This document shows, piece by piece, positions 1-64,000 of a stretch of 64,000 bases of DNA. Every line of letters starts with the position of its first letter. Position 1 is the first letter of the stretch. Under the pieces are notes generated by a model. The model worked only from the letters and a program-made list of their open reading frames with translations. It did no database searches and was not told the origin of the DNA. The stretch spans positions 62,001 through 126,000 of the forward strand of contig NZ_PVTG01000005.1 in assembly GCF_003002915.1 (NCBI RefSeq). Direction: 5' to 3'. The DNA is from Geodermatophilus tzadiensis (GTDB lineage: Bacteria > Actinomycetota > Actinomycetes > Mycobacteriales > Geodermatophilaceae). A program made the position numbers and the translations under genes.

Positions 1-559
1 CCTGCCAGCCGATGACGCGGTTCGACCAGTCGAAGAGCAACCAGCGGTCCTCGGCCGGGACGCCGAGGATGTCGGCGAGGGTGAGCAGCGGCAGGTCCGC
101 GGCGACGTCCTTGGCGAAGTCGCAGTGTCCCTCGGCCGCGCCGTCGACCATGCGGTCGACGAGCCGGGCCGCGGTCGCCTCGATCGACGCGGTGAGCCCG
201 GCGACGGCCCGCGGGGTGAAGGAGCGGGTGAGCAGCCGTCGCAGCCGGGAGTGGTCCGGCGGGTCCGTGTTGAGCATCATCCGGCGCACCCACGCCAGGT
301 CCGCCGCGTCGCGGACCTGGGTGGCGCCCAGCCACGAGGAGAAGGTCGCCGGATCCCGCAGCACCCGCTCGACGTCGGCGTGCCGCAGCACCAGCCAGAA
401 TCCGGACCCCTCCGGCTGGCCGTGCAGCGCCGGTTCCTCGACCCAGGTCACCGGTGTCTCGGCGCGGAGCCTGTGCAGCACCTCGAACGGCGGACCGGTC
501 TCGTAGGTCACCGGGTCGACGATCGACGTGGTGTCCCGCGAGCCGGCCGGCGCGCTCAT
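1..559 (-). CDS. Cytochrome P450, N-terminal part (cut by window edge)
   Basis: Minus-strand reading from the ATG at 559 gives about 186 residues of a bacterial class I cytochrome P450, a haem monooxygenase that needs ferredoxin and its reductase. Visible is the segment MLNTDPPDHSRLRRLLTRSF, typical of the B'-C helix region, and further on a stretch ending in LLFDWSNRVIG. The I-helix, ExxR and haem-Cys regions lie beyond the left edge. The start overlaps the stop of the hydratase/isomerase gene by an ATGA, so it is translationally coupled and last visible in the thiolase-led operon. That context suggests hydroxylation of a carbon skeleton later degraded through CoA esters; the substrate is not readable. 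Nearby actinobacterial P450s with this motif set include CYP124/125-like enzymes, but I cannot assign a subfamily. Confidence 0.9.
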   Translation of the reverse strand, partial: MSAPAGSRDTTSIVDPVTYETGPPFEVLHRLRAETPVTWVEEPALHGQPEGSGFWLVLRHADVERVLRDPATFSSWLGATQVRDAADLAWVRRMMLNTDPPDHSRLRRLLTRSFTPRAVAGLTASIEATAARLVDRMVDGAAEGHCDFAKDVAADLPLLTLADILGVPAEDRWLLFDWSNRVIGWQ

Positions 560-1344
560 CGGCCCGTGAAGGACGGGACCCGCTTGGCCAGGAAGGCCTC
601 GACCGCCTCGCGGTGGTCGGCGGTCCGACCGAGCTCGGCCTGCAGTCGCGCCTCCCGCGCCAGGCTGCTCTCCAGGGAGTCGGTCGCCGCTGCCGCCAGG
701 ACGGCCTTCACGGCCCAGTAGGCCGCGGTCGGTCCCTGCGCCAGCCGTCCGGCCAGCGCCTGGGCCTCGGCGAGCACCGCCGCCGGATCGACGACCCGGT
801 GCACCAGACCCCACTGCAGCGCGGTCTCCGAACTGAACGGCTCGGGGAGGAGCAGCAGCTCGGTGGCGCGTGACGTCCCCAGCGCGTGCACCAGCCGGGC
901 GGCGAGCCCCGAGTCGCTGGACAGCCCGATGCCGGTGAACGCGGTGCCGAACTTCGCGCCGGCAGCCGCGACGCGCAGGTCACCGGCCAGGGCCAGTCCG
1001 AGCCCGGCGCCGACGCAGGCGCCGTTGACGCCGACCACCACCGGGACCGGCACCGCGGCGAGTGCCAGGGCCATCGGGTTGTAGGAGTCCGCGACGACGT
1101 CCATCGCCGTGGTGGGGTCGGCCCGCAGCGCCTCGACGTGCTCAGCCAGGTCCTGTCCGACGCAGAACGCCCGCCCGGACCCGGTGAGCACCACCGCGCG
1201 CACGTCCCCGTCGGCAGCGACGGCGCGCAGTGCGTCGGTGAGTTCCGTCCGGGATCGCCGGGACAGGCCGGGGGACTGCAGGGTGAGCGTGACGACGCCG
1301 TCGGCGTCGGTCCGGGTCACCGCGGGATCGGTCGTCGACGTCAT
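556..1344 (-). CDS. Enoyl-CoA hydratase/isomerase, PaaG-like
   Basis: A crotonase-fold protein of 262 aa, normal for the family. The ATG at 1344 was chosen because residues upstream of MTSTTDP do not resemble the family. The oxyanion-hole segment VVGVNGACVGAGLGLAL is present. GLSSDSGLAARLVHALG has Asp where hydratases often have Glu, as in PaaG-type epoxyphenylacetyl-CoA/enoyl-CoA isomerases. It acts in the cytosol on CoA thioesters. The neighbours are a PaaH-like dehydrogenase 29 bases upstream and a PaaJ-like thiolase, which supports lower-pathway aromatic or fatty-acid beta-oxidation. The stop overlaps the P450 start. PaaG-type versus ordinary hydratase is an inference from one motif and the operon. 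Confidence 0.88.
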   Translation of the reverse strand: MTSTTDPAVTRTDADGVVTLTLQSPGLSRRSRTELTDALRAVAADGDVRAVVLTGSGRAFCVGQDLAEHVEALRADPTTAMDVVADSYNPMALALAAVPVPVVVGVNGACVGAGLGLALAGDLRVAAAGAKFGTAFTGIGLSSDSGLAARLVHALGTSRATELLLLPEPFSSETALQWGLVHRVVDPAAVLAEAQALAGRLAQGPTAAYWAVKAVLAAAATDSLESSLAREARLQAELGRTADHREAVEAFLAKRVPSFTGR

Positions 1345-1373
1345 CGTCGGGTTCCTCGGGGTGGGAGTGCGGG

Positions 1374-2228
1374 TCAGGAGTAGGTGTGGAAGCCGCGTCC
1401 GGTCTTGCGACCGAGCTCGCCGGCCGCGACCTTGTCGCGCAGCAGCCGGGGCGGGGCGAAGCGCTCCCCGAGGGTCCGGTGCAGGTACTCGGCGATCGCC
1501 AGCCGGACGTCCAGGCCGACCAGGTCGGTGGACCGCAGCGGGCCCATGGGGTGGCGGTACCCCAGTTCCATGGCGGTGTCGATGGCCTCGGCGTCGGCGA
1601 CGCCCTCCTCGAGCATCCGGATGGCCTCCAGGCCGAGCAGCACGCCCAGCCGCGAGGAGGCGAAGCCGGGGGAGTCCTGCACCACGACGTCGGTCTTGCC
1701 CAGGGCCCGGACCCACCTGCTCGCCGTCCCGACCAGCTCCGGCTCGGTCTCGCGCGCGACGACGACCTCCACCAGCTTCGAGGCCGGAACCGGGTTGAAG
1801 AAGTGCAGACCCAGGAACCGGGCAGGCCGCTGCAGCACCGCGCCGAGCTCGGTCACGGACAACGAACTGGTGTTGGTGGCCAGGACGGCGTCGGGTCCGA
1901 CGGCGGACTCGGCGGCGCGCAGCACCTCGGCCTTCAGGTCGGCCCGCTCCGGCACGGCCTCGACCACCAGGTCGGTCCCGGCCGGGAGCTCCGCGGCCGA
2001 GTCCACCAGCGTCAGCCGGCCGAGGACGGCCTCGACGTCCCCGTCGAGCTTTCCGCGGCGGGCGGCCTCCGCCAAGCCCTCGCTCACCCGGGTACGCGCG
2101 GCTTCCGTGGCGTCGCCGCCGGCCTCCACCACGTCCACCCGGGCGCCGGCGGCGAGGAAGACCTGCGCGATCCCGGCACCCATGCGGCCGCCGCCGATCA
2201 CGCCCACCCGCGCCGGGACGGCGGTCAC
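1374..2228 (-). CDS. 3-hydroxyacyl-CoA dehydrogenase (PaaH/HbdA type)
   Basis: A 284-aa NAD-dependent L-3-hydroxyacyl-CoA dehydrogenase. The N-terminal Rossmann glycine motif GVIGGGRMGAGIAQVF is followed by ATNTSSLSVTEL and the substrate/catalytic segment LHFFNPVPASKLVEVV, whose His is the catalytic base of the family. The C-terminal dimerisation domain ends with GRGFHTYS, and the length equals single-domain bacterial enzymes (about 280-290 aa). It converts a 3-hydroxyacyl-CoA to the 3-ketoacyl-CoA used by the thiolase encoded immediately upstream. Its ATG overlaps the thiolase stop by four bases, so the two are coupled. PaaH or fatty-acid beta-oxidation function cannot be separated from sequence alone. 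Confidence 0.92.
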   Translation of the reverse strand: MTAVPARVGVIGGGRMGAGIAQVFLAAGARVDVVEAGGDATEAARTRVSEGLAEAARRGKLDGDVEAVLGRLTLVDSAAELPAGTDLVVEAVPERADLKAEVLRAAESAVGPDAVLATNTSSLSVTELGAVLQRPARFLGLHFFNPVPASKLVEVVVARETEPELVGTASRWVRALGKTDVVVQDSPGFASSRLGVLLGLEAIRMLEEGVADAEAIDTAMELGYRHPMGPLRSTDLVGLDVRLAIAEYLHRTLGERFAPPRLLRDKVAAGELGRKTGRGFHTYS

Positions 2229-3469
2229 ACCCGCTCCACGAGCATGGCGACGCCCTGCCCGACGCCCACGCAGAGAGTGGCGAGGCCGCGCCGTCCGCCC
2301 TCGCGCTCCAGGCGGCCGAGCAGGGTCACCAGCAGCCGGGCTCCGGAACAGCCGAGCGGATGACCGAGCGCGATCGCGCCGCCGTCGGCGTTGACGATCT
2401 CCTCGTCGATCTTCAGCCGGCGCAGTACGCCGATCGACTGGGCGGCGAACGCCTCGTTGAGCTCGACGGCGTCCAGGTCACCCACGCTCCAGCCGGCCTT
2501 GCCCAGCGCCTTCTCCACCGCCGGGACGGGACCGAGGCCCATGACGTTCGGGGCGACGCCGGCGCTCGCACTGACCACGATCCGGGCGCGCGGGGTCAGG
2601 CCGTGCCGATCCACCGCATCGCCGCCGGCCAGCACGAGTGCGGCGGCACCGTCGGACAGCGGCGAGCTGTTGCCGGCGGTGACCACACCCCCGGAGCGGA
2701 AGACGGGCCGGAGCCTGCCCAGCGTCTCCAGGGACGACCCGCGGCGGGGGCCCTCGTCGAGGCTGACCTCGACGGTCTCCTTCCTCGAGCGCACGGCCAC
2801 CGGGACGATCTCCGACGCGAACCGGCCGGCGTCCTGCGCGGCGAGCGCGCGCTCGTGGCTGCGGACGGCGAACGCGTCGCACTCGTCGCGGGTGAGCCCG
2901 TCGAGCGCGGCGATCTCCTCGGCCGTCTCGCCCATCGACAGGGTGATCTTCCGGGTCCGCGGATCCTCGGGGTGCTCCACCGCCTCGTCGTGCGCGGTGA
3001 AGGCGGGGTTGGTGAACCGCCACCCGAGAGCGGTGTCGGCGATCTCGCCGGGCTTGGCCCACGGTGTCCCGGGCTTGGCCATGACCCACGGGGCGCGGGT
3101 CATCGACTCGACGCCACCGGCGATGGCCAGGTCCAGTTCCCCGGCCCGGATGGCAGCTGCGGCCGACGCGGTCGCGGTGAGACCGGAGGCGCAGAGCCGG
3201 TTGGTGGTGTAACCGGGGACGGTGTCCGGGAGGCCCGCGAGCAGGACGGCCATGCGCGCGACGTCGCGGTTGTCCTCGCCGGCCTGGTTGGCGGCCCCGA
3301 GGACCACCTCCTCGACGGCGTCGGCCGGTGCGCCGGACCGGCGCAGCGCCTCCCCGACGACGAGTGCGGCCAGGTCGTCCGGGCGGACGGCGGCCAGGGC
3401 GCCTCCGTACCGGCCCTGGGGGGTGCGGACCCCGTCGACCAGGAAGACCTCGGTGGACCCGTGGGACAT
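2225..3469 (-). CDS. Acetyl-CoA acyltransferase, PaaJ/PcaF-like thiolase
   Basis: A thiolase of about 414 aa. The ATG at 3469 is preferred over the GTG at 3475 because GAGGAG lies five bases upstream. The N terminus (DGVRTPQGRYGGALAAVRP, then ANQAGEDNRDVARMA) closely resembles beta-ketoadipyl-CoA thiolases PaaJ/PcaF. The acyl-accepting Cys is in TNRLCASG (about residue 93). The His lies in GGAIALGHPLGCSG and the second Cys in LATLCVGVGQG. It cleaves a 3-ketoacyl-CoA to acetyl-CoA plus a shortened acyl-CoA. It is the first gene of the leftward operon and is divergent from the AraC-type regulator. An ordinary fatty-acid thiolase is the alternative, but the N-terminal signature favours aromatic-acid catabolism. 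Confidence 0.92.
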   Translation of the reverse strand: MSHGSTEVFLVDGVRTPQGRYGGALAAVRPDDLAALVVGEALRRSGAPADAVEEVVLGAANQAGEDNRDVARMAVLLAGLPDTVPGYTTNRLCASGLTATASAAAAIRAGELDLAIAGGVESMTRAPWVMAKPGTPWAKPGEIADTALGWRFTNPAFTAHDEAVEHPEDPRTRKITLSMGETAEEIAALDGLTRDECDAFAVRSHERALAAQDAGRFASEIVPVAVRSRKETVEVSLDEGPRRGSSLETLGRLRPVFRSGGVVTAGNSSPLSDGAAALVLAGGDAVDRHGLTPRARIVVSASAGVAPNVMGLGPVPAVEKALGKAGWSVGDLDAVELNEAFAAQSIGVLRRLKIDEEIVNADGGAIALGHPLGCSGARLLVTLLGRLEREGGRRGLATLCVGVGQGVAMLVERV

Positions 3470-3528
3470 CGGCACTCCTCAGCGTCGTCGGGAAGGCGAC
3501 GGGGGAGCCCCGTGACCGCGATTTCCCG

Positions 3529-3542
3529 ACCAAGCGTTCAGT
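3529..3542. promoter_or_regulatory. Weak TetR-type operator candidate upstream of the thiolase operon
   Basis: ACCAAGCGTTCAGT fits the loose ACnnAnCGnTnnGT pattern of many TetR-family operators and lies 60 bases upstream of the thiolase start. Only 8 of 14 positions are symmetric, so this is a suggestion. Confidence 0.25.
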
Positions 3543-3658
3543 AAATGGAGGGCCAGTGTGGCGGACGCCCGGTCGCCGGTGCAAGCCCCCGCTCGGGCCG
3601 GTCGCCTCGATCCAGGTGGACCGTGACGCGGGCCACGGAACGCCGTATCCTCCCCATT

Positions 3659-3672
3659 ACCGACCAGACGGT
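3659..3672. promoter_or_regulatory. Palindromic operator candidate ACCG-N6-CGGT
   Basis: ACCGACCAGACGGT is an imperfect 14-base palindrome with outer half-sites ACCG/CGGT. It lies 27 bases upstream of the AraC-family start, between the two divergent transcription units. The same ACCG-N6-CGGT layout recurs at 15868-15881 in front of the homogentisate operon, so one TetR-type protein could bind both. PaaR-type sites are similar in style, but the match was made by eye. Confidence 0.4.
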
Positions 3673-3699
3673 CAGGAATGGTGCCGGAAGGAGACCCGG

Positions 3700-4656
3700 G
3701 TGCCCGCCTCTCCAGCAGTGCTCGACGTGGCGCGCGTGACGCGCCTGGAGGCGTGGCGTGAGGTCCTGGCGCAGACCTTCGTGCCGCTGGAGGCCACGCC
3801 GCTGGGCGAGGAGGCGGCGTTCCACGGGCGGGTGCAGGCCGCGCCCGTGGCCGATCTGCAGTTGTCGATCGTGTCCGGGTCGGGGCAGGTCGTCCGCCGC
3901 ACCCGTCGACTGGTGGAGCACGCCGCGGCCGACCTGTACAAGGTCGGCGTCCAGCTGCGCGGTCGCGGTCTCGTCGAGCAGGACGGCCGCGTCGCCGAAC
4001 TCGCGCCGGGTGACCTCGCCGTCTACGACACCGCCCGCCCCTACGAGCTCGTCTTCGAGCGCGACTTCGAGATGCTCGTCCTGGTGGTGCCTCGTCGGCG
4101 GCTCGTCTCCCGTGCGCCGGGCCTGGACGGGTTGACCGCGGTGACGATCTCCGGTGCGCGGGGCAGCGGCGCGCTCACGTCGTCCCTGCTGCGAGGACTG
4201 GACCCCCGGACCGCGCGACAGGGCGCGGAGGCGGTCTACCTCAGTGACGCCGCGGTCGACCTGGTGGCGGCCTGTCTCGCCGGCTGCAGCGACTCGCGGG
4301 GGGCCGCCCCGGGCGCGGATGCGGTCGTGCTGGCGGCACGGCGCTACATCGAGGACCACCTCGCCGATCCGGCGCTGTCCCCGGCGGAGGTGGCGACCGC
4401 GGTCCACATGTCGCTGCGGCACCTGCAGAAGCTCTTCGAGCGGCGCGGGTCGACCATCACCGGCGGGATCCGCGAGCTCCGGCTGGAGCGGTGCTGGCAC
4501 GACCTGGCCGATCCCCGGCTGGCGCACCGCCCGGTCGCGGCGGTCGCCGCCTCCTGGGGTCTGGTGGACGCGGCCCAGTTCAGCCGCGCCTTCCGTGCCC
4601 GGTACGGGACCACCCCGCGCGCGCACCGGGCGGACCTGACGGCCCGCGACGGCTGA
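3700..4656 (+). CDS. AraC-family transcriptional regulator
   Basis: A 318-aa regulator. The GTG at 3700 has GGAAGGAG nine bases upstream, whereas longer in-frame extensions lack family similarity. Residues about 20-200 resemble the AraC-binding-like domain (AELAPGDLAVYDTARPYEL is the typical cupin-like part). Residues about 215-318 form the paired-HTH domain, with SPAEVATAVHMSLRHLQKLFER as the first HTH and VAAVAASWGLVDAAQFSRAFR, FRARYGTTPRAHR at the end. This domain pair is common in actinobacterial activators of oxygenase and hydrocarbon catabolic operons. It is divergent from the thiolase/P450 operon and 137 bases upstream of the aldehyde dehydrogenase, so it probably activates one or both. 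The effector is unknown. Confidence 0.9.
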   Translation: MPASPAVLDVARVTRLEAWREVLAQTFVPLEATPLGEEAAFHGRVQAAPVADLQLSIVSGSGQVVRRTRRLVEHAAADLYKVGVQLRGRGLVEQDGRVAELAPGDLAVYDTARPYELVFERDFEMLVLVVPRRRLVSRAPGLDGLTAVTISGARGSGALTSSLLRGLDPRTARQGAEAVYLSDAAVDLVAACLAGCSDSRGAAPGADAVVLAARRYIEDHLADPALSPAEVATAVHMSLRHLQKLFERRGSTITGGIRELRLERCWHDLADPRLAHRPVAAVAASWGLVDAAQFSRAFRARYGTTPRAHRADLTARDG

Positions 4657-4793
4657 GGCGCATGGGTCGACGGTGGTCGTCCTGGCACAAGAGCTGGGCG
4701 CGCAGACGCAAGGCTGCCGGTGTGGCCGCCCGCACGCTCGCAGCGGCGGACCCGTCCGGGCCGCGGTCAGCCGACCGGCGAGGAGAAAGACGC

Positions 4794-6248
4794 GTGACCA
4801 GCACCGACATCCTTCCCCACCAGCTGTTCCTGGCGGGTGAGTGGCGCGACGGCGGAGCCGGGACCTTCGCCGACGTCAACCCGGCCACCGAGGACACGCT
4901 CGTCGAGGTGGCGGCCGCCTCGGCGGAGGACGTCAACACCGCCGTGGCCGCGGCCCGTGCGCAGCTGTCGGGGGAGTGGGCCGCGCTGCCGGGCTCGCAG
5001 CGGGGGCGGATCCTCGCACGGGTCGCCGACCTGATCGAGCGCGACGCGGAGATCCTGGCCCGGCTGGAGGCCCTCGACATCGGCAAGCCGGTCATGCAGC
5101 CCACCGTCCTGGACGTGCCGAATGCCGCCCGCACGTTCCGGCACTTCGCCGGCTGGGCGGACAAGATCACCGGCACGGTGATCCCGACCGACGGCTACTT
5201 CGGCCGGCCCACGCACTCCTACACGCGGCGCGAGCCGGTGGGTGTCATCGCCGCGATCGTGCCGTGGAACACGCCGCTGATGATCGCGGCCTGGAAGCTC
5301 GGGCCGGCTCTGGCCGCGGGCAACACCGTCGTGGTCAAGCCCGCGGAGGACGCGCCGCTGTCGATCCTGCACCTGGCCGGGATCCTGCAGGAGGCCGGCG
5401 TCCCCGACGGTGTGGTCAGCGTGCTGCCCGGCCTCGGCTCGGTGACCGGCCAGGCGCTGGTCGACCACGCCGACGTCGACAAGATCAGCTTCACCGGGAG
5501 CCCGGAGGTCGGGCGGCACATCGGCATGGCCGCGGCCAGCTCCTTCAAGCGGGTCACCCTCGAGCTCGGCGGCAAGTCGCCGCAGGTCATCCTCGCCGAC
5601 GCCGACATCGAGGCCGCCGTCGGCGGAACCGCCATGGGCCTGTTCTTCAACCAGGGGCAGGTCTGCGCCGCCGGCACCCGCGTGCTGGTGCACCGGTCGC
5701 TGTACTCCGACGTCGTCGACGCCCTCGCCGGCGCGGCGTCCCAGCAGGTCCTCGGCGACCCGTTCGACCAGGCCACCACCATGGGGGCCCTGGTCAACAA
5801 GAAGCAGCAGGACCGGGTGCTCGGCTACATCGCCAAGGGGCAGGCCGAGGGCGCGCGGCTGGTCGCCGGCGGCGCCCGCCCCGACCACGCCGGCTTCTTC
5901 GTGCAGCCGACGATCTTCGCCGACGCCGACAACGACATGACGATCGCCCGCGAGGAGATCTTCGGTCCCGTCGGCACGGTCATCCCCTTCGACGACCCGG
6001 CCGACGCCGTCCGGCTCGCGAACGCGACCACCTACGGGCTCGCCGCCACGATCTGGACCAAGGACGTCACCGCCGCCCACACCCTCGCGGCCCAGGTCCA
6101 CGCCGGTGCGGTGTGGGTCAACGGCTGGGCCGCCATCGACGCCGCCCTACCGTGGGGCGGCATGAAGTCCAGCGGCATCGGCCGTGAACTCGGCTGGAGC
6201 GGCATCGTCGCCAACACCGAGGAGAAGGTCGTCACCGTCGTCCTCTGA
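4794..6248 (+). CDS. NAD(P)-dependent aldehyde dehydrogenase
   Basis: A 484-aa member of the aldehyde dehydrogenase superfamily. The GTG at 4794 follows AGGAGAAAGACGC. Hallmarks in order are the cofactor/catalytic Asn region AAIVPWNTPLMIAAWKLGPAL, KPAEDAPLS, FTGSPEVGRHI, the general base Glu in LELGGKSPQVI, and the nucleophilic Cys in FFNQGQVCAAGTRV. The C-terminal GMKSSGIGRELGW is typical of phenylacetaldehyde/betaine-aldehyde-type enzymes. It oxidises an aldehyde to a carboxylate in the cytosol. An alcohol dehydrogenase gene starts 45 bases downstream, so the pair converts a primary alcohol to an acid. The alcohol may come from the divergent P450 (terminal hydroxylation) or from an aromatic amine route; the substrate is inferred only. 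Confidence 0.93.
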   Translation: MTSTDILPHQLFLAGEWRDGGAGTFADVNPATEDTLVEVAAASAEDVNTAVAAARAQLSGEWAALPGSQRGRILARVADLIERDAEILARLEALDIGKPVMQPTVLDVPNAARTFRHFAGWADKITGTVIPTDGYFGRPTHSYTRREPVGVIAAIVPWNTPLMIAAWKLGPALAAGNTVVVKPAEDAPLSILHLAGILQEAGVPDGVVSVLPGLGSVTGQALVDHADVDKISFTGSPEVGRHIGMAAASSFKRVTLELGGKSPQVILADADIEAAVGGTAMGLFFNQGQVCAAGTRVLVHRSLYSDVVDALAGAASQQVLGDPFDQATTMGALVNKKQQDRVLGYIAKGQAEGARLVAGGARPDHAGFFVQPTIFADADNDMTIAREEIFGPVGTVIPFDDPADAVRLANATTYGLAATIWTKDVTAAHTLAAQVHAGAVWVNGWAAIDAALPWGGMKSSGIGRELGWSGIVANTEEKVVTVVL

Positions 6249-6293
6249 GGACGCGGTGCCTGCCCGACCCCACTGAGAGAGGAGCGCTTCCCC

Positions 6294-7418
6294 GTGCCCA
6301 TCACCACCAAGGTGTCGCTGGTCCGCAAGGCCCCCGGGACCTACGAGACCGCGACCGTCGAGCTCGACGACCCCCGCCAGGGCGAGGTCACCGTCAAGAT
6401 CGCCGCCTCGGGTCTCTGCCACTCCGACGACCACGTCGCCACCGGCGACGTGCCGGTCGGCGTCTACCCGTTCGTCGGCGGCCACGAGGGCGCCGGCGTG
6501 GTCACCGCCGTCGGCCCGAACACCCCGGGCTACGAGGTCGGCGACCACGTCGTCTTCTCCTTCCTCCCCGCGTGCGGCAGGTGCGAGTTCTGCGCGCAGG
6601 GCATGTCCAACCTCTGCGACCTGGGCGCCTCGCTGCTGACCGGCGCCCGCGCCGAGGACCCGACCAGCTTCCGCATGTCGGAGAACGGGCAACCGGTCGG
6701 CCAGCAGTGCGGCATCTCGACGTTCGCCGAGTACACGACCGCGTCCGTCGACTCCGTCATCAAGATCGACAAGGAGATCCCGCTCAAGTCCGCCGCACTC
6801 GTCGGCTGCGGCGTGCCCACCGGCTTCGGTGCCGCGGTGAACTCCGCGAACATCAAGCCGGGCGCCACGGTCATCGTCATGGGCATCGGCGGGATCGGCG
6901 CCAACGCGCTGCAGGGCGCGGTGCACGCCGGGGCGACGACGGTCATCGCCGTCGACCCGGTGGCCAGCAAGGGCGAGTGGGCCCAGCAGTTCGGCGCCAC
7001 GCACTTCTACACCTCGATCGACGAGGCCGCCGACCACGCCCGCTCCCTCACCAACGGGCAGGGCGCCGACGCCACCATCGTCACCATCGGCGTGGTCGAG
7101 GGCGAGCACGTTGCGCAGGCGCTGGCCAGCATCCGCAAGGCCGGCACCGTGGTGCTCACCGGCCTCGGCGACATCACCGCCGTCGGCGCGCCGATCGCGC
7201 TCGGGGACCTGACGCTGATGCAGAAGCGCCTGCAGGGGTCGCTGTTCGGGGAGTCCAACCCCCGCCACGACGTGCCCAACCTGCTGCGCATGTACCAGGC
7301 CGGCCAGCTCAAGCTCGACGAGCTGGTGACCCGGGAGTACACGCTCGACCAGGTGGCCGAGGCCTACGAGGACATGCACGCCGGCCGCAACATCCGCGGC
7401 GTCGTCGTCTTCGACTGA
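6294..7418 (+). CDS. NDMA-dependent (mycofactocin-type) alcohol dehydrogenase
   Basis: A 374-aa zinc alcohol dehydrogenase of the NDMA-dependent family. The GTG at 6294 follows GAGAGAGGAGCG. The catalytic zinc site is seen in SGLCHSDDH and GGHEGAGVV, the structural zinc cysteines in CGRCEFCAQGMSNLC, and the Rossmann motif in VMGIGGIGANALQG. An extension after the zinc lobe (about residues 115-140) is typical of this family. These enzymes hold NAD tightly and pass electrons to mycofactocin rather than to free NAD; that is family knowledge, and no mft genes lie in this window. The gene follows the aldehyde dehydrogenase closely, forming an alcohol-to-acid pair, and is followed by a strong hairpin. 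Confidence 0.93.
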   Translation: MPITTKVSLVRKAPGTYETATVELDDPRQGEVTVKIAASGLCHSDDHVATGDVPVGVYPFVGGHEGAGVVTAVGPNTPGYEVGDHVVFSFLPACGRCEFCAQGMSNLCDLGASLLTGARAEDPTSFRMSENGQPVGQQCGISTFAEYTTASVDSVIKIDKEIPLKSAALVGCGVPTGFGAAVNSANIKPGATVIVMGIGGIGANALQGAVHAGATTVIAVDPVASKGEWAQQFGATHFYTSIDEAADHARSLTNGQGADATIVTIGVVEGEHVAQALASIRKAGTVVLTGLGDITAVGAPIALGDLTLMQKRLQGSLFGESNPRHDVPNLLRMYQAGQLKLDELVTREYTLDQVAEAYEDMHAGRNIRGVVVFD

Positions 7419-7424
7419 TCGTGC

Positions 7425-7463
7425 CCCCGGTGCCGCAGCCACCTGGTGACTGCGGCACCGGGG
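7425..7463 (+). terminator. Hairpin terminator after the alcohol dehydrogenase
   Basis: Perfect 14-base arms CCCCGGTGCCGCAG and CTGCGGCACCGGGG with an 11-base loop start seven bases after the stop codon. No U-tract follows, as is common in high-GC actinobacteria. Confidence 0.75.
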
Positions 7464-7632
7464 CGTCGCGCGCCGGGTGTGCAGGGCCTCCCGTCCACTC
7501 GGCTCGGGCGCGGTGCATCGCGGCCGTTCGTCACACCTCCGCTGCGCCGTCCTGCGTCGGTGAGCCAGGGACGGCGTGACCCCGGGTCAGCGGCGAGTCC
7601 GTCGACCACCGTCAGTGGCCGCGCGGCGTCGC

Positions 7633-8322
7633 TCAGCGCAGCGCGGCAGCGACCTCTGCGGCGGCCGCGGTGACGGCTGCACCGATGCGCGCGGTGTCGG
7701 CGCCCGCGTCGACGAAGACGACCGCGATCGCGGCCCGCGTCCCACCGTCGGGACCGAGGATCGGCGCAGCGACCGACCGCAGGCCGGCGATGACCTCACC
7801 GTGCGACGTGGCCCAGCCGAGGTCCCGGGCCTCCCTGAGCTCTGGCCGGTCGTCGCCGGATGGCGGCTCCTGGATCAGCAGCGCCAATCCCGGAGCTCCA
7901 CGGCCGACGGGATGACGGATCCCCGGGCGGTACACGACGTGTGCCTGCGAGTGCTGGGGTTCGACGCTCGCCACGGTCACGGCGTCGTCTCCGGACCGGA
8001 CGACGAGGAACGCGGTCACCCCCAGCTCGGCCACCAGCGCGTCCAGGCGGGGGAGGGCGGCCGTCTGGAGATCGCTGCGTACGCCGCGGGCGAGCCCGGC
8101 GATGCCGAGTCCGAGCCGGTAGCGCCCGACGGCGTCCCGCTCGACGAGCTGGTGGTCCTCCAGCGTGCGCAGCAGCCGGTAGGTGATCGACCGGTGCAGG
8201 CCGAGCGCTTGGCCGATCTCGGTGATCGGCTGAGGAGTGCCGACCGCGGCCAGGTGCTCGAGGATGCGGACACCGCGGTCCAGCGTCTGGGACTGGGGCA
8301 CCGCCCCGTCGTCGTCTGCCAC
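7633..8322 (-). CDS. IclR-family transcriptional regulator
   Basis: A 229-aa regulator starting at the GTG at 8322 (VADDDGAVPQSQTLDRG). The winged HTH is at about residues 10-70, with ITEIGQALGLHRSITYRLLRT the recognition region. The effector domain (about 80-229) shows AVTVASVEPQHSQAHVVYRPG and ends with DTARIGAAVTAAAAEVAAAL, normal for the family. A hairpin at 8394-8434 separates it from the upstream aldehyde dehydrogenase, so it has its own promoter. IclR proteins often control aromatic catabolism (PcaR, HmgR, MhpR). Its position at the 3' end of the homogentisate operon makes that operon the likely target, with an aromatic acid as effector (inference). Confidence 0.9.
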   Translation of the reverse strand: MADDDGAVPQSQTLDRGVRILEHLAAVGTPQPITEIGQALGLHRSITYRLLRTLEDHQLVERDAVGRYRLGLGIAGLARGVRSDLQTAALPRLDALVAELGVTAFLVVRSGDDAVTVASVEPQHSQAHVVYRPGIRHPVGRGAPGLALLIQEPPSGDDRPELREARDLGWATSHGEVIAGLRSVAAPILGPDGGTRAAIAVVFVDAGADTARIGAAVTAAAAEVAAALR

Positions 8323-8393
8323 TCGTCGCCGTCTCTCTCGGTGGTCGATCGTTTCCAGCCTACGGTCGGCGCAGCGGGACAGGCCCCTGGAAG

Positions 8394-8434
8394 CGACACG
8401 GCCCCGGCCCGCGACGGGGCCGGGGGCCGTGTCG
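8394..8434 (-). terminator. Strong hairpin ending the homogentisate operon
   Basis: Arms CGACACGGCCCCGGCCC and GGCCGGGGGCCGTGTCG with a short loop lie seven bases beyond the aldehyde dehydrogenase stop and upstream of the IclR gene on the same strand. Confidence 0.75.
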
Positions 8435-8441
8435 CGGTCGC

Positions 8442-9890
8442 TCAGCCGTTGATCACCTGGGGGACGGCGACGGCCTTGAGGCCCTCGGCGCCGAACTCCA
8501 GGCCGTAGCCGGACTTCTTGTGTCCGCCGAAGGGGATCATCGGGTGCACCCCGCCGTGGGCGTTGATCCAGACGGTGCCGGCCTGCAGGTGGGCGGCGAC
8601 GGCGCGGGCGGCGTCGCGGTCGCTGCTCCAGACCGAGGCGCCGAGGCCGACGTCGAGCCGGTTGGCCATGGCGATCGCTTCGTCGATGGTCTCGTAGCGG
8701 ATGATCGGCAGGGCGGGGCCGAACTGCTCCTCGGCGACCAGTGGGTTGTCGTCGTCGATGTCGGCGACGAGGGTGGTGGGGTAGAAGTGGCCGGGGGCGT
8801 CGGGGTCGGGGTCGCCGCCGAGCAGGATCCGCGCGCCGGAGTCGCGGGCGGCGTCGACGAGGCGGGCGACGATGTCGTACTGCGCGCGGTTCTGCAGCGG
8901 GCCGAGCACGTTGTTCTCGTCCAGGCCGCGGCCCATGGGCATGGCCTTGGCGACCTCGGTGAGGGCGGCGACGACGTCGTCGTAGACGTCGGTGTGCACG
9001 TAGAGGCGCTTGAGGGCGGCGCAGGTCTGGCCGGTGTTGATGAACGCGCCCCAGAACAGGCCCTCGGCGATGGCCTCGGGGTCGACGTCGGGCAGCACGA
9101 TGCCGGCGTCGTTGCCGCCGAGTTCGAGGGTCAGGCGCTTGACGGTGTCGGCCGAGCTCTTGATGATGGCCTGCCCGGTGGCGGTGGAGCCGGTGAACAT
9201 GACCTTGTCCACGTCGGGGTGGGCCGACAGTCGGGCGCCGACGTCGCGGCCGCCGGCGACGGCGGTGAGCACGTCGGCCGGCAGGACGGTGTTGAGGACG
9301 TGGACCAGGGCCAGCACGCTCAGCGGGGTGTACTCCGAGGGCTTGACGACCACGGTGTTGCCCATCCGCAGCGACGGCGCGACCTGCCAGATGGTGATCA
9401 TCATCGGCCAGTTCCACGGGCCGATGGCGCCGACGACGCCGATCGGGCGGTAGTGCAGCTCGGCGTGGACCTCGCCGTCGTCGACCACGGTCTCCACCGG
9501 CAGCGGGGTCGCTGCGGTGGCGCGCAGCCACGCGGCGCAGGCGCCGACCTCGAAGCGGGCGTTGGGGCCGTTGAGCGGTTTGCCCTGCTCGCGGGAGAGC
9601 AGCTCGGCCAGCGGCTCGGCCGCCGCCTCGATGGCGTCGGCGGCGCGGTTGAGCAGGTCGATGCGCTCGGCGTCGGCGCGGGCGGCCCAGGCCGGCTGGG
9701 CGGCCCGGACCCGCGCGACGGCGGCGTCGACGTCCTCGGCCGACCGCTCGGCGACCCGGCCGACGACCTCGCCGGTCGCCGGGTCGAGCACCTCACGGCC
9801 GTCGGGGTCGGTCACGGCGGCCAGCAGGCTGTCGTAGGTCGGCGTGCCCGAGGTGGTGTCCACGGGCTCGCTCACGGTCGGAGTGGTCAT
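8442..9890 (-). CDS. Aldehyde dehydrogenase of the homogentisate operon
   Basis: A 482-aa aldehyde dehydrogenase. Visible in order are the Asn-containing AIGPWNWPMMITIWQVAPSL, KPSEYTPLSV, FTGSTATGQAI, Glu in LELGGNDAGIV and the catalytic Cys in INTGQTCAALKRLYV. It ends GGHKKSGYGLEFGAEGL. It is only moderately similar to the enzyme at 4794-6248, so it is not a recent duplicate. It is the last gene of the leftward operon, 76 bases after fumarylacetoacetase. With the amine oxidase encoded at 16318-17664, a likely role is oxidation of an arylacetaldehyde to the arylacetate that feeds the flavin hydroxylase. The substrate is inferred from the operon. Confidence 0.92.
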   Translation of the reverse strand: MTTPTVSEPVDTTSGTPTYDSLLAAVTDPDGREVLDPATGEVVGRVAERSAEDVDAAVARVRAAQPAWAARADAERIDLLNRAADAIEAAAEPLAELLSREQGKPLNGPNARFEVGACAAWLRATAATPLPVETVVDDGEVHAELHYRPIGVVGAIGPWNWPMMITIWQVAPSLRMGNTVVVKPSEYTPLSVLALVHVLNTVLPADVLTAVAGGRDVGARLSAHPDVDKVMFTGSTATGQAIIKSSADTVKRLTLELGGNDAGIVLPDVDPEAIAEGLFWGAFINTGQTCAALKRLYVHTDVYDDVVAALTEVAKAMPMGRGLDENNVLGPLQNRAQYDIVARLVDAARDSGARILLGGDPDPDAPGHFYPTTLVADIDDDNPLVAEEQFGPALPIIRYETIDEAIAMANRLDVGLGASVWSSDRDAARAVAAHLQAGTVWINAHGGVHPMIPFGGHKKSGYGLEFGAEGLKAVAVPQVING

Positions 9891-9966
9891 CGTCGGCCTC
9901 TCGGTGGAGTGGATGGCGCCTTGCGGTCGAGAACTGCAGTAGGGAACCTGAAGCTGAACGGGCCGT

Positions 9967-11175
9967 TCATCGGGAGGGTTCCACCCGGCCCGTCACCTCG
10001 CCGAGCGCGATCCGGATGCCGTCGGCGCCGGGCGCGCTCGCGGTGATGGTGATGACGTCGCCGTCGTCCAGGAAGGTGCGCGTCGTGCCGTCCTGCAGGG
10101 TGATCGGCTCCTTGCCGCCCCAGGACAGCTCGATGAACGACCCGCGCTGGTCCTTGCCGGGGCCGGAGACGGTGCCGGAGGCGTAGAGGTCACCGGTGCG
10201 CAGGCTGGCGCCGTTGACGGTCATGTGCGCCAGCTGCTGCGCCGGGGTCCAGTACACGAGGTCGAAGGGCGGGCAGGAGATGAGTTCGCCGTTCAGGCGG
10301 ACCTCGATGGCGATGTCGAGGCCCCACGGCTCGGCATCGGTGTCGTCCAGGTAGGGAAGGGGCTTCGGGTCACGTGAGGGGGGCGTCACCCGGGCGCCCT
10401 CGAGGGCGGCCAGCGGAACCACCCACGGCGACACCGAGGTGAGGAAGGACTTGCCGAGGAAGGGGCCCAGCGGCACGTACTCCCACGCCTGCAGGTCGCG
10501 GGCGGACCAGTCGTTGACGAGGCAGACGCCGAACACGTGGTCCCGGAAGGCTCCGAGCGGCACCGGGCGGCCGAGTTCCGACGGCGTGCCGACGACGAAG
10601 CCGATCTCCGCCTCGATGTCCAGACGTTGTGAGGGGCCGAAGGTCGGCGCGTCGTCGGACGGCGCCTTGCGCTGCCCCGACGGGCGGACCACCGGCGTGC
10701 CGGAGACCTGGACGGTGCCGGAGCGGCCGTGGTAGCCGATGGGCAGGTGCTTCCAGTTCGGGGTCAGGGGAGGGGAGTCGGGCCGGAACATCCGGCCGAG
10801 GTTCTCCGCGTGGTGCTGCGAGCTGTAGAAGTCGACGTAGTCGGCGACCTCGATCGGCAGGTGCATCGTCACGTCGGTCCGGGCCAGCAGGTGCGGCTCG
10901 ATCGTGTCCCGGTGCGCCGTGTCGGTGAGCCAGGTGGTCAGGTCCGCCCGCAGGGCGTGCCACGCCTCCGGCCCCCGGGCCATGAAGGCGTTGAGCGAGC
11001 CCGTCGCGTGGACGTCGTCGCCGGTGGCTGCCTGCAGGTCGAGGACGAGGTCGCCGATCGCGACGCCGGTGCGACGCCCGGTAGCGGGGGTGGAGAAGAC
11101 GCCGTACGGCAGGTTGCCGAGTCCGAACCCGTTGTCCGGGGACAGGTCGAGCCAGCTCTGTGCGTTCGCGGTCAC
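9967..11175 (-). CDS. fahA: Fumarylacetoacetase
   Basis: A 402-aa enzyme of the length usual for fumarylacetoacetate hydrolases. The N-terminal SH3-like domain carries FGLGNLPYGVFS. The catalytic mixed-beta domain shows DFYSSQHHAENLGRMFRP (general-base His), IGYHGRSGTV, the metal-binding Glu run in RLDIEAEIGFVVG and NDWSARDLQAWEYVPLGPF, and later YASGTVSGPGKDQRGSFIE. It hydrolyses fumarylacetoacetate to fumarate and acetoacetate, the last step of the homogentisate pathway. It overlaps the upstream unknown gene by four bases, so HmgA, the unknown protein and FahA are translationally coupled. Confidence 0.97.
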   Translation of the reverse strand: MTANAQSWLDLSPDNGFGLGNLPYGVFSTPATGRRTGVAIGDLVLDLQAATGDDVHATGSLNAFMARGPEAWHALRADLTTWLTDTAHRDTIEPHLLARTDVTMHLPIEVADYVDFYSSQHHAENLGRMFRPDSPPLTPNWKHLPIGYHGRSGTVQVSGTPVVRPSGQRKAPSDDAPTFGPSQRLDIEAEIGFVVGTPSELGRPVPLGAFRDHVFGVCLVNDWSARDLQAWEYVPLGPFLGKSFLTSVSPWVVPLAALEGARVTPPSRDPKPLPYLDDTDAEPWGLDIAIEVRLNGELISCPPFDLVYWTPAQQLAHMTVNGASLRTGDLYASGTVSGPGKDQRGSFIELSWGGKEPITLQDGTTRTFLDDGDVITITASAPGADGIRIALGEVTGRVEPSR

Positions 11176-12008
11176 GCGGGGATCCGATCGGGTGAGGGCA
11201 GCAGGTCGAGAGCGACGAGGTCGTCGACGGGCTCGAGCACGCTGCAGGTGCCGAAGGAGGTGAACAGCGCCCGGGCCCGCTCGCAGCGCTGAGGCGGCCA
11301 GGTCCGGAGTGCCGCGACCATTCGGCTCGCGTCGGAGTCACGCAGGTGCTCGGCGGCGATCTGCGGTGGCGCCCCGGCCGACATCGCGGAGACCGCCAGC
11401 AGCAGGTTGAGGAAGCCGTGGTGCTCGAACCCCGTCGCCGGGTCGGTGTGCCGGACGGCGTGGTGCAGGCCGGCGGTGCACTTGAAGGCCACGTCGCGCG
11501 CGATGCAGGCGTGCAGGGTCTCCGCGAGCTCCGCGGCGGACGGGAACAGCTCCGGCCGCACGCCGCCGGTGCGCAGCTTCGCGCGGTAGCGGGTGCCGGC
11601 GAGGACGTCGAGCACCTCGTCCCGCGCCGCCGAGCGGGGCACTTCGATCGCCGCCGGCACGGTGGCGGGCAGCACCTCGTCGAGTGCGCGCACCGCCTCG
11701 GCGGCGGCCTCGGCGTCGGCGACGACCGGTACCTCGACCGCGGCCAGGTGCAGGCCTGGGTCCTCGACCCGACGGGTGGCGGCCGGCAGGTCGCCGGCGG
11801 ACACGATCAGCGAGATCCCGAACGCCGGGCCGACGTCGAGGTGCACGCTCAGCTCGTCGAGCCGGGTGGCCGGTACGACGAAGGGGCCGACGAGGTCGCC
11901 GAGCCGGGTCCGCAGTTCCCGGTGGGCCGGCACCGCGGCGGCCATCGGGGCGTCCCCGGGTGGGAAGAGCGCGGCGTCGTCGAAGAGCCCGTCGAAGAGG
12001 GTGGTCAC
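11172..12008 (-). CDS. Uncharacterised protein between HmgA and FahA
   Basis: A 278-aa soluble protein with no signal peptide or membrane segment. I do not recognise a characterised family. Notable segments are the N-terminal DDAALFPPGDAPMAAAV, a repeated beta/alpha rhythm (FVVPATRLDELSVHL; AAVEVPVVADAEAAAEAV), and a conserved-looking block with a Cys and paired His, FKCTAGLHHAVRHTDP, then FEHHGFLNLLLAV. It overlaps hmgA upstream and fahA downstream by four bases each, so expression is tightly matched to both. No maleylacetoacetate isomerase of the GST or DinB/mycothiol type is visible in the operon, so this protein lies at the one missing catalytic step. Isomerase, chaperone or regulator are all possible; function is unproven. 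Confidence 0.85.
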   Translation of the reverse strand: MTTLFDGLFDDAALFPPGDAPMAAAVPAHRELRTRLGDLVGPFVVPATRLDELSVHLDVGPAFGISLIVSAGDLPAATRRVEDPGLHLAAVEVPVVADAEAAAEAVRALDEVLPATVPAAIEVPRSAARDEVLDVLAGTRYRAKLRTGGVRPELFPSAAELAETLHACIARDVAFKCTAGLHHAVRHTDPATGFEHHGFLNLLLAVSAMSAGAPPQIAAEHLRDSDASRMVAALRTWPPQRCERARALFTSFGTCSVLEPVDDLVALDLLPSPDRIPA

Positions 12009-13210
12009 GCCGACGGCCCTCGGCCCGACCAGGTCCAGGCGTACTTGCCGTCGTCGACGGCGAGCCCGCCCTCACCGAGGTCGAGCGGCCGGAAGGTGTC
12101 GACCATGACGGCGAGCTCGTCGAAGTACTCGATGCCCAGGGAACGCTCGACGGCGCCCGGCTGCGGGCCGTGGCTGTGCCCGCCCGGGTGCACGGAGATC
12201 GAGCCCTTGCCGATGCCGGAGCCCTTGCGGGCCTCGTAGTCGCCGTCGACGTAGAACATGATCTCGTCGGAGTCGACGTTGGAGTGGTAGTAGGGCACCG
12301 GCACCGCCTGGGGGTGGTAGTCGACCTTGCGGGGCACGAAGTTGCAGATCACGAAGTTGGCGCCCTCGAAGACCTGGTGCACCGGCGGCGGCTGGTGGAC
12401 CCGGCCGGTGATCGGCTCGTAGTCGGCGATGTTGAAGACGTACGGGTAGAGGCAGCCGTCCCACCCGACCACGTCGAAGGGGTGCTCCGGGACGACGTGG
12501 ATCGTGCCCGTGAGTCCTCCTGGACCCCTTCCGCGGTGCTTGACGTAGACCTCGACGTCGGTGCCCTCGGCCAGCAGCGGCTCCGTGGGGGTGCGCAGAT
12601 CGCGTTCGCAGAACGGGGCGTGCTCCAGGAACTGCCCGTACTTCGACAGGTACCGCTTCGGCGGGGCGATGTGGCTGTTGGCCTCGATGGCGTAGGTCCG
12701 CAGCGGCTCGCTGCCGGTCGGGACCCAGCGGTGCGTGACGGTGCGCGGGATGATCACGTAATCGCCCTGCCCGACGTCGAGGGCGCCGAAGGACGTCTCG
12801 ACCGTCGCCGTGCCGCGTTCGACGTAGACGCATTCGTCGCCGGTCGCGTTGCGGTAGTACGGCGAGGTCGCCGAGGAGACGGCGTAGGAGATCCGGACGT
12901 CGCCGTTGCCCAGCACCAGGCGCCGGCCGGTGACCGCGTCGGTGGCCTTGTGCTCCTCGCACGGGAACAGGTCGTGCAGCTTCAGGTGCCGCGGCGTCAG
13001 CGGGGCGTTGGGCGTGAGGGTCTGGTCGGGCAGCTCCCACGGGCGGGCGTCGACGATCGCCGACGGGATGCCGCGGTGGTAGAGCAGCGACGAGTCGGAG
13101 GAGAAGCCCTCCTCACCGACCAGCTCCTCGGAGTAGAGGCTGCCGTCGGGAGCGCGGAACTGGGTGTGCCGCTTCGGCGGGACGCTGCCCACCTGCTTGT
13201 AGAACGCCAT
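12005..13210 (-). CDS. hmgA: Homogentisate 1,2-dioxygenase
   Basis: A 401-aa cupin-fold, Fe(II)-dependent ring-cleavage dioxygenase that opens homogentisate to maleylacetoacetate. Iron ligands by family analogy are the His and Glu of YYHSNVDSDEIMFYVDGD (about residue 295) and the His of GSISVHPGGHSHGPQPG. Other signatures are RNATGDECVYVERG, VVGWDGCLYPY and FVICNFVPRKVDYHP. It is shorter than the 430-450 aa enzymes of proteobacteria but normal for actinobacteria. The ATG has GGAGG nearby. It lies 19 bases after the flavin monooxygenase and overlaps the unknown 278-aa gene. Confidence 0.97.
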   Translation of the reverse strand: MAFYKQVGSVPPKRHTQFRAPDGSLYSEELVGEEGFSSDSSLLYHRGIPSAIVDARPWELPDQTLTPNAPLTPRHLKLHDLFPCEEHKATDAVTGRRLVLGNGDVRISYAVSSATSPYYRNATGDECVYVERGTATVETSFGALDVGQGDYVIIPRTVTHRWVPTGSEPLRTYAIEANSHIAPPKRYLSKYGQFLEHAPFCERDLRTPTEPLLAEGTDVEVYVKHRGRGPGGLTGTIHVVPEHPFDVVGWDGCLYPYVFNIADYEPITGRVHQPPPVHQVFEGANFVICNFVPRKVDYHPQAVPVPYYHSNVDSDEIMFYVDGDYEARKGSGIGKGSISVHPGGHSHGPQPGAVERSLGIEYFDELAVMVDTFRPLDLGEGGLAVDDGKYAWTWSGRGPSA

Positions 13211-13229
13211 GGGAGTGCCTCCAGAAGGG

Positions 13230-14843
13230 TCAGGCCAGGACGGGGCTGGGAACGGAGCGGTCGAGCAGCCGGGCCACCGCGGGGGCGACGTCGGCGGAGC
13301 GTGTGAGGACGGCGGCCACGTGACCGTCGGGGCGCAGCACCCAGATCTCGTCCGGGCGGGCGCCGAGCGCGTCGCGCAGCGTGGGGCCGGCGTCGAGGTC
13401 GCTGATGCGGTGCACGGCGACGGGCAGGTCCGCCGGAAGGGTCTCCGGCAGGGAGGGCAGCGCGGCGTCGTCCCCGACCAGCACGGTCACCCCGGAGCGG
13501 GCCAGCTGCCGCAGCCGCACCAGCTCGGGCCGGCCGGGCACGCTGATCGGGCAGTCGGGCACGAGGACACCCGGTGCCGGCACGGGGACGTCCCCGCGGG
13601 CCGGCCGGCCGGGGAACGGCCGCCGCTCGTCGGGGGTCGTCAGCGGCGAGTCGACGTACCAGAACGGCTCGGCGAGCCGGCCCGAGTCCACCTGGGTTCG
13701 TGCGGAGGGATCGGTCGCCGCCCGCTCCAGGACGTCCAGGCGGTGGGCTGCCTCCTCGTCGCTACCCGGCACGAGGAACCGCATGGTGTCGCCGGTGACC
13801 GCGATGTTCTCCAGCGCCGCGGCGTGCCGCTCGTCGTGGTAGCTGTCGAGGAGCGACTCCGGGGCCCAGCCACGGAGGACGAAGGCGATCTTCCAGGCGG
13901 CGTTCTCGGCGTCCAGCACACCGGAGTTCAGGCCCCGGGCACCGAAGGGGGAGACGAGGTGTGCCGCGTCGCCGGCGACGAGCACCCGGCCGACCCGCAT
14001 CCGGTCGACGACCCGGGAGTGGAAGCGGTAGACCGACTTCCACGCGATCTCGTAGGGCCGGTCGCCGATCACCTGCCGGATCCGCCGGTCGAGACCGCCG
14101 GAGGCCTCCTCGGCCGCGAGGTCGAAGTCCGGGGGAACCTGCCAGTCGATGCGGAACGTGGAGTCGGGGCACGGGTGGATCAGCACCTGCCGACCGGGGT
14201 TCCACTCCGGGTCGAAGTAGAACCGCCGCTCGGTCTCCCAGCCCGGCATGTCCGTGCGGATGTCGCAGATGAGGAAGTGGTCGTCGAACGTCTCGCCCTC
14301 GAAGGTGAGGCCGAGGGCCGCGCGGATCTCGTCGCTGCGCGGGCCGGCACACGCGACGACGTAGGAGCCCTGGACGGACGTCTCGCCGCCCTCGGTGGCG
14401 CAGACGGCGGTGACGCCGGACTCGTCCTGCTGGATGCCGGTGACCCGGTGGCCCCAGCGGACCTCGATCAGCGGTTCGGCGGAGATGCGCTCGTCGAGCA
14501 GCTGCTCGGTCTCGCACTGCGAGATGTTGACGAACGGGGGGAAGGGGGACTTCCCGCGGTCGGCGAACTGGAAGCTGAAGAGCTCCTGGTCGCGGTGGAA
14601 CGTCCGGGCGGTCGTCCACGTGACGCCGCGGCGGGCCACTTCGGCGCCGACGCCGACGGCGTCCCAGACATCGAGGACGTCGCGCTGCTGGCAGATGGCC
14701 TTGCTGCCGATGACGTCGCGCTCGGAGCGTCCGTCCAGGACGACGACGGACAGGCCCCAGCGGGCCAGGAGGAGGGCGGTGGTCTGGCCGACCGGGCCGC
14801 AGCCGAGCACCAGGACCGGTGCGCTGGTGGTGGGAGTGGTCAT
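13230..14843 (-). CDS. FAD-dependent aromatic hydroxylase (MhpA-like)
   Basis: A 537-aa group A flavoprotein monooxygenase. The ATG at 14843 gives MTTPTTSAPVLVLGCGPVGQ, the dinucleotide-binding GxGxxG. The second FAD motif is RVLVAGDAAHLVSPFGARG with the usual NSGVLDAENAAWKIA helix. The remaining 180 residues form a thioredoxin-like C-terminal domain without CxxC, as in MhpA/PheA-type hydroxylases. It inserts one oxygen into a phenolic ring using NAD(P)H and O2. Being directly upstream of hmgA, it is the probable source of homogentisate from 3- or 4-hydroxyphenylacetate; the exact substrate cannot be read. Nine bases separate it from the MBL gene upstream. Confidence 0.9.
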   Translation of the reverse strand: MTTPTTSAPVLVLGCGPVGQTTALLLARWGLSVVVLDGRSERDVIGSKAICQQRDVLDVWDAVGVGAEVARRGVTWTTARTFHRDQELFSFQFADRGKSPFPPFVNISQCETEQLLDERISAEPLIEVRWGHRVTGIQQDESGVTAVCATEGGETSVQGSYVVACAGPRSDEIRAALGLTFEGETFDDHFLICDIRTDMPGWETERRFYFDPEWNPGRQVLIHPCPDSTFRIDWQVPPDFDLAAEEASGGLDRRIRQVIGDRPYEIAWKSVYRFHSRVVDRMRVGRVLVAGDAAHLVSPFGARGLNSGVLDAENAAWKIAFVLRGWAPESLLDSYHDERHAAALENIAVTGDTMRFLVPGSDEEAAHRLDVLERAATDPSARTQVDSGRLAEPFWYVDSPLTTPDERRPFPGRPARGDVPVPAPGVLVPDCPISVPGRPELVRLRQLARSGVTVLVGDDAALPSLPETLPADLPVAVHRISDLDAGPTLRDALGARPDEIWVLRPDGHVAAVLTRSADVAPAVARLLDRSVPSPVLA

Positions 14844-14851
14844 CGCCGTCG

Positions 14852-15814
14852 TCAGCCCTGCAGCTCGTCCCAGACCTGGCGGTCGCGCTCCGCCGTCCAG
14901 ATCACGGGGCGCTCGATGCCGTCCATCTCGTCCCAGAGGCGTTGGACGTCGAAGGGCAGGCAGTGCTCGAAGATCGGCCACTTGCCGTACTTCGGGGCCA
15001 GGGCGGTGTGAGTGGCCTCGAAGGCCTGCTTGAGGGTGCCGCCGGCACGGTGCACGTCGCCGACGGTGCGCTGCATGGTGAGGAGGAAGTCGCGCGTCTG
15101 CTCGATCGCGGCGTCGACCTGGTCCCGGCCCCGGGCGATGGCGCCTCGCCCACCGATGAGCTGCTGCGCGCCGAGGGCCTTGACCCGGTCGAGGGTGTCG
15201 GAGGCCCAGTCGAAGTGGAACGCGTCGCCGGTGTAGAGCGCGGCCTGGGACTCGACGAGGTCGCCGGCGAAGAGGATCTCGTGCTTGGGGATCCAGGCGA
15301 CGATGTCGCCCTCGGTGTGGCCGCGGCCGAGGAACTCCAGCACCAGCTCGCCGCGGTCGCCGCCCAGTTCGATGGTCAGCTTGTCGCGGAAGGTCATCGT
15401 GGGCCAGGTGAGGCCGGGGATGGACTCGGGCTCCTCGAACAGCCGGGGCATCCGGCCGTACTCGCTTACCCAGTCCTGCTGGCCGCGCTCGGCGATCAGG
15501 CCCTTGGTCTGCTCGGAGCTGACGATGATCTCGGCGTCGAAGGCGCTGGCGCCCAGCACGCGGACGGCGTGGTAGTGGGACAGCACCAGGTAACGGACCG
15601 GCTTGTCGGTGTGCTCCCGCAGCTTGGCCAGCCAGCGGCGCGCGGCGACGGGGGTGGCCAGCGCCTCGAAGCACACGAGGAAGTCCTCGCCCTCGATGGC
15701 ACCGAGGTTGGGGTCGCCTTCCGCGGTCAGGGCGTACACGCCGTCGGCGAGCACCTCGAGGGTCTGCTCCTTGACGCCGAGGTCGGCGGAAGAAGCGAAG
15801 GGCTTGGTTGCCAT
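14852..15814 (-). CDS. Metallo-beta-lactamase-fold protein with altered metal motif
   Basis: A 320-aa MBL-fold protein starting at the ATG at 15814 behind AGGAGATC. The first-metal motif, usually HxHxDH, reads LSHYHAVRVLGAS here, so two of the three later ligands are absent. The downstream GRGHTEGDIV His and the FAGDLVES Asp remain, and the terminal GHG-type His is replaced in IGGRGAIARG. The protein may therefore bind one metal or none. The C-terminal 90 residues are mostly helical. It is first in the homogentisate operon, nine bases upstream of the flavin hydroxylase, so its expression is tied to ring hydroxylation. A hydrolase for a CoA thioester or lactone intermediate, or a non-catalytic partner, are both possible. 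Confidence 0.8.
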   Translation of the reverse strand: MATKPFASSADLGVKEQTLEVLADGVYALTAEGDPNLGAIEGEDFLVCFEALATPVAARRWLAKLREHTDKPVRYLVLSHYHAVRVLGASAFDAEIIVSSEQTKGLIAERGQQDWVSEYGRMPRLFEEPESIPGLTWPTMTFRDKLTIELGGDRGELVLEFLGRGHTEGDIVAWIPKHEILFAGDLVESQAALYTGDAFHFDWASDTLDRVKALGAQQLIGGRGAIARGRDQVDAAIEQTRDFLLTMQRTVGDVHRAGGTLKQAFEATHTALAPKYGKWPIFEHCLPFDVQRLWDEMDGIERPVIWTAERDRQVWDELQG

Positions 15815-15867
15815 GAGGGGATCTCCTGATCCGCCGTTGTTCGATAGCCGAACAGTGTGTTCCCTTA

Positions 15868-15881
15868 CCGGTCCAACGGTA
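15868..15881. promoter_or_regulatory. Palindromic operator candidate ACCG-N6-CGGT upstream of the homogentisate operon
   Basis: ACCGGTCCAACGGT lies 54 bases upstream of the first gene of the operon. Its half-sites equal those of the site at 3659-3672. A nearby TTCG-N5-CGAA repeat (15841-15853) could be a separate IclR-type box. Confidence 0.4.
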
Positions 15882-15936
15882 CGGGCGGGTGGCCTGCGAC
15901 ACAAGGCCTGGTGAGCTTTCGATGTCGCTGAAACGG

Positions 15937-15980
15937 CGGCGCCCGGGCGCCCGACGGAGGTCGTGGGAGCCCGGGCGCCG
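15937..15980 (-). terminator. Hairpin after the ABM-type gene
   Basis: Perfect arms CGGCGCCCGGGC and GCCCGGGCGCCG with a 20-base loop begin 13 bases after the stop of the amine-oxidase operon and probably isolate it from the homogentisate operon. Confidence 0.65.
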
Positions 15981-15992
15981 GAGGGGCATGGG

Positions 15993-16289
15993 TCAGGGGA
16001 CAGGCGTCCACGCCATGTCGATGGACACGACCTCGCTGACCGCAGCCATCCGCCCGAACTCCGGCATGTTGGCGGCCTTGGCGTTGGCCGCCTCCGCCTG
16101 CTCGACGCTGTCGTAGATCCAGACGTCGGTCCACAGGCCGTCCTCGCCCTTGGCGATGACCGGAGCGGCCACGAAGCCCGGGATGGCGGCCTGGACGGCT
16201 GCGACAGCGCCCGGGCGACTGGCCAGGAACTCCTCCTCCTGCCCCTCCTGGACGCGGATGTGGACGAACTCGACGAGGTGCTGCTTCAT
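15993..16289 (-). CDS. Small antibiotic-biosynthesis-monooxygenase-type (ABM) protein
   Basis: A 98-aa protein with the beta-alpha-beta pattern of dimeric alpha/beta-barrel ABM domains: HLVEFVHIRVQEGQEEEFLA, then PGFVAAPVIAKGEDGLWTDVWIYDS and a C-terminal strand. Such proteins are small cofactorless oxygenases, isomerases or stress proteins, and function cannot be inferred from fold alone. It is the third gene of the permease-amine oxidase operon, 28 bases after the oxidase. A role in handling a reactive aldehyde or quinone product of amine oxidation would fit but is speculative. Confidence 0.75.
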   Translation of the reverse strand: MKQHLVEFVHIRVQEGQEEEFLASRPGAVAAVQAAIPGFVAAPVIAKGEDGLWTDVWIYDSVEQAEAANAKAANMPEFGRMAAVSEVVSIDMAWTPVP

Positions 16290-16317
16290 GGGGATCCCTT
16301 CGGAAGGTGGTGGTGCG

Positions 16318-17664
16318 TCAGGACCGGGACAGAGCCGGCTGCTCGGGCAGGACCACGTCGACCGTGGTCAGGAAGGTGTGCACGTGGCGCGCGGCGCGCA
16401 TGCCGCTCTCGATGGCGCCGTCGATGAAGCCGGCCCACCCGTTCGCGTAGTCGGCGCCGGCGAGGGCCACGCGACCCTCCGGTCGCTGCAGTTCGGCGAG
16501 AGCCCCGGTCAGCTGCCCGGCCCGCTGCATCGGCCAGGTCTCGCCGGAGAGGTCGTCCGCTACCCAGTCGTGGCTCGTGGTCTCCAGCACCTCGACGTCG
16601 GGAAGCCAGCCGCGCAGGGCCTCCTGGACCGCTACCCGGTCGTTGCCGTCGAGCCGCTCGCTCACCGAACCGAAGGCGACCACGAGCGTCTCGCCGTCGC
16701 CGACCTCCTCGACCTGGCACAGCGTGAGCGGTGCCGACCCCGGGGCCAGGGCGACGAACGGCTCGTACTCGCCGCGCAGCCGTGCCCAGACCTTGACCCC
16801 CTGCGACGTCTGACCCTGGTGGGCGGCCCGGCGCTTGCCCTCCGACAGCGGCGGGTCGAAGGTCACCGAGTCGAGCACGTTGAGCGGCAGGGTCACGACG
16901 ACCGCGGCCGCCGTCAGGATCGTGCCGTCCTGGAGCGTGACGGTGGCGCCTCCGTCGTCCTGGGTGACAGCGGAGACGCGGGCGTCGGTGCGGATCTCCA
17001 CGCCGGCGTCGGCGGCCATCGCCTCGATCAGCCGGCGGGTGCCGCCCACCACCTTGTAGGTGGCGCAGGCCTCGAACATCAGCTGCCAGCTGCCGCCGGC
17101 CAGAGCGCACCAGCGCAGCGCCTGCGCGTAGCCGCCGTCCTCGGTCCGGCCGCTGAAGTTCGTCGCCCACATGCCCTCGACGGCGTCGAACTCGTCAGCG
17201 CTCAGGCCGACCTGCTCCAGCTTCTCGCGGATGGTCAGGGTGTCGATCCCGGCGAGCGAGTCGCCGCTCAAGAGCGGCTGGTAGGGCTGCGGGAAGTACG
17301 TGAGTGCCTCGGCCGTGCTGGCTCCCATCCCGCGGTCGATGAGGCCGAGCAGATCGTCGGCGGTGCCGCTGTGCAGGGCGCCGCCGGCGATCCAGTGGCC
17401 GCGGACCGGGGTGGGGGAGGGCTTGACGTCGATGCCGTACCGGCTGAGCTCGGCCCAGGAGTGCGGCTGGATCCAGTGGACCCACGTGCCGCCCATCTCC
17501 AGGTCGCGACCGAGTCGACTGTCGGTCCACGTACGACCGCCGATGCGGTCGCGGGCTTCCAGGACGAGGGTGCGGTGCCCCTGCCTGTGCAGCTCCCGGG
17601 CGGCCGTGATCCCGGCGAACCCGGCGCCGATGACGATGACGTCGGCATCGTTCGAGGTGCTCAT
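16318..17664 (-). CDS. Flavin-containing monoamine oxidase
   Basis: A 448-aa FAD amine oxidase. The ATG at 17664 follows AAGGAGAAGAC. The FAD-binding N terminus DVIVIGAGFAGITAARELHR is followed by LEARDRIGGRTWTD and EMGGTWVHWIQPH. The C-terminal FAD segment VALAGADYANGWAGFIDGAI has Tyr-Ala-Asn where MAO aromatic-cage residues lie. There is no signal peptide or tail anchor, so it is cytosolic. It oxidatively deaminates a primary amine to an aldehyde, ammonia and hydrogen peroxide. The upstream APC permease would import the amine, and the homogentisate operon with its aldehyde dehydrogenase suggests an aromatic amine such as tyramine or phenylethylamine. Putrescine-type oxidases are the alternative. 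Confidence 0.9.
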   Translation of the reverse strand: MSTSNDADVIVIGAGFAGITAARELHRQGHRTLVLEARDRIGGRTWTDSRLGRDLEMGGTWVHWIQPHSWAELSRYGIDVKPSPTPVRGHWIAGGALHSGTADDLLGLIDRGMGASTAEALTYFPQPYQPLLSGDSLAGIDTLTIREKLEQVGLSADEFDAVEGMWATNFSGRTEDGGYAQALRWCALAGGSWQLMFEACATYKVVGGTRRLIEAMAADAGVEIRTDARVSAVTQDDGGATVTLQDGTILTAAAVVVTLPLNVLDSVTFDPPLSEGKRRAAHQGQTSQGVKVWARLRGEYEPFVALAPGSAPLTLCQVEEVGDGETLVVAFGSVSERLDGNDRVAVQEALRGWLPDVEVLETTSHDWVADDLSGETWPMQRAGQLTGALAELQRPEGRVALAGADYANGWAGFIDGAIESGMRAARHVHTFLTTVDVVLPEQPALSRS

Positions 17665-17693
17665 GTCTTCTCCTTGCGGGCGTACGGGGGCGG

Positions 17694-19190
17694 TCAGTGG
17701 GTGGTGGCGCCGGCCAGGTTCGCCGCGGCGGCCGGGGTGTCCGCATCGGGCGTAGTCCGGCGGACTGACGCGAGCGCCACTCCGACGAGGACCACCAGCG
17801 GAACGGAGGCGATCAGCGGCAGAGCGGTGCCAACCGAGCCCCCGATGAGCAGGGTGAAGTTCGTCAGCACCAGGACGGCCAGCGCGGCGATCAGCACGGC
17901 GGCGAGGACCGGGGCGATGAGCGTCTGCCACGGCCGGGTGTCCAGCTTGGTGCGCCGGAAGAAGACCACCACGGAGATCGACGTCAGGAAGTACAGGACG
18001 ACCAGGCCGAGGACGGCCACGCCGCTGAACCAGGCGAACAGCGTGAGGACCGGGTCGAGCCCGAGGACCGCGAACGGCATGACCAGGAGCAGCGCCATAA
18101 CGGTCTGCAGCGCGCTGGCGACGTACGGCGCACCCTGCCGCGTCGTACGGGCCACGACAGACGGGAAGATCCCCGTCTGTCCGAGCGAGTGGACGTAGCG
18201 GTTCGACGCGTTGTGGAAGGCGAGGATCCCGGCCAGCAGCGACGTGGCCAGCAGGACGCCGCCCACCTCGGCGGCCCACGGACCGAGGGCGTCGGAGATG
18301 GCGGCGAACAGCAGCACCGTGCCGTCGCCGGACTCCAGCGCGCTGCCGGCGGCATCGACGACCTGGCTGGCGCCGTAGTGGCTGACGACCATCCAGGAGA
18401 CGAACGCGAAGAACAGCGCGATCGTGGCGACGGCGAGGTAGGTGGCCCGGGGCACGGTGCGCGCGGGGTCCTTGGCCTCGGCCGAGTAGATGGCGGTGGA
18501 CTCAAAGCCGAACATCGAGGCGATGCCGAAGGTGAGTGCGATGCCGGGTGCACCGGCGAGGAAGGCCGAGGGGGTGAACGATGCGCCGGGGTTCAGCCCC
18601 TCGGGGCCGCCGCCGGTGAAGAGGGTGACCAGCGCGAAGGCCAGGAGGATCGACATCTCGGCGGCGACCAGCACTCCGAGGAATCGGGCGCCGAGGTCGA
18701 TGTTCAGGGAACCGAGCACCTGCACCACGGCCATCGTGACCAGTGCGCACACCCACCACGGAGGAGCGAAGCCGAGGTAGGTGTCGAAGAGGAAGGACAC
18801 GATGAAGCCGTAGAGCCCGTACATGCAGGCCTGGACCGTGTTGTACGACCACAGGGCGAGCATCGCGGAACCGGTGCCCAGGCGACGTCCAAGGCCTCTG
18901 CCGATGTAGGCGTAGAAGGCGCCTTCCTCGGTGACGTGTCGGCTCATCGCGATGAAGCCGACCGCGAAGATCGCGATCACCACGCCGACGACCAGGTACG
19001 CGGCGGGCGCACCTGCGCCGTTCCCGAGCGCGACCGCCAGCGGCAAGGCGCCACCGATGCCCGTCAACGGCGCCTGGGCGGACAGGACGAAGAACAGGAT
19101 GCCGACGACGCCGATCGCGCCGCGCCTGAGCTGGCGGTTGCCGCCCCGCTCGTCGACGGGGGTGGCCGGGGGCTGCGTTGCCTGGGACAT
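17694..19190 (-). CDS. APC-superfamily amino acid/amine permease
   Basis: A 498-aa integral membrane protein with about 12-14 hydrophobic segments. The ATG at 19190 has GGAGCG nearby and begins MSQATQPP; longer readings are unlikely. The first membrane segment region GVVGILFFVLSAQAPLTGIGG is characteristic of the APC family, as are EEGAFYAYIGRGLGRRLG and FGFESTAIYSAEAKDPARTVPRA. It catalyses uptake of an amino acid or amine, probably by proton symport. It leads the operon with the amine oxidase (29-base gap), so the oxidase substrate is the likely cargo. It is divergent from a TetR gene, with two palindromes between them. Confidence 0.93.
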   Translation of the reverse strand: MSQATQPPATPVDERGGNRQLRRGAIGVVGILFFVLSAQAPLTGIGGALPLAVALGNGAGAPAAYLVVGVVIAIFAVGFIAMSRHVTEEGAFYAYIGRGLGRRLGTGSAMLALWSYNTVQACMYGLYGFIVSFLFDTYLGFAPPWWVCALVTMAVVQVLGSLNIDLGARFLGVLVAAEMSILLAFALVTLFTGGGPEGLNPGASFTPSAFLAGAPGIALTFGIASMFGFESTAIYSAEAKDPARTVPRATYLAVATIALFFAFVSWMVVSHYGASQVVDAAGSALESGDGTVLLFAAISDALGPWAAEVGGVLLATSLLAGILAFHNASNRYVHSLGQTGIFPSVVARTTRQGAPYVASALQTVMALLLVMPFAVLGLDPVLTLFAWFSGVAVLGLVVLYFLTSISVVVFFRRTKLDTRPWQTLIAPVLAAVLIAALAVLVLTNFTLLIGGSVGTALPLIASVPLVVLVGVALASVRRTTPDADTPAAAANLAGATTH

Positions 19191-19306
19191 GGTCGCTCCG
19201 ATGAGTGGGCGGCGGATCACGCTGCGGGCAGTGACCACGACAGCGGGAGAGCGGCGTCGTCCCTGATCCGGGACGACGGACTGCGGAGTGCCGGCGCTAC
19301 AGGCGG

Positions 19307-19326
19307 AACTGTCCACCTGGACAGTT
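19307..19326. promoter_or_regulatory. Palindrome with perfect 9-base arms in the permease/TetR divergent region
   Basis: AACTGTCCA and TGGACAGTT flank a two-base centre. The site lies 117 bases upstream of the permease start. Perfect dyad symmetry between divergent genes, one encoding a TetR protein, makes an operator likely. Confidence 0.6.
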
Positions 19327-19357
19327 GTGACCGCTGGCACGAAGAATGCACGCGGGT

Positions 19358-19385
19358 GTGAAACTGGTCAAGTGGCCAGCTTCAC
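19358..19385. promoter_or_regulatory. 28-base imperfect palindrome upstream of the TetR gene
   Basis: Half-sites GTGAAACTGGTCAA and GTGGCCAGCTTCAC pair at 11 of 14 positions. It lies 91 bases before the TetR start. The size suits two TetR dimers. Its core differs from the 19307 site, so they may bind different proteins. Confidence 0.55.
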
Positions 19386-19475
19386 CTTTTTTCACGGTCA
19401 GGGGTGCTGGCCGGGTTGCGGCCGAGCGCGGCACGACTTCGTGCGTACCGTCGACCCATCGAGGAACGGGGTGAC

Positions 19476-20060
19476 ATGACAGGGACCGAGACGGCGGCGA
19501 TGACCGCGCGCCCGGCACCGGGCTATGGGGAGGGCCGACAGGCTCTGCTCGCTGCGGCCGTCCACGTCGTGGCCACGCGGGGGCTGCGCCACTTGACCTA
19601 CCGATCGGTGGCGCAGGAGGCTCGTGTCGCGCACGGGCTGGTGGCGCACCACTTCGGGACCCGGGACGCCCTGCTCGAGGCCGCCCTGGAGTTCTCGCTG
19701 GCCAACAGCGTCGGCTCGATCAGCGCCGCTCCGGGCAGTGGCGACCTGGAGGCAATCTTCGCCGGCGTCGTCGAGATGGTGCAGGCCAACCCGGACGACC
19801 AGGCCTTCCAGTACGAGCTGATCCTGGAGGCCCGGCGCCGTCCGGAGCTCCGGCCGCATGTGGTGCAGGTCTACGCGACCTACCGTCAGGCGCTCAGGAA
19901 TGAGCTGGACGCCGCCGGCATCCGAGCTGACGATGCTCTGGTCCACCTGGTCTTCGCGGCGGTCGACGGCCTGGTGTTCCAGCAGGTGTGCCTGGGCGAC
20001 CCGGATGCTGCCGGTGCCGGGGTGAAGCGGTTGCGCGATCTGCTGCGACCGTTGGCCTGA
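19476..20060 (+). CDS. TetR-family transcriptional regulator
   Basis: A 194-aa regulator. The ATG at 19476 follows GAGGAACGGGG; a 24-residue upstream extension has no family similarity. The N-terminal HTH spans about residues 18-65: RQALLAAAVHVVATRGLRHL then YRSVAQEARVAHGLVAHHFGTRDALLEAAL. The C-terminal ligand domain contains AIFAGVVEMVQANPDDQAF and VHLVFAAVDGLVFQQ. It is divergent from the permease-amine oxidase operon, so it most simply represses that operon and itself through the palindromes at 19307-19326 and 19358-19385. The ligand is unknown. Confidence 0.93.
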   Translation: MTGTETAAMTARPAPGYGEGRQALLAAAVHVVATRGLRHLTYRSVAQEARVAHGLVAHHFGTRDALLEAALEFSLANSVGSISAAPGSGDLEAIFAGVVEMVQANPDDQAFQYELILEARRRPELRPHVVQVYATYRQALRNELDAAGIRADDALVHLVFAAVDGLVFQQVCLGDPDAAGAGVKRLRDLLRPLA

Positions 20061-20122
20061 CGCTCCCTCAGCGGGGCGCCGGTCCGATCCGGGAGCGGCC
20101 TGCTGCGAGCACACTGTTTACG

Positions 20123-20533
20123 GTGCGGTCGGTGGTCATCTCCAGGAACACGGCGGCCCTACGCGCCGAGCGCACGGAGATGCTGCGCCATCGCTCCTTG
20201 CTGATCGCCCAGAGCGAGCAGTGGCTCGTGGATGCCGAGGTTCGCGAGACCCGTCGGGCCCTGCTGCGGCTGGCTCGCCTCCATACGAAGCTGCCGGCTG
20301 TGGGTTTCCTGGATGTGGACTTCCTGGCGGTCGCCGACCGGTCGACCGTCCTGCGGGCGATCATCGAGGCGGCCTTTGGCGTGGGCGGTGCTGCGGCGGC
20401 CGACCTGCAGATCTGCGACCCGGTGAACCGCCCAGCATTGACGGAGGCTTCCAACCACCGAAGGAGGGAAGCCTCCAACAACGCTGGAGCGGTTCATGGC
20501 GCGACCAACTCACGACCAGCAAACCACCCCTGA
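20123..20533 (+). pseudogene. Truncated GAF-domain sensor remnant
   Basis: The reading from GTG 20123 gives 136 residues. The first 100 look like the N-terminal helix and start of a GAF domain of actinobacterial sensor proteins: ERTEMLRHRSLLIAQSEQWL, then AAFGVGGAAAADLQICDP. A full protein would continue with about 100 more GAF residues and often an ANTAR or HisK domain. Here homology stops at ICDPVN, and the tail is a low-complexity run beside a perfect inverted repeat at 20443-20476. The downstream 300 bases are visibly lower in GC. Truncation by deletion or insertion is the simplest view; a short expressed ORF cannot be excluded. Confidence 0.55.
20443..20476. repeat. Inverted repeat with 10-base arms
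   Basis: GGAGGCTTCC and GGAAGCCTCC separated by 14 bases sit exactly where GAF similarity ends. It could be a terminator-like stem or a scar of the event that truncated the gene. Confidence 0.6.
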
Positions 20534-20748
20534 CGCCCGATGATGACCAACGCCGGCCGATGACACGAACGGCTGCTGACCTGCATGTTCAGCGCGGACC
20601 AACCGCTGCCCACAGCCTCAAGATCAACTCGCAGGATGGGCCGTCTCCTGAGGAGTCGCTCGACGCTCCGCTCAAGCGGGGCCCGGCTGTGCCGATGCAC
20701 CCAAGCGCAAGGAGCCTCCTCGAGGCGACCCAGCGCGAGAGGCAACAG

Positions 20749-21228
20749 ATGCGCTTGACGGTGATCGGCACCTTGGCTGCCGGTGTTCTCCTGCTGTCCG
20801 CCTGTACCGAGGCGGCTCCATCCGCCGCTCCGGTGGCAACCCCCAGTACGCCCGCATGGGCGCTGTTCGAGGGCCCGTCGGGTCTGGAGGTCGAGGCAGA
20901 ACAGGGGGCACGGGTAACCCTGGAGGAGCAGCGACAAGCGGCTGAGGACCAGCGGCGACAGGCAGAAGCGGCGGCAGCGGCCGCCCGGGCCGCGGCGGAG
21001 GCGGCGGCCGCAGAGGAGGCGGCAGCACAGGCCGCAGCGGAGGCAACGGCCGCGGAAGAGGCGACCGTCGTCGAGGAGGAGTGCATCGGCTACGGCTGCA
21101 GCCCGGAGCAGGACGCGCAGATCAACGACCTGGAGGTGCGGTGTTCCGACGGCACGGCCACGGTCGAGGAGTGCTTCGGACCCGGCGCGGATGCCAACGG
21201 CAACGGCATCGCGGACGTCAACGAGTAG
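20749..21228 (+). CDS. Lipoprotein with Ala/Glu coil and EF-hand-like loop
   Basis: From the ATG at 20749 (AGAGG upstream) the protein has 159 aa. It starts MRLTVIGTLAAGVLLLSACTE, a signal peptide with lipobox LSAC, so the mature protein should be lipid-anchored outside the membrane at Cys19. Residues about 50-105 are an alanine/glutamate/glutamine-rich, very likely helical or coiled-coil stretch. The end carries four cysteines and GADANGNGIADVNE, which fits a calcium-binding EF-hand loop (Asp1, Asn3, Asn5, Gly6, Asp9, Glu12). Function is unknown. An upstream start at 20695 would hide the signal peptide and is less likely. It is isolated between a decayed gene and the recombinase. Confidence 0.8.
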   Translation: MRLTVIGTLAAGVLLLSACTEAAPSAAPVATPSTPAWALFEGPSGLEVEAEQGARVTLEEQRQAAEDQRRQAEAAAAAARAAAEAAAAEEAAAQAAAEATAAEEATVVEEECIGYGCSPEQDAQINDLEVRCSDGTATVEECFGPGADANGNGIADVNE

Positions 21229-21237
21229 TCCGCCGCC

Positions 21238-22161
21238 TCACAGTCGATCGCCCAGGCCGAGGCGCCGGTGCGCCTCGTGGGCCCGCTCGACGGCGGTGGA
21301 GGCGGCGTACCGGGAGAGCATGTCGTCGGACCGCCAGCCGGCCAGCATCACCAGGTCCCGCTCCTGTCCTCCTCCGGCCAGCCACCGGTGGGCGAAGGTG
21401 TGCCGGAAGCGGTGCGGGTGGACGTCGGCGACGCCGGCCTGCCCAGCACGGAGGTGCAGCACGTCGCGGGCGCCGTCGGGGGTCATCGGCCCGCGCTGGC
21501 CGAGTAGCAGCCGCGGCGACCGGGCATAGGGGTGCAGCGCGCGCACCCGCAGATAGCGGTCGACGGCCTGCGCGGTCTTGGCGCCGAACGGCACCACCCG
21601 GAGGCGGGAGCCCTTGCCGGTGACGTAGGCCAGCTCCCGGTCCAGGTCCACGTCGGTGATCTCCAGCCCGCACAGCTCCGAGACCCGGACGCCGGTGTCG
21701 AGCAGCAGCCGCAGCACCACCTCGTCGCGGCGTCCGAGGAAGACCGCGCGGTGGAAGACGCCGGGCTGGCCGCGGGGGACCGCGCACGTCTTCAGAAGGG
21801 CGGCGATCTCGCTGTCGGTGAGGATGGGGACGGGCTTGTCGGGTGGGCTGGGGATCTCGATGCCGTCGGTGGGTGCCTTCTCCAGTTCTCCTTCGGTGAC
21901 CAGCCAGCGGCAGAACCGGCGCATGCCGCGCAGCCGGGTCCCGACGGTGGAGGGCTCGCACGTCTCGGCGAGGTCGGCCAGCCAGGCGCTGATCGCGTGC
22001 CTGGTCAGCTCCTCCAGCGTCACCGGCCGGCCGCGATCGGCCAGCCAGCGGCTGAAGTACCGCACCGACTGGCTGTAGAGCTCGATCGTCCGCGGCGCCT
22101 TGGCGGCGGCCCGCAGGTGCCGCCGGAAGGACGCCAGCAGGTCCTCGAGCCGGATCGCCAC
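21238..22161 (-). CDS. Tyrosine recombinase (XerC/integrase type)
   Basis: A 307-aa tyrosine recombinase with GTG start. The N-terminal SAM-like DNA-binding domain covers about residues 1-95 ([20 protein letters not shown]). The catalytic domain has the full set: Arg in [11 protein letters not shown], Lys in [13 protein letters not shown], HxxR in [14 protein letters not shown], Trp in [13 protein letters not shown] (Trp often replaces the second His) and the nucleophilic Tyr of SRY. Length fits XerC/D or short integrases. No excisionase, phage or plasmid genes are adjacent and no tRNA attachment site is seen. It may be a solitary Xer-like protein or the remainder of a small element, the latter supported by the neighbouring decayed gene and AT-richer flank. 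Confidence 0.92.
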
Positions 22162-22210
22162 GGTGGCAGGTCATCCGGGGAAACAGCGCTGTGCTAGCCC
22201 AGCCGGGGTC

Positions 22211-23284
22211 TCATAATGGTGCATCTTCGCTGGTAGAACGCTTAGCGCGACTCGGCTGCACCCGCATCGGCTCGCCCGGCATCTTCGGGTAGTCGGGGGG
22301 ATAGGGCAGGTCGCCCAGGCCCTGGTCGGCGGCCTGGCGCTCGGCGAGCTCGAGCAGCGGCTCGATGCCGAAGGCGTGCCCGGCCAGGCCGGCGTGCTTG
22401 TCGCCGACCGCCCGGAACCGCTCGGGCATGGTCAGCACGGTGAAGTCGGTGGGGTGCACGTCGGGCAGCTCGTCCCAGTCCAGCGGCGCGGACACCGGCG
22501 CGTGCGGCTTGGGCCGGATGGAGTACGCCGAGGCGATCGTGCGGTCCCGGGCCATCTGGTTGTAGTCGATGAAGATCTTCTCGCCGCGCTCCTCCTTCCA
22601 CCACGACATCGTCACGCGGTCGGGGAGGCGCCGTTCCAGCTCCCGGCCGAAGGCGATGACCGCCCGGCGCACGTCGGTGAAGGTCCACCGCGGCTGGATC
22701 GGCACGTACACGTGCACGCCGCGCCCGCCGGAGGTCTTCGGCCAGCCCTCCATGCCGAGCTCGTGCAGCAGCTCGCGCACGTGCGGGGCCACCCGGACGG
22801 CGTCGGAGAAGTCGGTGCCCGGCTGCGGGTCGAGGTCGATGCGGATCTGGTTCGGCGACTCGACGTCGGTCTTGTCCACCGGCCACGGGTGGAACGTCAG
22901 CGTGCCGAGGTTGGCGCACCACGCGACGACGGCCACCGAGTCCGGAGCGATCTCGTCGGCCGTCCGTCCGCTGGGGAAGGTGATGTGCGCCGTCGGCACC
23001 CAGCCGGGCGCGTTCTTGGGCACCCGCTTCTGGTAGAAGGCGTCGCCGGTGTTGTCCATCCGGGTCGACAGCCGGGCGCCCTCGAACACCCCGCCGGGCC
23101 AGCGCTCGAGCGTCGTCGGCCGGTCCCGCAGCGCGAACAGGACCCCCTCGCCCACGGCCAGGAAGTACTCGACGACGTCGATCTTGCGGATCCCGCGCTC
23201 GGCGAAGTACGGCTTCTCCGGGTTGGAGACCCGCACCTCGTGCCCGTCGACGGTCAGGACGACGGCGTCCTTGCTGCTGGCCAT
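22211..23284 (-). CDS. Stand-alone LigD-type polymerase/primase domain protein
   Basis: A 357-aa protein of the archaeo-eukaryotic primase-type LigD polymerase family. The start at 23284 follows GAGGAG. The metal-binding DxD is in IRIDLDPQPGTDFSD (about residue 150), followed by the conserved PKTSGGRGVHVYVPI and, near residue 237, EKIFIDYNQMARDRTIASAYS. It fills gaps with ribonucleotides or deoxynucleotides during end joining or excision repair. It lacks nuclease and ligase domains; a separate LigC-type ligase is encoded at 24938-26005 on the same strand, as with mycobacterial PolD/LigC pairs. Ku is not in this window. The last seven codons are AT-richer and end in TTA-TGA, a rare leucine codon for such a genome. 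Confidence 0.92.
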   Translation of the reverse strand: MASSKDAVVLTVDGHEVRVSNPEKPYFAERGIRKIDVVEYFLAVGEGVLFALRDRPTTLERWPGGVFEGARLSTRMDNTGDAFYQKRVPKNAPGWVPTAHITFPSGRTADEIAPDSVAVVAWCANLGTLTFHPWPVDKTDVESPNQIRIDLDPQPGTDFSDAVRVAPHVRELLHELGMEGWPKTSGGRGVHVYVPIQPRWTFTDVRRAVIAFGRELERRLPDRVTMSWWKEERGEKIFIDYNQMARDRTIASAYSIRPKPHAPVSAPLDWDELPDVHPTDFTVLTMPERFRAVGDKHAGLAGHAFGIEPLLELAERQAADQGLGDLPYPPDYPKMPGEPMRVQPSRAKRSTSEDAPL

Positions 23285-23321
23285 GGGCTCCTCGTCTCGG
23301 GCGCGGCGGGTCGGGCTCTCG

Positions 23322-24884
23322 TCAGGCGGGGCAGGTCAGGCCGTCCTGCGGCACGGTCAGGTCGATCAGGTAGGCGTTGACCGCGTCGGTGACGCACGGG
23401 GTGCGGGGGTAGGCGGTGTGCCCCTGGCCCTGCCAGGTCAGCAGCACGCCCGCGTCGAGGTCCTCGGCCAGGTCGACCGCGCCGGGCAGCGGGGTCACCG
23501 GGTCGCCCTGGGTGCCGACGACGAGGACCGGCGCGCTGCCCTCGGCGTCCCGCTCGGGCAGCGGGGTGCGCGGGGCCTCCCACACGCCGCAGGTGTAGAG
23601 GCTGGAGGCCTTGCCGGCACCGAACAGCGGGTAGCGCTGTCCCCAGTCCTGCGCCAGCTGCAGCACCTGCTCCTCCGAGAAGACCTCGTCCTCGGGGGTG
23701 TCGGCGCAGTTGACGGCGACGTTGGCGTCGAAGAGGTTGGTGTAGCCGCCGTCCGGGAGCCGGCCCGAGTAGCTGTCGGCCAGCGAGAACAGGCCGGCGC
23801 TGTCGTTGTTCGAGCGCGCCGCCGCCAGCGACTGCGACAGCTGCGGCCACGACCCCGGGTCGTACAGCGCCGCCACCACCGCCGTCATGACCACGCCGGG
23901 GGTCGCCGTCCGGGTCTCCCCGGCGGCGGTGCTGGGGATCGGGCTCGCGGCGGCCTGGGCGAGCAGGTCCTCGAGCCACCGACGCGGGTCGTCGCCGATC
24001 GGGCAGCCCGAGACCAGCCCGGTGCAGTTGGCGGCGAACGCGTCGAAGCCGGCCTCGAGGGCGGCGGCCGACGCCTCGGCGTCGGCCTGTGGGTCGACGT
24101 CGGGGTCGACCGCGGCGTCGAGCACCATCGCCCGCACCCGGTCGGGGTACAGCTCGGCGTAGGTGGAGCCCAGCGTGGTGCCGTAGGAGTAGCCCAGGTA
24201 GGTCAGCTGCTCGTCGCCGAGGGACTCGCGCAGCAGGTCCATGTCGCGGGCGGTGTCGACGGTGTTGAAGGTGCCCAGGGCGTCGCCGTACTCCTCCGCG
24301 CACGCGGCGGCGGCCTCGTCGGTGAGCGCGAGCACCTCGTCCATCTGCTCCTGCGTCGTCGGCCGCGGCTCGGCGGCGATCGAGCGGTCCTTGAGCTCGG
24401 CCGGGAGGCACTCGACCGGCGTCGACAGGCCCACCCCGCGGGGGTCGAAGCCGACCAGGTCGAAGCGGCGCAGCACGTCCTCGGGCAGCGACAGCGCCAG
24501 GCCCAGCGCGGCGTCGGCGCCGGAGGCGCCGGGTCCGCCCGGGTTGACCAGCAGCGAGCCGATCCGGTCGGTCTGGCCGGCGAGCTTCGCGCGGATGAGG
24601 AACAAGGGCAGCGTGGCGCCGTCGGCCTCGTCGTGGTCGATGGGCACCTCGGTGCGGCCGCACTCGAAGGCGATGTCGCGCTCGCTGCCCGGCGTCCCGG
24701 CGAGGAGCTGGCTGATCTGGGCGTCGCAGTCGGTCCAGGCGATCGGGGCGGCCTCCGCCTCGGCCGGGGTCGTCGTCGCGGCCGACGAGCCCGAGGCCGA
24801 CACCGACTCGGAGAAGGAGGTGCACCCGGTGACCGCGAGGAGCAGGCCGGTCGAGGCGGCGAGCAGGCCGCGGCGCAGACGCAT
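23322..24884 (-). CDS. Secreted lipoprotein alpha/beta hydrolase (Tap-like peptidase family)
   Basis: A 520-aa exported hydrolase. MRLRRGLLAASTGLLLAVTG ends in a lipobox (VTGC), so it is probably a membrane-anchored lipoprotein on the cell surface. The alpha/beta-hydrolase core shows the oxyanion region LLVNPGGPGASG, the nucleophile in GYSYGTTLG, the Asp in VVGTQGDPVTP and the His in QGQGHTAYPRT, with the C-terminal Tap-like domain. Cysteines are numerous, as in SlpD/E and tripeptidyl aminopeptidase relatives. It likely releases short peptides from proline-containing substrates outside the cell. A TAACCT -10-like box ends seven bases before the ATG, suggesting a leaderless transcript. It separates the LigD-polymerase and LigC genes and is functionally unrelated to them. 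Confidence 0.9.
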   Translation of the reverse strand: MRLRRGLLAASTGLLLAVTGCTSFSESVSASGSSAATTTPAEAEAAPIAWTDCDAQISQLLAGTPGSERDIAFECGRTEVPIDHDEADGATLPLFLIRAKLAGQTDRIGSLLVNPGGPGASGADAALGLALSLPEDVLRRFDLVGFDPRGVGLSTPVECLPAELKDRSIAAEPRPTTQEQMDEVLALTDEAAAACAEEYGDALGTFNTVDTARDMDLLRESLGDEQLTYLGYSYGTTLGSTYAELYPDRVRAMVLDAAVDPDVDPQADAEASAAALEAGFDAFAANCTGLVSGCPIGDDPRRWLEDLLAQAAASPIPSTAAGETRTATPGVVMTAVVAALYDPGSWPQLSQSLAAARSNNDSAGLFSLADSYSGRLPDGGYTNLFDANVAVNCADTPEDEVFSEEQVLQLAQDWGQRYPLFGAGKASSLYTCGVWEAPRTPLPERDAEGSAPVLVVGTQGDPVTPLPGAVDLAEDLDAGVLLTWQGQGHTAYPRTPCVTDAVNAYLIDLTVPQDGLTCPA

Positions 24885-24891
24885 GATCACG

Positions 24892-24920
24892 AGGTTAGGA
24901 GCCGCGCGGCGCGAGTGCAG
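24892..24920 (-). promoter_or_regulatory. Probable leaderless promoter of the Tap-like hydrolase
   Basis: On the minus strand CTGCAC, 17 bases, then TAACCT is followed by seven bases and the ATG, placing the transcription start at or next to the start codon. No Shine-Dalgarno is seen. Confidence 0.45.
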
Positions 24921-24937
24921 GCGTCGTGTCCGGTCTC

Positions 24938-26005
24938 TCAACCGTCGAACACCTCGGCCAGGTCGTAGCGCACCGGCACCTCGAGCTGGTCGTAGGTGCA
25001 GCTGCGCGGGTCGCGGTCGGGCCGCCAGCGCAGGAACTGGCCGGTGTGCCGCAGCCGCCGCCCCTCCAGCTGGTCGTACTTGACCTCGACGACGAGCTCC
25101 GGGCGCAGCGGCACCCAGGACAGGTCCTTCTTGGCGTTCCACCGGCTCTGCGCCCCCGGCATCCGGTGCTCGCCGTCGGCCTGCAGCTCGGCGTTGGCCC
25201 ACTCCCGCCACGGGTGGGTGTCCAGCGCCTCGGCCCGGTAGGGCGCCAGCTCCTCGACCAGCTCCGCCCGCCGGGCCATGGGGAAGGACGCCGCGACGCC
25301 GATGTGCTGCAGCCCGCCGTCGTCGTAGAGGCCCAGCAGCAGCGAGCCGACGATCGGCCCGCTCTTGTGCCAGCGGAACCCGGCGACGACGGCGTCGGCG
25401 GTGCGGACGTGCTTGACCTTGACCATCAGCCGCTGGTCGGGGCCGTAGGGCAGGTCGGGGGCCTTGGCGACGACGCCGTCGAGGCCGGCGCCCTCGAACT
25501 CCTCGAACCAGCGCTGCGCCGTCGCCACGTCGCGGGTGACGGCGGTGACGTGCACCCGCTCGGTGGCCGTGACCGAGTCGTGCAGCCGGGCCTGGCGCTC
25601 GGCGAAGGGCGTCTCCAGCAGCGACTCGTCGCCCAGCGCCAGCAGGTCGAAGGCGACGAAGTGCGCCGGCGTCTGCTCGGCCAGCAGGTCCACCCGCGAC
25701 TTCGCGGGGTGGATGCGCTGCAGCAGCGACTCGAAGTGCAGCCGGTCGCCCTGCGGGACGACGATCTCGCCGTCGACGACGCAGCGCTCCGGCAGCGCCT
25801 CCTTGACCGCGGCGACCACCTCGGGGAAGTAGCGGGTCAGCGGGCGCTCGTTGCGGCTGCCCAGCTCCACCTCGTCGCCGTCGCGGAAGACGATGCAGCG
25901 GAAGCCGTCCCACTTCGGCTCGTAGAACAGGCCGTCGTCCGTCGGCAGCTTGGTGACGGCCTTGGCCAGCATCGGCTTCACCGGCGGGAGGAGGGGCAGG
26001 TCCAT
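24938..26005 (-). CDS. ligC: ATP-dependent DNA ligase, LigC-type
   Basis: A 355-aa minimal ATP-dependent ligase. The adenylated Lys lies in YEPKWDGFRCIVF (KxDG, about residue 31). Motif III is in VVDGEIVV, motif IV in GLDGVVAKAP and motif V in RLMVKVKHVR. The C-terminal OB-fold ends with the conserved GQFLRWRPDRDPRSCTYDQL. It seals DNA nicks with ATP. In mycobacteria LigC works with stand-alone LigD-polymerase-like proteins in excision repair and backup end joining, and both are present here on the same strand, separated by the hydrolase gene. No clear Shine-Dalgarno precedes the ATG, but MDLPLLPPVKPMLAKAV matches the family's N terminus. Confidence 0.93.
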   Translation of the reverse strand: MDLPLLPPVKPMLAKAVTKLPTDDGLFYEPKWDGFRCIVFRDGDEVELGSRNERPLTRYFPEVVAAVKEALPERCVVDGEIVVPQGDRLHFESLLQRIHPAKSRVDLLAEQTPAHFVAFDLLALGDESLLETPFAERQARLHDSVTATERVHVTAVTRDVATAQRWFEEFEGAGLDGVVAKAPDLPYGPDQRLMVKVKHVRTADAVVAGFRWHKSGPIVGSLLLGLYDDGGLQHIGVAASFPMARRAELVEELAPYRAEALDTHPWREWANAELQADGEHRMPGAQSRWNAKKDLSWVPLRPELVVEVKYDQLEGRRLRHTGQFLRWRPDRDPRSCTYDQLEVPVRYDLAEVFDG

Positions 26006-26169
26006 GCCGGCCAGTCAAGCAGTGGGGGACGACCCCGCACACGACGACGTCGACCGGACGGGTGGCCGGGACGGCGAGCGGCCGACCGGGTGCGGCGACG
26101 CGCTGCGGCCGGTCCGTTGCCCGGCGGGCGGTCTGCGGCAGGCTGGGCGTGCGTCGGAGGGAGGACCGG

Positions 26170-26364
26170 GTGGGGGACGCCGCAGCGCGGGCACTGGCCA
26201 CCTCCATGGCCGTCGGCGGGATCGCGCACGTCGCGTCGCCCGACCGCTCCCGGCGGCTGGCCCCGCCGTGGGTGCCAGCCCGCTCGGCCGTGGTGGTCCT
26301 CAGCGGAGCGGCCGACGTCGCCGTCGGCGTCCTGGGCGTCAGCGGTCGACGGCGTAGCGGGTGA
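26170..26364 (+). CDS. DoxX-like membrane protein fragment
   Basis: From the GTG at 26170, behind a strong GGAGGGAGGA, the product is 64 aa: one hydrophobic segment ending in GGIAHVASPD, the motif LAPPWVPAR and a second hydrophobic segment. This resembles the first half of DoxX-like proteins (GIAHF..P....VPPWLP), which normally have four membrane segments in about 120 aa. It ends in SGRRRSG and overlaps the 3' end of the convergent reductase gene by 26 bases. It may be a truncated remnant or a short two-segment protein. The good ribosome site argues that it is translated. Confidence 0.55.
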   Translation: MGDAAARALATSMAVGGIAHVASPDRSRRLAPPWVPARSAVVVLSGAADVAVGVLGVSGRRRSG

Positions 26365-27060
26365 ACAGGACCCCGTCCTCCTCCAGCACCTGCAGCAGGC
26401 GGGGGCGGACGACGCCGGGCAGCGCGTCGGTCACCAGCCGGCTCTCCCCGCCGACGAGGGCCGGTGAGACGGTGAGGTCCAGCTCGTCGACGACCCCTGC
26501 GGCCAGCGCCGCGGTCAGCAGCGCCGGGCCGCCCTCGCAGACCAGCTGCGCCAGGCGGCGGTCGGCCAGCCGGTCCAGCGCCAGCGGCAGGTCGACGTCG
26601 TCGTCCCCGCAGACGAGCACCTCGACCCCGGCGTCGGCCAGCGCGGCCCGGCGTCCGGGGTCGGCGGACGCGCAGGTCACCAGCACCGTCGAGGGGACGG
26701 CCAGCCGGTCGCCCGGCGCCAGCGAGGCCCGCCGCGAGACCACCACCACTGGCGCCGTGCCCGGCCGGCCCAGCGCCGCGCGCAGCCGCCCGACCGCGGA
26801 GTCGGCGGCCACCGGCCGGTAGCCCTCGGCGGCGGCGGTCCCGTGCCCGACCAGCACCGCGTCGGCCAGCGCCCGCAGCACCCGGAACACCCGCCGGTCG
26901 CCCGGCGAGCCCAGGCCCGCGCTGCGGCCGTCCACGGTGACCGCGCCGTCCAGCGAGGTCACGAAGTCGACCCGCACCGACCGGCCCGGCGGCAGCGCGT
27001 ACGCCGCCGCCAGGTCGTCGTCGGAGAGGTCCGCCGCCGGCGAGGGGTGCAGCCGGCGCA

Positions 27061-27061
<1 letters not shown>
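26339..27061 (-). CDS. RibD C-terminal-type pyrimidine/dihydrofolate reductase-fold protein
   Basis: A 240-aa protein starting at the ATG at 27061, which overlaps the treZ stop by one base (TGATG). The fold is that of the RibD reductase domain: RVDFVTSLDGAVTVDGRSAG near the N terminus, DAVLVGHGTAAAEGY, and the NADPH-site region LVCEGGPALLTAALAAGVVDELDLTVSPAL. True RibD proteins also carry a deaminase domain; this is a stand-alone actinobacterial type (similar in style to mycobacterial RibD-like Rv2671), whose substrate is uncertain though riboflavin or deazaflavin precursors are likely. It follows treZ in one transcript without an obvious metabolic link. Confidence 0.87.
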
Positions 27062-28812
<1,751 letters not shown>

Positions 28813-28883
28813 GCGGGGGCCTCCAGGGGACAGGGGGGTGACCGGTGGGTCTTGCCCGCCTGCCGCCCGGCCAACCACCGACA

Positions 28884-28917
28884 GCGGCGGCCGGGGGACG
28901 CGTCCCCCGGCCGCCGC
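28884..28917 (-). terminator. Perfect 34-base palindromic hairpin after the Rpf-like gene
   Basis: Arms GCGGCGGCCGGGGGACG and CGTCCCCCGGCCGCCGC abut with no spacer, starting six bases beyond the stop codon. This is one of the strongest stems in the window. Confidence 0.8.
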
Positions 28918-28922
28918 GCGGC

Positions 28923-29774
<852 letters not shown>

Positions 29775-29851
29775 TCACGGCGGGGCACGTCGTGCCCCAC
29801 GCGTCCCAGGCGTGTCGCGCCCGGTCACCCACTCGGCGCCGGGCGTCCGCG

Positions 29852-29888
29852 CAGGTCACGTCCCCGTCGGCGACGGGGACGTGACCTG
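29852..29888 (-). terminator. 37-base near-perfect hairpin after treY
   Basis: Arms CAGGTCACGTCCCCGTCG and CGACGGGGACGTGACCTG with a one-base centre begin five bases beyond the treY stop. No U-tract follows. It probably ends the treX-treY transcript before the riboswitch promoter. Confidence 0.8.
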
Positions 29889-29892
29889 TGCC

Positions 29893-32232
29893 TCAGTCGC
29901 GGACGAGCAGGGCCACCGGCAGCCGGGCGAGCAGCTCGCCGACGGGTGCGCCGCCGGCGTCGGAGACCACCCGCGTGCCGGTGAGCACGTCGCGCCAGGC
30001 GCCGGTCGGCAGCGCCAGCGCGGTGTCGCCCCAGCCGCTGCCCGCCAGGCCGATCGGGAGCCGGGTCGCCACGGTCACCGCGCCGCCGTGCTCCGCGGAC
30101 CCGCGGTCGAAGGCGACGACGTGGCCGGCGGCCGACCCGGTGGCCTCGACCGGCGCGTAGCCGGTGAACAGCTCCGGCCGGTCCCGCCGCAGCCGCAGCA
30201 CCCGCGACACGACCAGCAGCTTGGCCGCGCCGTCCTCGTCGACCCCGGGCGCCTCGCCGGCGTCGAGCCGGGCCAGCAGCTGCCGGCGGGCGGCGTAGTC
30301 GACCGGGCGGCGGTTGTCGGGGTCGACCAGCGAGTGGTCCCACAGCTCGGTGCCCTGGTAGACGTCGGGCACTCCCGGCATCGTCAGCTGCAGCAGCTTC
30401 TGCGCCAGCCCGTTGGACCGCCCGGCCGGCCCGATGCGGGCGACGAACGCCTCGATCTCGCGGTGCGTGTCCTCGTCGTCGTAGGCGGCGTCGACCACCG
30501 CGTGCAGCTGGGTCTCGAACGCCTCGTCGACGTCGGTCCACGTCGTGGAGGTGCCCGCCTCCCGGGCGGCCTTCTCGGCGTAGGCGTGCGCCCGGTCGCG
30601 CGACAGCGGCCAGGCGCCGACCAGGTTCTGCCACACCAGGTGCGCCAGCGGCCGGTCGGGCAGCGGGTGCCGGGACAGCCAGCCGCGCACCAGGTCGGCC
30701 CACTCGGTGGGCACCTCGGCGAGGACGGCCAGCCGGGCCCGGGTGTCCTCGCTGCGCTTGGTGTCGTGCGTGGTCAGCGTGGTCATCGACTCGGGCCGGC
30801 GCTCGGCCCGCCGGACCTGGGCCTCGTGGAACTCCGCCACGGTGCTGCCGAACCGCGCCGGGTCCCCGCCCACCTCGTTGAGCACCACGAACCGCGCCCA
30901 CCGGTAGTAGGCGCTGTCCTCGACGCCCTTGGCCATCACCGGGCCGCTGGTCTGCTCGAAGCGGGTGGCCGCCTCCGTGCCGGCCTGCGCCAGCACGGGG
31001 TGCAGCGCGTCGACGGCGGCGACCAGGTCGGGCCGGCGGTCGCGGACGGCGGCCACGGCGGCGTCGAGGTGCTCGCGGCCGTCGGGCAGGTAGCTGCGGT
31101 AGACCGGGAAGGTCGCCAGCAGCTCGGCCAGCGCCTCGACCTGCTGCTGGCGGTCGATGCCGGGCAACTCGCCCATCACCCGCACCAGCCGGGCGACCTC
31201 CGAGCCGAGGCTGCCGTCGGTCACCTCGCGCTTGCAGTCGTGCACCAGCTGCGCGTAGTCGACCTCGCGGCCCGACAGCTCGGTGTCCAGCGCGGTCAGC
31301 GCCGCCTCGCCGGCCGGGTCGACGAGCACGTCGTCGACCTCGGCGAGGGCGTCGTAGCCGGTGGTGCCCGCCGTCCGCCAGCTCTCGGGCAGGTCCTCGC
31401 CGGGCTCGAGGATCTTCTCGACCACGGTCCACCGGCCGCCGGAGGCCTCGGCCAGCCGGTCGAGGTAGCCCTTCGGGTCGGCGAGGCCGTCGGGGTGGTC
31501 GATGCGCAGCCCGTCGACGGCGCCGTCGGCCACCATGCGCAGCACCAGCTCGTGGGTCGCGGCGAAGACCTCGGGGTCCTCGACCCGGAGCCCGGCGAGG
31601 GTGTTGATGGCGAAGAACCGGCGGTAGTTGAGGTCGGAGTCCGCGCGCCGCCAGTCGACCAGCTCGTAGTGCTGCCGGTCGTGCACCTCCTGGGGCGTCC
31701 CCTGACCGGTGCCCGGCGCGATCGGGAAGCGGTTGTCGTAGTACCGCAGCTCCCCGTCGACGACCTCGAGCTTCTCGACGTCGTCGGCCGAGCCCAGGAC
31801 CGGGATGCGGACGCGTCCGTCGCCGAAGTCCCAGTCGACGTCGAACGCCGACGCGTGCGCGCTGTCCCGCCCGTGCTGCAGCACGTCCCACCACCAGGGC
31901 GCCTCGGCCGGGTCGGCCACGCCCATGTGGTTGGGCACCAGGTCGAGCACCAGGCCCAGGCCGTGCTCGTGCAGCGCCGCGACGAGCCGGTCGAAGCCCT
32001 CCTGCCCGCCGCGGGACTCGTCGACGTGCGCGTGGTCGACGGTGTCGTAGCCGTGCGTGCTGCCCGCCGCCGCCCGCAGCAGCGGCGAGGAGTACGCGTG
32101 GCTGACGCCGAGGTCGGCCAGGTAGCCGGCCACCGCCGCGGCGTCGTCGAGGGGGAAGTCGGCGGTGACCTGGAGCCGGTAGGTCCCGGTGGGGACGGCG
32201 CGGCGCCGGTCCTCGCTCAGCGGCTCGCTCAC
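29893..32232 (-). CDS. treY: Malto-oligosyltrehalose synthase
   Basis: A 779-aa GH13 enzyme that converts the reducing-end maltose of a maltodextrin into a trehalose unit. The N terminus PTGTYRLQVTADFPLDDAAA is the TreY signature. LDLVPNHMG follows, the nucleophile Asp is in VDGLRIDHPDGLADP, the acid/base Glu in WTVVEKIL and the third Asp in LTTHDTKRSEDTRARL. The GTG start overlaps the treX stop (GTGA), so the two are coupled. Together with TreX and TreZ it makes trehalose from glycogen, important for osmotic and desiccation tolerance. A strong hairpin follows immediately. Confidence 0.96.
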   Translation of the reverse strand: MSEPLSEDRRRAVPTGTYRLQVTADFPLDDAAAVAGYLADLGVSHAYSSPLLRAAAGSTHGYDTVDHAHVDESRGGQEGFDRLVAALHEHGLGLVLDLVPNHMGVADPAEAPWWWDVLQHGRDSAHASAFDVDWDFGDGRVRIPVLGSADDVEKLEVVDGELRYYDNRFPIAPGTGQGTPQEVHDRQHYELVDWRRADSDLNYRRFFAINTLAGLRVEDPEVFAATHELVLRMVADGAVDGLRIDHPDGLADPKGYLDRLAEASGGRWTVVEKILEPGEDLPESWRTAGTTGYDALAEVDDVLVDPAGEAALTALDTELSGREVDYAQLVHDCKREVTDGSLGSEVARLVRVMGELPGIDRQQQVEALAELLATFPVYRSYLPDGREHLDAAVAAVRDRRPDLVAAVDALHPVLAQAGTEAATRFEQTSGPVMAKGVEDSAYYRWARFVVLNEVGGDPARFGSTVAEFHEAQVRRAERRPESMTTLTTHDTKRSEDTRARLAVLAEVPTEWADLVRGWLSRHPLPDRPLAHLVWQNLVGAWPLSRDRAHAYAEKAAREAGTSTTWTDVDEAFETQLHAVVDAAYDDEDTHREIEAFVARIGPAGRSNGLAQKLLQLTMPGVPDVYQGTELWDHSLVDPDNRRPVDYAARRQLLARLDAGEAPGVDEDGAAKLLVVSRVLRLRRDRPELFTGYAPVEATGSAAGHVVAFDRGSAEHGGAVTVATRLPIGLAGSGWGDTALALPTGAWRDVLTGTRVVSDAGGAPVGELLARLPVALLVRD

Positions 32233-34334
32233 GGGGCCGCCTGCAGGACGACGGTGGCGCGGGCGGCCACGGTGAGGACGTCACCGGCCTTGACCTGCAC
32301 CGGCTCCACCTCGCCGAACTCGGCGGTGTCGACGACGACGGTCCAGCCCTCGGCGTAGTCCGCCGACGGCACGGTGTAGTCGATCGGCTCGTGGGAGGCG
32401 TTGAAGGCCAGGTAGAAGCAGTCGTCGACGACGTCCTCGCCGCGCTCGTCGGTCTCCCGGATGCCGTGGCCGTTGAGGTACATGGCCAGCGACTTGGCGA
32501 AACCGGCGTCCCAGTCCTCGTCGCTCATCAGCTCACCGGACGGGGTGAACCAGGCGACGTCCTGCACCGGGTCGCCCTCCTCGCGGCGCACCGGCCGGCC
32601 GTGGAAGAACCGGCGGCGGCGGAAGGTCGGGTGCTCGGTGCGCAGCCGGGTGACCAGCTTGGTGAACTCCAGCAGCCCCTCGTCGACGTCGTCCCAGTCG
32701 ATCCAGGTCAGCTCGGAGTCCTGGCAGTAGCCGTTGTTGTTGCCGCCCTGCGTGCGGCCCAGCTCGTCGCCGTGCAGCAGCATCGGCACGCCCTGGGACA
32801 GCATCAGCGTGGTGATGAAGTTGCGCCGCTGACGGGCCCGCAGCGCCAGCACCTCGGCGTCGTCGGTGTCGCCCTCGACGCCGCAGTTCCAGCTGCGGTT
32901 GTGGCTCTCGCCGTCGTTGTTGCCCTCGCCGTTGGCCTCGTTGTGCTTCTCGTTGTAGGAGACGAGGTCGTTGAGGGTGAACCCGTCGTGCGCGGTGACG
33001 AAGTTGATGCTGGCCACCGGCCGGCGCCCCGAGTGCTTGTAGAGGTCGGCCGAGCCGGAGATCCGGCTGGCGAACTCGCCGATGGTGGCGTCCTCGCCGC
33101 GCCAGAAGTCGCGCACGGTGTCGCGGTACTTGCCGTTCCACTCGGTCCACAGCGCGGGGAAGTTGCCCACCTGGTAGCCGCCGTCGCCGATGTCCCACGG
33201 CTCGGCGATGAGCTTCACCTGGCTGACGACCGGGTCCTGGTGCACCAGGTCGAAGAACGCCGAGAGCCGGTCCACCTCGTGGAACTGGCGGGCGAGGGTG
33301 GAGGCGAGGTCGAAGCGGAAGCCGTCGACGTGCATCTCGGTCACCCAGTAGCGCAGCGAGTCCATGATCAGCTGCAGCGCCTGCGGGGTGCGGACGTTGA
33401 GCGAGTTCCCGGTGCCGGTGGTGTCCATGTAGTACTGCTCGTCGCCCTCGACCAGCCGGTAGTACGTCCGGTTGTCGATGCCCTTGAACGACAGCGTCGG
33501 GCCCATGTGGTTGCCCTCGGCCGTGTGGTTGTAGACGACGTCGAGGATGACCTCGATGCCCGCCTCGTGCAGGGTCCGGACCATGCCCTTGAACTCCTGC
33601 ACCTGCTGGCCGTCGGTCTGCTGCGCGTACTCGTTGTGCGGCGCGAAGAAACCGATCGTGTTGTAGCCCCAGTAGTTGCGCAGGCCCTTCTGCAGCAGCG
33701 TGTCGTCCTGCACGAACTGGTGCACCGGCATGAGCTCGATCGCCGTGATGCCCAGCGACTGCAGGTGCTCGACGACCGCGGGGTGGGCGATGCCGGCGTA
33801 GGTGCCGCGCAGCTCCTCGGGGATGCGCGGGTGGGTCATCGTCAGCCCCTTGACGTGGGCCTCGTAGATGACCGTCTTGTTGTACGGCGTCCTCGGCGGG
33901 CGGTCGACGCCCCAGTCGAAGTAGGGGTTGATCACGACCGACTTCGGCATGTGCGGCGCCGAGTCGTCGTCGTTGCGCTCCCCGCTGCCGAACCGGTAGC
34001 CGAAGCAGGCCTCGTCCCAGTCGATCGACCCGTCGATCGCCTTGGCGTAGGGGTCGAGCAGCAGCTTGTTCGGGTTGCAGCGGTGCCCGTTCTCCGGGTC
34101 GTAGGGGCCGTGTACGCGGTAGCCGTAGCGCTGCCCGGGCTGGATGCCGGGCAGGAAGGCGTGCCAGACGTAGCCGTCCATCTCGGGGAGCCGGATGCGC
34201 TCCTCGTTGCCCGCCTCGTCGAAGAGGCAGAGCTCCACCTTTTCGGCCACCTCGCTGAAGAGCGCGAAGTTGGTCCCGGTGCCGTCGTACGTGGCACCCA
34301 GCGGGTAGGCGGATCCGGGCCACACCTGGGTCAT
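32229..34334 (-). CDS. treX: Glycogen debranching enzyme (isoamylase type)
   Basis: A 701-aa GH13 isoamylase-type enzyme. The ATG at 34334 follows AGGAGG with a ten-base spacer. CBM48 is at the N terminus ([18 protein letters not shown]). The barrel shows [12 protein letters not shown], nucleophile Asp in [12 protein letters not shown], Glu in [16 protein letters not shown] and Asp in [39 protein letters not shown] is typical of GlgX/TreX. It hydrolyses alpha-1,6 branches to give the linear maltodextrins used by TreY. It is the first gene of the treXY operon. Its 475-base upstream region holds several hairpins. Confidence 0.96.
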
Positions 34335-34384
34335 TCGAGTGTTTCCTCCTGCACGGGCGTCCCACACCTCACGGGACGCGGTGG

Positions 34385-34410
34385 CCCCCCGACGCGGCCG
34401 TCGCGGGGGG
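34385..34410. repeat. Bulged hairpin in the treX leader
   Basis: CCCCCC-GACG-CGGC-CGTC-GC-GGGGGG forms a bulged stem 50 bases upstream of the treX start. It would sit in the treX leader RNA if transcription starts further out. Confidence 0.4.
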
Positions 34411-34508
34411 TCTGGGCACCTGGTGCCCGCCGGTCCCTGTGCCCGATCCGGGCGGGCCCACACCTGGCGCGGCGGAGATCACGCCGGGCCCCGGCGGCTC
34501 CCGGGACG

Positions 34509-34580
34509 ACGACGCCCTCCGCGGCCGGGGCCGCGGAGGGCGTCGTGCGCAGGTCCGGTGTGCCCCGGCGTGCGCCGGGG
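34509..34580. repeat. Two tandem hairpins between treX and uvrB
   Basis: The first stem (34509-34546) has 18-base arms ACGACGCCCTCCGCGGCC and its complement with a two-base loop. The second (34563-34580) has arms CCCCGGCG/CGCCGGGG. They lie between two divergent start codons, so there is no gene end for them to terminate. In the 475-base gap (34335-34809) I see no convincing protein gene; an sRNA or attenuator is possible. Confidence 0.6.
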
Positions 34581-34797
34581 AGACCTGGTACCGAGCCGCG
34601 GGGCGCCGGGGTCCGACCTCGTCCGGGCATCCCGGGTGGCACTGGTCCCCGGCGCGGCACCGCGCCTGCGAGAGGGCACGCTAGCGCAGCACCGGGGACG
34701 GCACGAGCACAGCGGGGCGCCGGCGCGCAACCGGTCGGGCCCACGCGCCCCGCACGTGCGCTCCCGTCACACCCGCCGTTCTGTCACCGTGCGGTCG

Positions 34798-34803
34798 TAC
34801 CGT
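34798..34803 (+). promoter_or_regulatory. -10 box for probable leaderless uvrB transcript
   Basis: TACCGT ends six bases before the GTG, fits TAnnnT, and no Shine-Dalgarno is present. No SOS box of the actinobacterial GAAC-N4-GTTC type is visible nearby. Confidence 0.45.
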
Positions 34804-34809
34804 CGTCCC

Positions 34810-36930
<2,121 letters not shown>

Positions 36931-36934
36931 GACC

Positions 36935-36966
36935 GGGCCGCCGACCACCGGGCCGGACGGCGGCCC
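36935..36966 (+). terminator. Hairpin after uvrB
   Basis: Arms GGGCCGCCG and CGGCGGCCC with a 14-base loop start four bases after the stop codon. Confidence 0.55.
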
Positions 36967-37109
36967 GCGCCCGTCGCGGACGCTCGGACCGCCGACGGTG
37001 GGTGCGCCCGTCCCCGGTCGGGGAACCGGGCGCGGGCGTGCACCGTCGAACGAGGAGACGGCGCGGCGCAGCGGCCGCGCGTGGGCGATCGACGGTGTGC
37101 GCCCACGCC

Positions 37110-37130
37110 CCGTTCCGACGTCCGGAACGG
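37110..37130. repeat. Inverted repeat CCGTTCCG-N5-CGGAACGG
   Basis: Perfect 8-base arms in the 500-base gap between uvrB and terC. The flanking sequence repeats a CGACGGTG...GCGCCC phrase near 36990 and 37090. Function unknown. The rest of 36967-37282 shows no gene I can support. Confidence 0.45.
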
Positions 37131-37174
37131 TGCGCTCGCCCACCCCGTCGACCGGCGGGGTGGGGGCGGGCCCC

Positions 37175-37194
37175 CGATGAGAGTTCTCTCATCG
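37175..37194. promoter_or_regulatory. 20-base palindrome upstream of the manganese riboswitch
   Basis: CGATGAGAG and CTCTCATCG flank TT with perfect symmetry, about 90 bases upstream of the riboswitch core. This is AT-richer than its surroundings and suits a repressor or activator of terC transcription. Confidence 0.5.
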
Positions 37195-37282
37195 AGGAAC
37201 ACCGCGCATCTCGGGGACGTCTGTGGGGAAGGAACCCCCCGACCGCGGTCCGTCAGCAGGTCCGCCTCGGGGGGTCATCCGT

Positions 37283-37386
37283 GGAGGGGAGTATCCCCAC
37301 GCGGCGGTGTCGTCAGCACGAGGTCCCCGAGGGCCTCCGGTACCGCCGGCCACCTCGACCGAGGCGGTGGGAGAGACCTCAGGCCC
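37283..37386 (+). ncRNA. yybP-ykoY (manganese) riboswitch upstream of terC
   Basis: The leader contains GGAGGGGAGTATCCCC, then CGTCAGCACGAGG, GGGCCTCCGGTACCGCCGG and finally GAGGCGGTGGGAGAGACCTC, the order and wording of actinobacterial yybP-ykoY elements. These bind Mn2+ and switch on manganese exporters. It ends 45 bases before the TerC start. Assignment is by eye without a covariance search. Confidence 0.8.
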
Positions 37387-37431
37387 GACACGCGGCGCGA
37401 GCGCGCCGCAGAGTCACCGGAGGTACCTGTC

Positions 37432-38574
37432 GTGGACGTCCCCTTCTGGGTCTGGGCGATCACGGTCGGCGCGATCATCGCCATGATCGTGTTCGACTTC
37501 GTCGGCCACGTGCGCACACCGCACGCCCCGTCGCTGCGCGAGGCGGCGACCTGGTCGGCGATCTACGTCGCCATCGCCGTCGTGTTCGGCATCGGCGTGT
37601 GGGTCTTCGCCGGCGGCCAGTACGGCGGTGAGTACTTCGCCGGTTACATCACCGAGAAGAGCCTCTCGGTGGACAACCTGTTCGTCTTCGTCCTGATCAT
37701 GGCCAGCTTCGCGGTGCCCCGGGAGCTGCAGCAGAAGGTGCTGCTGTTCGGCATCGCCTTCGCGCTGGTCCTGCGGACGGTCTTCATCCTCCTCGGCGCC
37801 GCGGCGATCGAGAACTTCAGCTGGGTCTTCTACCTCTTCGGCGCCTTCCTCATCTACACCGCCGTCGTCCAGGCCCGCGCCAGCGGTGACGAGGACGACG
37901 AGTTCAAGGAGAACGGCTTCCTCCGGCTGGTCCGCCGCGTCATCCCGACCACCGAGGAGTACCACTCCGACCGGATGACGACGAAGCTCGACGGCAGGCG
38001 GCACATCACCCCGCTGGCCATCGCGCTGGTCGCCATCGGCAGCGCCGACATCCTCTTCGCCGTCGACTCGATCCCGGCCATCTTCGGCCTGACCGAGGAG
38101 ACCTTCCTCGTCTTCGCCGCCAACGCCTTCTCGCTGCTCGGCCTGCGCCAGCTGTTCTTCCTCATCGACGGCCTGCTCGACCGGCTGGTCTACCTGCACT
38201 ACGGCCTGGCGGTCATCCTCGGCTTCATCGGCGTCAAGCTGCTCATCCACGCCCTGCACGAGAACGAGCTGCCGTTCATCAACGGCGGCGAGCACGTGAC
38301 GGCCATCCCGGAGGTGCCGACCTGGCTGTCGCTGGCGGTCATCGTGGTCACCCTGCTCGTCACCACCGTCGCCAGCCTCGCCCGCAGCCGCCGCGACGAG
38401 CGGGAGGCCGCGGCCCGCGCCGGCCGCACCGGCACCCCGACGGTGGGCACCACCGGCCCGGGCGTCGCGGGCGAGGTGCGCGCGGACGGCGTCCCCGCCG
38501 ACAGCGGCGACCGCTCCGTGACCCCGGCGCCGGCCGGGTCGCGCGACCCCGGGGACGGGCGCGGCACCGTCTGA
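37432..38574 (+). CDS. TerC/Alx-family membrane protein, likely manganese exporter
   Basis: A 380-aa integral membrane protein. The GTG at 37432 has GGAGG eight bases upstream. About eight to nine membrane segments cover residues 1-325, with the family motifs EKSLSVDNLFVFVLIMASF and ADILFAVDSIPAIFG, whose Asp residues lie inside the membrane and probably bind metal. The last 55 residues are a Pro/Gly-rich, disordered cytosolic tail unusual in length. Bacterial TerC/Alx/MeeF-type proteins export Mn2+, and the upstream yybP-ykoY element supports that here. It opens the Ter island; a hairpin at 38644-38682 separates it from terD. Confidence 0.93.
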   Translation: MDVPFWVWAITVGAIIAMIVFDFVGHVRTPHAPSLREAATWSAIYVAIAVVFGIGVWVFAGGQYGGEYFAGYITEKSLSVDNLFVFVLIMASFAVPRELQQKVLLFGIAFALVLRTVFILLGAAAIENFSWVFYLFGAFLIYTAVVQARASGDEDDEFKENGFLRLVRRVIPTTEEYHSDRMTTKLDGRRHITPLAIALVAIGSADILFAVDSIPAIFGLTEETFLVFAANAFSLLGLRQLFFLIDGLLDRLVYLHYGLAVILGFIGVKLLIHALHENELPFINGGEHVTAIPEVPTWLSLAVIVVTLLVTTVASLARSRRDEREAAARAGRTGTPTVGTTGPGVAGEVRADGVPADSGDRSVTPAPAGSRDPGDGRGTV

Positions 38575-38643
38575 CCCCCGCCCGGCGACGGCGCCGGGGA
38601 ACCTGTTGCCGCCCGTGATCGTCGGGCAGTATCCGAGACACGT

Positions 38644-38682
38644 CCGCTCCGCGGGACGCCCGACCGGCGTCCCGCGGAGCGG
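38644..38682 (+). terminator. Hairpin after terC
   Basis: Perfect 17-base arms CCGCTCCGCGGGACGCC and GGCGTCCCGCGGAGCGG with a five-base loop, 70 bases beyond the stop and 124 before terD. Confidence 0.7.
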
Positions 38683-38805
38683 TGCCGGGGGCCGAGCCCG
38701 GGCGCCCGCGCCCGCGCCGTCGTCCGGCAGCGCCGGCTCCGCCGGCGCCCGAGCAGGGCGGCGACCGCCGACCCGCTACCGCACGCGACATGGGAGTCCA
38801 AACAG

Positions 38806-39387
38806 ATGGGTGTCAGCCTCTCCAAGGGCGGGAACGTCTCGCTGACCAAGGAGGCCCCGGGTCTGACCGCGGTGAACGTCGGCCTCGGCTGGGACGTCAA
38901 CACGTTCTCCGGTGGCGACTTCGACCTCGACGCATCGGCGATCATGGTCGGCCCCGAGGGCAAGGTCACCCCGGACGACTCGGGCTTCGTCTTCTTCAAC
39001 AACCTGCGCAGCCCCGACGGCTCGGTGGTGCACGTCGGTGACAACCTCACCGGCGCCGGCGAGGGCGACGACGAGGTCATCCAGGTCGACCTCTCCTCGG
39101 TCCCGCCGACCTGCCAGAAGATCGTCTTCCCGGTGTCCATCTACGACGCGGACAGCCGCAAGCAGAACTTCGGCGCCGTCCGCAACGCGTTCATCCGCGT
39201 GGTCAACCAGGCCAACGGCGCGGAGATCGCCCGCTACGACCTGACCGAGGACGCCTCGGTCGAGACCGCCATGGTCTTCGGCGAGCTGTACCGCAACGGC
39301 GCCGAGTGGAAGTTCCGCGCGGTGGGCCAGGGCTACGCCTCCGGCCTGCGCGGCATCGCCCAGGACTTCGGCGTCAACGTCGGCTGA
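38806..39387 (+). CDS. terD: TerD-family stress protein
   Basis: A 193-aa single-domain TerD protein of canonical length. [20 protein letters not shown] is the family N terminus. [11 protein letters not shown], then [19 protein letters not shown] and [18 protein letters not shown] hold the acidic residues that bind Ca2+ in characterised members. The end is [27 protein letters not shown]. TerD proteins are cytosolic or membrane-associated components of chemical and metal stress responses, including tellurite resistance, whose biochemistry is unresolved. It stands alone between two hairpins, so it may be expressed separately and more strongly than the genes after it. Confidence 0.95.
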
Positions 39388-39392
39388 CCCCC

Positions 39393-39424
39393 GCCGGGCC
39401 CGGACCCCCGCGTCCGGGCCCGGC
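39393..39424 (+). terminator. Hairpin after terD
   Basis: Perfect 13-base arms GCCGGGCCCGGAC and GTCCGGGCCCGGC with a six-base loop directly behind the stop codon. Confidence 0.65.
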
Positions 39425-39558
39425 ACCCCGGCCGGGTGGCGACGCCGCCCGGCCGGGGCCGCCGCGCTGCGCTGCGCCAGCCCTCGAGACCCGGAGGTCC
39501 CCATGGCCGAGCCCGGCCGCCCGTCCACCCCCCGCCCCCGCGGCTGAGCGGCCGCAGC

Positions 39559-40944
39559 GTGGTCCACGTCCTCACCCGGGGCGGCAACGTCGGCCTGGCC
39601 CAGGCCGGCCTGACCGGTCCCGTCGTCGTCACCCTCACCTGGACCCCGGCCCCCGGGGTCGACGCCGACCTGTCGGCCTTCCTCACCACCGGCGCCGGCA
39701 GGGTCCGCAGCGACGACGACTTCGTCTTCTACAACCAGCCCTCCGGGGCCGGCGGCGCGGTCCGCCACCTGGGCAAGTCCACCCGCGGCGGCGCCACCGT
39801 CGACCAGGTGCGCATCGATCCCGCCGCGCTGCCGCCCGACGTCGAGAAGGTCGTCATCGGCGCCTCCCTCGACGGGGCGGGCACCTTCGGCGGGCTCTCC
39901 GGCCTGGCCGTCGAGGTGGGCCCCGAGGGCGGCGCGGCCGCCGTCCGCTGCGAGCTCGCCGCCGGTCCGGAGACCGCCCTCGTCTTCGCCGAGGTGTACC
40001 GCCGCGGCGCGGAGTGGAAGGTCCGCGCGGTCGGGCAGGGTTTCACCACCGGCCTGGCGGGGCTGGCCACCGACGTCGGCGTCAGCGTCGACGACGAGCC
40101 GGCGACCGCCGCCCCGCAGGCCGCCGCCCCGGCACCCGCGGCGCCGCCGGTGAGCACCCCGCCGGTGAGCACCCCGCCGGTGAGCATGGAGAAGCGCCGG
40201 CTGGTCGACCTCGAGAAGAAGCTCGCGACCTCCGCCCCGCAGATGCTCAGCCTGGTCAAGACCGCCGGCGTCAGCCTGGAGAAGCGCGGCCTGGGCGAGC
40301 ACACCGCGCGGGTCGCCCTCGTCCTGGACATCTCCGGCTCGATGGCCGCCCTCTACCGCGCCGGCGCCGTGCAGCGGCTGGCCGAGCGGGTGCTCGCGCT
40401 GGGGCTGCGCTTCGACGACGACGGCGTCGTCGACGTGTTCCTCTTCGGCAAGGACGTCCACCGGCCCGAGCCGGGGCTGCGCCTGGAGGGCCACCAGCAG
40501 TACATCGCCGACCTCACCCGGCAGTACCGGCTGGAGTACGACACCCGCTACGGCGCGGCGATGGCCGCCGTCCGGCAGGCCTACTTCGGCGACAGCCGGG
40601 AGCGCGTCGAGCCGCAGCCGGCGCAGGTGCCCGTGTACGTCATGTTCCTCACCGACGGCGCGCCCAGCGACAAGGCGGTGGCCACCCGGCAGATCCGGTC
40701 GGCGTCGTTCGAGCCGGTGTTCTGGCAGTTCATGGGCATCGGCCCGGAGCGGCAGTTCTCCTACCTGCAGCGCCTGGACGACCTCGAGGGCCGCTACACC
40801 GACAACGCCGACTTCTTCGCCGTCGCCCAGGACGACCTCATGGGCCGCCGGCCGATCAGCGACGACGCGCTGTTCGACCGGCTGATGACCGAGTACCCCG
40901 ACTGGCTGCGCCGGGCGCGCGCCCAGGGACTGCTCCTCCGGTGA
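39559..40944 (+). CDS. TerD-vWA fusion (TerF-type) protein, start uncertain
   Basis: The protein begins with a TerD domain ([20 protein letters not shown] to [16 protein letters not shown], about residues 1-175). A Pro/Ala linker with three PPVST-type repeats follows, then a vWA domain (about 250-462) with MIDAS residues in LVLDISGSM and [11 protein letters not shown]. Such TerF/TerY-like proteins are thought to be metal-dependent scaffolds of the Ter complex. The first in-frame start with family similarity is GTG 39559, which has no good ribosome site. The strong GGAGG at 39493-39497 serves ATG 39503 in another frame that stops after 14 codons. A one-base difference in the C-runs at 39528-39539 would join them. 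Treat the N terminus as provisional. Confidence 0.85.
40144..40185 (+). repeat. 15-base tandem repeat in the TerF linker
   Basis: CCGCCGGTGAGCACC occurs twice in full and once more up to GAGC, encoding PPVST-type units between the TerD and vWA domains. It is likely to vary in copy number. Confidence 0.7.
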
Positions 40945-41003
40945 GCCGCCGGCTCGCCGGCACCGCAGGACCCACATCCAGCAGCGGGTGGAAGGGAACG
41001 ACC

Positions 41004-42200
41004 GTGCGCCACTTCGCGTACCTGACCGACGACGACCGCGACCGGCTGTTCGCCGTCCCCCCGGGGGACGTCGGCCCGGCCACCCAGCGCGGCATGCTCG
41101 CGCTGGCCCTCGGCGCCACGCTCTACAGCCCCGGCACCCGGCCGGCGCTCGACGCCGACGCCGAGCGGGCCGCCTCGATCGGCGCCACCAGCGTGGTCTG
41201 GTGCCTGGAGGACGCCATCCCGCACGCCGAGGTGCCCGCCGCCGAGGCCAACGTGGTGGCCGCGCTGCAGCGGCTCGACCAGCGGGCCGGCGACGGCGGG
41301 GACCTGCCGCTGCTGTTCGTCCGGGTGCGCACCCCCGAGCAGATCCGCTCGATCGCGCTGGCCGCCGGTCCCGCCCTGCCCCGCCTCACCGGCTTCAGCC
41401 TGCCCAAGGCCACCGGCGGCACGCTCGGCCCGATGCTGGCGGCGGTCGCCGAGGTCAGCGCCGCGACCGGCCACCCGCTCTACGGCATGCCGATCCTCGA
41501 GACCGCCGACCTGGCCTGGCGGGAGACCCGCGCCGGGGCGCTGACCGCGCTCGCCGAGGTCGTCGAGGAGCACCGCGAGCACGTGCTGTGCCTGCGCGTC
41601 GGCGGCACCGACCTGTCGGGGCTGTTCGGCCTGCGCCGCGACCGCGACACCACCATCTGGGACGTCGCCGTCGTCCGCGACTGCCTGGCCGACGTGGTCA
41701 ACCGCTTCACCCGGGGCGGCGAGCACGTGGTCACCGGCGCGGTGTGGGAGCACATCCCCGGCCCCCGGCTGTTCAAGCCGCAGCTGCGCTCCACGCCGTT
41801 CAGCGACCAGCACGAGGGCCCGCTGCGGCAGCGGATGATCGACGGCGACCTCGACGGGCTGATGCGCGAGGTGGCGCTGGACAAGGCCAACGGCGTGCTC
41901 GGCAAGACGGTGATCCACCCGTCGCACGTGTCGGTGGTCAACGCGCTGCTCACCGTCTCCCGCGACGAGTACGACGACGCCCTCGAGGTGCTCATGGCCC
42001 GCGGCCGCGGCGGCATCGCGGTGTCCGGGCACGGGCGGATGAACGAGGTCGGGCCGCACGCGCTGTGGGCCGAGCTGGTCAGCCGCCGCGCCGCGGTCTA
42101 CGGCGTGGTCGCCGACGAGGCCGCGCTGGTCGAGCTGCTCTCGGCCGGGCAGCGCCGGCTGGCCGAGGTGTTCGCGGTTGGGGAGGCCCGGCGCTCGTGA
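41004..42200 (+). CDS. HpcH/HpaI (CitE-like) lyase of the Ter biosynthetic cassette
   Basis: A 398-aa TIM-barrel protein of the HpcH/HpaI aldolase/citrate-lyase-beta family. The GTG at 41004 has GAAGGGAACG upstream. TSVVWCLEDAIPHAEV holds the family's acidic metal-site motif. FVRVRTPEQIRSIAL, then FSLPKATGG and GMPILETADLAW supply the Arg, Lys and Glu positions, and GKTVIHPSHV is the typical C-terminal motif. Members cleave or form C-C bonds of acyl-CoA or keto-acid substrates. In Ter islands this enzyme is part of a predicted pathway for a nucleoside-like metabolite; the reaction is unknown. It heads four genes joined by successive GTGA overlaps. Confidence 0.88.
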   Translation: MRHFAYLTDDDRDRLFAVPPGDVGPATQRGMLALALGATLYSPGTRPALDADAERAASIGATSVVWCLEDAIPHAEVPAAEANVVAALQRLDQRAGDGGDLPLLFVRVRTPEQIRSIALAAGPALPRLTGFSLPKATGGTLGPMLAAVAEVSAATGHPLYGMPILETADLAWRETRAGALTALAEVVEEHREHVLCLRVGGTDLSGLFGLRRDRDTTIWDVAVVRDCLADVVNRFTRGGEHVVTGAVWEHIPGPRLFKPQLRSTPFSDQHEGPLRQRMIDGDLDGLMREVALDKANGVLGKTVIHPSHVSVVNALLTVSRDEYDDALEVLMARGRGGIAVSGHGRMNEVGPHALWAELVSRRAAVYGVVADEAALVELLSAGQRRLAEVFAVGEARRS

Positions 42201-43468
42201 CGGCGCTCCTGTCGGGTGCCGCGCTGGACGGCACCGTCTCCCGCCTGCTCGACGTCCGCGCGGCGGACCCGGCCGGCTTCGCCGCGCTGTGCGGCCTGGG
42301 CCTGCGGGACAACCCGCGCCGCGCCCACCTGGTGGTCTCCCGGGTGCTGGGCAAGCACGTGCCGGTCGCGCCGGACGCCGTCCTCGGCGCCGGGGCGGCG
42401 GTGGGGGACGCCGTGGCCGCCGTCCTCGGCGACGACGTCCCCGGCCTGGTCGTCGGCTACTGCGAGACGGCGACCGGCCTCGGCCACGCGGCCGCGGCCC
42501 GCCTCGGCGCGGCCTGCCTGCACACCACCCGGCGGGTGCACCCCGGCGTGCCGGTGGCCGCCCGGTTCGCGGAGGAGCACTCGCACGCCGTCGCCCACGC
42601 GCTGCAGCCGGCCGGCCCGGTCGGGCTGGACGCCCCCGGGGCGCTCGTCCTGGTCGACGACGAGCTGACCAGCGGCCGCACCGCGCTGAACACCGTCGCC
42701 GAGCTGCAGGCCCGCTGGCCGCGCGAGCGCTACGTCGTCGCCACCCTGCTCGACGCGCGCACCGCGGCCGCCCGGTCGGCGTTCGCCGAGCGGGCCGCGG
42801 CGCTGGGTGTGCGGGTCTACGTCGCCGCCGTGCTCACCACGGAGCTGGAGCTGCCCGGCGACGTCCTCGAGCGGGCCGCCGCCGCCCGCGCCGCGCTGCC
42901 CGGCCCCGCGCCCGCACCCGCCGGTGCGCCGGGCGCCGTCGTCCGCCACGGGGGCCTGTGGCCGGCCGGCGTGCCCACCACCGCCCGGCACGGCCTGACC
43001 CCCGCCGGCACGGGACGGCTGCACGCGGCCGCCGACGCCGTCGCCGCGGCACTCGCACCCGCGCTGGCCGGCAGCCGCGGTGTCCTGGTGCTCGGCACCG
43101 AGGAGCTCATGTACGCGCCCACCGTGGTCGCCGCCCGGCTGGCCGGCCGACTGCCCGGCGTCCCCGTCACCACCCAGTCGACCACCCGGAGCCCCGTGCA
43201 CGCCGCCGACGACCCCGGCTACGCCCTGCGGCGCAGCCTCGCCTTCCCCGCGCCCGACGACCCGTCGCGGCTGTCCCGGGTGCACAACCTGGCCGACCCG
43301 GCCGCCGTCCCCGCCGCCGGCCGGTGGGCGGACCTGCGGGCCGACGACGTCGTGGTCGTCGCCGACGCGCCGGCCGCCGACTGCGCGCCGCTGGCCGAGG
43401 CGCTGCGCCCGTTCGCCGCCCGCGCGGTGCACCTGGTGCCCGTGCCGGTCGCGGAGCCCGCGCCGTGA
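42197..43468 (+). CDS. Phosphoribosyltransferase-TRSP domain protein
   Basis: A 423-aa two-domain protein overlapping the lyase gene (GTGA). Residues about 1-235 are a PRTase fold with a clear PRPP loop, ALVLVDDELTSGRTALNTV. The second half (about 260-423) matches the TRSP domain found only in Ter-associated proteins (SRGVLVLGTEELMYAPTVVA, PGVPVTTQSTTRSPV). It probably transfers a base or analogue onto phosphoribose in the Ter metabolite pathway. The organisation HpcH, PRTase-TRSP, second PRTase-like and HAD is the cassette described computationally for Ter systems; biochemical function remains unproven. Confidence 0.87.
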   Translation: MTALLSGAALDGTVSRLLDVRAADPAGFAALCGLGLRDNPRRAHLVVSRVLGKHVPVAPDAVLGAGAAVGDAVAAVLGDDVPGLVVGYCETATGLGHAAAARLGAACLHTTRRVHPGVPVAARFAEEHSHAVAHALQPAGPVGLDAPGALVLVDDELTSGRTALNTVAELQARWPRERYVVATLLDARTAAARSAFAERAAALGVRVYVAAVLTTELELPGDVLERAAAARAALPGPAPAPAGAPGAVVRHGGLWPAGVPTTARHGLTPAGTGRLHAAADAVAAALAPALAGSRGVLVLGTEELMYAPTVVAARLAGRLPGVPVTTQSTTRSPVHAADDPGYALRRSLAFPAPDDPSRLSRVHNLADPAAVPAAGRWADLRADDVVVVADAPAADCAPLAEALRPFAARAVHLVPVPVAEPAP

Positions 43469-44589
43469 CCGCGGCGGCGGCCCTCGCGCCCGCCGTCCCC
43501 GGCCGGTTCGGCTCCTACGCGCCCGAGGAGGTGACCTGGCTGCTCACCGACCTGTCGTCGGTCGCGCTGGAGCGCGGCACCGAGGACCGCGAGGAGGCCA
43601 TCCAGTCGGGCACCCACTACTCGGAGATGCTGCCGGTCGAGTACCAGCCCGACGCGGCCTACCTCGCGCTGTTCGACGCGGCGCTCGAGGCCTCGGCGGG
43701 CCGGCTGGCCGACGCCGTGGCCCGGGTCGGCGAGCTGGTGTGGGACGCCGCGGCCGCGCACGGGCAGACCCCGGTGCTCGTCTCGCTGGCCCGTGCCGGG
43801 ACGCCGATCGGCGTGCTGCTGCGCCGCTGGTACCGCGCCTCCCGGGGGGTCGACGTGCCGCACTACACGATCTCGATCATCCGCGGCCGCGGCATCGACG
43901 AGGTGGCGGTGGCGCACGTGCTCGCCCGGCACCCGGCGTCGGCGGTGCGCTTCGTCGACGGCTGGACCGGCAAGGGCGCCATCCAGCGCCAGCTCACCGC
44001 GGCCGTCGCCGGCTGGGTCGCCGCGCACCCGGAGGACGCCGCCCTCGACGACCGGCTCGCCGTCCTGGCCGACCCCGGCGGCTGCACGGAGCTGCACGGC
44101 ACCCGCGACGACTTCCTCATCCCGAGCGCCTGCCTCAACAGCACGGTGTCGGGGCTGGTGTCGCGCACGGTGCTGCGCGACGACCTCATCGGCCCCGGCA
44201 TGTTCCACGGCGCGAAGTACTACGCCGAGCTCGCCGGGTCCGACGTGTCGGCGCGGTTCGTCGACACCGTGGCCGCCGCCTTCCCGGCCGCCCCGCCCGC
44301 CGACGACGTCCCGGCCGGCGCGCGCACGCCCACCTGGGCCGGCTGGACGGCGGTGGAGCGGATCGCCGCCGAGCACGGCATCGCCGACGTCCACCTGGTC
44401 AAGCCCGGGGTCGGGGAGACCACCCGGGTGCTGCTGCGCCGGGTGCCCTGGCAGGTGCTGGTCCGCCCCGACCGGGCCGAGGACCTGCGGCACGTCGCCG
44501 CGCTGGCCCGCGCCCGCGGGGTGCCGCTGGTCGACGTCCCCGACCTGCCCTACTCCTGCGTGGGGCTGATCCGGCCGGTGGGCCGGTGA
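43465..44589 (+). CDS. StiP/PRTase-like protein of the Ter cassette
   Basis: A 374-aa protein overlapping the PRTase-TRSP gene by GTGA. FGSYAPEEVTWLLTDLS and QSGTHYSEMLPVEYQP open the family. VSLARAGTPIGVLLRRWYRA then SIIRGRGID and VRFVDGWTGKGAIQRQL resemble a phosphoribosyltransferase with a degenerate PRPP loop. IPSACLNSTVSGLVSRTVL carries a conserved Cys, the reason some databases call the family a StiP cysteine protease. Whether it is a transferase or a protease is unsettled. Genome context with the second PRTase and the HAD protein favours a role in the same biosynthetic route. Confidence 0.82.
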   Translation: MTAAAALAPAVPGRFGSYAPEEVTWLLTDLSSVALERGTEDREEAIQSGTHYSEMLPVEYQPDAAYLALFDAALEASAGRLADAVARVGELVWDAAAAHGQTPVLVSLARAGTPIGVLLRRWYRASRGVDVPHYTISIIRGRGIDEVAVAHVLARHPASAVRFVDGWTGKGAIQRQLTAAVAGWVAAHPEDAALDDRLAVLADPGGCTELHGTRDDFLIPSACLNSTVSGLVSRTVLRDDLIGPGMFHGAKYYAELAGSDVSARFVDTVAAAFPAAPPADDVPAGARTPTWAGWTAVERIAAEHGIADVHLVKPGVGETTRVLLRRVPWQVLVRPDRAEDLRHVAALARARGVPLVDVPDLPYSCVGLIRPVGR

Positions 44590-45392
44590 CGGCGGTGCTG
44601 CCGGCGACCCTGGCCGCGGTCGACCTCGACCGCACGCTCATCTACTCCGCCGCCGCGGCCGGGGACACCGCGGGCCTCGAGGTCGTCGAGCACCTCGACG
44701 GCGCCCCGCTGTCGCACGCCACCCCGGCCTCCTGGGCGCTGCTCGCCGAGCTGGCCGGCCGGGCGCTGGTCGTCCCGGTGACCACCCGCACCGTGGCGCA
44801 GTACGAGCGGGTGCGGCTGCCGCTGCTGCCCCGGTACGCGCTGTGCGGCAACGGCGGGGTGCTGCTCGTCGACGGCGTCCGCGACCCCGGCTGGGACGAC
44901 TGGGCGGCCGGCGTGGCCGGGCGCGCGGCGCCGCTGCCGGAGCTGCTCGGCCTGCTCGAGGCGGTGGCCGGGCAGCCGTGGGTGCGCACCGTGCGCGCCG
45001 CGGAGGACCTGTTCTGCTACCTCGTGGCGCACTCCCGGGCCGGCATCCCGGAGGACTGGCTGGCCGGCACCGCGGCCGCCGCGTCGGCCGCGGGCGCCAC
45101 CCTGTCGGTGCAGGGCCGCAAGGTGTACCTCGTGCCGGCCGGGCTGTCGAAGGCCGCCGGGCTGCTCCGGCTGCGCCGCCTGCTCACCGCCGGCGGGGCC
45201 GCGCCGCGGCTGCTGTGCGCCGGCGACAGCCTGCTCGACGCGCCGATGCTGCTGGCCGCCGACGCCGCCGTCCGGCCCGCGCACGGCGAGCTGCACGAGC
45301 AGGGCTGGACCGGCGCCCGGGTCGCGGTCACCGCGGCCACCGGCGCCGCGGCCGGCGAGGAGATCGTGCGCTGGCTGCTCGACCGGGCCTAG
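44586..45392 (+). CDS. HAD-superfamily phosphatase of the Ter cassette
   Basis: A 268-aa HAD hydrolase, GTG start overlapping the previous stop. Motif I is AAVDLDRTLIYS (nucleophile and acid Asp), motif II lies near VVPVTTRTV, motif III Lys is in VPAGLSKAAGLLRL and motif IV is LCAGDSLLDAPML. The layout resembles sugar-phosphatase/Cof-type HADs. It likely dephosphorylates the final nucleotide-like intermediate of the cassette. Its TAG stop shares the palindrome CTAG with the stop of the convergent coiled-coil gene, so no room is left for a classical terminator. Confidence 0.88.
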   Translation: MTAVLPATLAAVDLDRTLIYSAAAAGDTAGLEVVEHLDGAPLSHATPASWALLAELAGRALVVPVTTRTVAQYERVRLPLLPRYALCGNGGVLLVDGVRDPGWDDWAAGVAGRAAPLPELLGLLEAVAGQPWVRTVRAAEDLFCYLVAHSRAGIPEDWLAGTAAAASAAGATLSVQGRKVYLVPAGLSKAAGLLRLRRLLTAGGAAPRLLCAGDSLLDAPMLLAADAAVRPAHGELHEQGWTGARVAVTAATGAAAGEEIVRWLLDRA

Positions 45393-46681
45393 TCGGCCCG
45401 GGCGGTGCGCACCAGCCCGGCCAGCCCCCGCTCGATCGAGGTCGCCTCGCGCAGCACCGCGCCCACGTCGGGCCGCTCGGCGCGCGCGGCCTCCTCCAGC
45501 GGGGGCAGCCGCCGGGCGAGCTCCTCGAAGGTGCGGCGGAAGCGGCGGGCCCGCTCTTCGGGGAGGCCCGCGAGGAACCGGCGGGCGTCGACCAGCGCGC
45601 GCTGCACGTCGCCGAGCAGCGCCCGGGGGTCGGCGGCCACCGCGTCGAGCTGCTCCAGGCGCCCGGTGGCCGCGCGCACCTCGTCGTCGACGCGGCCGGC
45701 CGCGGTCCGCACCTGGGCGAGCAGCGCGGCCGCGGCGGGGACGTCGAGCACCGGGGCGGCGAGGACGCCGTCCAGGCCGGCCAGGGCGGCGTCGACCTCG
45801 CGCAGCGCCTCGGCCGCCCGCTGCGGCGCCCGCTCGACGTCGGCCCAGGCCGAGAGCGGGTAGCGCCGCCGCAGCTCGCTCATCACCGGCGCCAGCCGCT
45901 CGTGCCGGGTGCCCAGCGCCTCCCGCCGGGTGTGCACCGAGGCGGCGCCGCGGCGCACGTCGGCGGCGCGGCCGGGCAGCGCCCGGGCCCGCTCGGCGAC
46001 CGACGCGGCGGTCCGCCGCGCCTCCTCGGCGGCGCTGCCGGCGGCGCCGGCGCGGCGGGCGGCCAGCTCGGCCTCCGCCCTCGCGGCCGCGGCCCGGGCA
46101 CCGGCGAGGGCGGCGTCCAGCGCGGGGTCGGCCAGCCCGGCGGCGGTGGCCTCCCCGAGCGCGGCGCGGGCGGCGGCGACCGCGTCGCGGGCCGCGGAGA
46201 GCGTGCGCGTGGCCCCGGCGCGGGCGCTCGAGGCGGCGGTGAGGGCCTCGCCGTACTGCTCGCGGAAGCGCAGCACCTGGGCGAGCACCTCGCGCAGCGC
46301 GTCGGCCGCCCGGCCCAGCTCGGCGGTGGCCGCGCGGGCCGGTCCGGACTCGGTCGCGGCGTCCGCGTCATGGTTGGAAAGCGCCTGCAGATAGTGTCCA
46401 ATGACCGCGTCGGCGTGGGCGGAGAGGTCCCGCCAGTCACGGGTCAACGAGTCGGGGGCGGATGCGGCGTGCTGGGCCCGGCCTCCGCGCGCAACAGCCG
46501 CCGCGGTCTCCTCCGCACGCTCCTCGGCCACGGCCACCGCGTCCGGCAGGTCGCTGAGCGCCGCGTCGAGCTCCAGCATCGCCGCGGCCGCCGCCTCGCG
46601 CGCCGCGGCCGCCCGGCGCCGGGCGGCGTCCGCGTCGCGACGCCACCAGCGGGGAGCCGCACCGGAACCGAGCCCGGCCAT
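45389..46681 (-). CDS. Ala/Arg-rich coiled-coil protein
   Basis: A 430-aa soluble protein with no signal or membrane segment. The ATG at 46681 follows GGGAGG. Nearly the whole chain is helical, rich in Ala, Arg and Glu, with heptad-like runs (AARRRAAAAREAAAAAMLEL; REVLAQVLRFREQYGEALTA; RRFRRTFEELARRL). A brief Trp/Asp-containing break, LTRDWRDLSAHADAVIGHYL, may be a hinge. I recognise no enzyme family. It is convergent with the HAD gene, sharing its stop palindrome, and divergent from the DUF475 gene. A scaffold or membrane-adaptor role within the Ter assembly fits the context but is inferred. Confidence 0.8.
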   Translation of the reverse strand: MAGLGSGAAPRWWRRDADAARRRAAAAREAAAAAMLELDAALSDLPDAVAVAEERAEETAAAVARGGRAQHAASAPDSLTRDWRDLSAHADAVIGHYLQALSNHDADAATESGPARAATAELGRAADALREVLAQVLRFREQYGEALTAASSARAGATRTLSAARDAVAAARAALGEATAAGLADPALDAALAGARAAAARAEAELAARRAGAAGSAAEEARRTAASVAERARALPGRAADVRRGAASVHTRREALGTRHERLAPVMSELRRRYPLSAWADVERAPQRAAEALREVDAALAGLDGVLAAPVLDVPAAAALLAQVRTAAGRVDDEVRAATGRLEQLDAVAADPRALLGDVQRALVDARRFLAGLPEERARRFRRTFEELARRLPPLEEAARAERPDVGAVLREATSIERGLAGLVRTARAD

Positions 46682-46959
46682 CAGCGCCTCCCGTTGCCGT
46701 CCGCCGGCGGCCTCCGCGCCCCGGCGGCCTGTGGATACCACGTCGGGCGGCTCCCCGTCGGGCTGTTCCCCGGCCGCGCGGACGGCGGGAGGCGCCCCGG
46801 CCGCTGACCCGGCGTCCCGCCCCCTCGCGAGGGGAGCGGGGAACACCGCCTCCCCGGGTCGCGTTGACACCCCGACCCGGGTTCCCGGCCGACCCCGGCC
46901 CGGTCGACCCCCAGTCGTCGCCGCCCGGACCCCTCCGGCGGTGGAGAGGAACCCCCCTG

Positions 46960-48078
46960 ATGCTCCGCTACTTCGGCTTCTCCGTCTTCCTGACGGTGGC
47001 CGCACTCGTCACCGCCGTGTTCTTCGGCGGCCCGGCCGCCCTGCTCGCGGTCGCCGTCCTCGGTGTGCTCGAGGTCTGCCTGTCGTTCGACAACGCCGTG
47101 GTCAACGCCAAGGTGCTGCGCCGGATGAGCCCGCTGTGGCGCAAGCTCTTCCTCTACGTCGGCATCTTCATCGCCGTGTTCGGCATGCGGCTGCTGCTGC
47201 CGGTCGTGCTCGTGTCGATCACCGCGTCGCTGTCGATCCCCGAGGTCTGGGACCTCGCGCTCACCGACCAGCAGGCCTACGGCGAGAACGTCGAGGCCGC
47301 CGCGGAGGCCATCTACACCTTCGGTGGCATCTTCCTGCTGATGATCTTCCTCAACTTCCTCTTCGACGAGGAGCGGGAGATCCACTGGCTGGCCTGGATC
47401 GAGCGGCCGCTGGCCAAGGCCGGCAAGCTGCCCTACCTCGCGGTGGTCATCGCGCTGGCCGTCATCTACGTCGGCTCGCAGATCGCCGCCGACGACAAGT
47501 ACGCCACCGTGCTGGTCTCCGGCATCGCCGGCCTGTTCACCTACCTGCTCATCGGCGGCATCAACGAGATGCTCGAGGCGCCGGGCGGCGACGACGAGGA
47601 CGACGTGACCGCCACCGGCGAGACCGCCTCCTCCGGCGCCGGGGCCGGCGGGACGGCGACCAAGGCCGTCGCGGGCGCCGGCCTGGCGGCGTTCCTCTAC
47701 CTCGAGGTGCTCGACGCGTCGTTCTCCTTCGACGGCGTCATCGGCGCGTTCGCCATCAGCAGCGACATCTTCATCATCGCGCTGGGCCTGGGCATCGGCG
47801 CCTTCTGGGTGCGGTCGCTGACCATCTACATGGTCGACAAGGGCACCCTCGACGAGTACCGCTACCTCGAGCACGGCGCGATGTGGGCCATCGGCTTCCT
47901 CGCCGCGATCATGATCCTCGAGCTCAAGTTCCACATCAGCGAGTACGTCACCGGCCTGACCGGCCTGCTGTTCATCGTCGCCGCGGTGATCAGCAGCGTT
48001 GTCGCCACCCGCAAGGAGCGCGCCGAGGTGCCCTCCCGCGCCGCGCGGGAGCGCGACGAGGTGACCGTCGGTCGCTGA
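46960..48078 (+). CDS. DUF475 family, TerC-related membrane protein
   Basis: A 372-aa membrane protein with about nine hydrophobic segments. The ATG at 46960 is ten bases behind GGAGAGGA. The family motif EVCLSFDNAVVNAKVLRRMS and its pseudo-repeat EVLDASFSFDGVIGAFAISS carry the intramembrane Asp residues, as in TerC. Between them lies an acidic, Gly-rich loop (GGDDEDDVTATGE). It is distinct from the TerC at 37432, has no riboswitch, and belongs to the DUF475 group repeatedly found near TerD genes. Metal transport is likely by analogy but not demonstrated. A strong hairpin follows. Confidence 0.88.
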   Translation: MLRYFGFSVFLTVAALVTAVFFGGPAALLAVAVLGVLEVCLSFDNAVVNAKVLRRMSPLWRKLFLYVGIFIAVFGMRLLLPVVLVSITASLSIPEVWDLALTDQQAYGENVEAAAEAIYTFGGIFLLMIFLNFLFDEEREIHWLAWIERPLAKAGKLPYLAVVIALAVIYVGSQIAADDKYATVLVSGIAGLFTYLLIGGINEMLEAPGGDDEDDVTATGETASSGAGAGGTATKAVAGAGLAAFLYLEVLDASFSFDGVIGAFAISSDIFIIALGLGIGAFWVRSLTIYMVDKGTLDEYRYLEHGAMWAIGFLAAIMILELKFHISEYVTGLTGLLFIVAAVISSVVATRKERAEVPSRAARERDEVTVGR

Positions 48079-48092
48079 CCGGACGGCTCGAC

Positions 48093-48126
48093 CGGCGGCC
48101 CCGGGGCACCGGCCCCGGGGCCGCCG
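48093..48126 (+). terminator. Hairpin after the DUF475 gene
   Basis: Perfect 15-base arms CGGCGGCCCCGGGGC and GCCCCGGGGCCGCCG with a four-base loop, 14 bases behind the stop. Confidence 0.75.
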
Positions 48127-48170
48127 CTGCGTCCGCGGCGCGGGACCTACCGTCGCGCCGGGGAGCCCGA

Positions 48171-48176
48171 TACGGT
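48171..48176 (+). promoter_or_regulatory. -10 box of the AIM24 operon
   Basis: TACGGT about 38 bases upstream of the first AIM24 start, following the terminator, fits the TAnnnT pattern seen before several genes in this window. Confidence 0.35.
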
Positions 48177-48213
48177 CCCGCGCGGTCCCCGACCCGTCCC
48201 GCGAGAGGAACCC

Positions 48214-48831
48214 GTGGCACTGCTCACCGCGCACAAGCGCGTCCTGCACGCCGACCTGCAGGGCGACCGCATCCGGGCCGCCAGCGGCTCGATGGTCGCC
48301 GTCGAGGGCAACGTCGAGTTCACGAGCGCCGGCATGGGCGGTGGCGGCGGCTTGCGGGCGGCGCTCAAGCGCGCCGTCGCCGGGGAGAGCCTCTCGCTCA
48401 TGGACTGCGCCGGCCACGGCCGCGTCCACCTCGCCCTCGACGCCATGGACGTGCTCGTCGTCGACCTGGCCGGCGACACGCTCACCGTGGAGAGCGAGCA
48501 CATCCTGGCGCACACCGAGCAGCTGCGCCTCGACGTCCAGTTCGCCGGCCTGCGCGGCGTCACCAGCGGCCAGGGCCTGGCCACCACCACCGTCACCGGG
48601 CACGGCCAGGTGGCGCTCGTCTCCGAGGGCCCGGTGATGGCGCTGGAGGTCGCGCCCGGCCAGGACCTCGTCGTCGACCCCGACGCCTACGTCGGCTCCC
48701 GCGGCCAGCTGTCGATGAACCTGGTCAGCGGCGTCTCGTGGAAGTCCCTCGTGGGGGAGGGCTCCGGCGAGCCCTTCTCCCTCCGCTTCACCGGGCACGG
48801 CCTGGTGCTCGTCCAGTCCTCGGAGCGCTGA
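48214..48831 (+). CDS. AIM24-family protein 1
   Basis: A 205-aa protein of the AIM24/TIGR00266 beta-sandwich family. The GTG start has GAGAGGAACCC upstream. The chain is a series of short beta strands with the family features GSMVAVEGNVEFTSAGMGGG near the N terminus and the closing YVGSRGQLSMNL and GEPFSLRFTGHGLVLVQSS. The bacterial members are cytosolic with unknown biochemistry; the mitochondrial relative supports inner-membrane organisation. It is the first of three consecutive AIM24 paralogues with gaps of only three and ten bases, so they probably form a hetero-oligomer. Confidence 0.85.
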   Translation: MALLTAHKRVLHADLQGDRIRAASGSMVAVEGNVEFTSAGMGGGGGLRAALKRAVAGESLSLMDCAGHGRVHLALDAMDVLVVDLAGDTLTVESEHILAHTEQLRLDVQFAGLRGVTSGQGLATTTVTGHGQVALVSEGPVMALEVAPGQDLVVDPDAYVGSRGQLSMNLVSGVSWKSLVGEGSGEPFSLRFTGHGLVLVQSSER

Positions 48832-48834
48832 CCC

Positions 48835-49479
48835 GTGCCGTTCGAAGAGGTCAACAGCAAGGTCGTGCGCGCGCGGGTCAGCCCGGCGTCACCGGTGCTC
48901 GCCCGGCGGGGCGCGATGCTCGGCTACTCCGGGCAGGTGACCTTCCGCCCGGTCCACGGGCAGGGTCGCGGCATCGGCGGGTTCGCCGGCGCGGCGCTGT
49001 CGGGGGAGTCCAACCCGATGATGGCCACCGAGGGCCAGGGTGAGGTGCTCTACGGCTACAAGGGCCTGCACGTGACGGTGCTCGAACTCGACGGCGGCGC
49101 GCCGCTGGTCTGCGAGGCCGACCGGCTGCTGGTGCACGACGCGGGCCTGCAGACCAGCGTGCAGTTCCTCGGCTCGGGCGGGATCAAGCAGGCGATCGGC
49201 GGCGCCATGACCGGGCAGGGGCTGTTCACCACCAACGTGCACGGGCGCGGGTCGGTGGCGCTGCTGTCCCACGGCGGCGCGTTCCCGCTGCAGCTCAACG
49301 GCACCCAGGTCGGCGTCGACCCGCAGGCCTACGTCGGGCACGTCGGGCAGCTCACCGTGGACCTCGCCGCCAAGGTGGGCTTGCGCGACGTGGTCGGCCG
49401 GGGCTCCGGCGAGGCCTTCCAGCTGCGGATTGGCGGCTACGGCACCGTGTACGTGCAGGCCAGCGAGCAGAAGTTCTGA
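48835..49479 (+). CDS. AIM24-family protein 2
   Basis: A 214-aa AIM24 paralogue starting with GTG three bases after the previous stop. Family features are SPASPVLARRGAMLGYSGQV, a Gly-rich FRPVHGQGRGIGGFAG, VDPQAYVGHVGQLTVDLAA and the C-terminal EAFQLRIGGYGTVYVQASEQ. It has diverged clearly from the first paralogue, so this is an old triplication rather than a fresh duplicate. No catalytic motif is seen. Tight spacing indicates co-translation with both neighbours. Confidence 0.85.
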   Translation: MPFEEVNSKVVRARVSPASPVLARRGAMLGYSGQVTFRPVHGQGRGIGGFAGAALSGESNPMMATEGQGEVLYGYKGLHVTVLELDGGAPLVCEADRLLVHDAGLQTSVQFLGSGGIKQAIGGAMTGQGLFTTNVHGRGSVALLSHGGAFPLQLNGTQVGVDPQAYVGHVGQLTVDLAAKVGLRDVVGRGSGEAFQLRIGGYGTVYVQASEQKF

Positions 49480-49489
49480 GGACGGCGAC

Positions 49490-50428
49490 ATGACGTACCC
49501 GCCCGGCAACCCCTACGGCGGCCAGCCCGGCCCCGGCGGCAACCCCTACGGCCAGCCCCAGCCCGGCTACGGCCAGCCGCCTCCCGGGTACGGCCAGCCC
49601 TCGCCCGGCTACGGCCAGCCCCCGCCCGGGTACGGCCAGCCCCAGCCGGGGTACGGCGGGCCGCCGCAGCCGGCCGCCAGCCCGACCGGGACCACGCTGA
49701 ACCCGCGGACCCTCCCGGACGACGACAACGTCAACCCCTACGTCTTCTGCGTCTCGCTCAACGGCGACTGGTTCATGAGCAAGGGCGCGATGCTCGCCTA
49801 CTACGGCGACGTGCGCTTCGAGGCCGTCACCGAGTACTCCTCGGTGCAGGGGTGGGTGGCCGCCCGCTTCTCCAGCCCGGTCTACGTGCAGGACTGGGTG
49901 GTGGCCACCGGGCACGGCAAGGTGCTCATCGGCGACCGCGGCTTCGACCTCAACTCCTACGACCTCGACGACGGCAACCTGACGATCAAGGCGGGCAACC
50001 TCTGCGCGTTCTCGCCGCAGCTGGAGCTCAAGCAGTCGATCGTGCCCGGCTTCGTCACGCTCATCGGCACCGGCAAGTTCATCGCCTCCTCCAACGGGCC
50101 GGTGATCTTCGTCGAGCCGCCGTTCCGGGCCGACCCGGAGGCGCTGCTGGGGTGGGCCGACTGCCCGTCGCCGTCCGTGCACCACGACGCGCAGTGGATG
50201 ACGCAGAACATCCGCGCCATGATCTCCGGCGCGCTGGGCCGGGCCTCGGGCGAGGAGCGGCAGTACGACTTCACCGGGACGGGGACGATCCTCCTGCAGT
50301 CCTCCGAGGTGGCCCGGGAGGACCCGGCGGTGCTACGACTGGTGGAGTCGCAGACCCAGCTGCTCACCGACAGCCAGGCCGGCTCGCTGGGCCAGCGGCT
50401 CATCGCCCGGGCGCAGCAGCAGCACTGA
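49490..50428 (+). CDS. AIM24-family protein 3 with Gly/Pro/Tyr/Gln-rich N-terminal tail
   Basis: A 312-aa protein whose first 65 residues are a disordered repeat of GYGQPPP-type units. The AIM24 domain follows (DWFMSKGAMLAYYGDVRFEA to EERQYDFTGTGTILLQSSEV), then a short helical tail ending LGQRLIARAQQQH. Comparable tails on other actinobacterial membrane-associated proteins support assembly or phase separation; here that is a guess. The TerA-like protein at 52318 carries a similar Pro/Gln/Tyr-rich tail, which may allow both to join the same complex. A hairpin follows the gene. Confidence 0.87.
   Translation: MTYPPGNPYGGQPGPGGNPYGQPQPGYGQPPPGYGQPSPGYGQPPPGYGQPQPGYGGPPQPAASPTGTTLNPRTLPDDDNVNPYVFCVSLNGDWFMSKGAMLAYYGDVRFEAVTEYSSVQGWVAARFSSPVYVQDWVVATGHGKVLIGDRGFDLNSYDLDDGNLTIKAGNLCAFSPQLELKQSIVPGFVTLIGTGKFIASSNGPVIFVEPPFRADPEALLGWADCPSPSVHHDAQWMTQNIRAMISGALGRASGEERQYDFTGTGTILLQSSEVAREDPAVLRLVESQTQLLTDSQAGSLGQRLIARAQQQH
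49548..49662 (+). repeat. Imperfect tandem repeats coding GYGQPPP units
   Basis: A roughly 24-27-base unit built around GGCTACGGCCAGCC is repeated about five times within the AIM24-3 gene. Likely to vary in length between strains. Confidence 0.7.
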
Positions 50429-50435
50429 GCGGCGG

Positions 50436-50469
50436 CTCCCCACCCCGGCGCGCGTCCCGGGGCGGGGAG
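50436..50469 (+). terminator. Hairpin after the AIM24 operon
   Basis: Arms CTCCCCACCCCGG and CCGGGGCGGGGAG pair with one mismatch, seven bases beyond the stop. Confidence 0.5.
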
Positions 50470-50481
50470 TCACCGCTCCAC

Positions 50482-50487
50482 TACCCT
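50482..50487 (+). promoter_or_regulatory. -10 box close to the S9-like start
   Basis: TACCCT ends nine bases before the ATG, leaving room for little or no leader. Confidence 0.35.
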
Positions 50488-50496
50488 GGGGGACCC

Positions 50497-52248
50497 ATGC
50501 GGCCCGCCGACCTCGCCCTGCTGCGCACCCCGGGCGTGCCGGCCGTCTCCCCGGACGGGCGGATCGCCGTGGTCGCCGTCGAGCGGCCCGACCCGGGCAC
50601 CGACGGGTACCGCGCCCAGCTGTGGGCCGTGCCCACCGACGGCTCCGCGCCGGCCCGGCCGCTCACCTCCGGCGCCCGCGACTCCGCCCCCGCGTTCTCC
50701 CCGGACGGCCGCTGGCTGGCCCACCTCTCCGCGGCGCCCGGCGAGCCCGCGCAGCTGCACCTGCTGCCCACCGCCGGCGGGGCGCCGCGGCGGCTGACCG
50801 ACCTGCCGCTGGGCGCCGGTGTCCCGGTCTGGTCGCCCGACTCCCGCCGGCTGGCCTTCGCCGCCCGCGTGCCCGGGCCCGGCGCCGGGACGCCGCGGCT
50901 GCTCACCCGCCTGCCGCTGCGGCCCGACGACGGCCCGCCCCGCCGCCTGTTCGTCGTCGACCTGCCCGGCGACCCGGACGACGACGCCGTGCCGCTGCCC
51001 GCGCCGCGCGCGGTGACCGACGGCACCGGGGACGACGTCGACGTCGCGTGGTCGCCCGACGGCGGCACGCTGGCCTTCGTCTCCGCCCGGCACGCGCGCG
51101 CCGGCCGCGACCTCGTCCGCGACGTCTACCTGGTCCCGGCCGCCGGCGGGGAGCCGCGGCGGGTCACCCGGGGCCGCGGCGAGTGCCGGCTGCCGGCCTT
51201 CGGGCCCGACGGCCGCAGCCTCTACGTCACCGCCCGCCCCGACCTGGGCCCGGCCGGCCTGGAGCTGGGGGCCGGCGGGCCGACGCTGTGCCGCGTGCCG
51301 GTCGCCGGCGGGGTGCTCGAGCCGCTGCTGCCCGACGCCCGCGCCGACGAGGCGCCCGCGACCGTGCTGGCCGGCGGTGCGGCGCTGCTCGGCGTCGCCC
51401 GGCGCGGGGCGGTGGAGCTGCTGCGGGTGCCGCTGGACGGCGGGCCGGCCGAGACGCTGGTCGAGGGGCCGTTCACCGTCCGCGGGGTCGCGGCCGCCGG
51501 CGGGGTCGTCGTCGCCACCGTGGCGCACGACCGGTCGGCGGGTGAGCTGGTGGCGCTCACCCCGGGCCGGCGGCGGCTGCTCACCGGCTTCGGCCGCGCG
51601 CTGGGCGCCACCGGGCGGCTGCACCGGGCGACCGGTCTCGAGGCCCCCGCCGGCGCGCGGGTCACCGTCCCCGGCGGTCCCGGGCCGCACCCGGTGCTGC
51701 TGGTGCTGCCCGGCGGCGGGTGGTGCCTGCGCGAGGACGTCCAGGTGCTGGTGTCGGCCGGCTACGCCGTCGTCCAGGGCGACCCGGACGACGTCCCCGC
51801 CGCGACCGCCCTGCTCGACGCGGCCCTCGACGGGCGTCCGCTGGACACCGGCCGGGTCGGCGTCCTGGCCGCCGGGGAGGCGGCCGGCGCCGCGCTGCGG
51901 TGGCTGGCCGGACCCGGCCGCGTGGCTGCCGCCGTGGTCGAGCGTCCTCCCTCCGGCAGCCTGCCCGACGACCTCGACGCGCTGCGCGCGCCGCTGCTGG
52001 TCGTCGCCGCCGAGGACGACCGCGACTGCCCGCCCGGGGAGGGGCCGCGGCTGTTCGCCGCGCTGCAGCGGCGCGGCGTGCCCAGCGAGCTGCTGCTCCT
52101 GCCCGGGGACCGGCCCGGCGACCGCGCGGCCCGGCTCGAGCACCTGCTGCGCTGGTGGGACCGGTGGCTGCCGGCCGACCAGGGCGCCGAGCGGGCGTGC
52201 GCGCCGGCGTCGACGGGCACCGGTCCCGAGGGTGGCCGGGCCCCCTAG
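50497..52248 (+). CDS. S9-peptidase-like propeller protein with degenerate hydrolase domain
   Basis: A 583-aa protein. Residues about 1-370 form a TolB/DPP-like beta-propeller with repeats AFSPDGRWLAHLSA, VWSPDSRRLAFAAR, AWSPDGGTLAFVSA and AFGPDGRSLYVTA. The rest has an alpha/beta-hydrolase outline (PHPVLLVLPGGGWCLREDVQ). But the nucleophile elbow reads VGVLAAGEAAGAALRWL instead of GxSxGG, and the usual GxGH before the last helix reads LLLPGDRPGDRAAR. Ser and His of the triad are thus missing, while Asp survives in VVAAEDDRD. It probably binds rather than cleaves peptides. It stands between the AIM24 triple and the TerA-like gene. Confidence 0.82.
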   Translation: MRPADLALLRTPGVPAVSPDGRIAVVAVERPDPGTDGYRAQLWAVPTDGSAPARPLTSGARDSAPAFSPDGRWLAHLSAAPGEPAQLHLLPTAGGAPRRLTDLPLGAGVPVWSPDSRRLAFAARVPGPGAGTPRLLTRLPLRPDDGPPRRLFVVDLPGDPDDDAVPLPAPRAVTDGTGDDVDVAWSPDGGTLAFVSARHARAGRDLVRDVYLVPAAGGEPRRVTRGRGECRLPAFGPDGRSLYVTARPDLGPAGLELGAGGPTLCRVPVAGGVLEPLLPDARADEAPATVLAGGAALLGVARRGAVELLRVPLDGGPAETLVEGPFTVRGVAAAGGVVVATVAHDRSAGELVALTPGRRRLLTGFGRALGATGRLHRATGLEAPAGARVTVPGGPGPHPVLLVLPGGGWCLREDVQVLVSAGYAVVQGDPDDVPAATALLDAALDGRPLDTGRVGVLAAGEAAGAALRWLAGPGRVAAAVVERPPSGSLPDDLDALRAPLLVVAAEDDRDCPPGEGPRLFAALQRRGVPSELLLLPGDRPGDRAARLEHLLRWWDRWLPADQGAERACAPASTGTGPEGGRAP

Positions 52249-52251
52249 GGT
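52246..52251 (+). promoter_or_regulatory. -10 box for the TerA-like gene
   Basis: TAGGGT overlaps the preceding stop codon and lies about 67 bases upstream of the TTG start. A small GCAGGG/CCCTGC stem sits in the leader. Confidence 0.35.
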
Positions 52252-52317
52252 CGGGGGGACACGTCCGCAGCTCGGAGTGCAGGGACCCCTGCGGGGTGAC
52301 CTGCGAGGAGGGCTCCC

Positions 52318-53091
52318 TTGGTCGACTACACGAAGCGCCCCAAGTCCCCGGCGCAGCCGCCCCCCCAGCCGCCGCCGGCGCAGCCGTACGGGCAGCCGCC
52401 GCAGCAGTACGGCCAGCAGCCGCCGCCCCCGCAGGGGAGCGGCGTGAACATGAGCAAGGTGTCGCTGACCAAGTCGGCGCCGTCGGTCTCGCTGACCAAG
52501 ACGGCCGGCACCACGGGGATCCTGCGGGTCAACCTCAACTGGAACTCCAGGCCGGGGGGCGCGGGAGGAGGCGGAGGGGGCTTCCTCAAGCGGCTCGCCT
52601 CGGCCGCCGGCGGAGGTGCGATCGACCTCGACCTCGGCTGCCTCTACGAGTACGCGGACGGGTCGAAGGGTGTCATCCAGGCGCTGGGCAACGCCTTCCG
52701 CGGGCAGCACACGATGGGCAACGGGCAGTCGATCGCGTGGCTGGACGGCGACGACCGGTCCGGGCGGAACACCGGTGGCGAGAACCTGCTGGTGGACCTG
52801 CAGCACACGCAGCTCATCCGGCGGATCCTGGTCTTCGCGCTGATCTACGAGGGCGTGCCCAACTGGGGCCAGGCCGACGCCGTGGTCACGATGTTCCCGG
52901 CGAACGGGCCGCAGATCGAGGTGCGCCTCGACGAGCACGACCCCCGCGCCCGGATCTGTGCGATCGCGATGCTGGAGAACCGGGGCGGCGAGCTCGTCGT
53001 CAACCGCGAGGTGCGCTACGTACACGGCGGCCAGGACGTCCTCGACCGCACCTACGGCTGGGGCATGGACTGGACACCCGGCCGCAAGTGA
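52318..53091 (+). CDS. TerA-like TerD-superfamily protein
   Basis: A 257-aa protein starting with TTG, supported by GAGGAGGG six bases upstream. A Pro/Gln/Tyr-rich tail covers residues 1-40, then a TerD-superfamily domain follows: VSLTKSAPSVSLTKTAGTTG, DLDLGCLYEYADGSKGVIQA, WLDGDDRSGRNTGGENLLVD and a C-terminal VHGGQDVLDRTYGWGMDW. The short Gly-rich insert GGAGGGGGGFLKRLAS interrupts the first sheet. TerA relatives cooperate with TerD and vWA proteins in Ter complexes. It lies 13 kb from terD but downstream of the AIM24 genes, linking both blocks. Confidence 0.87.
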   Translation: MVDYTKRPKSPAQPPPQPPPAQPYGQPPQQYGQQPPPPQGSGVNMSKVSLTKSAPSVSLTKTAGTTGILRVNLNWNSRPGGAGGGGGGFLKRLASAAGGGAIDLDLGCLYEYADGSKGVIQALGNAFRGQHTMGNGQSIAWLDGDDRSGRNTGGENLLVDLQHTQLIRRILVFALIYEGVPNWGQADAVVTMFPANGPQIEVRLDEHDPRARICAIAMLENRGGELVVNREVRYVHGGQDVLDRTYGWGMDWTPGRK

Positions 53092-53121
53092 GGTGAGCGG
53101 ACGACGACGGAGGGGGTCCCC

Positions 53122-54336
53122 GTGGGAGAGCGCCGGCTGCCCCGCTGGTCCGAGCTGAGGGAACTGGCCCGCCCGCGCCCCCGCGTCGGCGACGCCACCG
53201 ACCGCCGGCTGGCCGGCGCGGCCGACATCGGCGACCTCCGCGAGCTGGCCCGCCGGCGGGCACCGCGGGCCGTCTTCGACTACACCGACGGCGCCGCCGG
53301 GGCGGAGATCAGCCTGCGGCGCTCCCGCGAGGCGTTCCAGCGGATCGAGTTCCGGCCCAGCGTGCTGCGCGACGTCTCCGTCGTCGACCCCTCGACCGTG
53401 CTGCTGGGCCGCCCGTCGGCCCTGCCGCTGGCGTTCGCGCCGACCGGCTTCACCCGGCTCATGCACGCCGAGGGGGAGAGAGCGGTGGGCCGGGTGGCCG
53501 AGCGGGTCGGCATCCCGCACGCCCTGTCCACCATGGGGACGACGACGATCGAGGAGCTGGCGGCCGCCGCGCCCGGGGTGCGCCGCTGGTTCCAGCTGTA
53601 CCTGTGGCGCGACCGGGAGGCCAGCGCCGCGCTCGTCGAGCGGGCCGCCGCGGCCGGGTACGAGGCGCTGGTCCTCACCGTCGACACGCCGGTGGCCGGG
53701 CCGCGGCTGCGCGACGTCCGCAACGGCTTCACCATCCCCCCGGCGCTGACCGCCCGCACCGTCGCCAACGCCGCCGTCCACCCCCGCTGGTGGATCGACC
53801 TGCTCACCACCGAGCCGCTGCAGTTCGCCTCGCTGCGCTCGTGGGGCGGCACGGTCGCCGAACTCGCCGACCGCGTGTTCGAGCCGGCCGCGACGCTGGA
53901 CGACGTCCGGGCGCTGCGGGCGACGTGGGCGGGCGCGCTGGTGGTCAAGGGCGTGCAGACGGCGGAGGACGCGCGGGCGGTCGTCGACGCCGGGGCCGAC
54001 GCGGTCGTCGTCTCCAACCACGGCGGCCGCCAGCTCGACCGGGCACCCACGCCCCTGGAGGAGCTGCCCGCGGTGGTGCGGGCGGTCGGCGACCGCGCCG
54101 AGGTCTACCTCGACGGCGGCATCCTGGACGGCGCCGACGTGGTGGCCGCCGTCGCCCTGGGCGCCCGCGGCTGCCTGGTGGGCCGGGCCTACCTCTACGG
54201 GCTCATGGCCGGCGGGGAACGTGGGGTGCAGCGGGCCGCCGACATCCTGACCCGGGAGATCGTCCGGACGCTGCAGCTGCTCGGCGTGCCGTCGGTCGCC
54301 GAGCTGACGCCGGACCGGGTGCGGCTGCGCGGCTGA
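53122..54336 (+). CDS. FMN-dependent alpha-hydroxy-acid oxidase/dehydrogenase
   Basis: A 404-aa TIM-barrel flavoprotein of the lactate/glycolate oxidase family. Family residues visible are the Tyr/Asp of AVFDYTDGAAGAE, the phosphate site FAPTGFTRLMHAEGE, Tyr and Asp of WFQLYLWRDRE and TVDTPVAGPRLRDVRNG, and the catalytic Lys, His and Arg of VVKGVQTAEDARAVV and VVVSNHGGRQLDRAP. It oxidises an L-2-hydroxy acid to a 2-keto acid. No membrane-targeting loop is obvious, so it may be an oxidase or quinone-linked dehydrogenase. GTG start; 30 bases after the TerA-like gene, but functional connection is doubtful. Confidence 0.93.
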   Translation: MGERRLPRWSELRELARPRPRVGDATDRRLAGAADIGDLRELARRRAPRAVFDYTDGAAGAEISLRRSREAFQRIEFRPSVLRDVSVVDPSTVLLGRPSALPLAFAPTGFTRLMHAEGERAVGRVAERVGIPHALSTMGTTTIEELAAAAPGVRRWFQLYLWRDREASAALVERAAAAGYEALVLTVDTPVAGPRLRDVRNGFTIPPALTARTVANAAVHPRWWIDLLTTEPLQFASLRSWGGTVAELADRVFEPAATLDDVRALRATWAGALVVKGVQTAEDARAVVDAGADAVVVSNHGGRQLDRAPTPLEELPAVVRAVGDRAEVYLDGGILDGADVVAAVALGARGCLVGRAYLYGLMAGGERGVQRAADILTREIVRTLQLLGVPSVAELTPDRVRLRG

Positions 54337-54346
54337 GCCCGCCGGT

Positions 54347-54376
54347 TTGCCGCACCGCCTGCGGGGTTCCTAGGGT
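54347..54376 (+). promoter_or_regulatory. Leaderless promoter candidate of the acetamidase gene
   Basis: TTGCCG, 18 bases, then TAGGGT ends six bases before the ATG. There is no Shine-Dalgarno, so transcription probably starts at or next to the start codon. Confidence 0.5.
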
Positions 54377-54382
54377 GCGGCG

Positions 54383-55384
54383 ATGGACGTCGTCGAGGTC
54401 GTTCCCACGTTCGAGCAGTACGCGTTCACCTTCGGCGGCGTCGCCCCCCTGATGCGGATCAGGCCCGGCACGGCGCTGCGGGTCTGGTCCGACGACGCGT
54501 TCTGCGGCGCGCTGCAGAAGCCCACCGACCTCTCCGGCGAGAAGGTCGACCTGCGCTTCGTCAACCCGCAGACCGGTCCCTTCCACGTCGAGGGCGCCGA
54601 GCCGGGGGACACCCTGGCGCTGCACTTCGTCGCCATGGAGCCGGCGCGGGACTGGGGCGCCTCGGCGGCCATCCCGTTCTTCGGCGGGCTCACCAGCACC
54701 GACCGGGTGGCCACGCTGCAGGACCCGCTGCCGGACACCACGTGGATCTACGAGCTCGACCGCGCGCGCAACACGGTGACCTTCGCCGCCCGGCACACCG
54801 ACCTGGAGATCGCGCTCCCCGTCGAGCCGATGCTCGGGACGGTCGGCGTCGCCCCTCCCGGCGGCGAGGTGCGCAGCTCGCTGGTGCCCGAGCGGTTCGG
54901 CGGCAACATGGACACCCCGCAGATGCGGCCCGGCGCCACCTGCTTCCTCGGCGTGAACGTCGAGGGCGCACTGTTCTCCGTCGGCGACGGGCACTACCGG
55001 CAGGGCGAGGGCGAGGCCTGCGGCACCGCCGTCGAGGGCGCGATGACCACCACCCTCGTCGTGGAGCTGATCAAGGGCGGCGCCCCGCTGTGGCCGCGGA
55101 TCGAGGACGACACGCACTGGATGACCGTCGGGTCCAGCCGTCCGCTGGAGGACGCATGGCGGATCGGCCAGGTCGAGCTGGTGCGGTGGTTCGGCGAGCT
55201 CTATGGCCTGCACCCGATGGACGCCTACCAGCTGCTCTCGCAGATCACCGAGGTGCCGATCGCCAACGTGGTCGACGCGAACTACAGCACCGTGGTGAAG
55301 GCCCGCAAGTCGCTCCTGCCCCGGGCGAGCGCCTACGGCGGGCTGCACGACGACCTCCGCCGCCGCGCGGCGTCCCTGCTCTGA
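54383..55384 (+). CDS. Acetamidase/formamidase family protein
   Basis: A 333-aa FmdA/AmdA-type amidase. Recognisable blocks are NPQTGPFHVEGAEPGDTLALHF, the acidic metal-site region FGGNMDTPQMRPGATCFLGV and FSVGDGHYRQGEGEACGTAVE. The enzymes hydrolyse short amides such as acetamide or formamide to acid and ammonia, usually with zinc. The SDR gene starts 17 bases downstream with GGAGG in between, so both form an operon. The true substrate may be a larger amide; the family is broad. Confidence 0.9.
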   Translation: MDVVEVVPTFEQYAFTFGGVAPLMRIRPGTALRVWSDDAFCGALQKPTDLSGEKVDLRFVNPQTGPFHVEGAEPGDTLALHFVAMEPARDWGASAAIPFFGGLTSTDRVATLQDPLPDTTWIYELDRARNTVTFAARHTDLEIALPVEPMLGTVGVAPPGGEVRSSLVPERFGGNMDTPQMRPGATCFLGVNVEGALFSVGDGHYRQGEGEACGTAVEGAMTTTLVVELIKGGAPLWPRIEDDTHWMTVGSSRPLEDAWRIGQVELVRWFGELYGLHPMDAYQLLSQITEVPIANVVDANYSTVVKARKSLLPRASAYGGLHDDLRRRAASLL

Positions 55385-55400
55385 CCTCAGGAGGATCCCC

Positions 55401-56162
55401 GTGGACCTGCAGCTCACCGGTGCGCGCGTGCTCGTCACCGGCGGCACCCGCGGCATCGGCCGCGCCGTCGTCGAGGCCTTCGTCGACGAGGGCGCCGTCG
55501 TGGAGTTCTGCGCCCGCGACGCCGCCGAGATCACGGCGACGGAGCAGGCGATCGCCGAGCGCGGGGGCCGGGCGACCGGCGCGCAGCTCGACGTCCGGGA
55601 CGGGCCGGCGCTGACCAGCTGGGTCGAGGCCGCCGCCGGCCGGCTCGGCGGGCTGGACGCCGTCGTCGCGAACGTCAGCGCGCTGGCGGCCGGACCGGGG
55701 GAGGAGAACTGGTACACCTCCTTCGAGGTGGACCTCATGCACACGGTCCGGCTGGCCACCGCCGCCCTGCCGCACCTGGAGGCCGGCGGCCGCGGCTCGA
55801 TCGTCGCCGTCTCCAGCGTCTCCGGTCGCGAGGCCGACTTCGCCGCCGGCCCGTACGGGACGATGAAGACCGCGATCGTCGGCTACGTCTCCGGGCTGGC
55901 GTTCCAGCTGGCCGGGCGCGGGGTGCGCGCCAACGTCGTCTCGCCGGGCAACACCTATTTCCCGGACGGCTTCTGGCAGAACATTGAGCGCGGGGACCCC
56001 GAGCTGTTCGCCGCGGCCCTGGGGCTCAACCCGACCGGCCGCATGGGGACGGCGGAGGAGATGGCCCGCGCCGTGGTCTTCCTGTCCAGCCCGGTGTCGA
56101 GCTTCACGACCGGCACCAACCTCGTCGTCGACGGCGCGCTCACCCGCGGCATCCAGCTCTGA
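55401..56162 (+). CDS. Short-chain dehydrogenase/reductase
   Basis: A 253-aa classical SDR. NAD(P)-binding TGxxxGIG is in VLVTGGTRGIGRAVVEAF, followed by AQLDVRDG and VANVSALAAG. The catalytic Ser lies in AVSSVSGREAD and Tyr/Lys in YGTMKTA. The C-terminal substrate loop and GTNLVVDGALTRGIQL are typical of FabG-like enzymes. The GTG start follows CAGGAGG. It is co-transcribed with the acetamidase; the shared pathway is not evident. Confidence 0.93.
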   Translation: MDLQLTGARVLVTGGTRGIGRAVVEAFVDEGAVVEFCARDAAEITATEQAIAERGGRATGAQLDVRDGPALTSWVEAAAGRLGGLDAVVANVSALAAGPGEENWYTSFEVDLMHTVRLATAALPHLEAGGRGSIVAVSSVSGREADFAAGPYGTMKTAIVGYVSGLAFQLAGRGVRANVVSPGNTYFPDGFWQNIERGDPELFAAALGLNPTGRMGTAEEMARAVVFLSSPVSSFTTGTNLVVDGALTRGIQL

Positions 56163-56344
56163 CCGGGCTGCCGGTGTCCCTCAACGGCCCACCATGGGGC
56201 GTGTGTGGTCACGCCGCGCGCTTCACTCACCACTGTTGACGGTCCGTTGCCGCCACGCCGACGACAGCTCCGCCGCTGCGGTAGTCGTTGGCGAAGCCCC
56301 TCTCCGGCGGCACCATCCGCACCGTCACCCAGAGAGGAGGCGCC

Positions 56345-56665
56345 ATGCCTCGGTACCTGTTCACCGGCAAGTACTCCCCGCAAGGCTCGAAGGGGCTCCT
56401 CGCAGGCGGCGGTACCGCTCGCCGGGCTGCCATCGAGAAGATGGTCTCGGACGTGGGCGGTCGCGTGGAGAGCTTCGACTTCGCCTTCGGATCCGATGAC
56501 ATCTACACGATCGTCGACCTGCCCGACGCCCGGACCGCGACTTCCATCTCCCTCACCGTGAACGGCAGTGGCGCCGTCAGCCTGCGCACGGTCGTGCTCA
56601 TGACCCCCGAGGAGGTCGACGCCGCGGGTCAGGTGCAGCCGAACTACCAGCCGCCCGGCTCCTGA
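56345..56665 (+). CDS. GYD-domain protein
   Basis: A 106-aa protein. The ATG at 56345 is preceded by AGAGAGGAGGC, so the longer reading from 56288 is rejected. The GYD domain is recognisable as YLFTGKYSPQGSKGLLAGGG, a ferredoxin-like small fold, with FAFGSDDIYTIVDLPDARTA replacing the classical GxYD segment. Function of the family is unknown. It is a single-gene unit between the SDR and the convergent MBL hydrolase. Confidence 0.85.
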   Translation: MPRYLFTGKYSPQGSKGLLAGGGTARRAAIEKMVSDVGGRVESFDFAFGSDDIYTIVDLPDARTATSISLTVNGSGAVSLRTVVLMTPEEVDAAGQVQPNYQPPGS

Positions 56666-56800
56666 AGATCTCGAGGTACGACTCCGTTCCTCGCGCCGCT
56701 CACCGGTGCGGGAACAGCTGCGCCGATCCGCGATTGGGTGACGGTCTTGTCACTCTGAGTCTCTCCACTGGGCGGGATGGGGCTGATGGGGGCGTGGTGC

Positions 56801-57457
56801 TCACCAGCCCCGGGCGCGCCACTCCGGGAGGGACGGCCGCTCGGCGCCCAGCGTCGTGTCCTTCCCGTGGCCGGGGTAGACCCAGGTGTCGTCGGGCAGC
56901 GCGCCGAACAGCCGCTCCTCGACGTCGGCGAGCAGGCTCGTGAAGTCCTCCGGCGACCAGGTCTTCCCGACGCCGCCCGGGAAGAGGCTGTCGCCGGTGA
57001 ACACGTGCGTGCCGGCGTCACCCGGGCCGCGCCAGACCAGCGCGATGCTGCCCGGCGTGTGCCCGCGCAGGTGCACCACCTCGAGCACCTCCGCGCCGAC
57101 CTCGACGGTGTCGCCGTGGGCGACGGTGCGGTCCACCGGCACGGGCAGGTCGCCGGCGTCGGCGGCGTGTGCCACCGTCCGCGCCCCGGTGGCCGCCACG
57201 ACGTCGGGCAGCGCCCGGTGGTGGTCCCAGTGCCCGTGCGTGGTGACGACGGTGCGCAGGTCGGTGTCGCCGACGAGCGCGCGCAGCGTGTCGGGCTCGG
57301 CCGCGGCGTCGACCAGCAGCGCCTGCCCGGTGGCGGTGTCCCGCAGCAGGTAGGCGTTGTTGGCCATCTCGCTGACCGCGACCTTGCTGATCGTGAGGCC
57401 GGGCAGCTCCCGCACGTCGGCCGGGCCACCCACCTCGACGTCGCCGGTGTAGCTCAT
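56801..57457 (-). CDS. MBL-fold metallo-hydrolase (glyoxalase II-like)
   Basis: A 218-aa glyoxalase II-type hydrolase with intact metal ligands: HxHxDH in VTTHGHWDHHRALPD, His in LRGHTPGSIALVW, Asp in VFTGDSLFPGG and the last His in VYPGHGKDTT. The ATG at 57457 is used. It hydrolyses a thioester or related bond in the cytosol; mycothiol conjugates are plausible in actinobacteria. The gene lies upstream of and opposite to the uvrA side, an arrangement also known next to mycobacterial uvrA. It contrasts with the MBL protein at 14852-15814, whose metal site is eroded. Confidence 0.92.
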   Translation of the reverse strand: MSYTGDVEVGGPADVRELPGLTISKVAVSEMANNAYLLRDTATGQALLVDAAAEPDTLRALVGDTDLRTVVTTHGHWDHHRALPDVVAATGARTVAHAADAGDLPVPVDRTVAHGDTVEVGAEVLEVVHLRGHTPGSIALVWRGPGDAGTHVFTGDSLFPGGVGKTWSPEDFTSLLADVEERLFGALPDDTWVYPGHGKDTTLGAERPSLPEWRARGW

Positions 57458-57492
57458 CGGGCCTCCGTTCGGAAAGTGTCGGCGACCGTGGT

Positions 57493-57498
57493 TACGGT
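57493..57498 (+). promoter_or_regulatory. -10 box for probable leaderless amidase transcript
   Basis: TACGGT ends seven bases before the ATG, within the 48-base gap to the divergent MBL gene. No ribosome site is seen. Confidence 0.45.
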
Positions 57499-57505
57499 CG
57501 CGGTC

Positions 57506-58942
57506 ATGGACGCTAGCGGAGGTCCGGGCGGCGCCCGGGTCGTCGGCCTGCCCGCCACCGGGCTCGCCGCCCGGGTCCGCTCCGGGGAGCTCTCCGCCGT
57601 CGCCGTCGTCCGCGCGCACCTGGCCCACCTCGCCGACGTCGAGCCGCGGATCGGCGCGTTCCGCGTGGTCCGCGCGGAGGCGGCCCTGGCCGAGGCGGCC
57701 GCGGTCGACGCGCACCCCGACCGGGCGTCGCTGCCGCTGGCCGGCGTCCCGGTCGCGGTCAAGGACAACGTCGCGGTCGCCGGGGAGACCGCCACCGACG
57801 GCGGCGCGGTGACCGGGGCGCGGCCCGCCGCGGCCGACCACCCGGTCGTCGCCCGGCTGCGGGCCGCCGGCGCGGTCGTCGTCGGCATCACCCGGATGCC
57901 CGAGCTGGGCCTCTGGCCCACGACGGACGGCCCGGGCACGGTCACCCGCAACCCGTGGGACACCGCGCTGTCGCCGGGCGGCAGCTCCGGGGGGAGCGCC
58001 GCCGCCGTCGCGGCCGGCGTCGTGCCCCTGGCGCAGGGCAACGACGGGCTGGGGTCGCTGCGCCTGCCGGCCGCGGCGTGCGGGGTGGTGACGCTCAAGC
58101 CCGGCCGCGGCGTGCTGCCCGCCGGGGTGGGCGCCGACGACTGGTCGGGCATGGTCGCCAACGGCGTGCTGGCCACGACGGTCGCCGACGTCGCGCTGGG
58201 CACCGCCGTACTGGCCGGGGAGGTCCCGGCGCCGCCCGCGGACCCCGGCCGGCCGCTGCGGATCGCCGTCAGCCGGCGCTCGCCGCTGCCCGGCGTGCGG
58301 CCCGACGGGCCCGCCCGCGACGCGGTCGAGCGGACGGCGCGGCTGCTGCGCGACGCCGGGCACGTCGTCGTCGAGCGCGACCCCGTGGTCCCGCCGGGCG
58401 CCGCGCTCGGCGGGCTCGCCCGCTGGTTCGCCGGCGCGGAGGACGACGCCGCGGCCCTCGGCGTCGACCGGTCGGCCCTGCTGCCGCGCAGCCGCACCCA
58501 CGCGCGGCTGGGCCGGCTCGCCCGCCGGGCCGGCCTGGTCCGGCCCGCCACCGCCGAGCGGTTCCGCGAGCGGACGGCGGCCTTCTTCGCCGACTCCGAC
58601 CTCGACGTGCTGCTGTCGCCGATCACCAACGGCCCGCCGCTGCCCGCCCGGCCGTGGCACGAGCGGGGGTTCCTCGTGAACGTCGGCGCCGCGAGCCGCT
58701 GGGCGGCGTGGGCGCCGGCCTGGAACCTGGCCGGGGTGCCGGCGGCCGTCGTGCCCGCCGGCACGCGCGCCGAGGGGTCGCCGCTGGCGGTCCAGCTGGT
58801 CGGCCCCCCGGGCAGCGAGACGCGACTACTCTGGCTGGCCGGGGAGCTGGAGCGCCGGCAGCCCTGGCGCCGGCACGCGCCGGTCTTCGACCCCGCCCGC
58901 GGCGGAGCCGGTGCCGGAGCGCCGTCCCCGGCTCCCGCCTGA
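57506..58942 (+). CDS. Amidase-signature family hydrolase
   Basis: A 478-aa amidase. The catalytic Lys is in VAVKDNVAVAG, the cis-Ser in SPGGSSGGSAAAVAAG and the nucleophilic Ser in DGLGSLRLPAAACGVV. The usual DTGGSIR is changed to DGLGSLR, retaining the Ser. LAGVPAAVVPAG near the C terminus matches the family. It cleaves a carboxamide to acid and ammonia; the substrate is unknown. It lies between the divergent MBL gene and uvrA. The start is very close behind a -10-like box. Confidence 0.9.
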   Translation: MDASGGPGGARVVGLPATGLAARVRSGELSAVAVVRAHLAHLADVEPRIGAFRVVRAEAALAEAAAVDAHPDRASLPLAGVPVAVKDNVAVAGETATDGGAVTGARPAAADHPVVARLRAAGAVVVGITRMPELGLWPTTDGPGTVTRNPWDTALSPGGSSGGSAAAVAAGVVPLAQGNDGLGSLRLPAAACGVVTLKPGRGVLPAGVGADDWSGMVANGVLATTVADVALGTAVLAGEVPAPPADPGRPLRIAVSRRSPLPGVRPDGPARDAVERTARLLRDAGHVVVERDPVVPPGAALGGLARWFAGAEDDAAALGVDRSALLPRSRTHARLGRLARRAGLVRPATAERFRERTAAFFADSDLDVLLSPITNGPPLPARPWHERGFLVNVGAASRWAAWAPAWNLAGVPAAVVPAGTRAEGSPLAVQLVGPPGSETRLLWLAGELERRQPWRRHAPVFDPARGGAGAGAPSPAPA

Positions 58943-59080
58943 GCTGCTGTTCCCGCCGGCGACGTCGCCGTCGTCACGGATTGCGCCCGGGCAGTGACGG
59001 CGTTGCCCGTACCGACACCTCGACACCACCCCGCAGGGCCCGGCGCGACCGGCCGGCCCGGCTGACCGACAGGGATCACA

Positions 59081-61978
<2,898 letters not shown>

Positions 61979-61987
61979 CGCCGCACC

Positions 61988-62024
61988 GACGGCGCCGGTC
62001 CCGGGATCCGGGACCGGCGCCGTC
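61988..62024. terminator. Bidirectional hairpin between uvrA and copC
   Basis: Perfect 17-base arms GACGGCGCCGGTCCCGG and CCGGGACCGGCGCCGTC with a three-base loop separate the two convergent genes (10 and 13 bases from their stops). Confidence 0.8.
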
Positions 62025-62036
62025 GTGCGTCCCGGG

Positions 62037-62645
62037 TCAGCGGCGCCGCGTGCGACGCAGCGCCAGGGCGGCCGTGCCCACCACCACGGCGGCGGTGGCG
62101 ACGAGGACCGGCACCCCAGCCGGCAGACCGGCCGCACCGTCTGCGGACGCCGTGTCGGTCCCCGTCTCGGGATCGGTGTCAGTGGAGGTGTCAGGGGCCG
62201 GCTCGGGCGTGGCGGCGTCCGGGTCCGTGCCGGACGGCGGAGCGGGCGCCGGGGTGACCGGGGCCAGCGGTGCGTGCTCGAACGTGAACGTGCCGTCCAG
62301 GGGGTGACCGTCGGCGGCGACCGCCGACCAGGTGACCGTGTGCCGGCCCGCCCCGGTCAGCGCGACGGGCGCGGTGAGCACCGCGCCCTCGTGCGACACC
62401 GCGCCGGCGCCGACGGGTGTGCCGTCGGGTCCGGTCACCGTGACGTCGCCGCCGAGGACGCTCGCGGTGAAGGTCAGCGTGACCGCCTGCGGGGTGGTCG
62501 TCACGGTGCTGTCGGCCGCCGGCTCGGTGGAGCGCAGGCCGGTGTGCGCCGAGGCCGTCGCGGGGGCGGCGAGCAGCAGCCCGACGACCAGCACGGTGAC
62601 CGCGGACAGGCGGGCGAGGACGGAGCGGCGGACGGCCGGTGGCAC
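62037..62645 (-). CDS. copC: CopC-family copper-binding protein, C-terminally membrane-anchored
   Basis: A 202-aa exported protein. The GTG at 62645 has TGGAGG upstream. Residues 1-32 are a signal peptide (LSAVTVLVVGLLLAAPATAS) cleaved before AHTGLRSTEP, leaving His near the mature N terminus as in CopC's Cu(II) site. The second site motif is SAVAADGHPLDGTFTF. A Pro/Thr/Asp-rich linker follows, then a single C-terminal membrane helix and RRTRRR. No CopD gene is adjacent. It likely binds copper outside the membrane for handling or delivery. Confidence 0.9.
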   Translation of the reverse strand: MPPAVRRSVLARLSAVTVLVVGLLLAAPATASAHTGLRSTEPAADSTVTTTPQAVTLTFTASVLGGDVTVTGPDGTPVGAGAVSHEGAVLTAPVALTGAGRHTVTWSAVAADGHPLDGTFTFEHAPLAPVTPAPAPPSGTDPDAATPEPAPDTSTDTDPETGTDTASADGAAGLPAGVPVLVATAAVVVGTAALALRRTRRR

Positions 62646-62689
62646 GGGACCTCCAGGGGAGCGGGTGTCACGTCCTTGGTCGTCCGGAA

Positions 62690-63050
62690 CACCCGTGTGG
62701 TTCCCGCGTGCTCCGGTGGACCGGCTCGGGAGGGCGGGAGTGCGGTCGTGGTGGTCCGGCCGGTGGGGGTGGTGACAGTCGGCGTGCCGTCGGCGGTGAC
62801 CTGGTGGTGCCAGCCGGGTGCCGGGTGCGTGCCGCGGTGGTGGCGGGTGCGGAAGCCGGCCGGGTCGGCGGCGCCGGTGGCCCGTCCGGCCAGGGGGCGG
62901 CGTGGTCGAGGTCGCCGCTGTGCGGGACGCGACGGCGGCCGGCCGGTGGCCGGCGGTGGCCGCCCGCGCCCGCCACGCGGTGTGCCGGGCGATCTCCCGG
63001 TCGGCGGCCTGCACCGTCGTCGAGCAGCGGAAACGCGGTCCGCGCGGCCT
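62690..63050 (-). pseudogene. Decayed DUF222/HNH endonuclease C-terminal remnant
   Basis: Minus-strand translation in two different frames gives parts of the C terminus of actinobacterial DUF222-HNH proteins. One frame has GDLDHAAPWPDG (positions about 62885-62920, the HNH core). Another frame further downstream has HPAPGWHHQVTADGTPTVTT (about 62765-62830). In intact proteins these lie in one frame about 30 residues apart. The Cys pair before the HNH core is missing, and no long N-terminal domain is present. It is therefore a frameshifted fragment. No other gene is supportable in the 543-base gap 62646-63188. Confidence 0.7.
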
Positions 63051-63097
63051 GGCGGGGATTCCTGGCCCCTCGCGAGACGGAGCCCGCCGTCGCCCTC

Positions 63098-63127
63098 TTG
63101 AGCAGATAGGGCACCGACCCGTATCGT
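63098..63127 (+). promoter_or_regulatory. Promoter of the small membrane-protein gene
   Basis: TTGAGC, 18 bases, then TATCGT; the predicted start of transcription is near 63134, about 55 bases before the start codon. Confidence 0.5.
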
Positions 63128-63130
63128 CCG

Positions 63131-63146
63131 TGTGACGAACGTCACG
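63131..63146. promoter_or_regulatory. CRP/GlxR-like operator TGTGA-N6-TCACG
   Basis: TGTGACGAACGTCACG contains the palindrome GTGACG-AA-CGTCAC and matches the CRP-type TGTGA-N6-TCACA pattern with one mismatch. It overlaps the predicted transcription start, a position expected for repression. Confidence 0.5.
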
Positions 63147-63188
63147 CCGTGTGTCGGCGCGACGGGTCCTGCGATGGAGGAGCTGCCG

Positions 63189-63476
63189 ATGAGCGCGCTC
63201 ACGCCCGACTGCGACCCCGACCTGTCCCACTGCGGCAAGCCGCCCTCCGGTGGTGGCCTCCGGTCGACCCTCGTGCTGGTCGCCCTGGTGACCGTCGCGG
63301 TGCTCGCCGTCACCGGCGACGCCGTCCCGGGTGCCGTGGCGTTCCTGGCCGGGGGCGTGGGTGCGGTCGCGGCGCTCGTGCTCGGTGCGCGGGGCGTCCG
63401 CCTGGGGCAGCGTGCCGTCGCGGCGGTGCACCTCCCCGGCCTGGTCGGGGCGCACCGCTCCCGTCCCGCCGGCTGA
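63189..63476 (+). CDS. Small two-helix membrane protein
   Basis: A 95-aa protein from the ATG at 63189, chosen because GGAGGAG lies seven bases upstream. The first 25 residues are hydrophilic with two Cys (PDCDPDLSHCGKPP). Two hydrophobic helices follow (STLVLVALVTVAVLAVTGDA and AVAFLAGGVGAVAALVLGAR), then a basic tail with GLVGAHRSRPAG. I do not recognise a family. It has a clear promoter and an operator-like palindrome, so it is regulated on its own. Confidence 0.72.
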   Translation: MSALTPDCDPDLSHCGKPPSGGGLRSTLVLVALVTVAVLAVTGDAVPGAVAFLAGGVGAVAALVLGARGVRLGQRAVAAVHLPGLVGAHRSRPAG

Positions 63477-63547
63477 CCGTCCGGCCGTGCGGCCGGCCCG
63501 GCCGCACGGCAGGGTGACCTCCGACGACGTCCGAGGAGGCCAGCCCC

Positions 63548-64000
63548 ATGACCGACCCGACCTTCACCACCGCCGCCGACGGCGCCCGCCTCGCCGAGCG
63601 CCGTTGGACGCCCGACGGCGAGGTCCGGGCCGTCCTGCAGGTCGTGCACGGGCTGTCCGAGCACGCCGGCCGCTACGGCCGGCTGGCCGCCGCGCTGACC
63701 GCCCGCGGGATCGCCGTCGGTGCGCTCGACCAGCGCGGGCACGGGCGGACCGCGGAGTCGACGGGCCCCGGCCGCTTCGGCGACGGGGCGGGCAGCGACG
63801 CCGTCCTCGACGACGTCCGCGACCTCGGCGAGCGGCTGGCCGCCGACCACCCCGGCGTGCCGCGGTTCCTGCTCGGCCACTCGCTCGGCTCGGCGGTCGC
63901 ACTGGCCTCCGCGGCCCGCGACGGCGCCGGGCTGACCGGCCTCGTGCTGTCCGGGCCGCTGGGGACCGCGCCGGGGCTCGCCGCGTCCGTGCCCGGCCTT
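63548..64000 (+). CDS. Alpha/beta hydrolase, monoacylglycerol-lipase-like (cut by right edge)
   Basis: The ATG at 63548 has GAGGAGG 11 bases upstream. The visible 151 residues start TTAADGARLAERRWTPDGEV and include the oxyanion region LQVVHGLSEHAGRYGRLAAA, LDQRGHGRTAEST and the nucleophile elbow FLLGHSLGSAVALASA. These are the hallmarks of the serine-aminopeptidase-S33/monoglyceride-lipase group. The Asp and His of the triad lie beyond the window. It would hydrolyse monoacylglycerols or lysophospholipids in the cytosol. Confidence 0.9.
   Translation, partial: MTDPTFTTAADGARLAERRWTPDGEVRAVLQVVHGLSEHAGRYGRLAAALTARGIAVGALDQRGHGRTAESTGPGRFGDGAGSDAVLDDVRDLGERLAADHPGVPRFLLGHSLGSAVALASAARDGAGLTGLVLSGPLGTAPGLAASVPGL

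What the first reader, a model, noticed from the sequence alone, without database searches (positions are those of the whole stretch)
41004..45392. Four coupled genes predict an unknown nucleoside-like metabolite
HpcH/CitE-like lyase, PRTase-TRSP, a second PRTase-like/StiP protein and a HAD phosphatase are joined by successive GTGA overlaps and lie directly behind terD and a TerD-vWA gene. Computational work on Ter systems proposed such a cassette makes a nucleoside-like compound; the product is still unknown. The ATP-grasp enzyme common in other Ter cassettes is absent here, so this may be a reduced or alternative pathway.
Basis: partly seen in the sequence, partly recalled or inferred. Interest (0 to 1): 0.78.

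Follow-up and report, generated by a model that had tools for sequence, protein, structure and literature searches.

The report
Ter-linked four-gene metabolite cassette core

Summary
C-C lyase, PRTase_2-TRSP, StiP-PELOTA and a HAD phosphatase (41004-45392) are joined by three GTGA overlaps behind terC, terD and a TerD-vWA gene. The genes are intact and under purifying selection in Geodermatophilus. No Ter-type ATP-grasp was found in the whole assembly: the one family hit is carbamoyl-phosphate synthase.

"Reduced or alternative pathway" is weak. The ATP-grasp is linked to the cassette in 1 of 97 actinobacterial genomes (one more unresolved) and 7 of 20 Bacillota; plasmids, mostly enterobacterial, hold it about as often as the lyase (2502 and 2508 records). 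Lyase-PRT-StiP-HAD looks like the core, ATP-grasp an accessory.

StiP models as a PyrR/HGPRT-type PRTase fold plus an L7Ae-like RNA-binding domain. It has no invariant cysteine, and its conserved loop DGWTGKG (97 of 98 rows) is not a canonical PRPP loop. The first PRTase has a textbook loop. PRT and StiP form one reading frame in 47 of 97 loci.

The product remains unknown. New member of a known kind; modest interest.

The parts
37081..38574 (+). terC (TerC family membrane protein), start uncertain
   Evidence: PF03741 169 bits; conserved in the genus block (label 'pre')
38806..39387 (+). terD
   Evidence: PF02342 276 bits
39559..40944 (+). TerD domain + TerF-type vWA protein (start uncertain; first start of the frame is 39436)
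   Evidence: PF02342 131 bits, PF10138 191 bits
41004..42200 (+). HpcH/CitE-like C-C bond lyase
   Evidence: PF15617 346 bits; E69 D70 R107 R109 K135 E166 D203 K301 H305 unchanged in 173 of 173 relatives aligned
42197..43468 (+). PRTase_2-TRSP: canonical type I PRTase plus TRSP domain
43465..44589 (+). StiP-PELOTA: PyrR/HGPRT-type fold with an altered PRPP-type loop plus L7Ae-like RNA-binding domain
44586..45392 (+). HAD (IIB-like) phosphatase
   Evidence: TIGR01486/TIGR01484 weak; motif residues kept in 172 to 174 of 174 relatives aligned
45389..46390 (-). protein without Pfam family, called coiled-coil here from a weak SMC match (20 bits); recurring neighbour of the cassette; start uncertain
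   Evidence: homologues in 47 of 97 actinobacterial cassette loci, window included; upstream of and overlapping the lyase gene in Prescottella L164
46957..48078 (+). DUF475/TerC-family membrane protein (start uncertain)
   Evidence: PF04332 367 bits, PF03741 69.5 bits
48214..50428 (+). three AIM24-domain proteins (48214-48831, 48835-49479, about 49523-50428)
   Evidence: PF01987 134, 112, 44 bits

Best explanation
This is the four-gene core of the known Ter-associated biosynthetic cassette, in the form without a linked ATP-grasp that is the rule in the actinobacteria examined. Proposed working: the PRTase_2 enzyme joins PRPP to a base-like acceptor and gives a nucleotide; the CitE-like lyase makes or trims the acceptor by making or breaking a C-C bond; the HAD phosphatase removes the 5'-phosphate and releases a nucleoside-like compound; StiP, a second PRTase-fold protein that is fused to the first in about half of the actinobacterial loci, handles the same intermediate and ties it to RNA through its L7Ae-like domain. 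The TerD/TerC/vWA proteins beside it would sense or respond to the compound at the membrane. Shown here: domains, retained motifs, predicted folds of PRT and StiP, fusion, linkage, purifying selection, absence of a Ter-type ATP-grasp. Inferred: every reaction, the order of steps, the substrate and the link to stress.
For: Domains and overlaps; canonical PRPP loop in PRT and APRT/OPRT-like fold; StiP fold and L7Ae-like C-terminus with invariant K313, E318, T320, R321; HAD and lyase positions kept; PRT and StiP in one frame in 47 of 97 loci, once with HAD too; same order lyase-PRT-StiP-HAD in 18 of 20 Bacillota loci; phage ME3 keeps PRT-HAD-StiP beside TerD, with no lyase or ATP-grasp match in the 15 kb fetched; pN/pS 0.18-0.60 for the four genes in 11 comparisons each; published proposal of a nucleoside/nucleotide-like signal (passages).
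Against: In the papers and listings I saw, no enzyme of this cassette has a demonstrated substrate. StiP shows no canonical PRPP loop in 98 of 98 rows, so it may not be a PRTase. PRT and StiP profiles do not match each other by sequence (probability 0.1%), and no Foldseek match of StiP reaches E 0.001. Phage ME3 shows no lyase near its cassette, so the lyase may not be essential. In 12 of 24 Streptomyces genomes a Ter-type ATP-grasp of over 100 bits lies elsewhere in the genome, so an unlinked partner cannot be excluded there.
Confidence: 0.6

Rival explanations
1. StiP is not a second biosynthetic PRTase but a PyrR-like sensor: its PRTase fold binds PRPP or the cassette's nucleotide and its L7Ae-like domain then binds a kink-turn RNA, controlling expression or translation.
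For: Closest folds include PyrR, itself an RNA-binding PRTase-fold regulator; L7Ae-type motif K-P-x-x-x-E-x-T-R invariant; loop DGWTGKG differs from the canonical one and lacks the second acid.
Against: The motif SxxRAGxPxG, at the place of a PRTase PPi loop, is kept in 98 of 98 rows; fusion to the canonical PRTase in 47 of 97 loci fits an enzyme as well as a sensor; no Rfam match at window 32000-54000.
Confidence: 0.25
2. The ATP-grasp step is done in trans by an unlinked enzyme, of this or another ATP-grasp family.
For: 12 of 24 Streptomyces genomes with the cassette have an unlinked PF15632 protein of over 100 bits, and 9 of the 13 genomes of the window's genus in that call have a weaker hit of 59-65 bits away from the cassette.
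Against: The window's genome and, of the same genus, G340, G350 and G356 have no such hit; leave none in the window's genome. Other ATP-grasp families were not tested.
Confidence: 0.15
3. The locus is a decaying remnant that lost the ATP-grasp and no longer makes the compound.
For: No Ter-type ATP-grasp in the assembly; the lyases of 12 genus members score lower against Pfam (343-350 bits) than the other strong ones (353-416).
Against: All four reading frames and motifs are intact; pN/pS well below 1; cassettes without a linked ATP-grasp are the rule, 95 or 96 of 97 actinobacterial and 13 of 20 Bacillota.
Confidence: 0.05
4. StiP is a cysteine protease, as its database name says.
For: The Pfam name and the names in plasmid records; three cysteines, C207, C223 and C365, are nearly invariant (90% or more of 25 rows).
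Against: No cysteine is invariant among the 25; C223 and C365 are replaced in the enterobacterial, viral-contig and phage members; 49 of the 50 structural matches listed are PRTase-fold proteins.
Confidence: 0.02

Closest known systems
Ter-associated nucleoside-like biosynthetic cassette (Anantharaman, Iyer and Aravind 2012; known to me only through citing passages and recall)
   Same: Same protein families beside terD, terC and TerF-type vWA
   Different: No ATP-grasp; a coiled-coil protein, DUF475 and three AIM24 proteins complete the block
Enterobacterial plasmid ter locus (L165, CP082149)
   Same: PRT, HAD, StiP, lyase in one run of genes next to ter genes
   Different: ATP-grasp first; order ATP-grasp-PRT-HAD-StiP-lyase; TerW downstream
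Saccharibacillus locus (L233/L267, Bacillota)
   Same: Same order lyase-PRT-StiP-HAD behind TerD genes; StiP 57% identical
   Different: ATP-grasp after HAD
Streptomyces loci (for example L096)
   Same: Lyase, PRT, StiP, HAD with TerD and DUF475, no linked ATP-grasp
   Different: PRT and StiP are one fused frame
PyrR (1ufr, 1a3c)
   Same: Fold of the StiP domain; a PRTase fold combined with RNA binding
   Different: StiP's loop lacks the second acid; RNA binding would be by a separate L7Ae-like domain

Membership tests
Ter-associated biosynthetic cassette | C-C lyase, PRTase_2-TRSP, StiP-PELOTA and HAD phosphatase in one run of overlapping genes | tested here: met
Ter-associated biosynthetic cassette | linked to terD/terC/vWA genes | tested here: met
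   block conserved in 12 Geodermatophilus loci
Ter-associated biosynthetic cassette | Ter-type ATP-grasp (PF15632) in the operon | tested here: not met
   but it is linked in only 1 of 97 actinobacterial genomes (one more unresolved) and 7 of 20 Bacillota, so I treat it as accessory, not defining
Ter-associated biosynthetic cassette | makes a nucleoside-like compound | not testable with these tools
   needs biochemistry
Type I phosphoribosyltransferase (PRT protein) | fold and canonical PRPP loop | tested here: met
Type I phosphoribosyltransferase (StiP protein) | PRTase fold | tested here: met
Type I phosphoribosyltransferase (StiP protein) | PRPP loop with two adjacent acidic residues | tested here: not met
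   0 of 98 rows; DGWTGKG in 97 of 98; that it lies at the loop position is inferred from strand 161-167 and helix 172-187
Cysteine protease (database name of StiP) | conserved catalytic cysteine | tested here: not met
   no invariant cysteine in 25 members, three nearly invariant; two of these replaced in enterobacterial and phage members
L7Ae-type RNA-binding domain (C-terminus of StiP) | fold and K...E.T[KR] motif | tested here: met
   PF15608 117 bits; 3o85_B probability 1.00; profile match to L7Ae only E 0.04
Catalogued anti-phage defence system (PADLOC) | match to a PADLOC-DB model | tested here: not met
   0 of 8 proteins

The most novel reading that the evidence does not exclude
The cassette's end point is RNA, not a free metabolite: the canonical PRTase makes an unusual nucleotide, and StiP, a PyrR-fold protein with a remodelled but conserved loop and a kink-turn-type RNA-binding domain, either transfers a ribosyl-containing group to a structured RNA or reports the nucleotide level to RNA. 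The Ter stress response would then include a dedicated RNA modification or a nucleotide-responsive RNA switch.
Probability: 0.2. Interest if true: 0.7.

Novelty: new member of a known kind. Interest (0 to 1): 0.33.

Why it matters
The product of the Ter cassette has been an open question since the 2012 proposal. The comparison here narrows it: four genes are the shared core, the ATP-grasp is optional, and two of the four are often one protein. A four-protein system from an actinobacterium is therefore a simpler target for reconstitution than the plasmid versions, and the 'cysteine protease' label of StiP would send experiments in the wrong direction.

Tried and rejected
Rejected: 'reduced pathway of this locus' (absence of a linked ATP-grasp is the rule in the actinobacteria examined). 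Rejected: 'cassette decoupled from Ter genes in the Frankia-type family': within 9.5 kb most of these loci showed no TerD, but a whole-genome search found TerD in 26 of 26 genomes, in 18 of them on the same contig 10-17 kb from the lyase. Rejected: a hidden ATP-grasp upstream of the lyase: the unnamed gene in Prescottella L164 is a homologue of the window's coiled-coil protein; the one upstream of the lyase in 12 Geodermatophilaceae loci has no Pfam family (one member) and, like every other frame of the 97 loci except that of L161, does not match an ATP-grasp profile built from four sequences; what it is I do not know. My first selection estimate was wrong because stop-to-stop frames ran into the upstream gene in another frame, limited to the window's reading frames, replaces it. 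pN/pS there is uncorrected and third positions are GC-saturated; DUF475 reaches 0.92 against L085. A gene caller by codon composition missed several cassette genes and was dropped. No Rfam match at window 32000-54000 with E up to 0.5. PHROGs: 0 of 5 proteins matched; PADLOC 0 of 8. TRSP against the N-terminal PRTase half by profile comparison: 30% identity over 53 columns, probability 13%, too weak to claim a duplication. PRT against StiP profiles: no match. No protease is among the 50 rows listed in the structural look at StiP, which by itself excludes nothing. Loop counts over the search for related loci rows would be circular (that scan used the motif as a pattern), so only the 98 rows reached through the lyase or by whole-protein search are quoted. 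On the quick StiP tree Saccharibacillus falls beside the Geodermatophilus clade (support 81, long branch); I draw nothing from it. Papers: the listings showed me no report on the cassette's biochemistry (and one search returned none; one paper that carries the StiP name, listing only). Passages of PMC6262375, PMC6190872 and PMC12054061 concern TerD or terC, not the cassette. The 2012 source paper is not held, so statements on it rest on citing passages.
Full report
What is there. The four genes lie exactly as described: lyase 41004-42200, PRTase_2-TRSP 42197-43468, StiP-PELOTA 43465-44589, HAD 44586-45392, with three GTGA overlaps. Pfam identifies the first three clearly (346, 189+100, 340+117 bits) and terD and a TerD/TerF-vWA protein upstream. 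The HAD protein has no Pfam hit and only weak HAD-IIB matches, but its motif residues are kept in 172 to 174 of 174 relatives aligned. A terC gene precedes terD. Downstream and convergent is a protein that I call coiled-coil from a weak SMC match, then a DUF475/TerC-family protein and three AIM24 proteins.

The organism and the block. Two contig lengths of genus members (270476 and 422141 bases) equal those of named records of Geodermatophilus obscurus DSM 43161 and G. amargosae, which places the genome in Geodermatophilus. In the family search 31 of 112 genomes have a strong PF15617 lyase (over 340 bits); in the genus 13 of 26, of which 12, the window included, share the twelve-gene block (the thirteenth, G356/L079, is on a 5 kb contig and has a fused PRT-StiP). 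In the class search 67 of 296 genomes, the window's included, have a strong lyase. I fetched the 96 loci other than the window's, so 97 in all. In the 12 genus loci [AG]TGA stands at 36 of 36 junctions (exact start codons are not proven), and pN/pS against the window is 0.18-0.57 (lyase), 0.28-0.44 (PRT), 0.20-0.43 (StiP) and 0.19-0.60 (HAD) over 11 comparisons each. The genes look functional.

The missing ATP-grasp. PF15632 gives one hit in the assembly, 28.3 bits (29.2 with its neighbours in the frame, just over the 29.1 cut-off), in carbamoyl-phosphate synthase; two genuine Ter ATP-grasps used as queries find nothing. The model works: 133 bits on an enterobacterial plasmid protein, 155 bits on a Saccharibacillus one. 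Over all 97 cassette genomes of the class (80, 16, G122; E up to 1e-7) a hit close to the cassette is found once, in G074/L161, 9.6 kb away; a separate profile found that one and no other among the frames of the 97 loci. One case is unresolved: G190 has a 109-bit hit on another small contig of a fragmented assembly. Several other cassette contigs are short, so a neighbour beyond their ends cannot be seen, but the whole-genome searches cover it. Unlinked hits over 100 bits occur in 12 of 24 Streptomyces, in G163, and in G313 and G297 of a sister genus. In the window's genus 9 of the 13 genomes have a 59-65 bit hit away from the cassette; the window's genome, G340, G350 and G356 have none. Outside actinobacteria: StiP is in 20 of 398 Bacillota genomes; 7 of the 20 have a linked ATP-grasp of 141-163 bits (positions), 13 do not. 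Plasmids: 2508 records encode a relative of the lyase and 2502 one of the ATP-grasp (mostly enterobacterial; the second count includes at least one distant haloarchaeal match, and I did not pair the records one by one). So the ATP-grasp looks like an accessory: usual on these plasmids, in about a third of the Bacillota cassettes, almost never linked in actinobacteria.

The core. In Bacillota the order lyase-PRT-StiP-HAD is that of the window in 18 of 20 loci (L260 shows StiP-HAD only, L271 PRT-StiP on a cut contig). Phage ME3 has TerD, PRT, HAD and StiP without a lyase or ATP-grasp match in the 15 kb fetched. PRT and StiP are a single reading frame in 47 of 97 actinobacterial loci, one of these with HAD as well; on a quick StiP tree of 104 rows the fused state changes nine times and the linked ATP-grasp three times (30 of 101 inner branches are under 80 support). 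Fusion and order suggest that PRT and StiP act together.

Mechanism. The best reading is the published one, made more specific: PRT makes a nucleotide from PRPP and an acceptor shaped by the lyase, HAD dephosphorylates it, StiP works on the same intermediate and connects to RNA, and Ter proteins respond at the membrane. All reactions are inferred. The main alternative is that StiP is a PyrR-like sensor. The most novel reading is that RNA is the end point.

Known or new. Papers that cite the 2012 analysis describe Ter systems as containing PRTases and HAD enzymes for a nucleoside/nucleotide signal (PMC7824862, passages), a plasmid biosynthetic cluster predicted to make a nucleoside-like metabolite (PMC8115787, passages) and the two Ter PRTases as proposed nucleotide makers (PMC5512222, passages). 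The present locus is a new member of that kind. What the comparison adds is the accessory status of the ATP-grasp, the frequent PRT-StiP fusion, the conserved non-canonical loop of StiP and the recurring coiled-coil neighbour (47 of 97 loci). I cannot say whether the 2012 paper already reported any of these, since I could not read it.

Noticed in passing
window 45389-46390 (-): Protein without Pfam family (coiled-coil-like), present in 47 of 97 actinobacterial cassette loci, and in Prescottella (L164:8763-9953) directly upstream of and overlapping the lyase gene; an unnamed recurring partner of the cassette.
   Followed up: partly
window 45389-45392: The HAD gene and the convergent coiled-coil gene end in one shared CTAG.
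   Followed up: no
window 48214-50428: Three AIM24-domain genes in tandem end the Ter block in the 12 Geodermatophilus loci; profile matches to the first of them also turn up in several Bacillota Ter loci (L257-L259, L268, L270, L272, L273).
   Followed up: partly
window 42900-43468: The TRSP domain weakly resembles the first half of the PRTase domain before it (30% identity over 53 columns, profile probability 13%): possibly a degenerate second PRTase unit.
   Followed up: partly
L162, L163: Ter-type ATP-grasp (127-128 bits) in two genomes of the Streptomyces group on other contigs than the Ter cassette; its own neighbourhood was not examined.
   Followed up: no
L078:2400-5771: PRT, StiP and HAD in a single 1124-residue frame in a genome of the window's family.
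   Followed up: no
L069:8009-9319: A gene of unknown kind directly upstream of the lyase, with relatives in 12 loci of the window's family outside the window's own block.
   Followed up: partly
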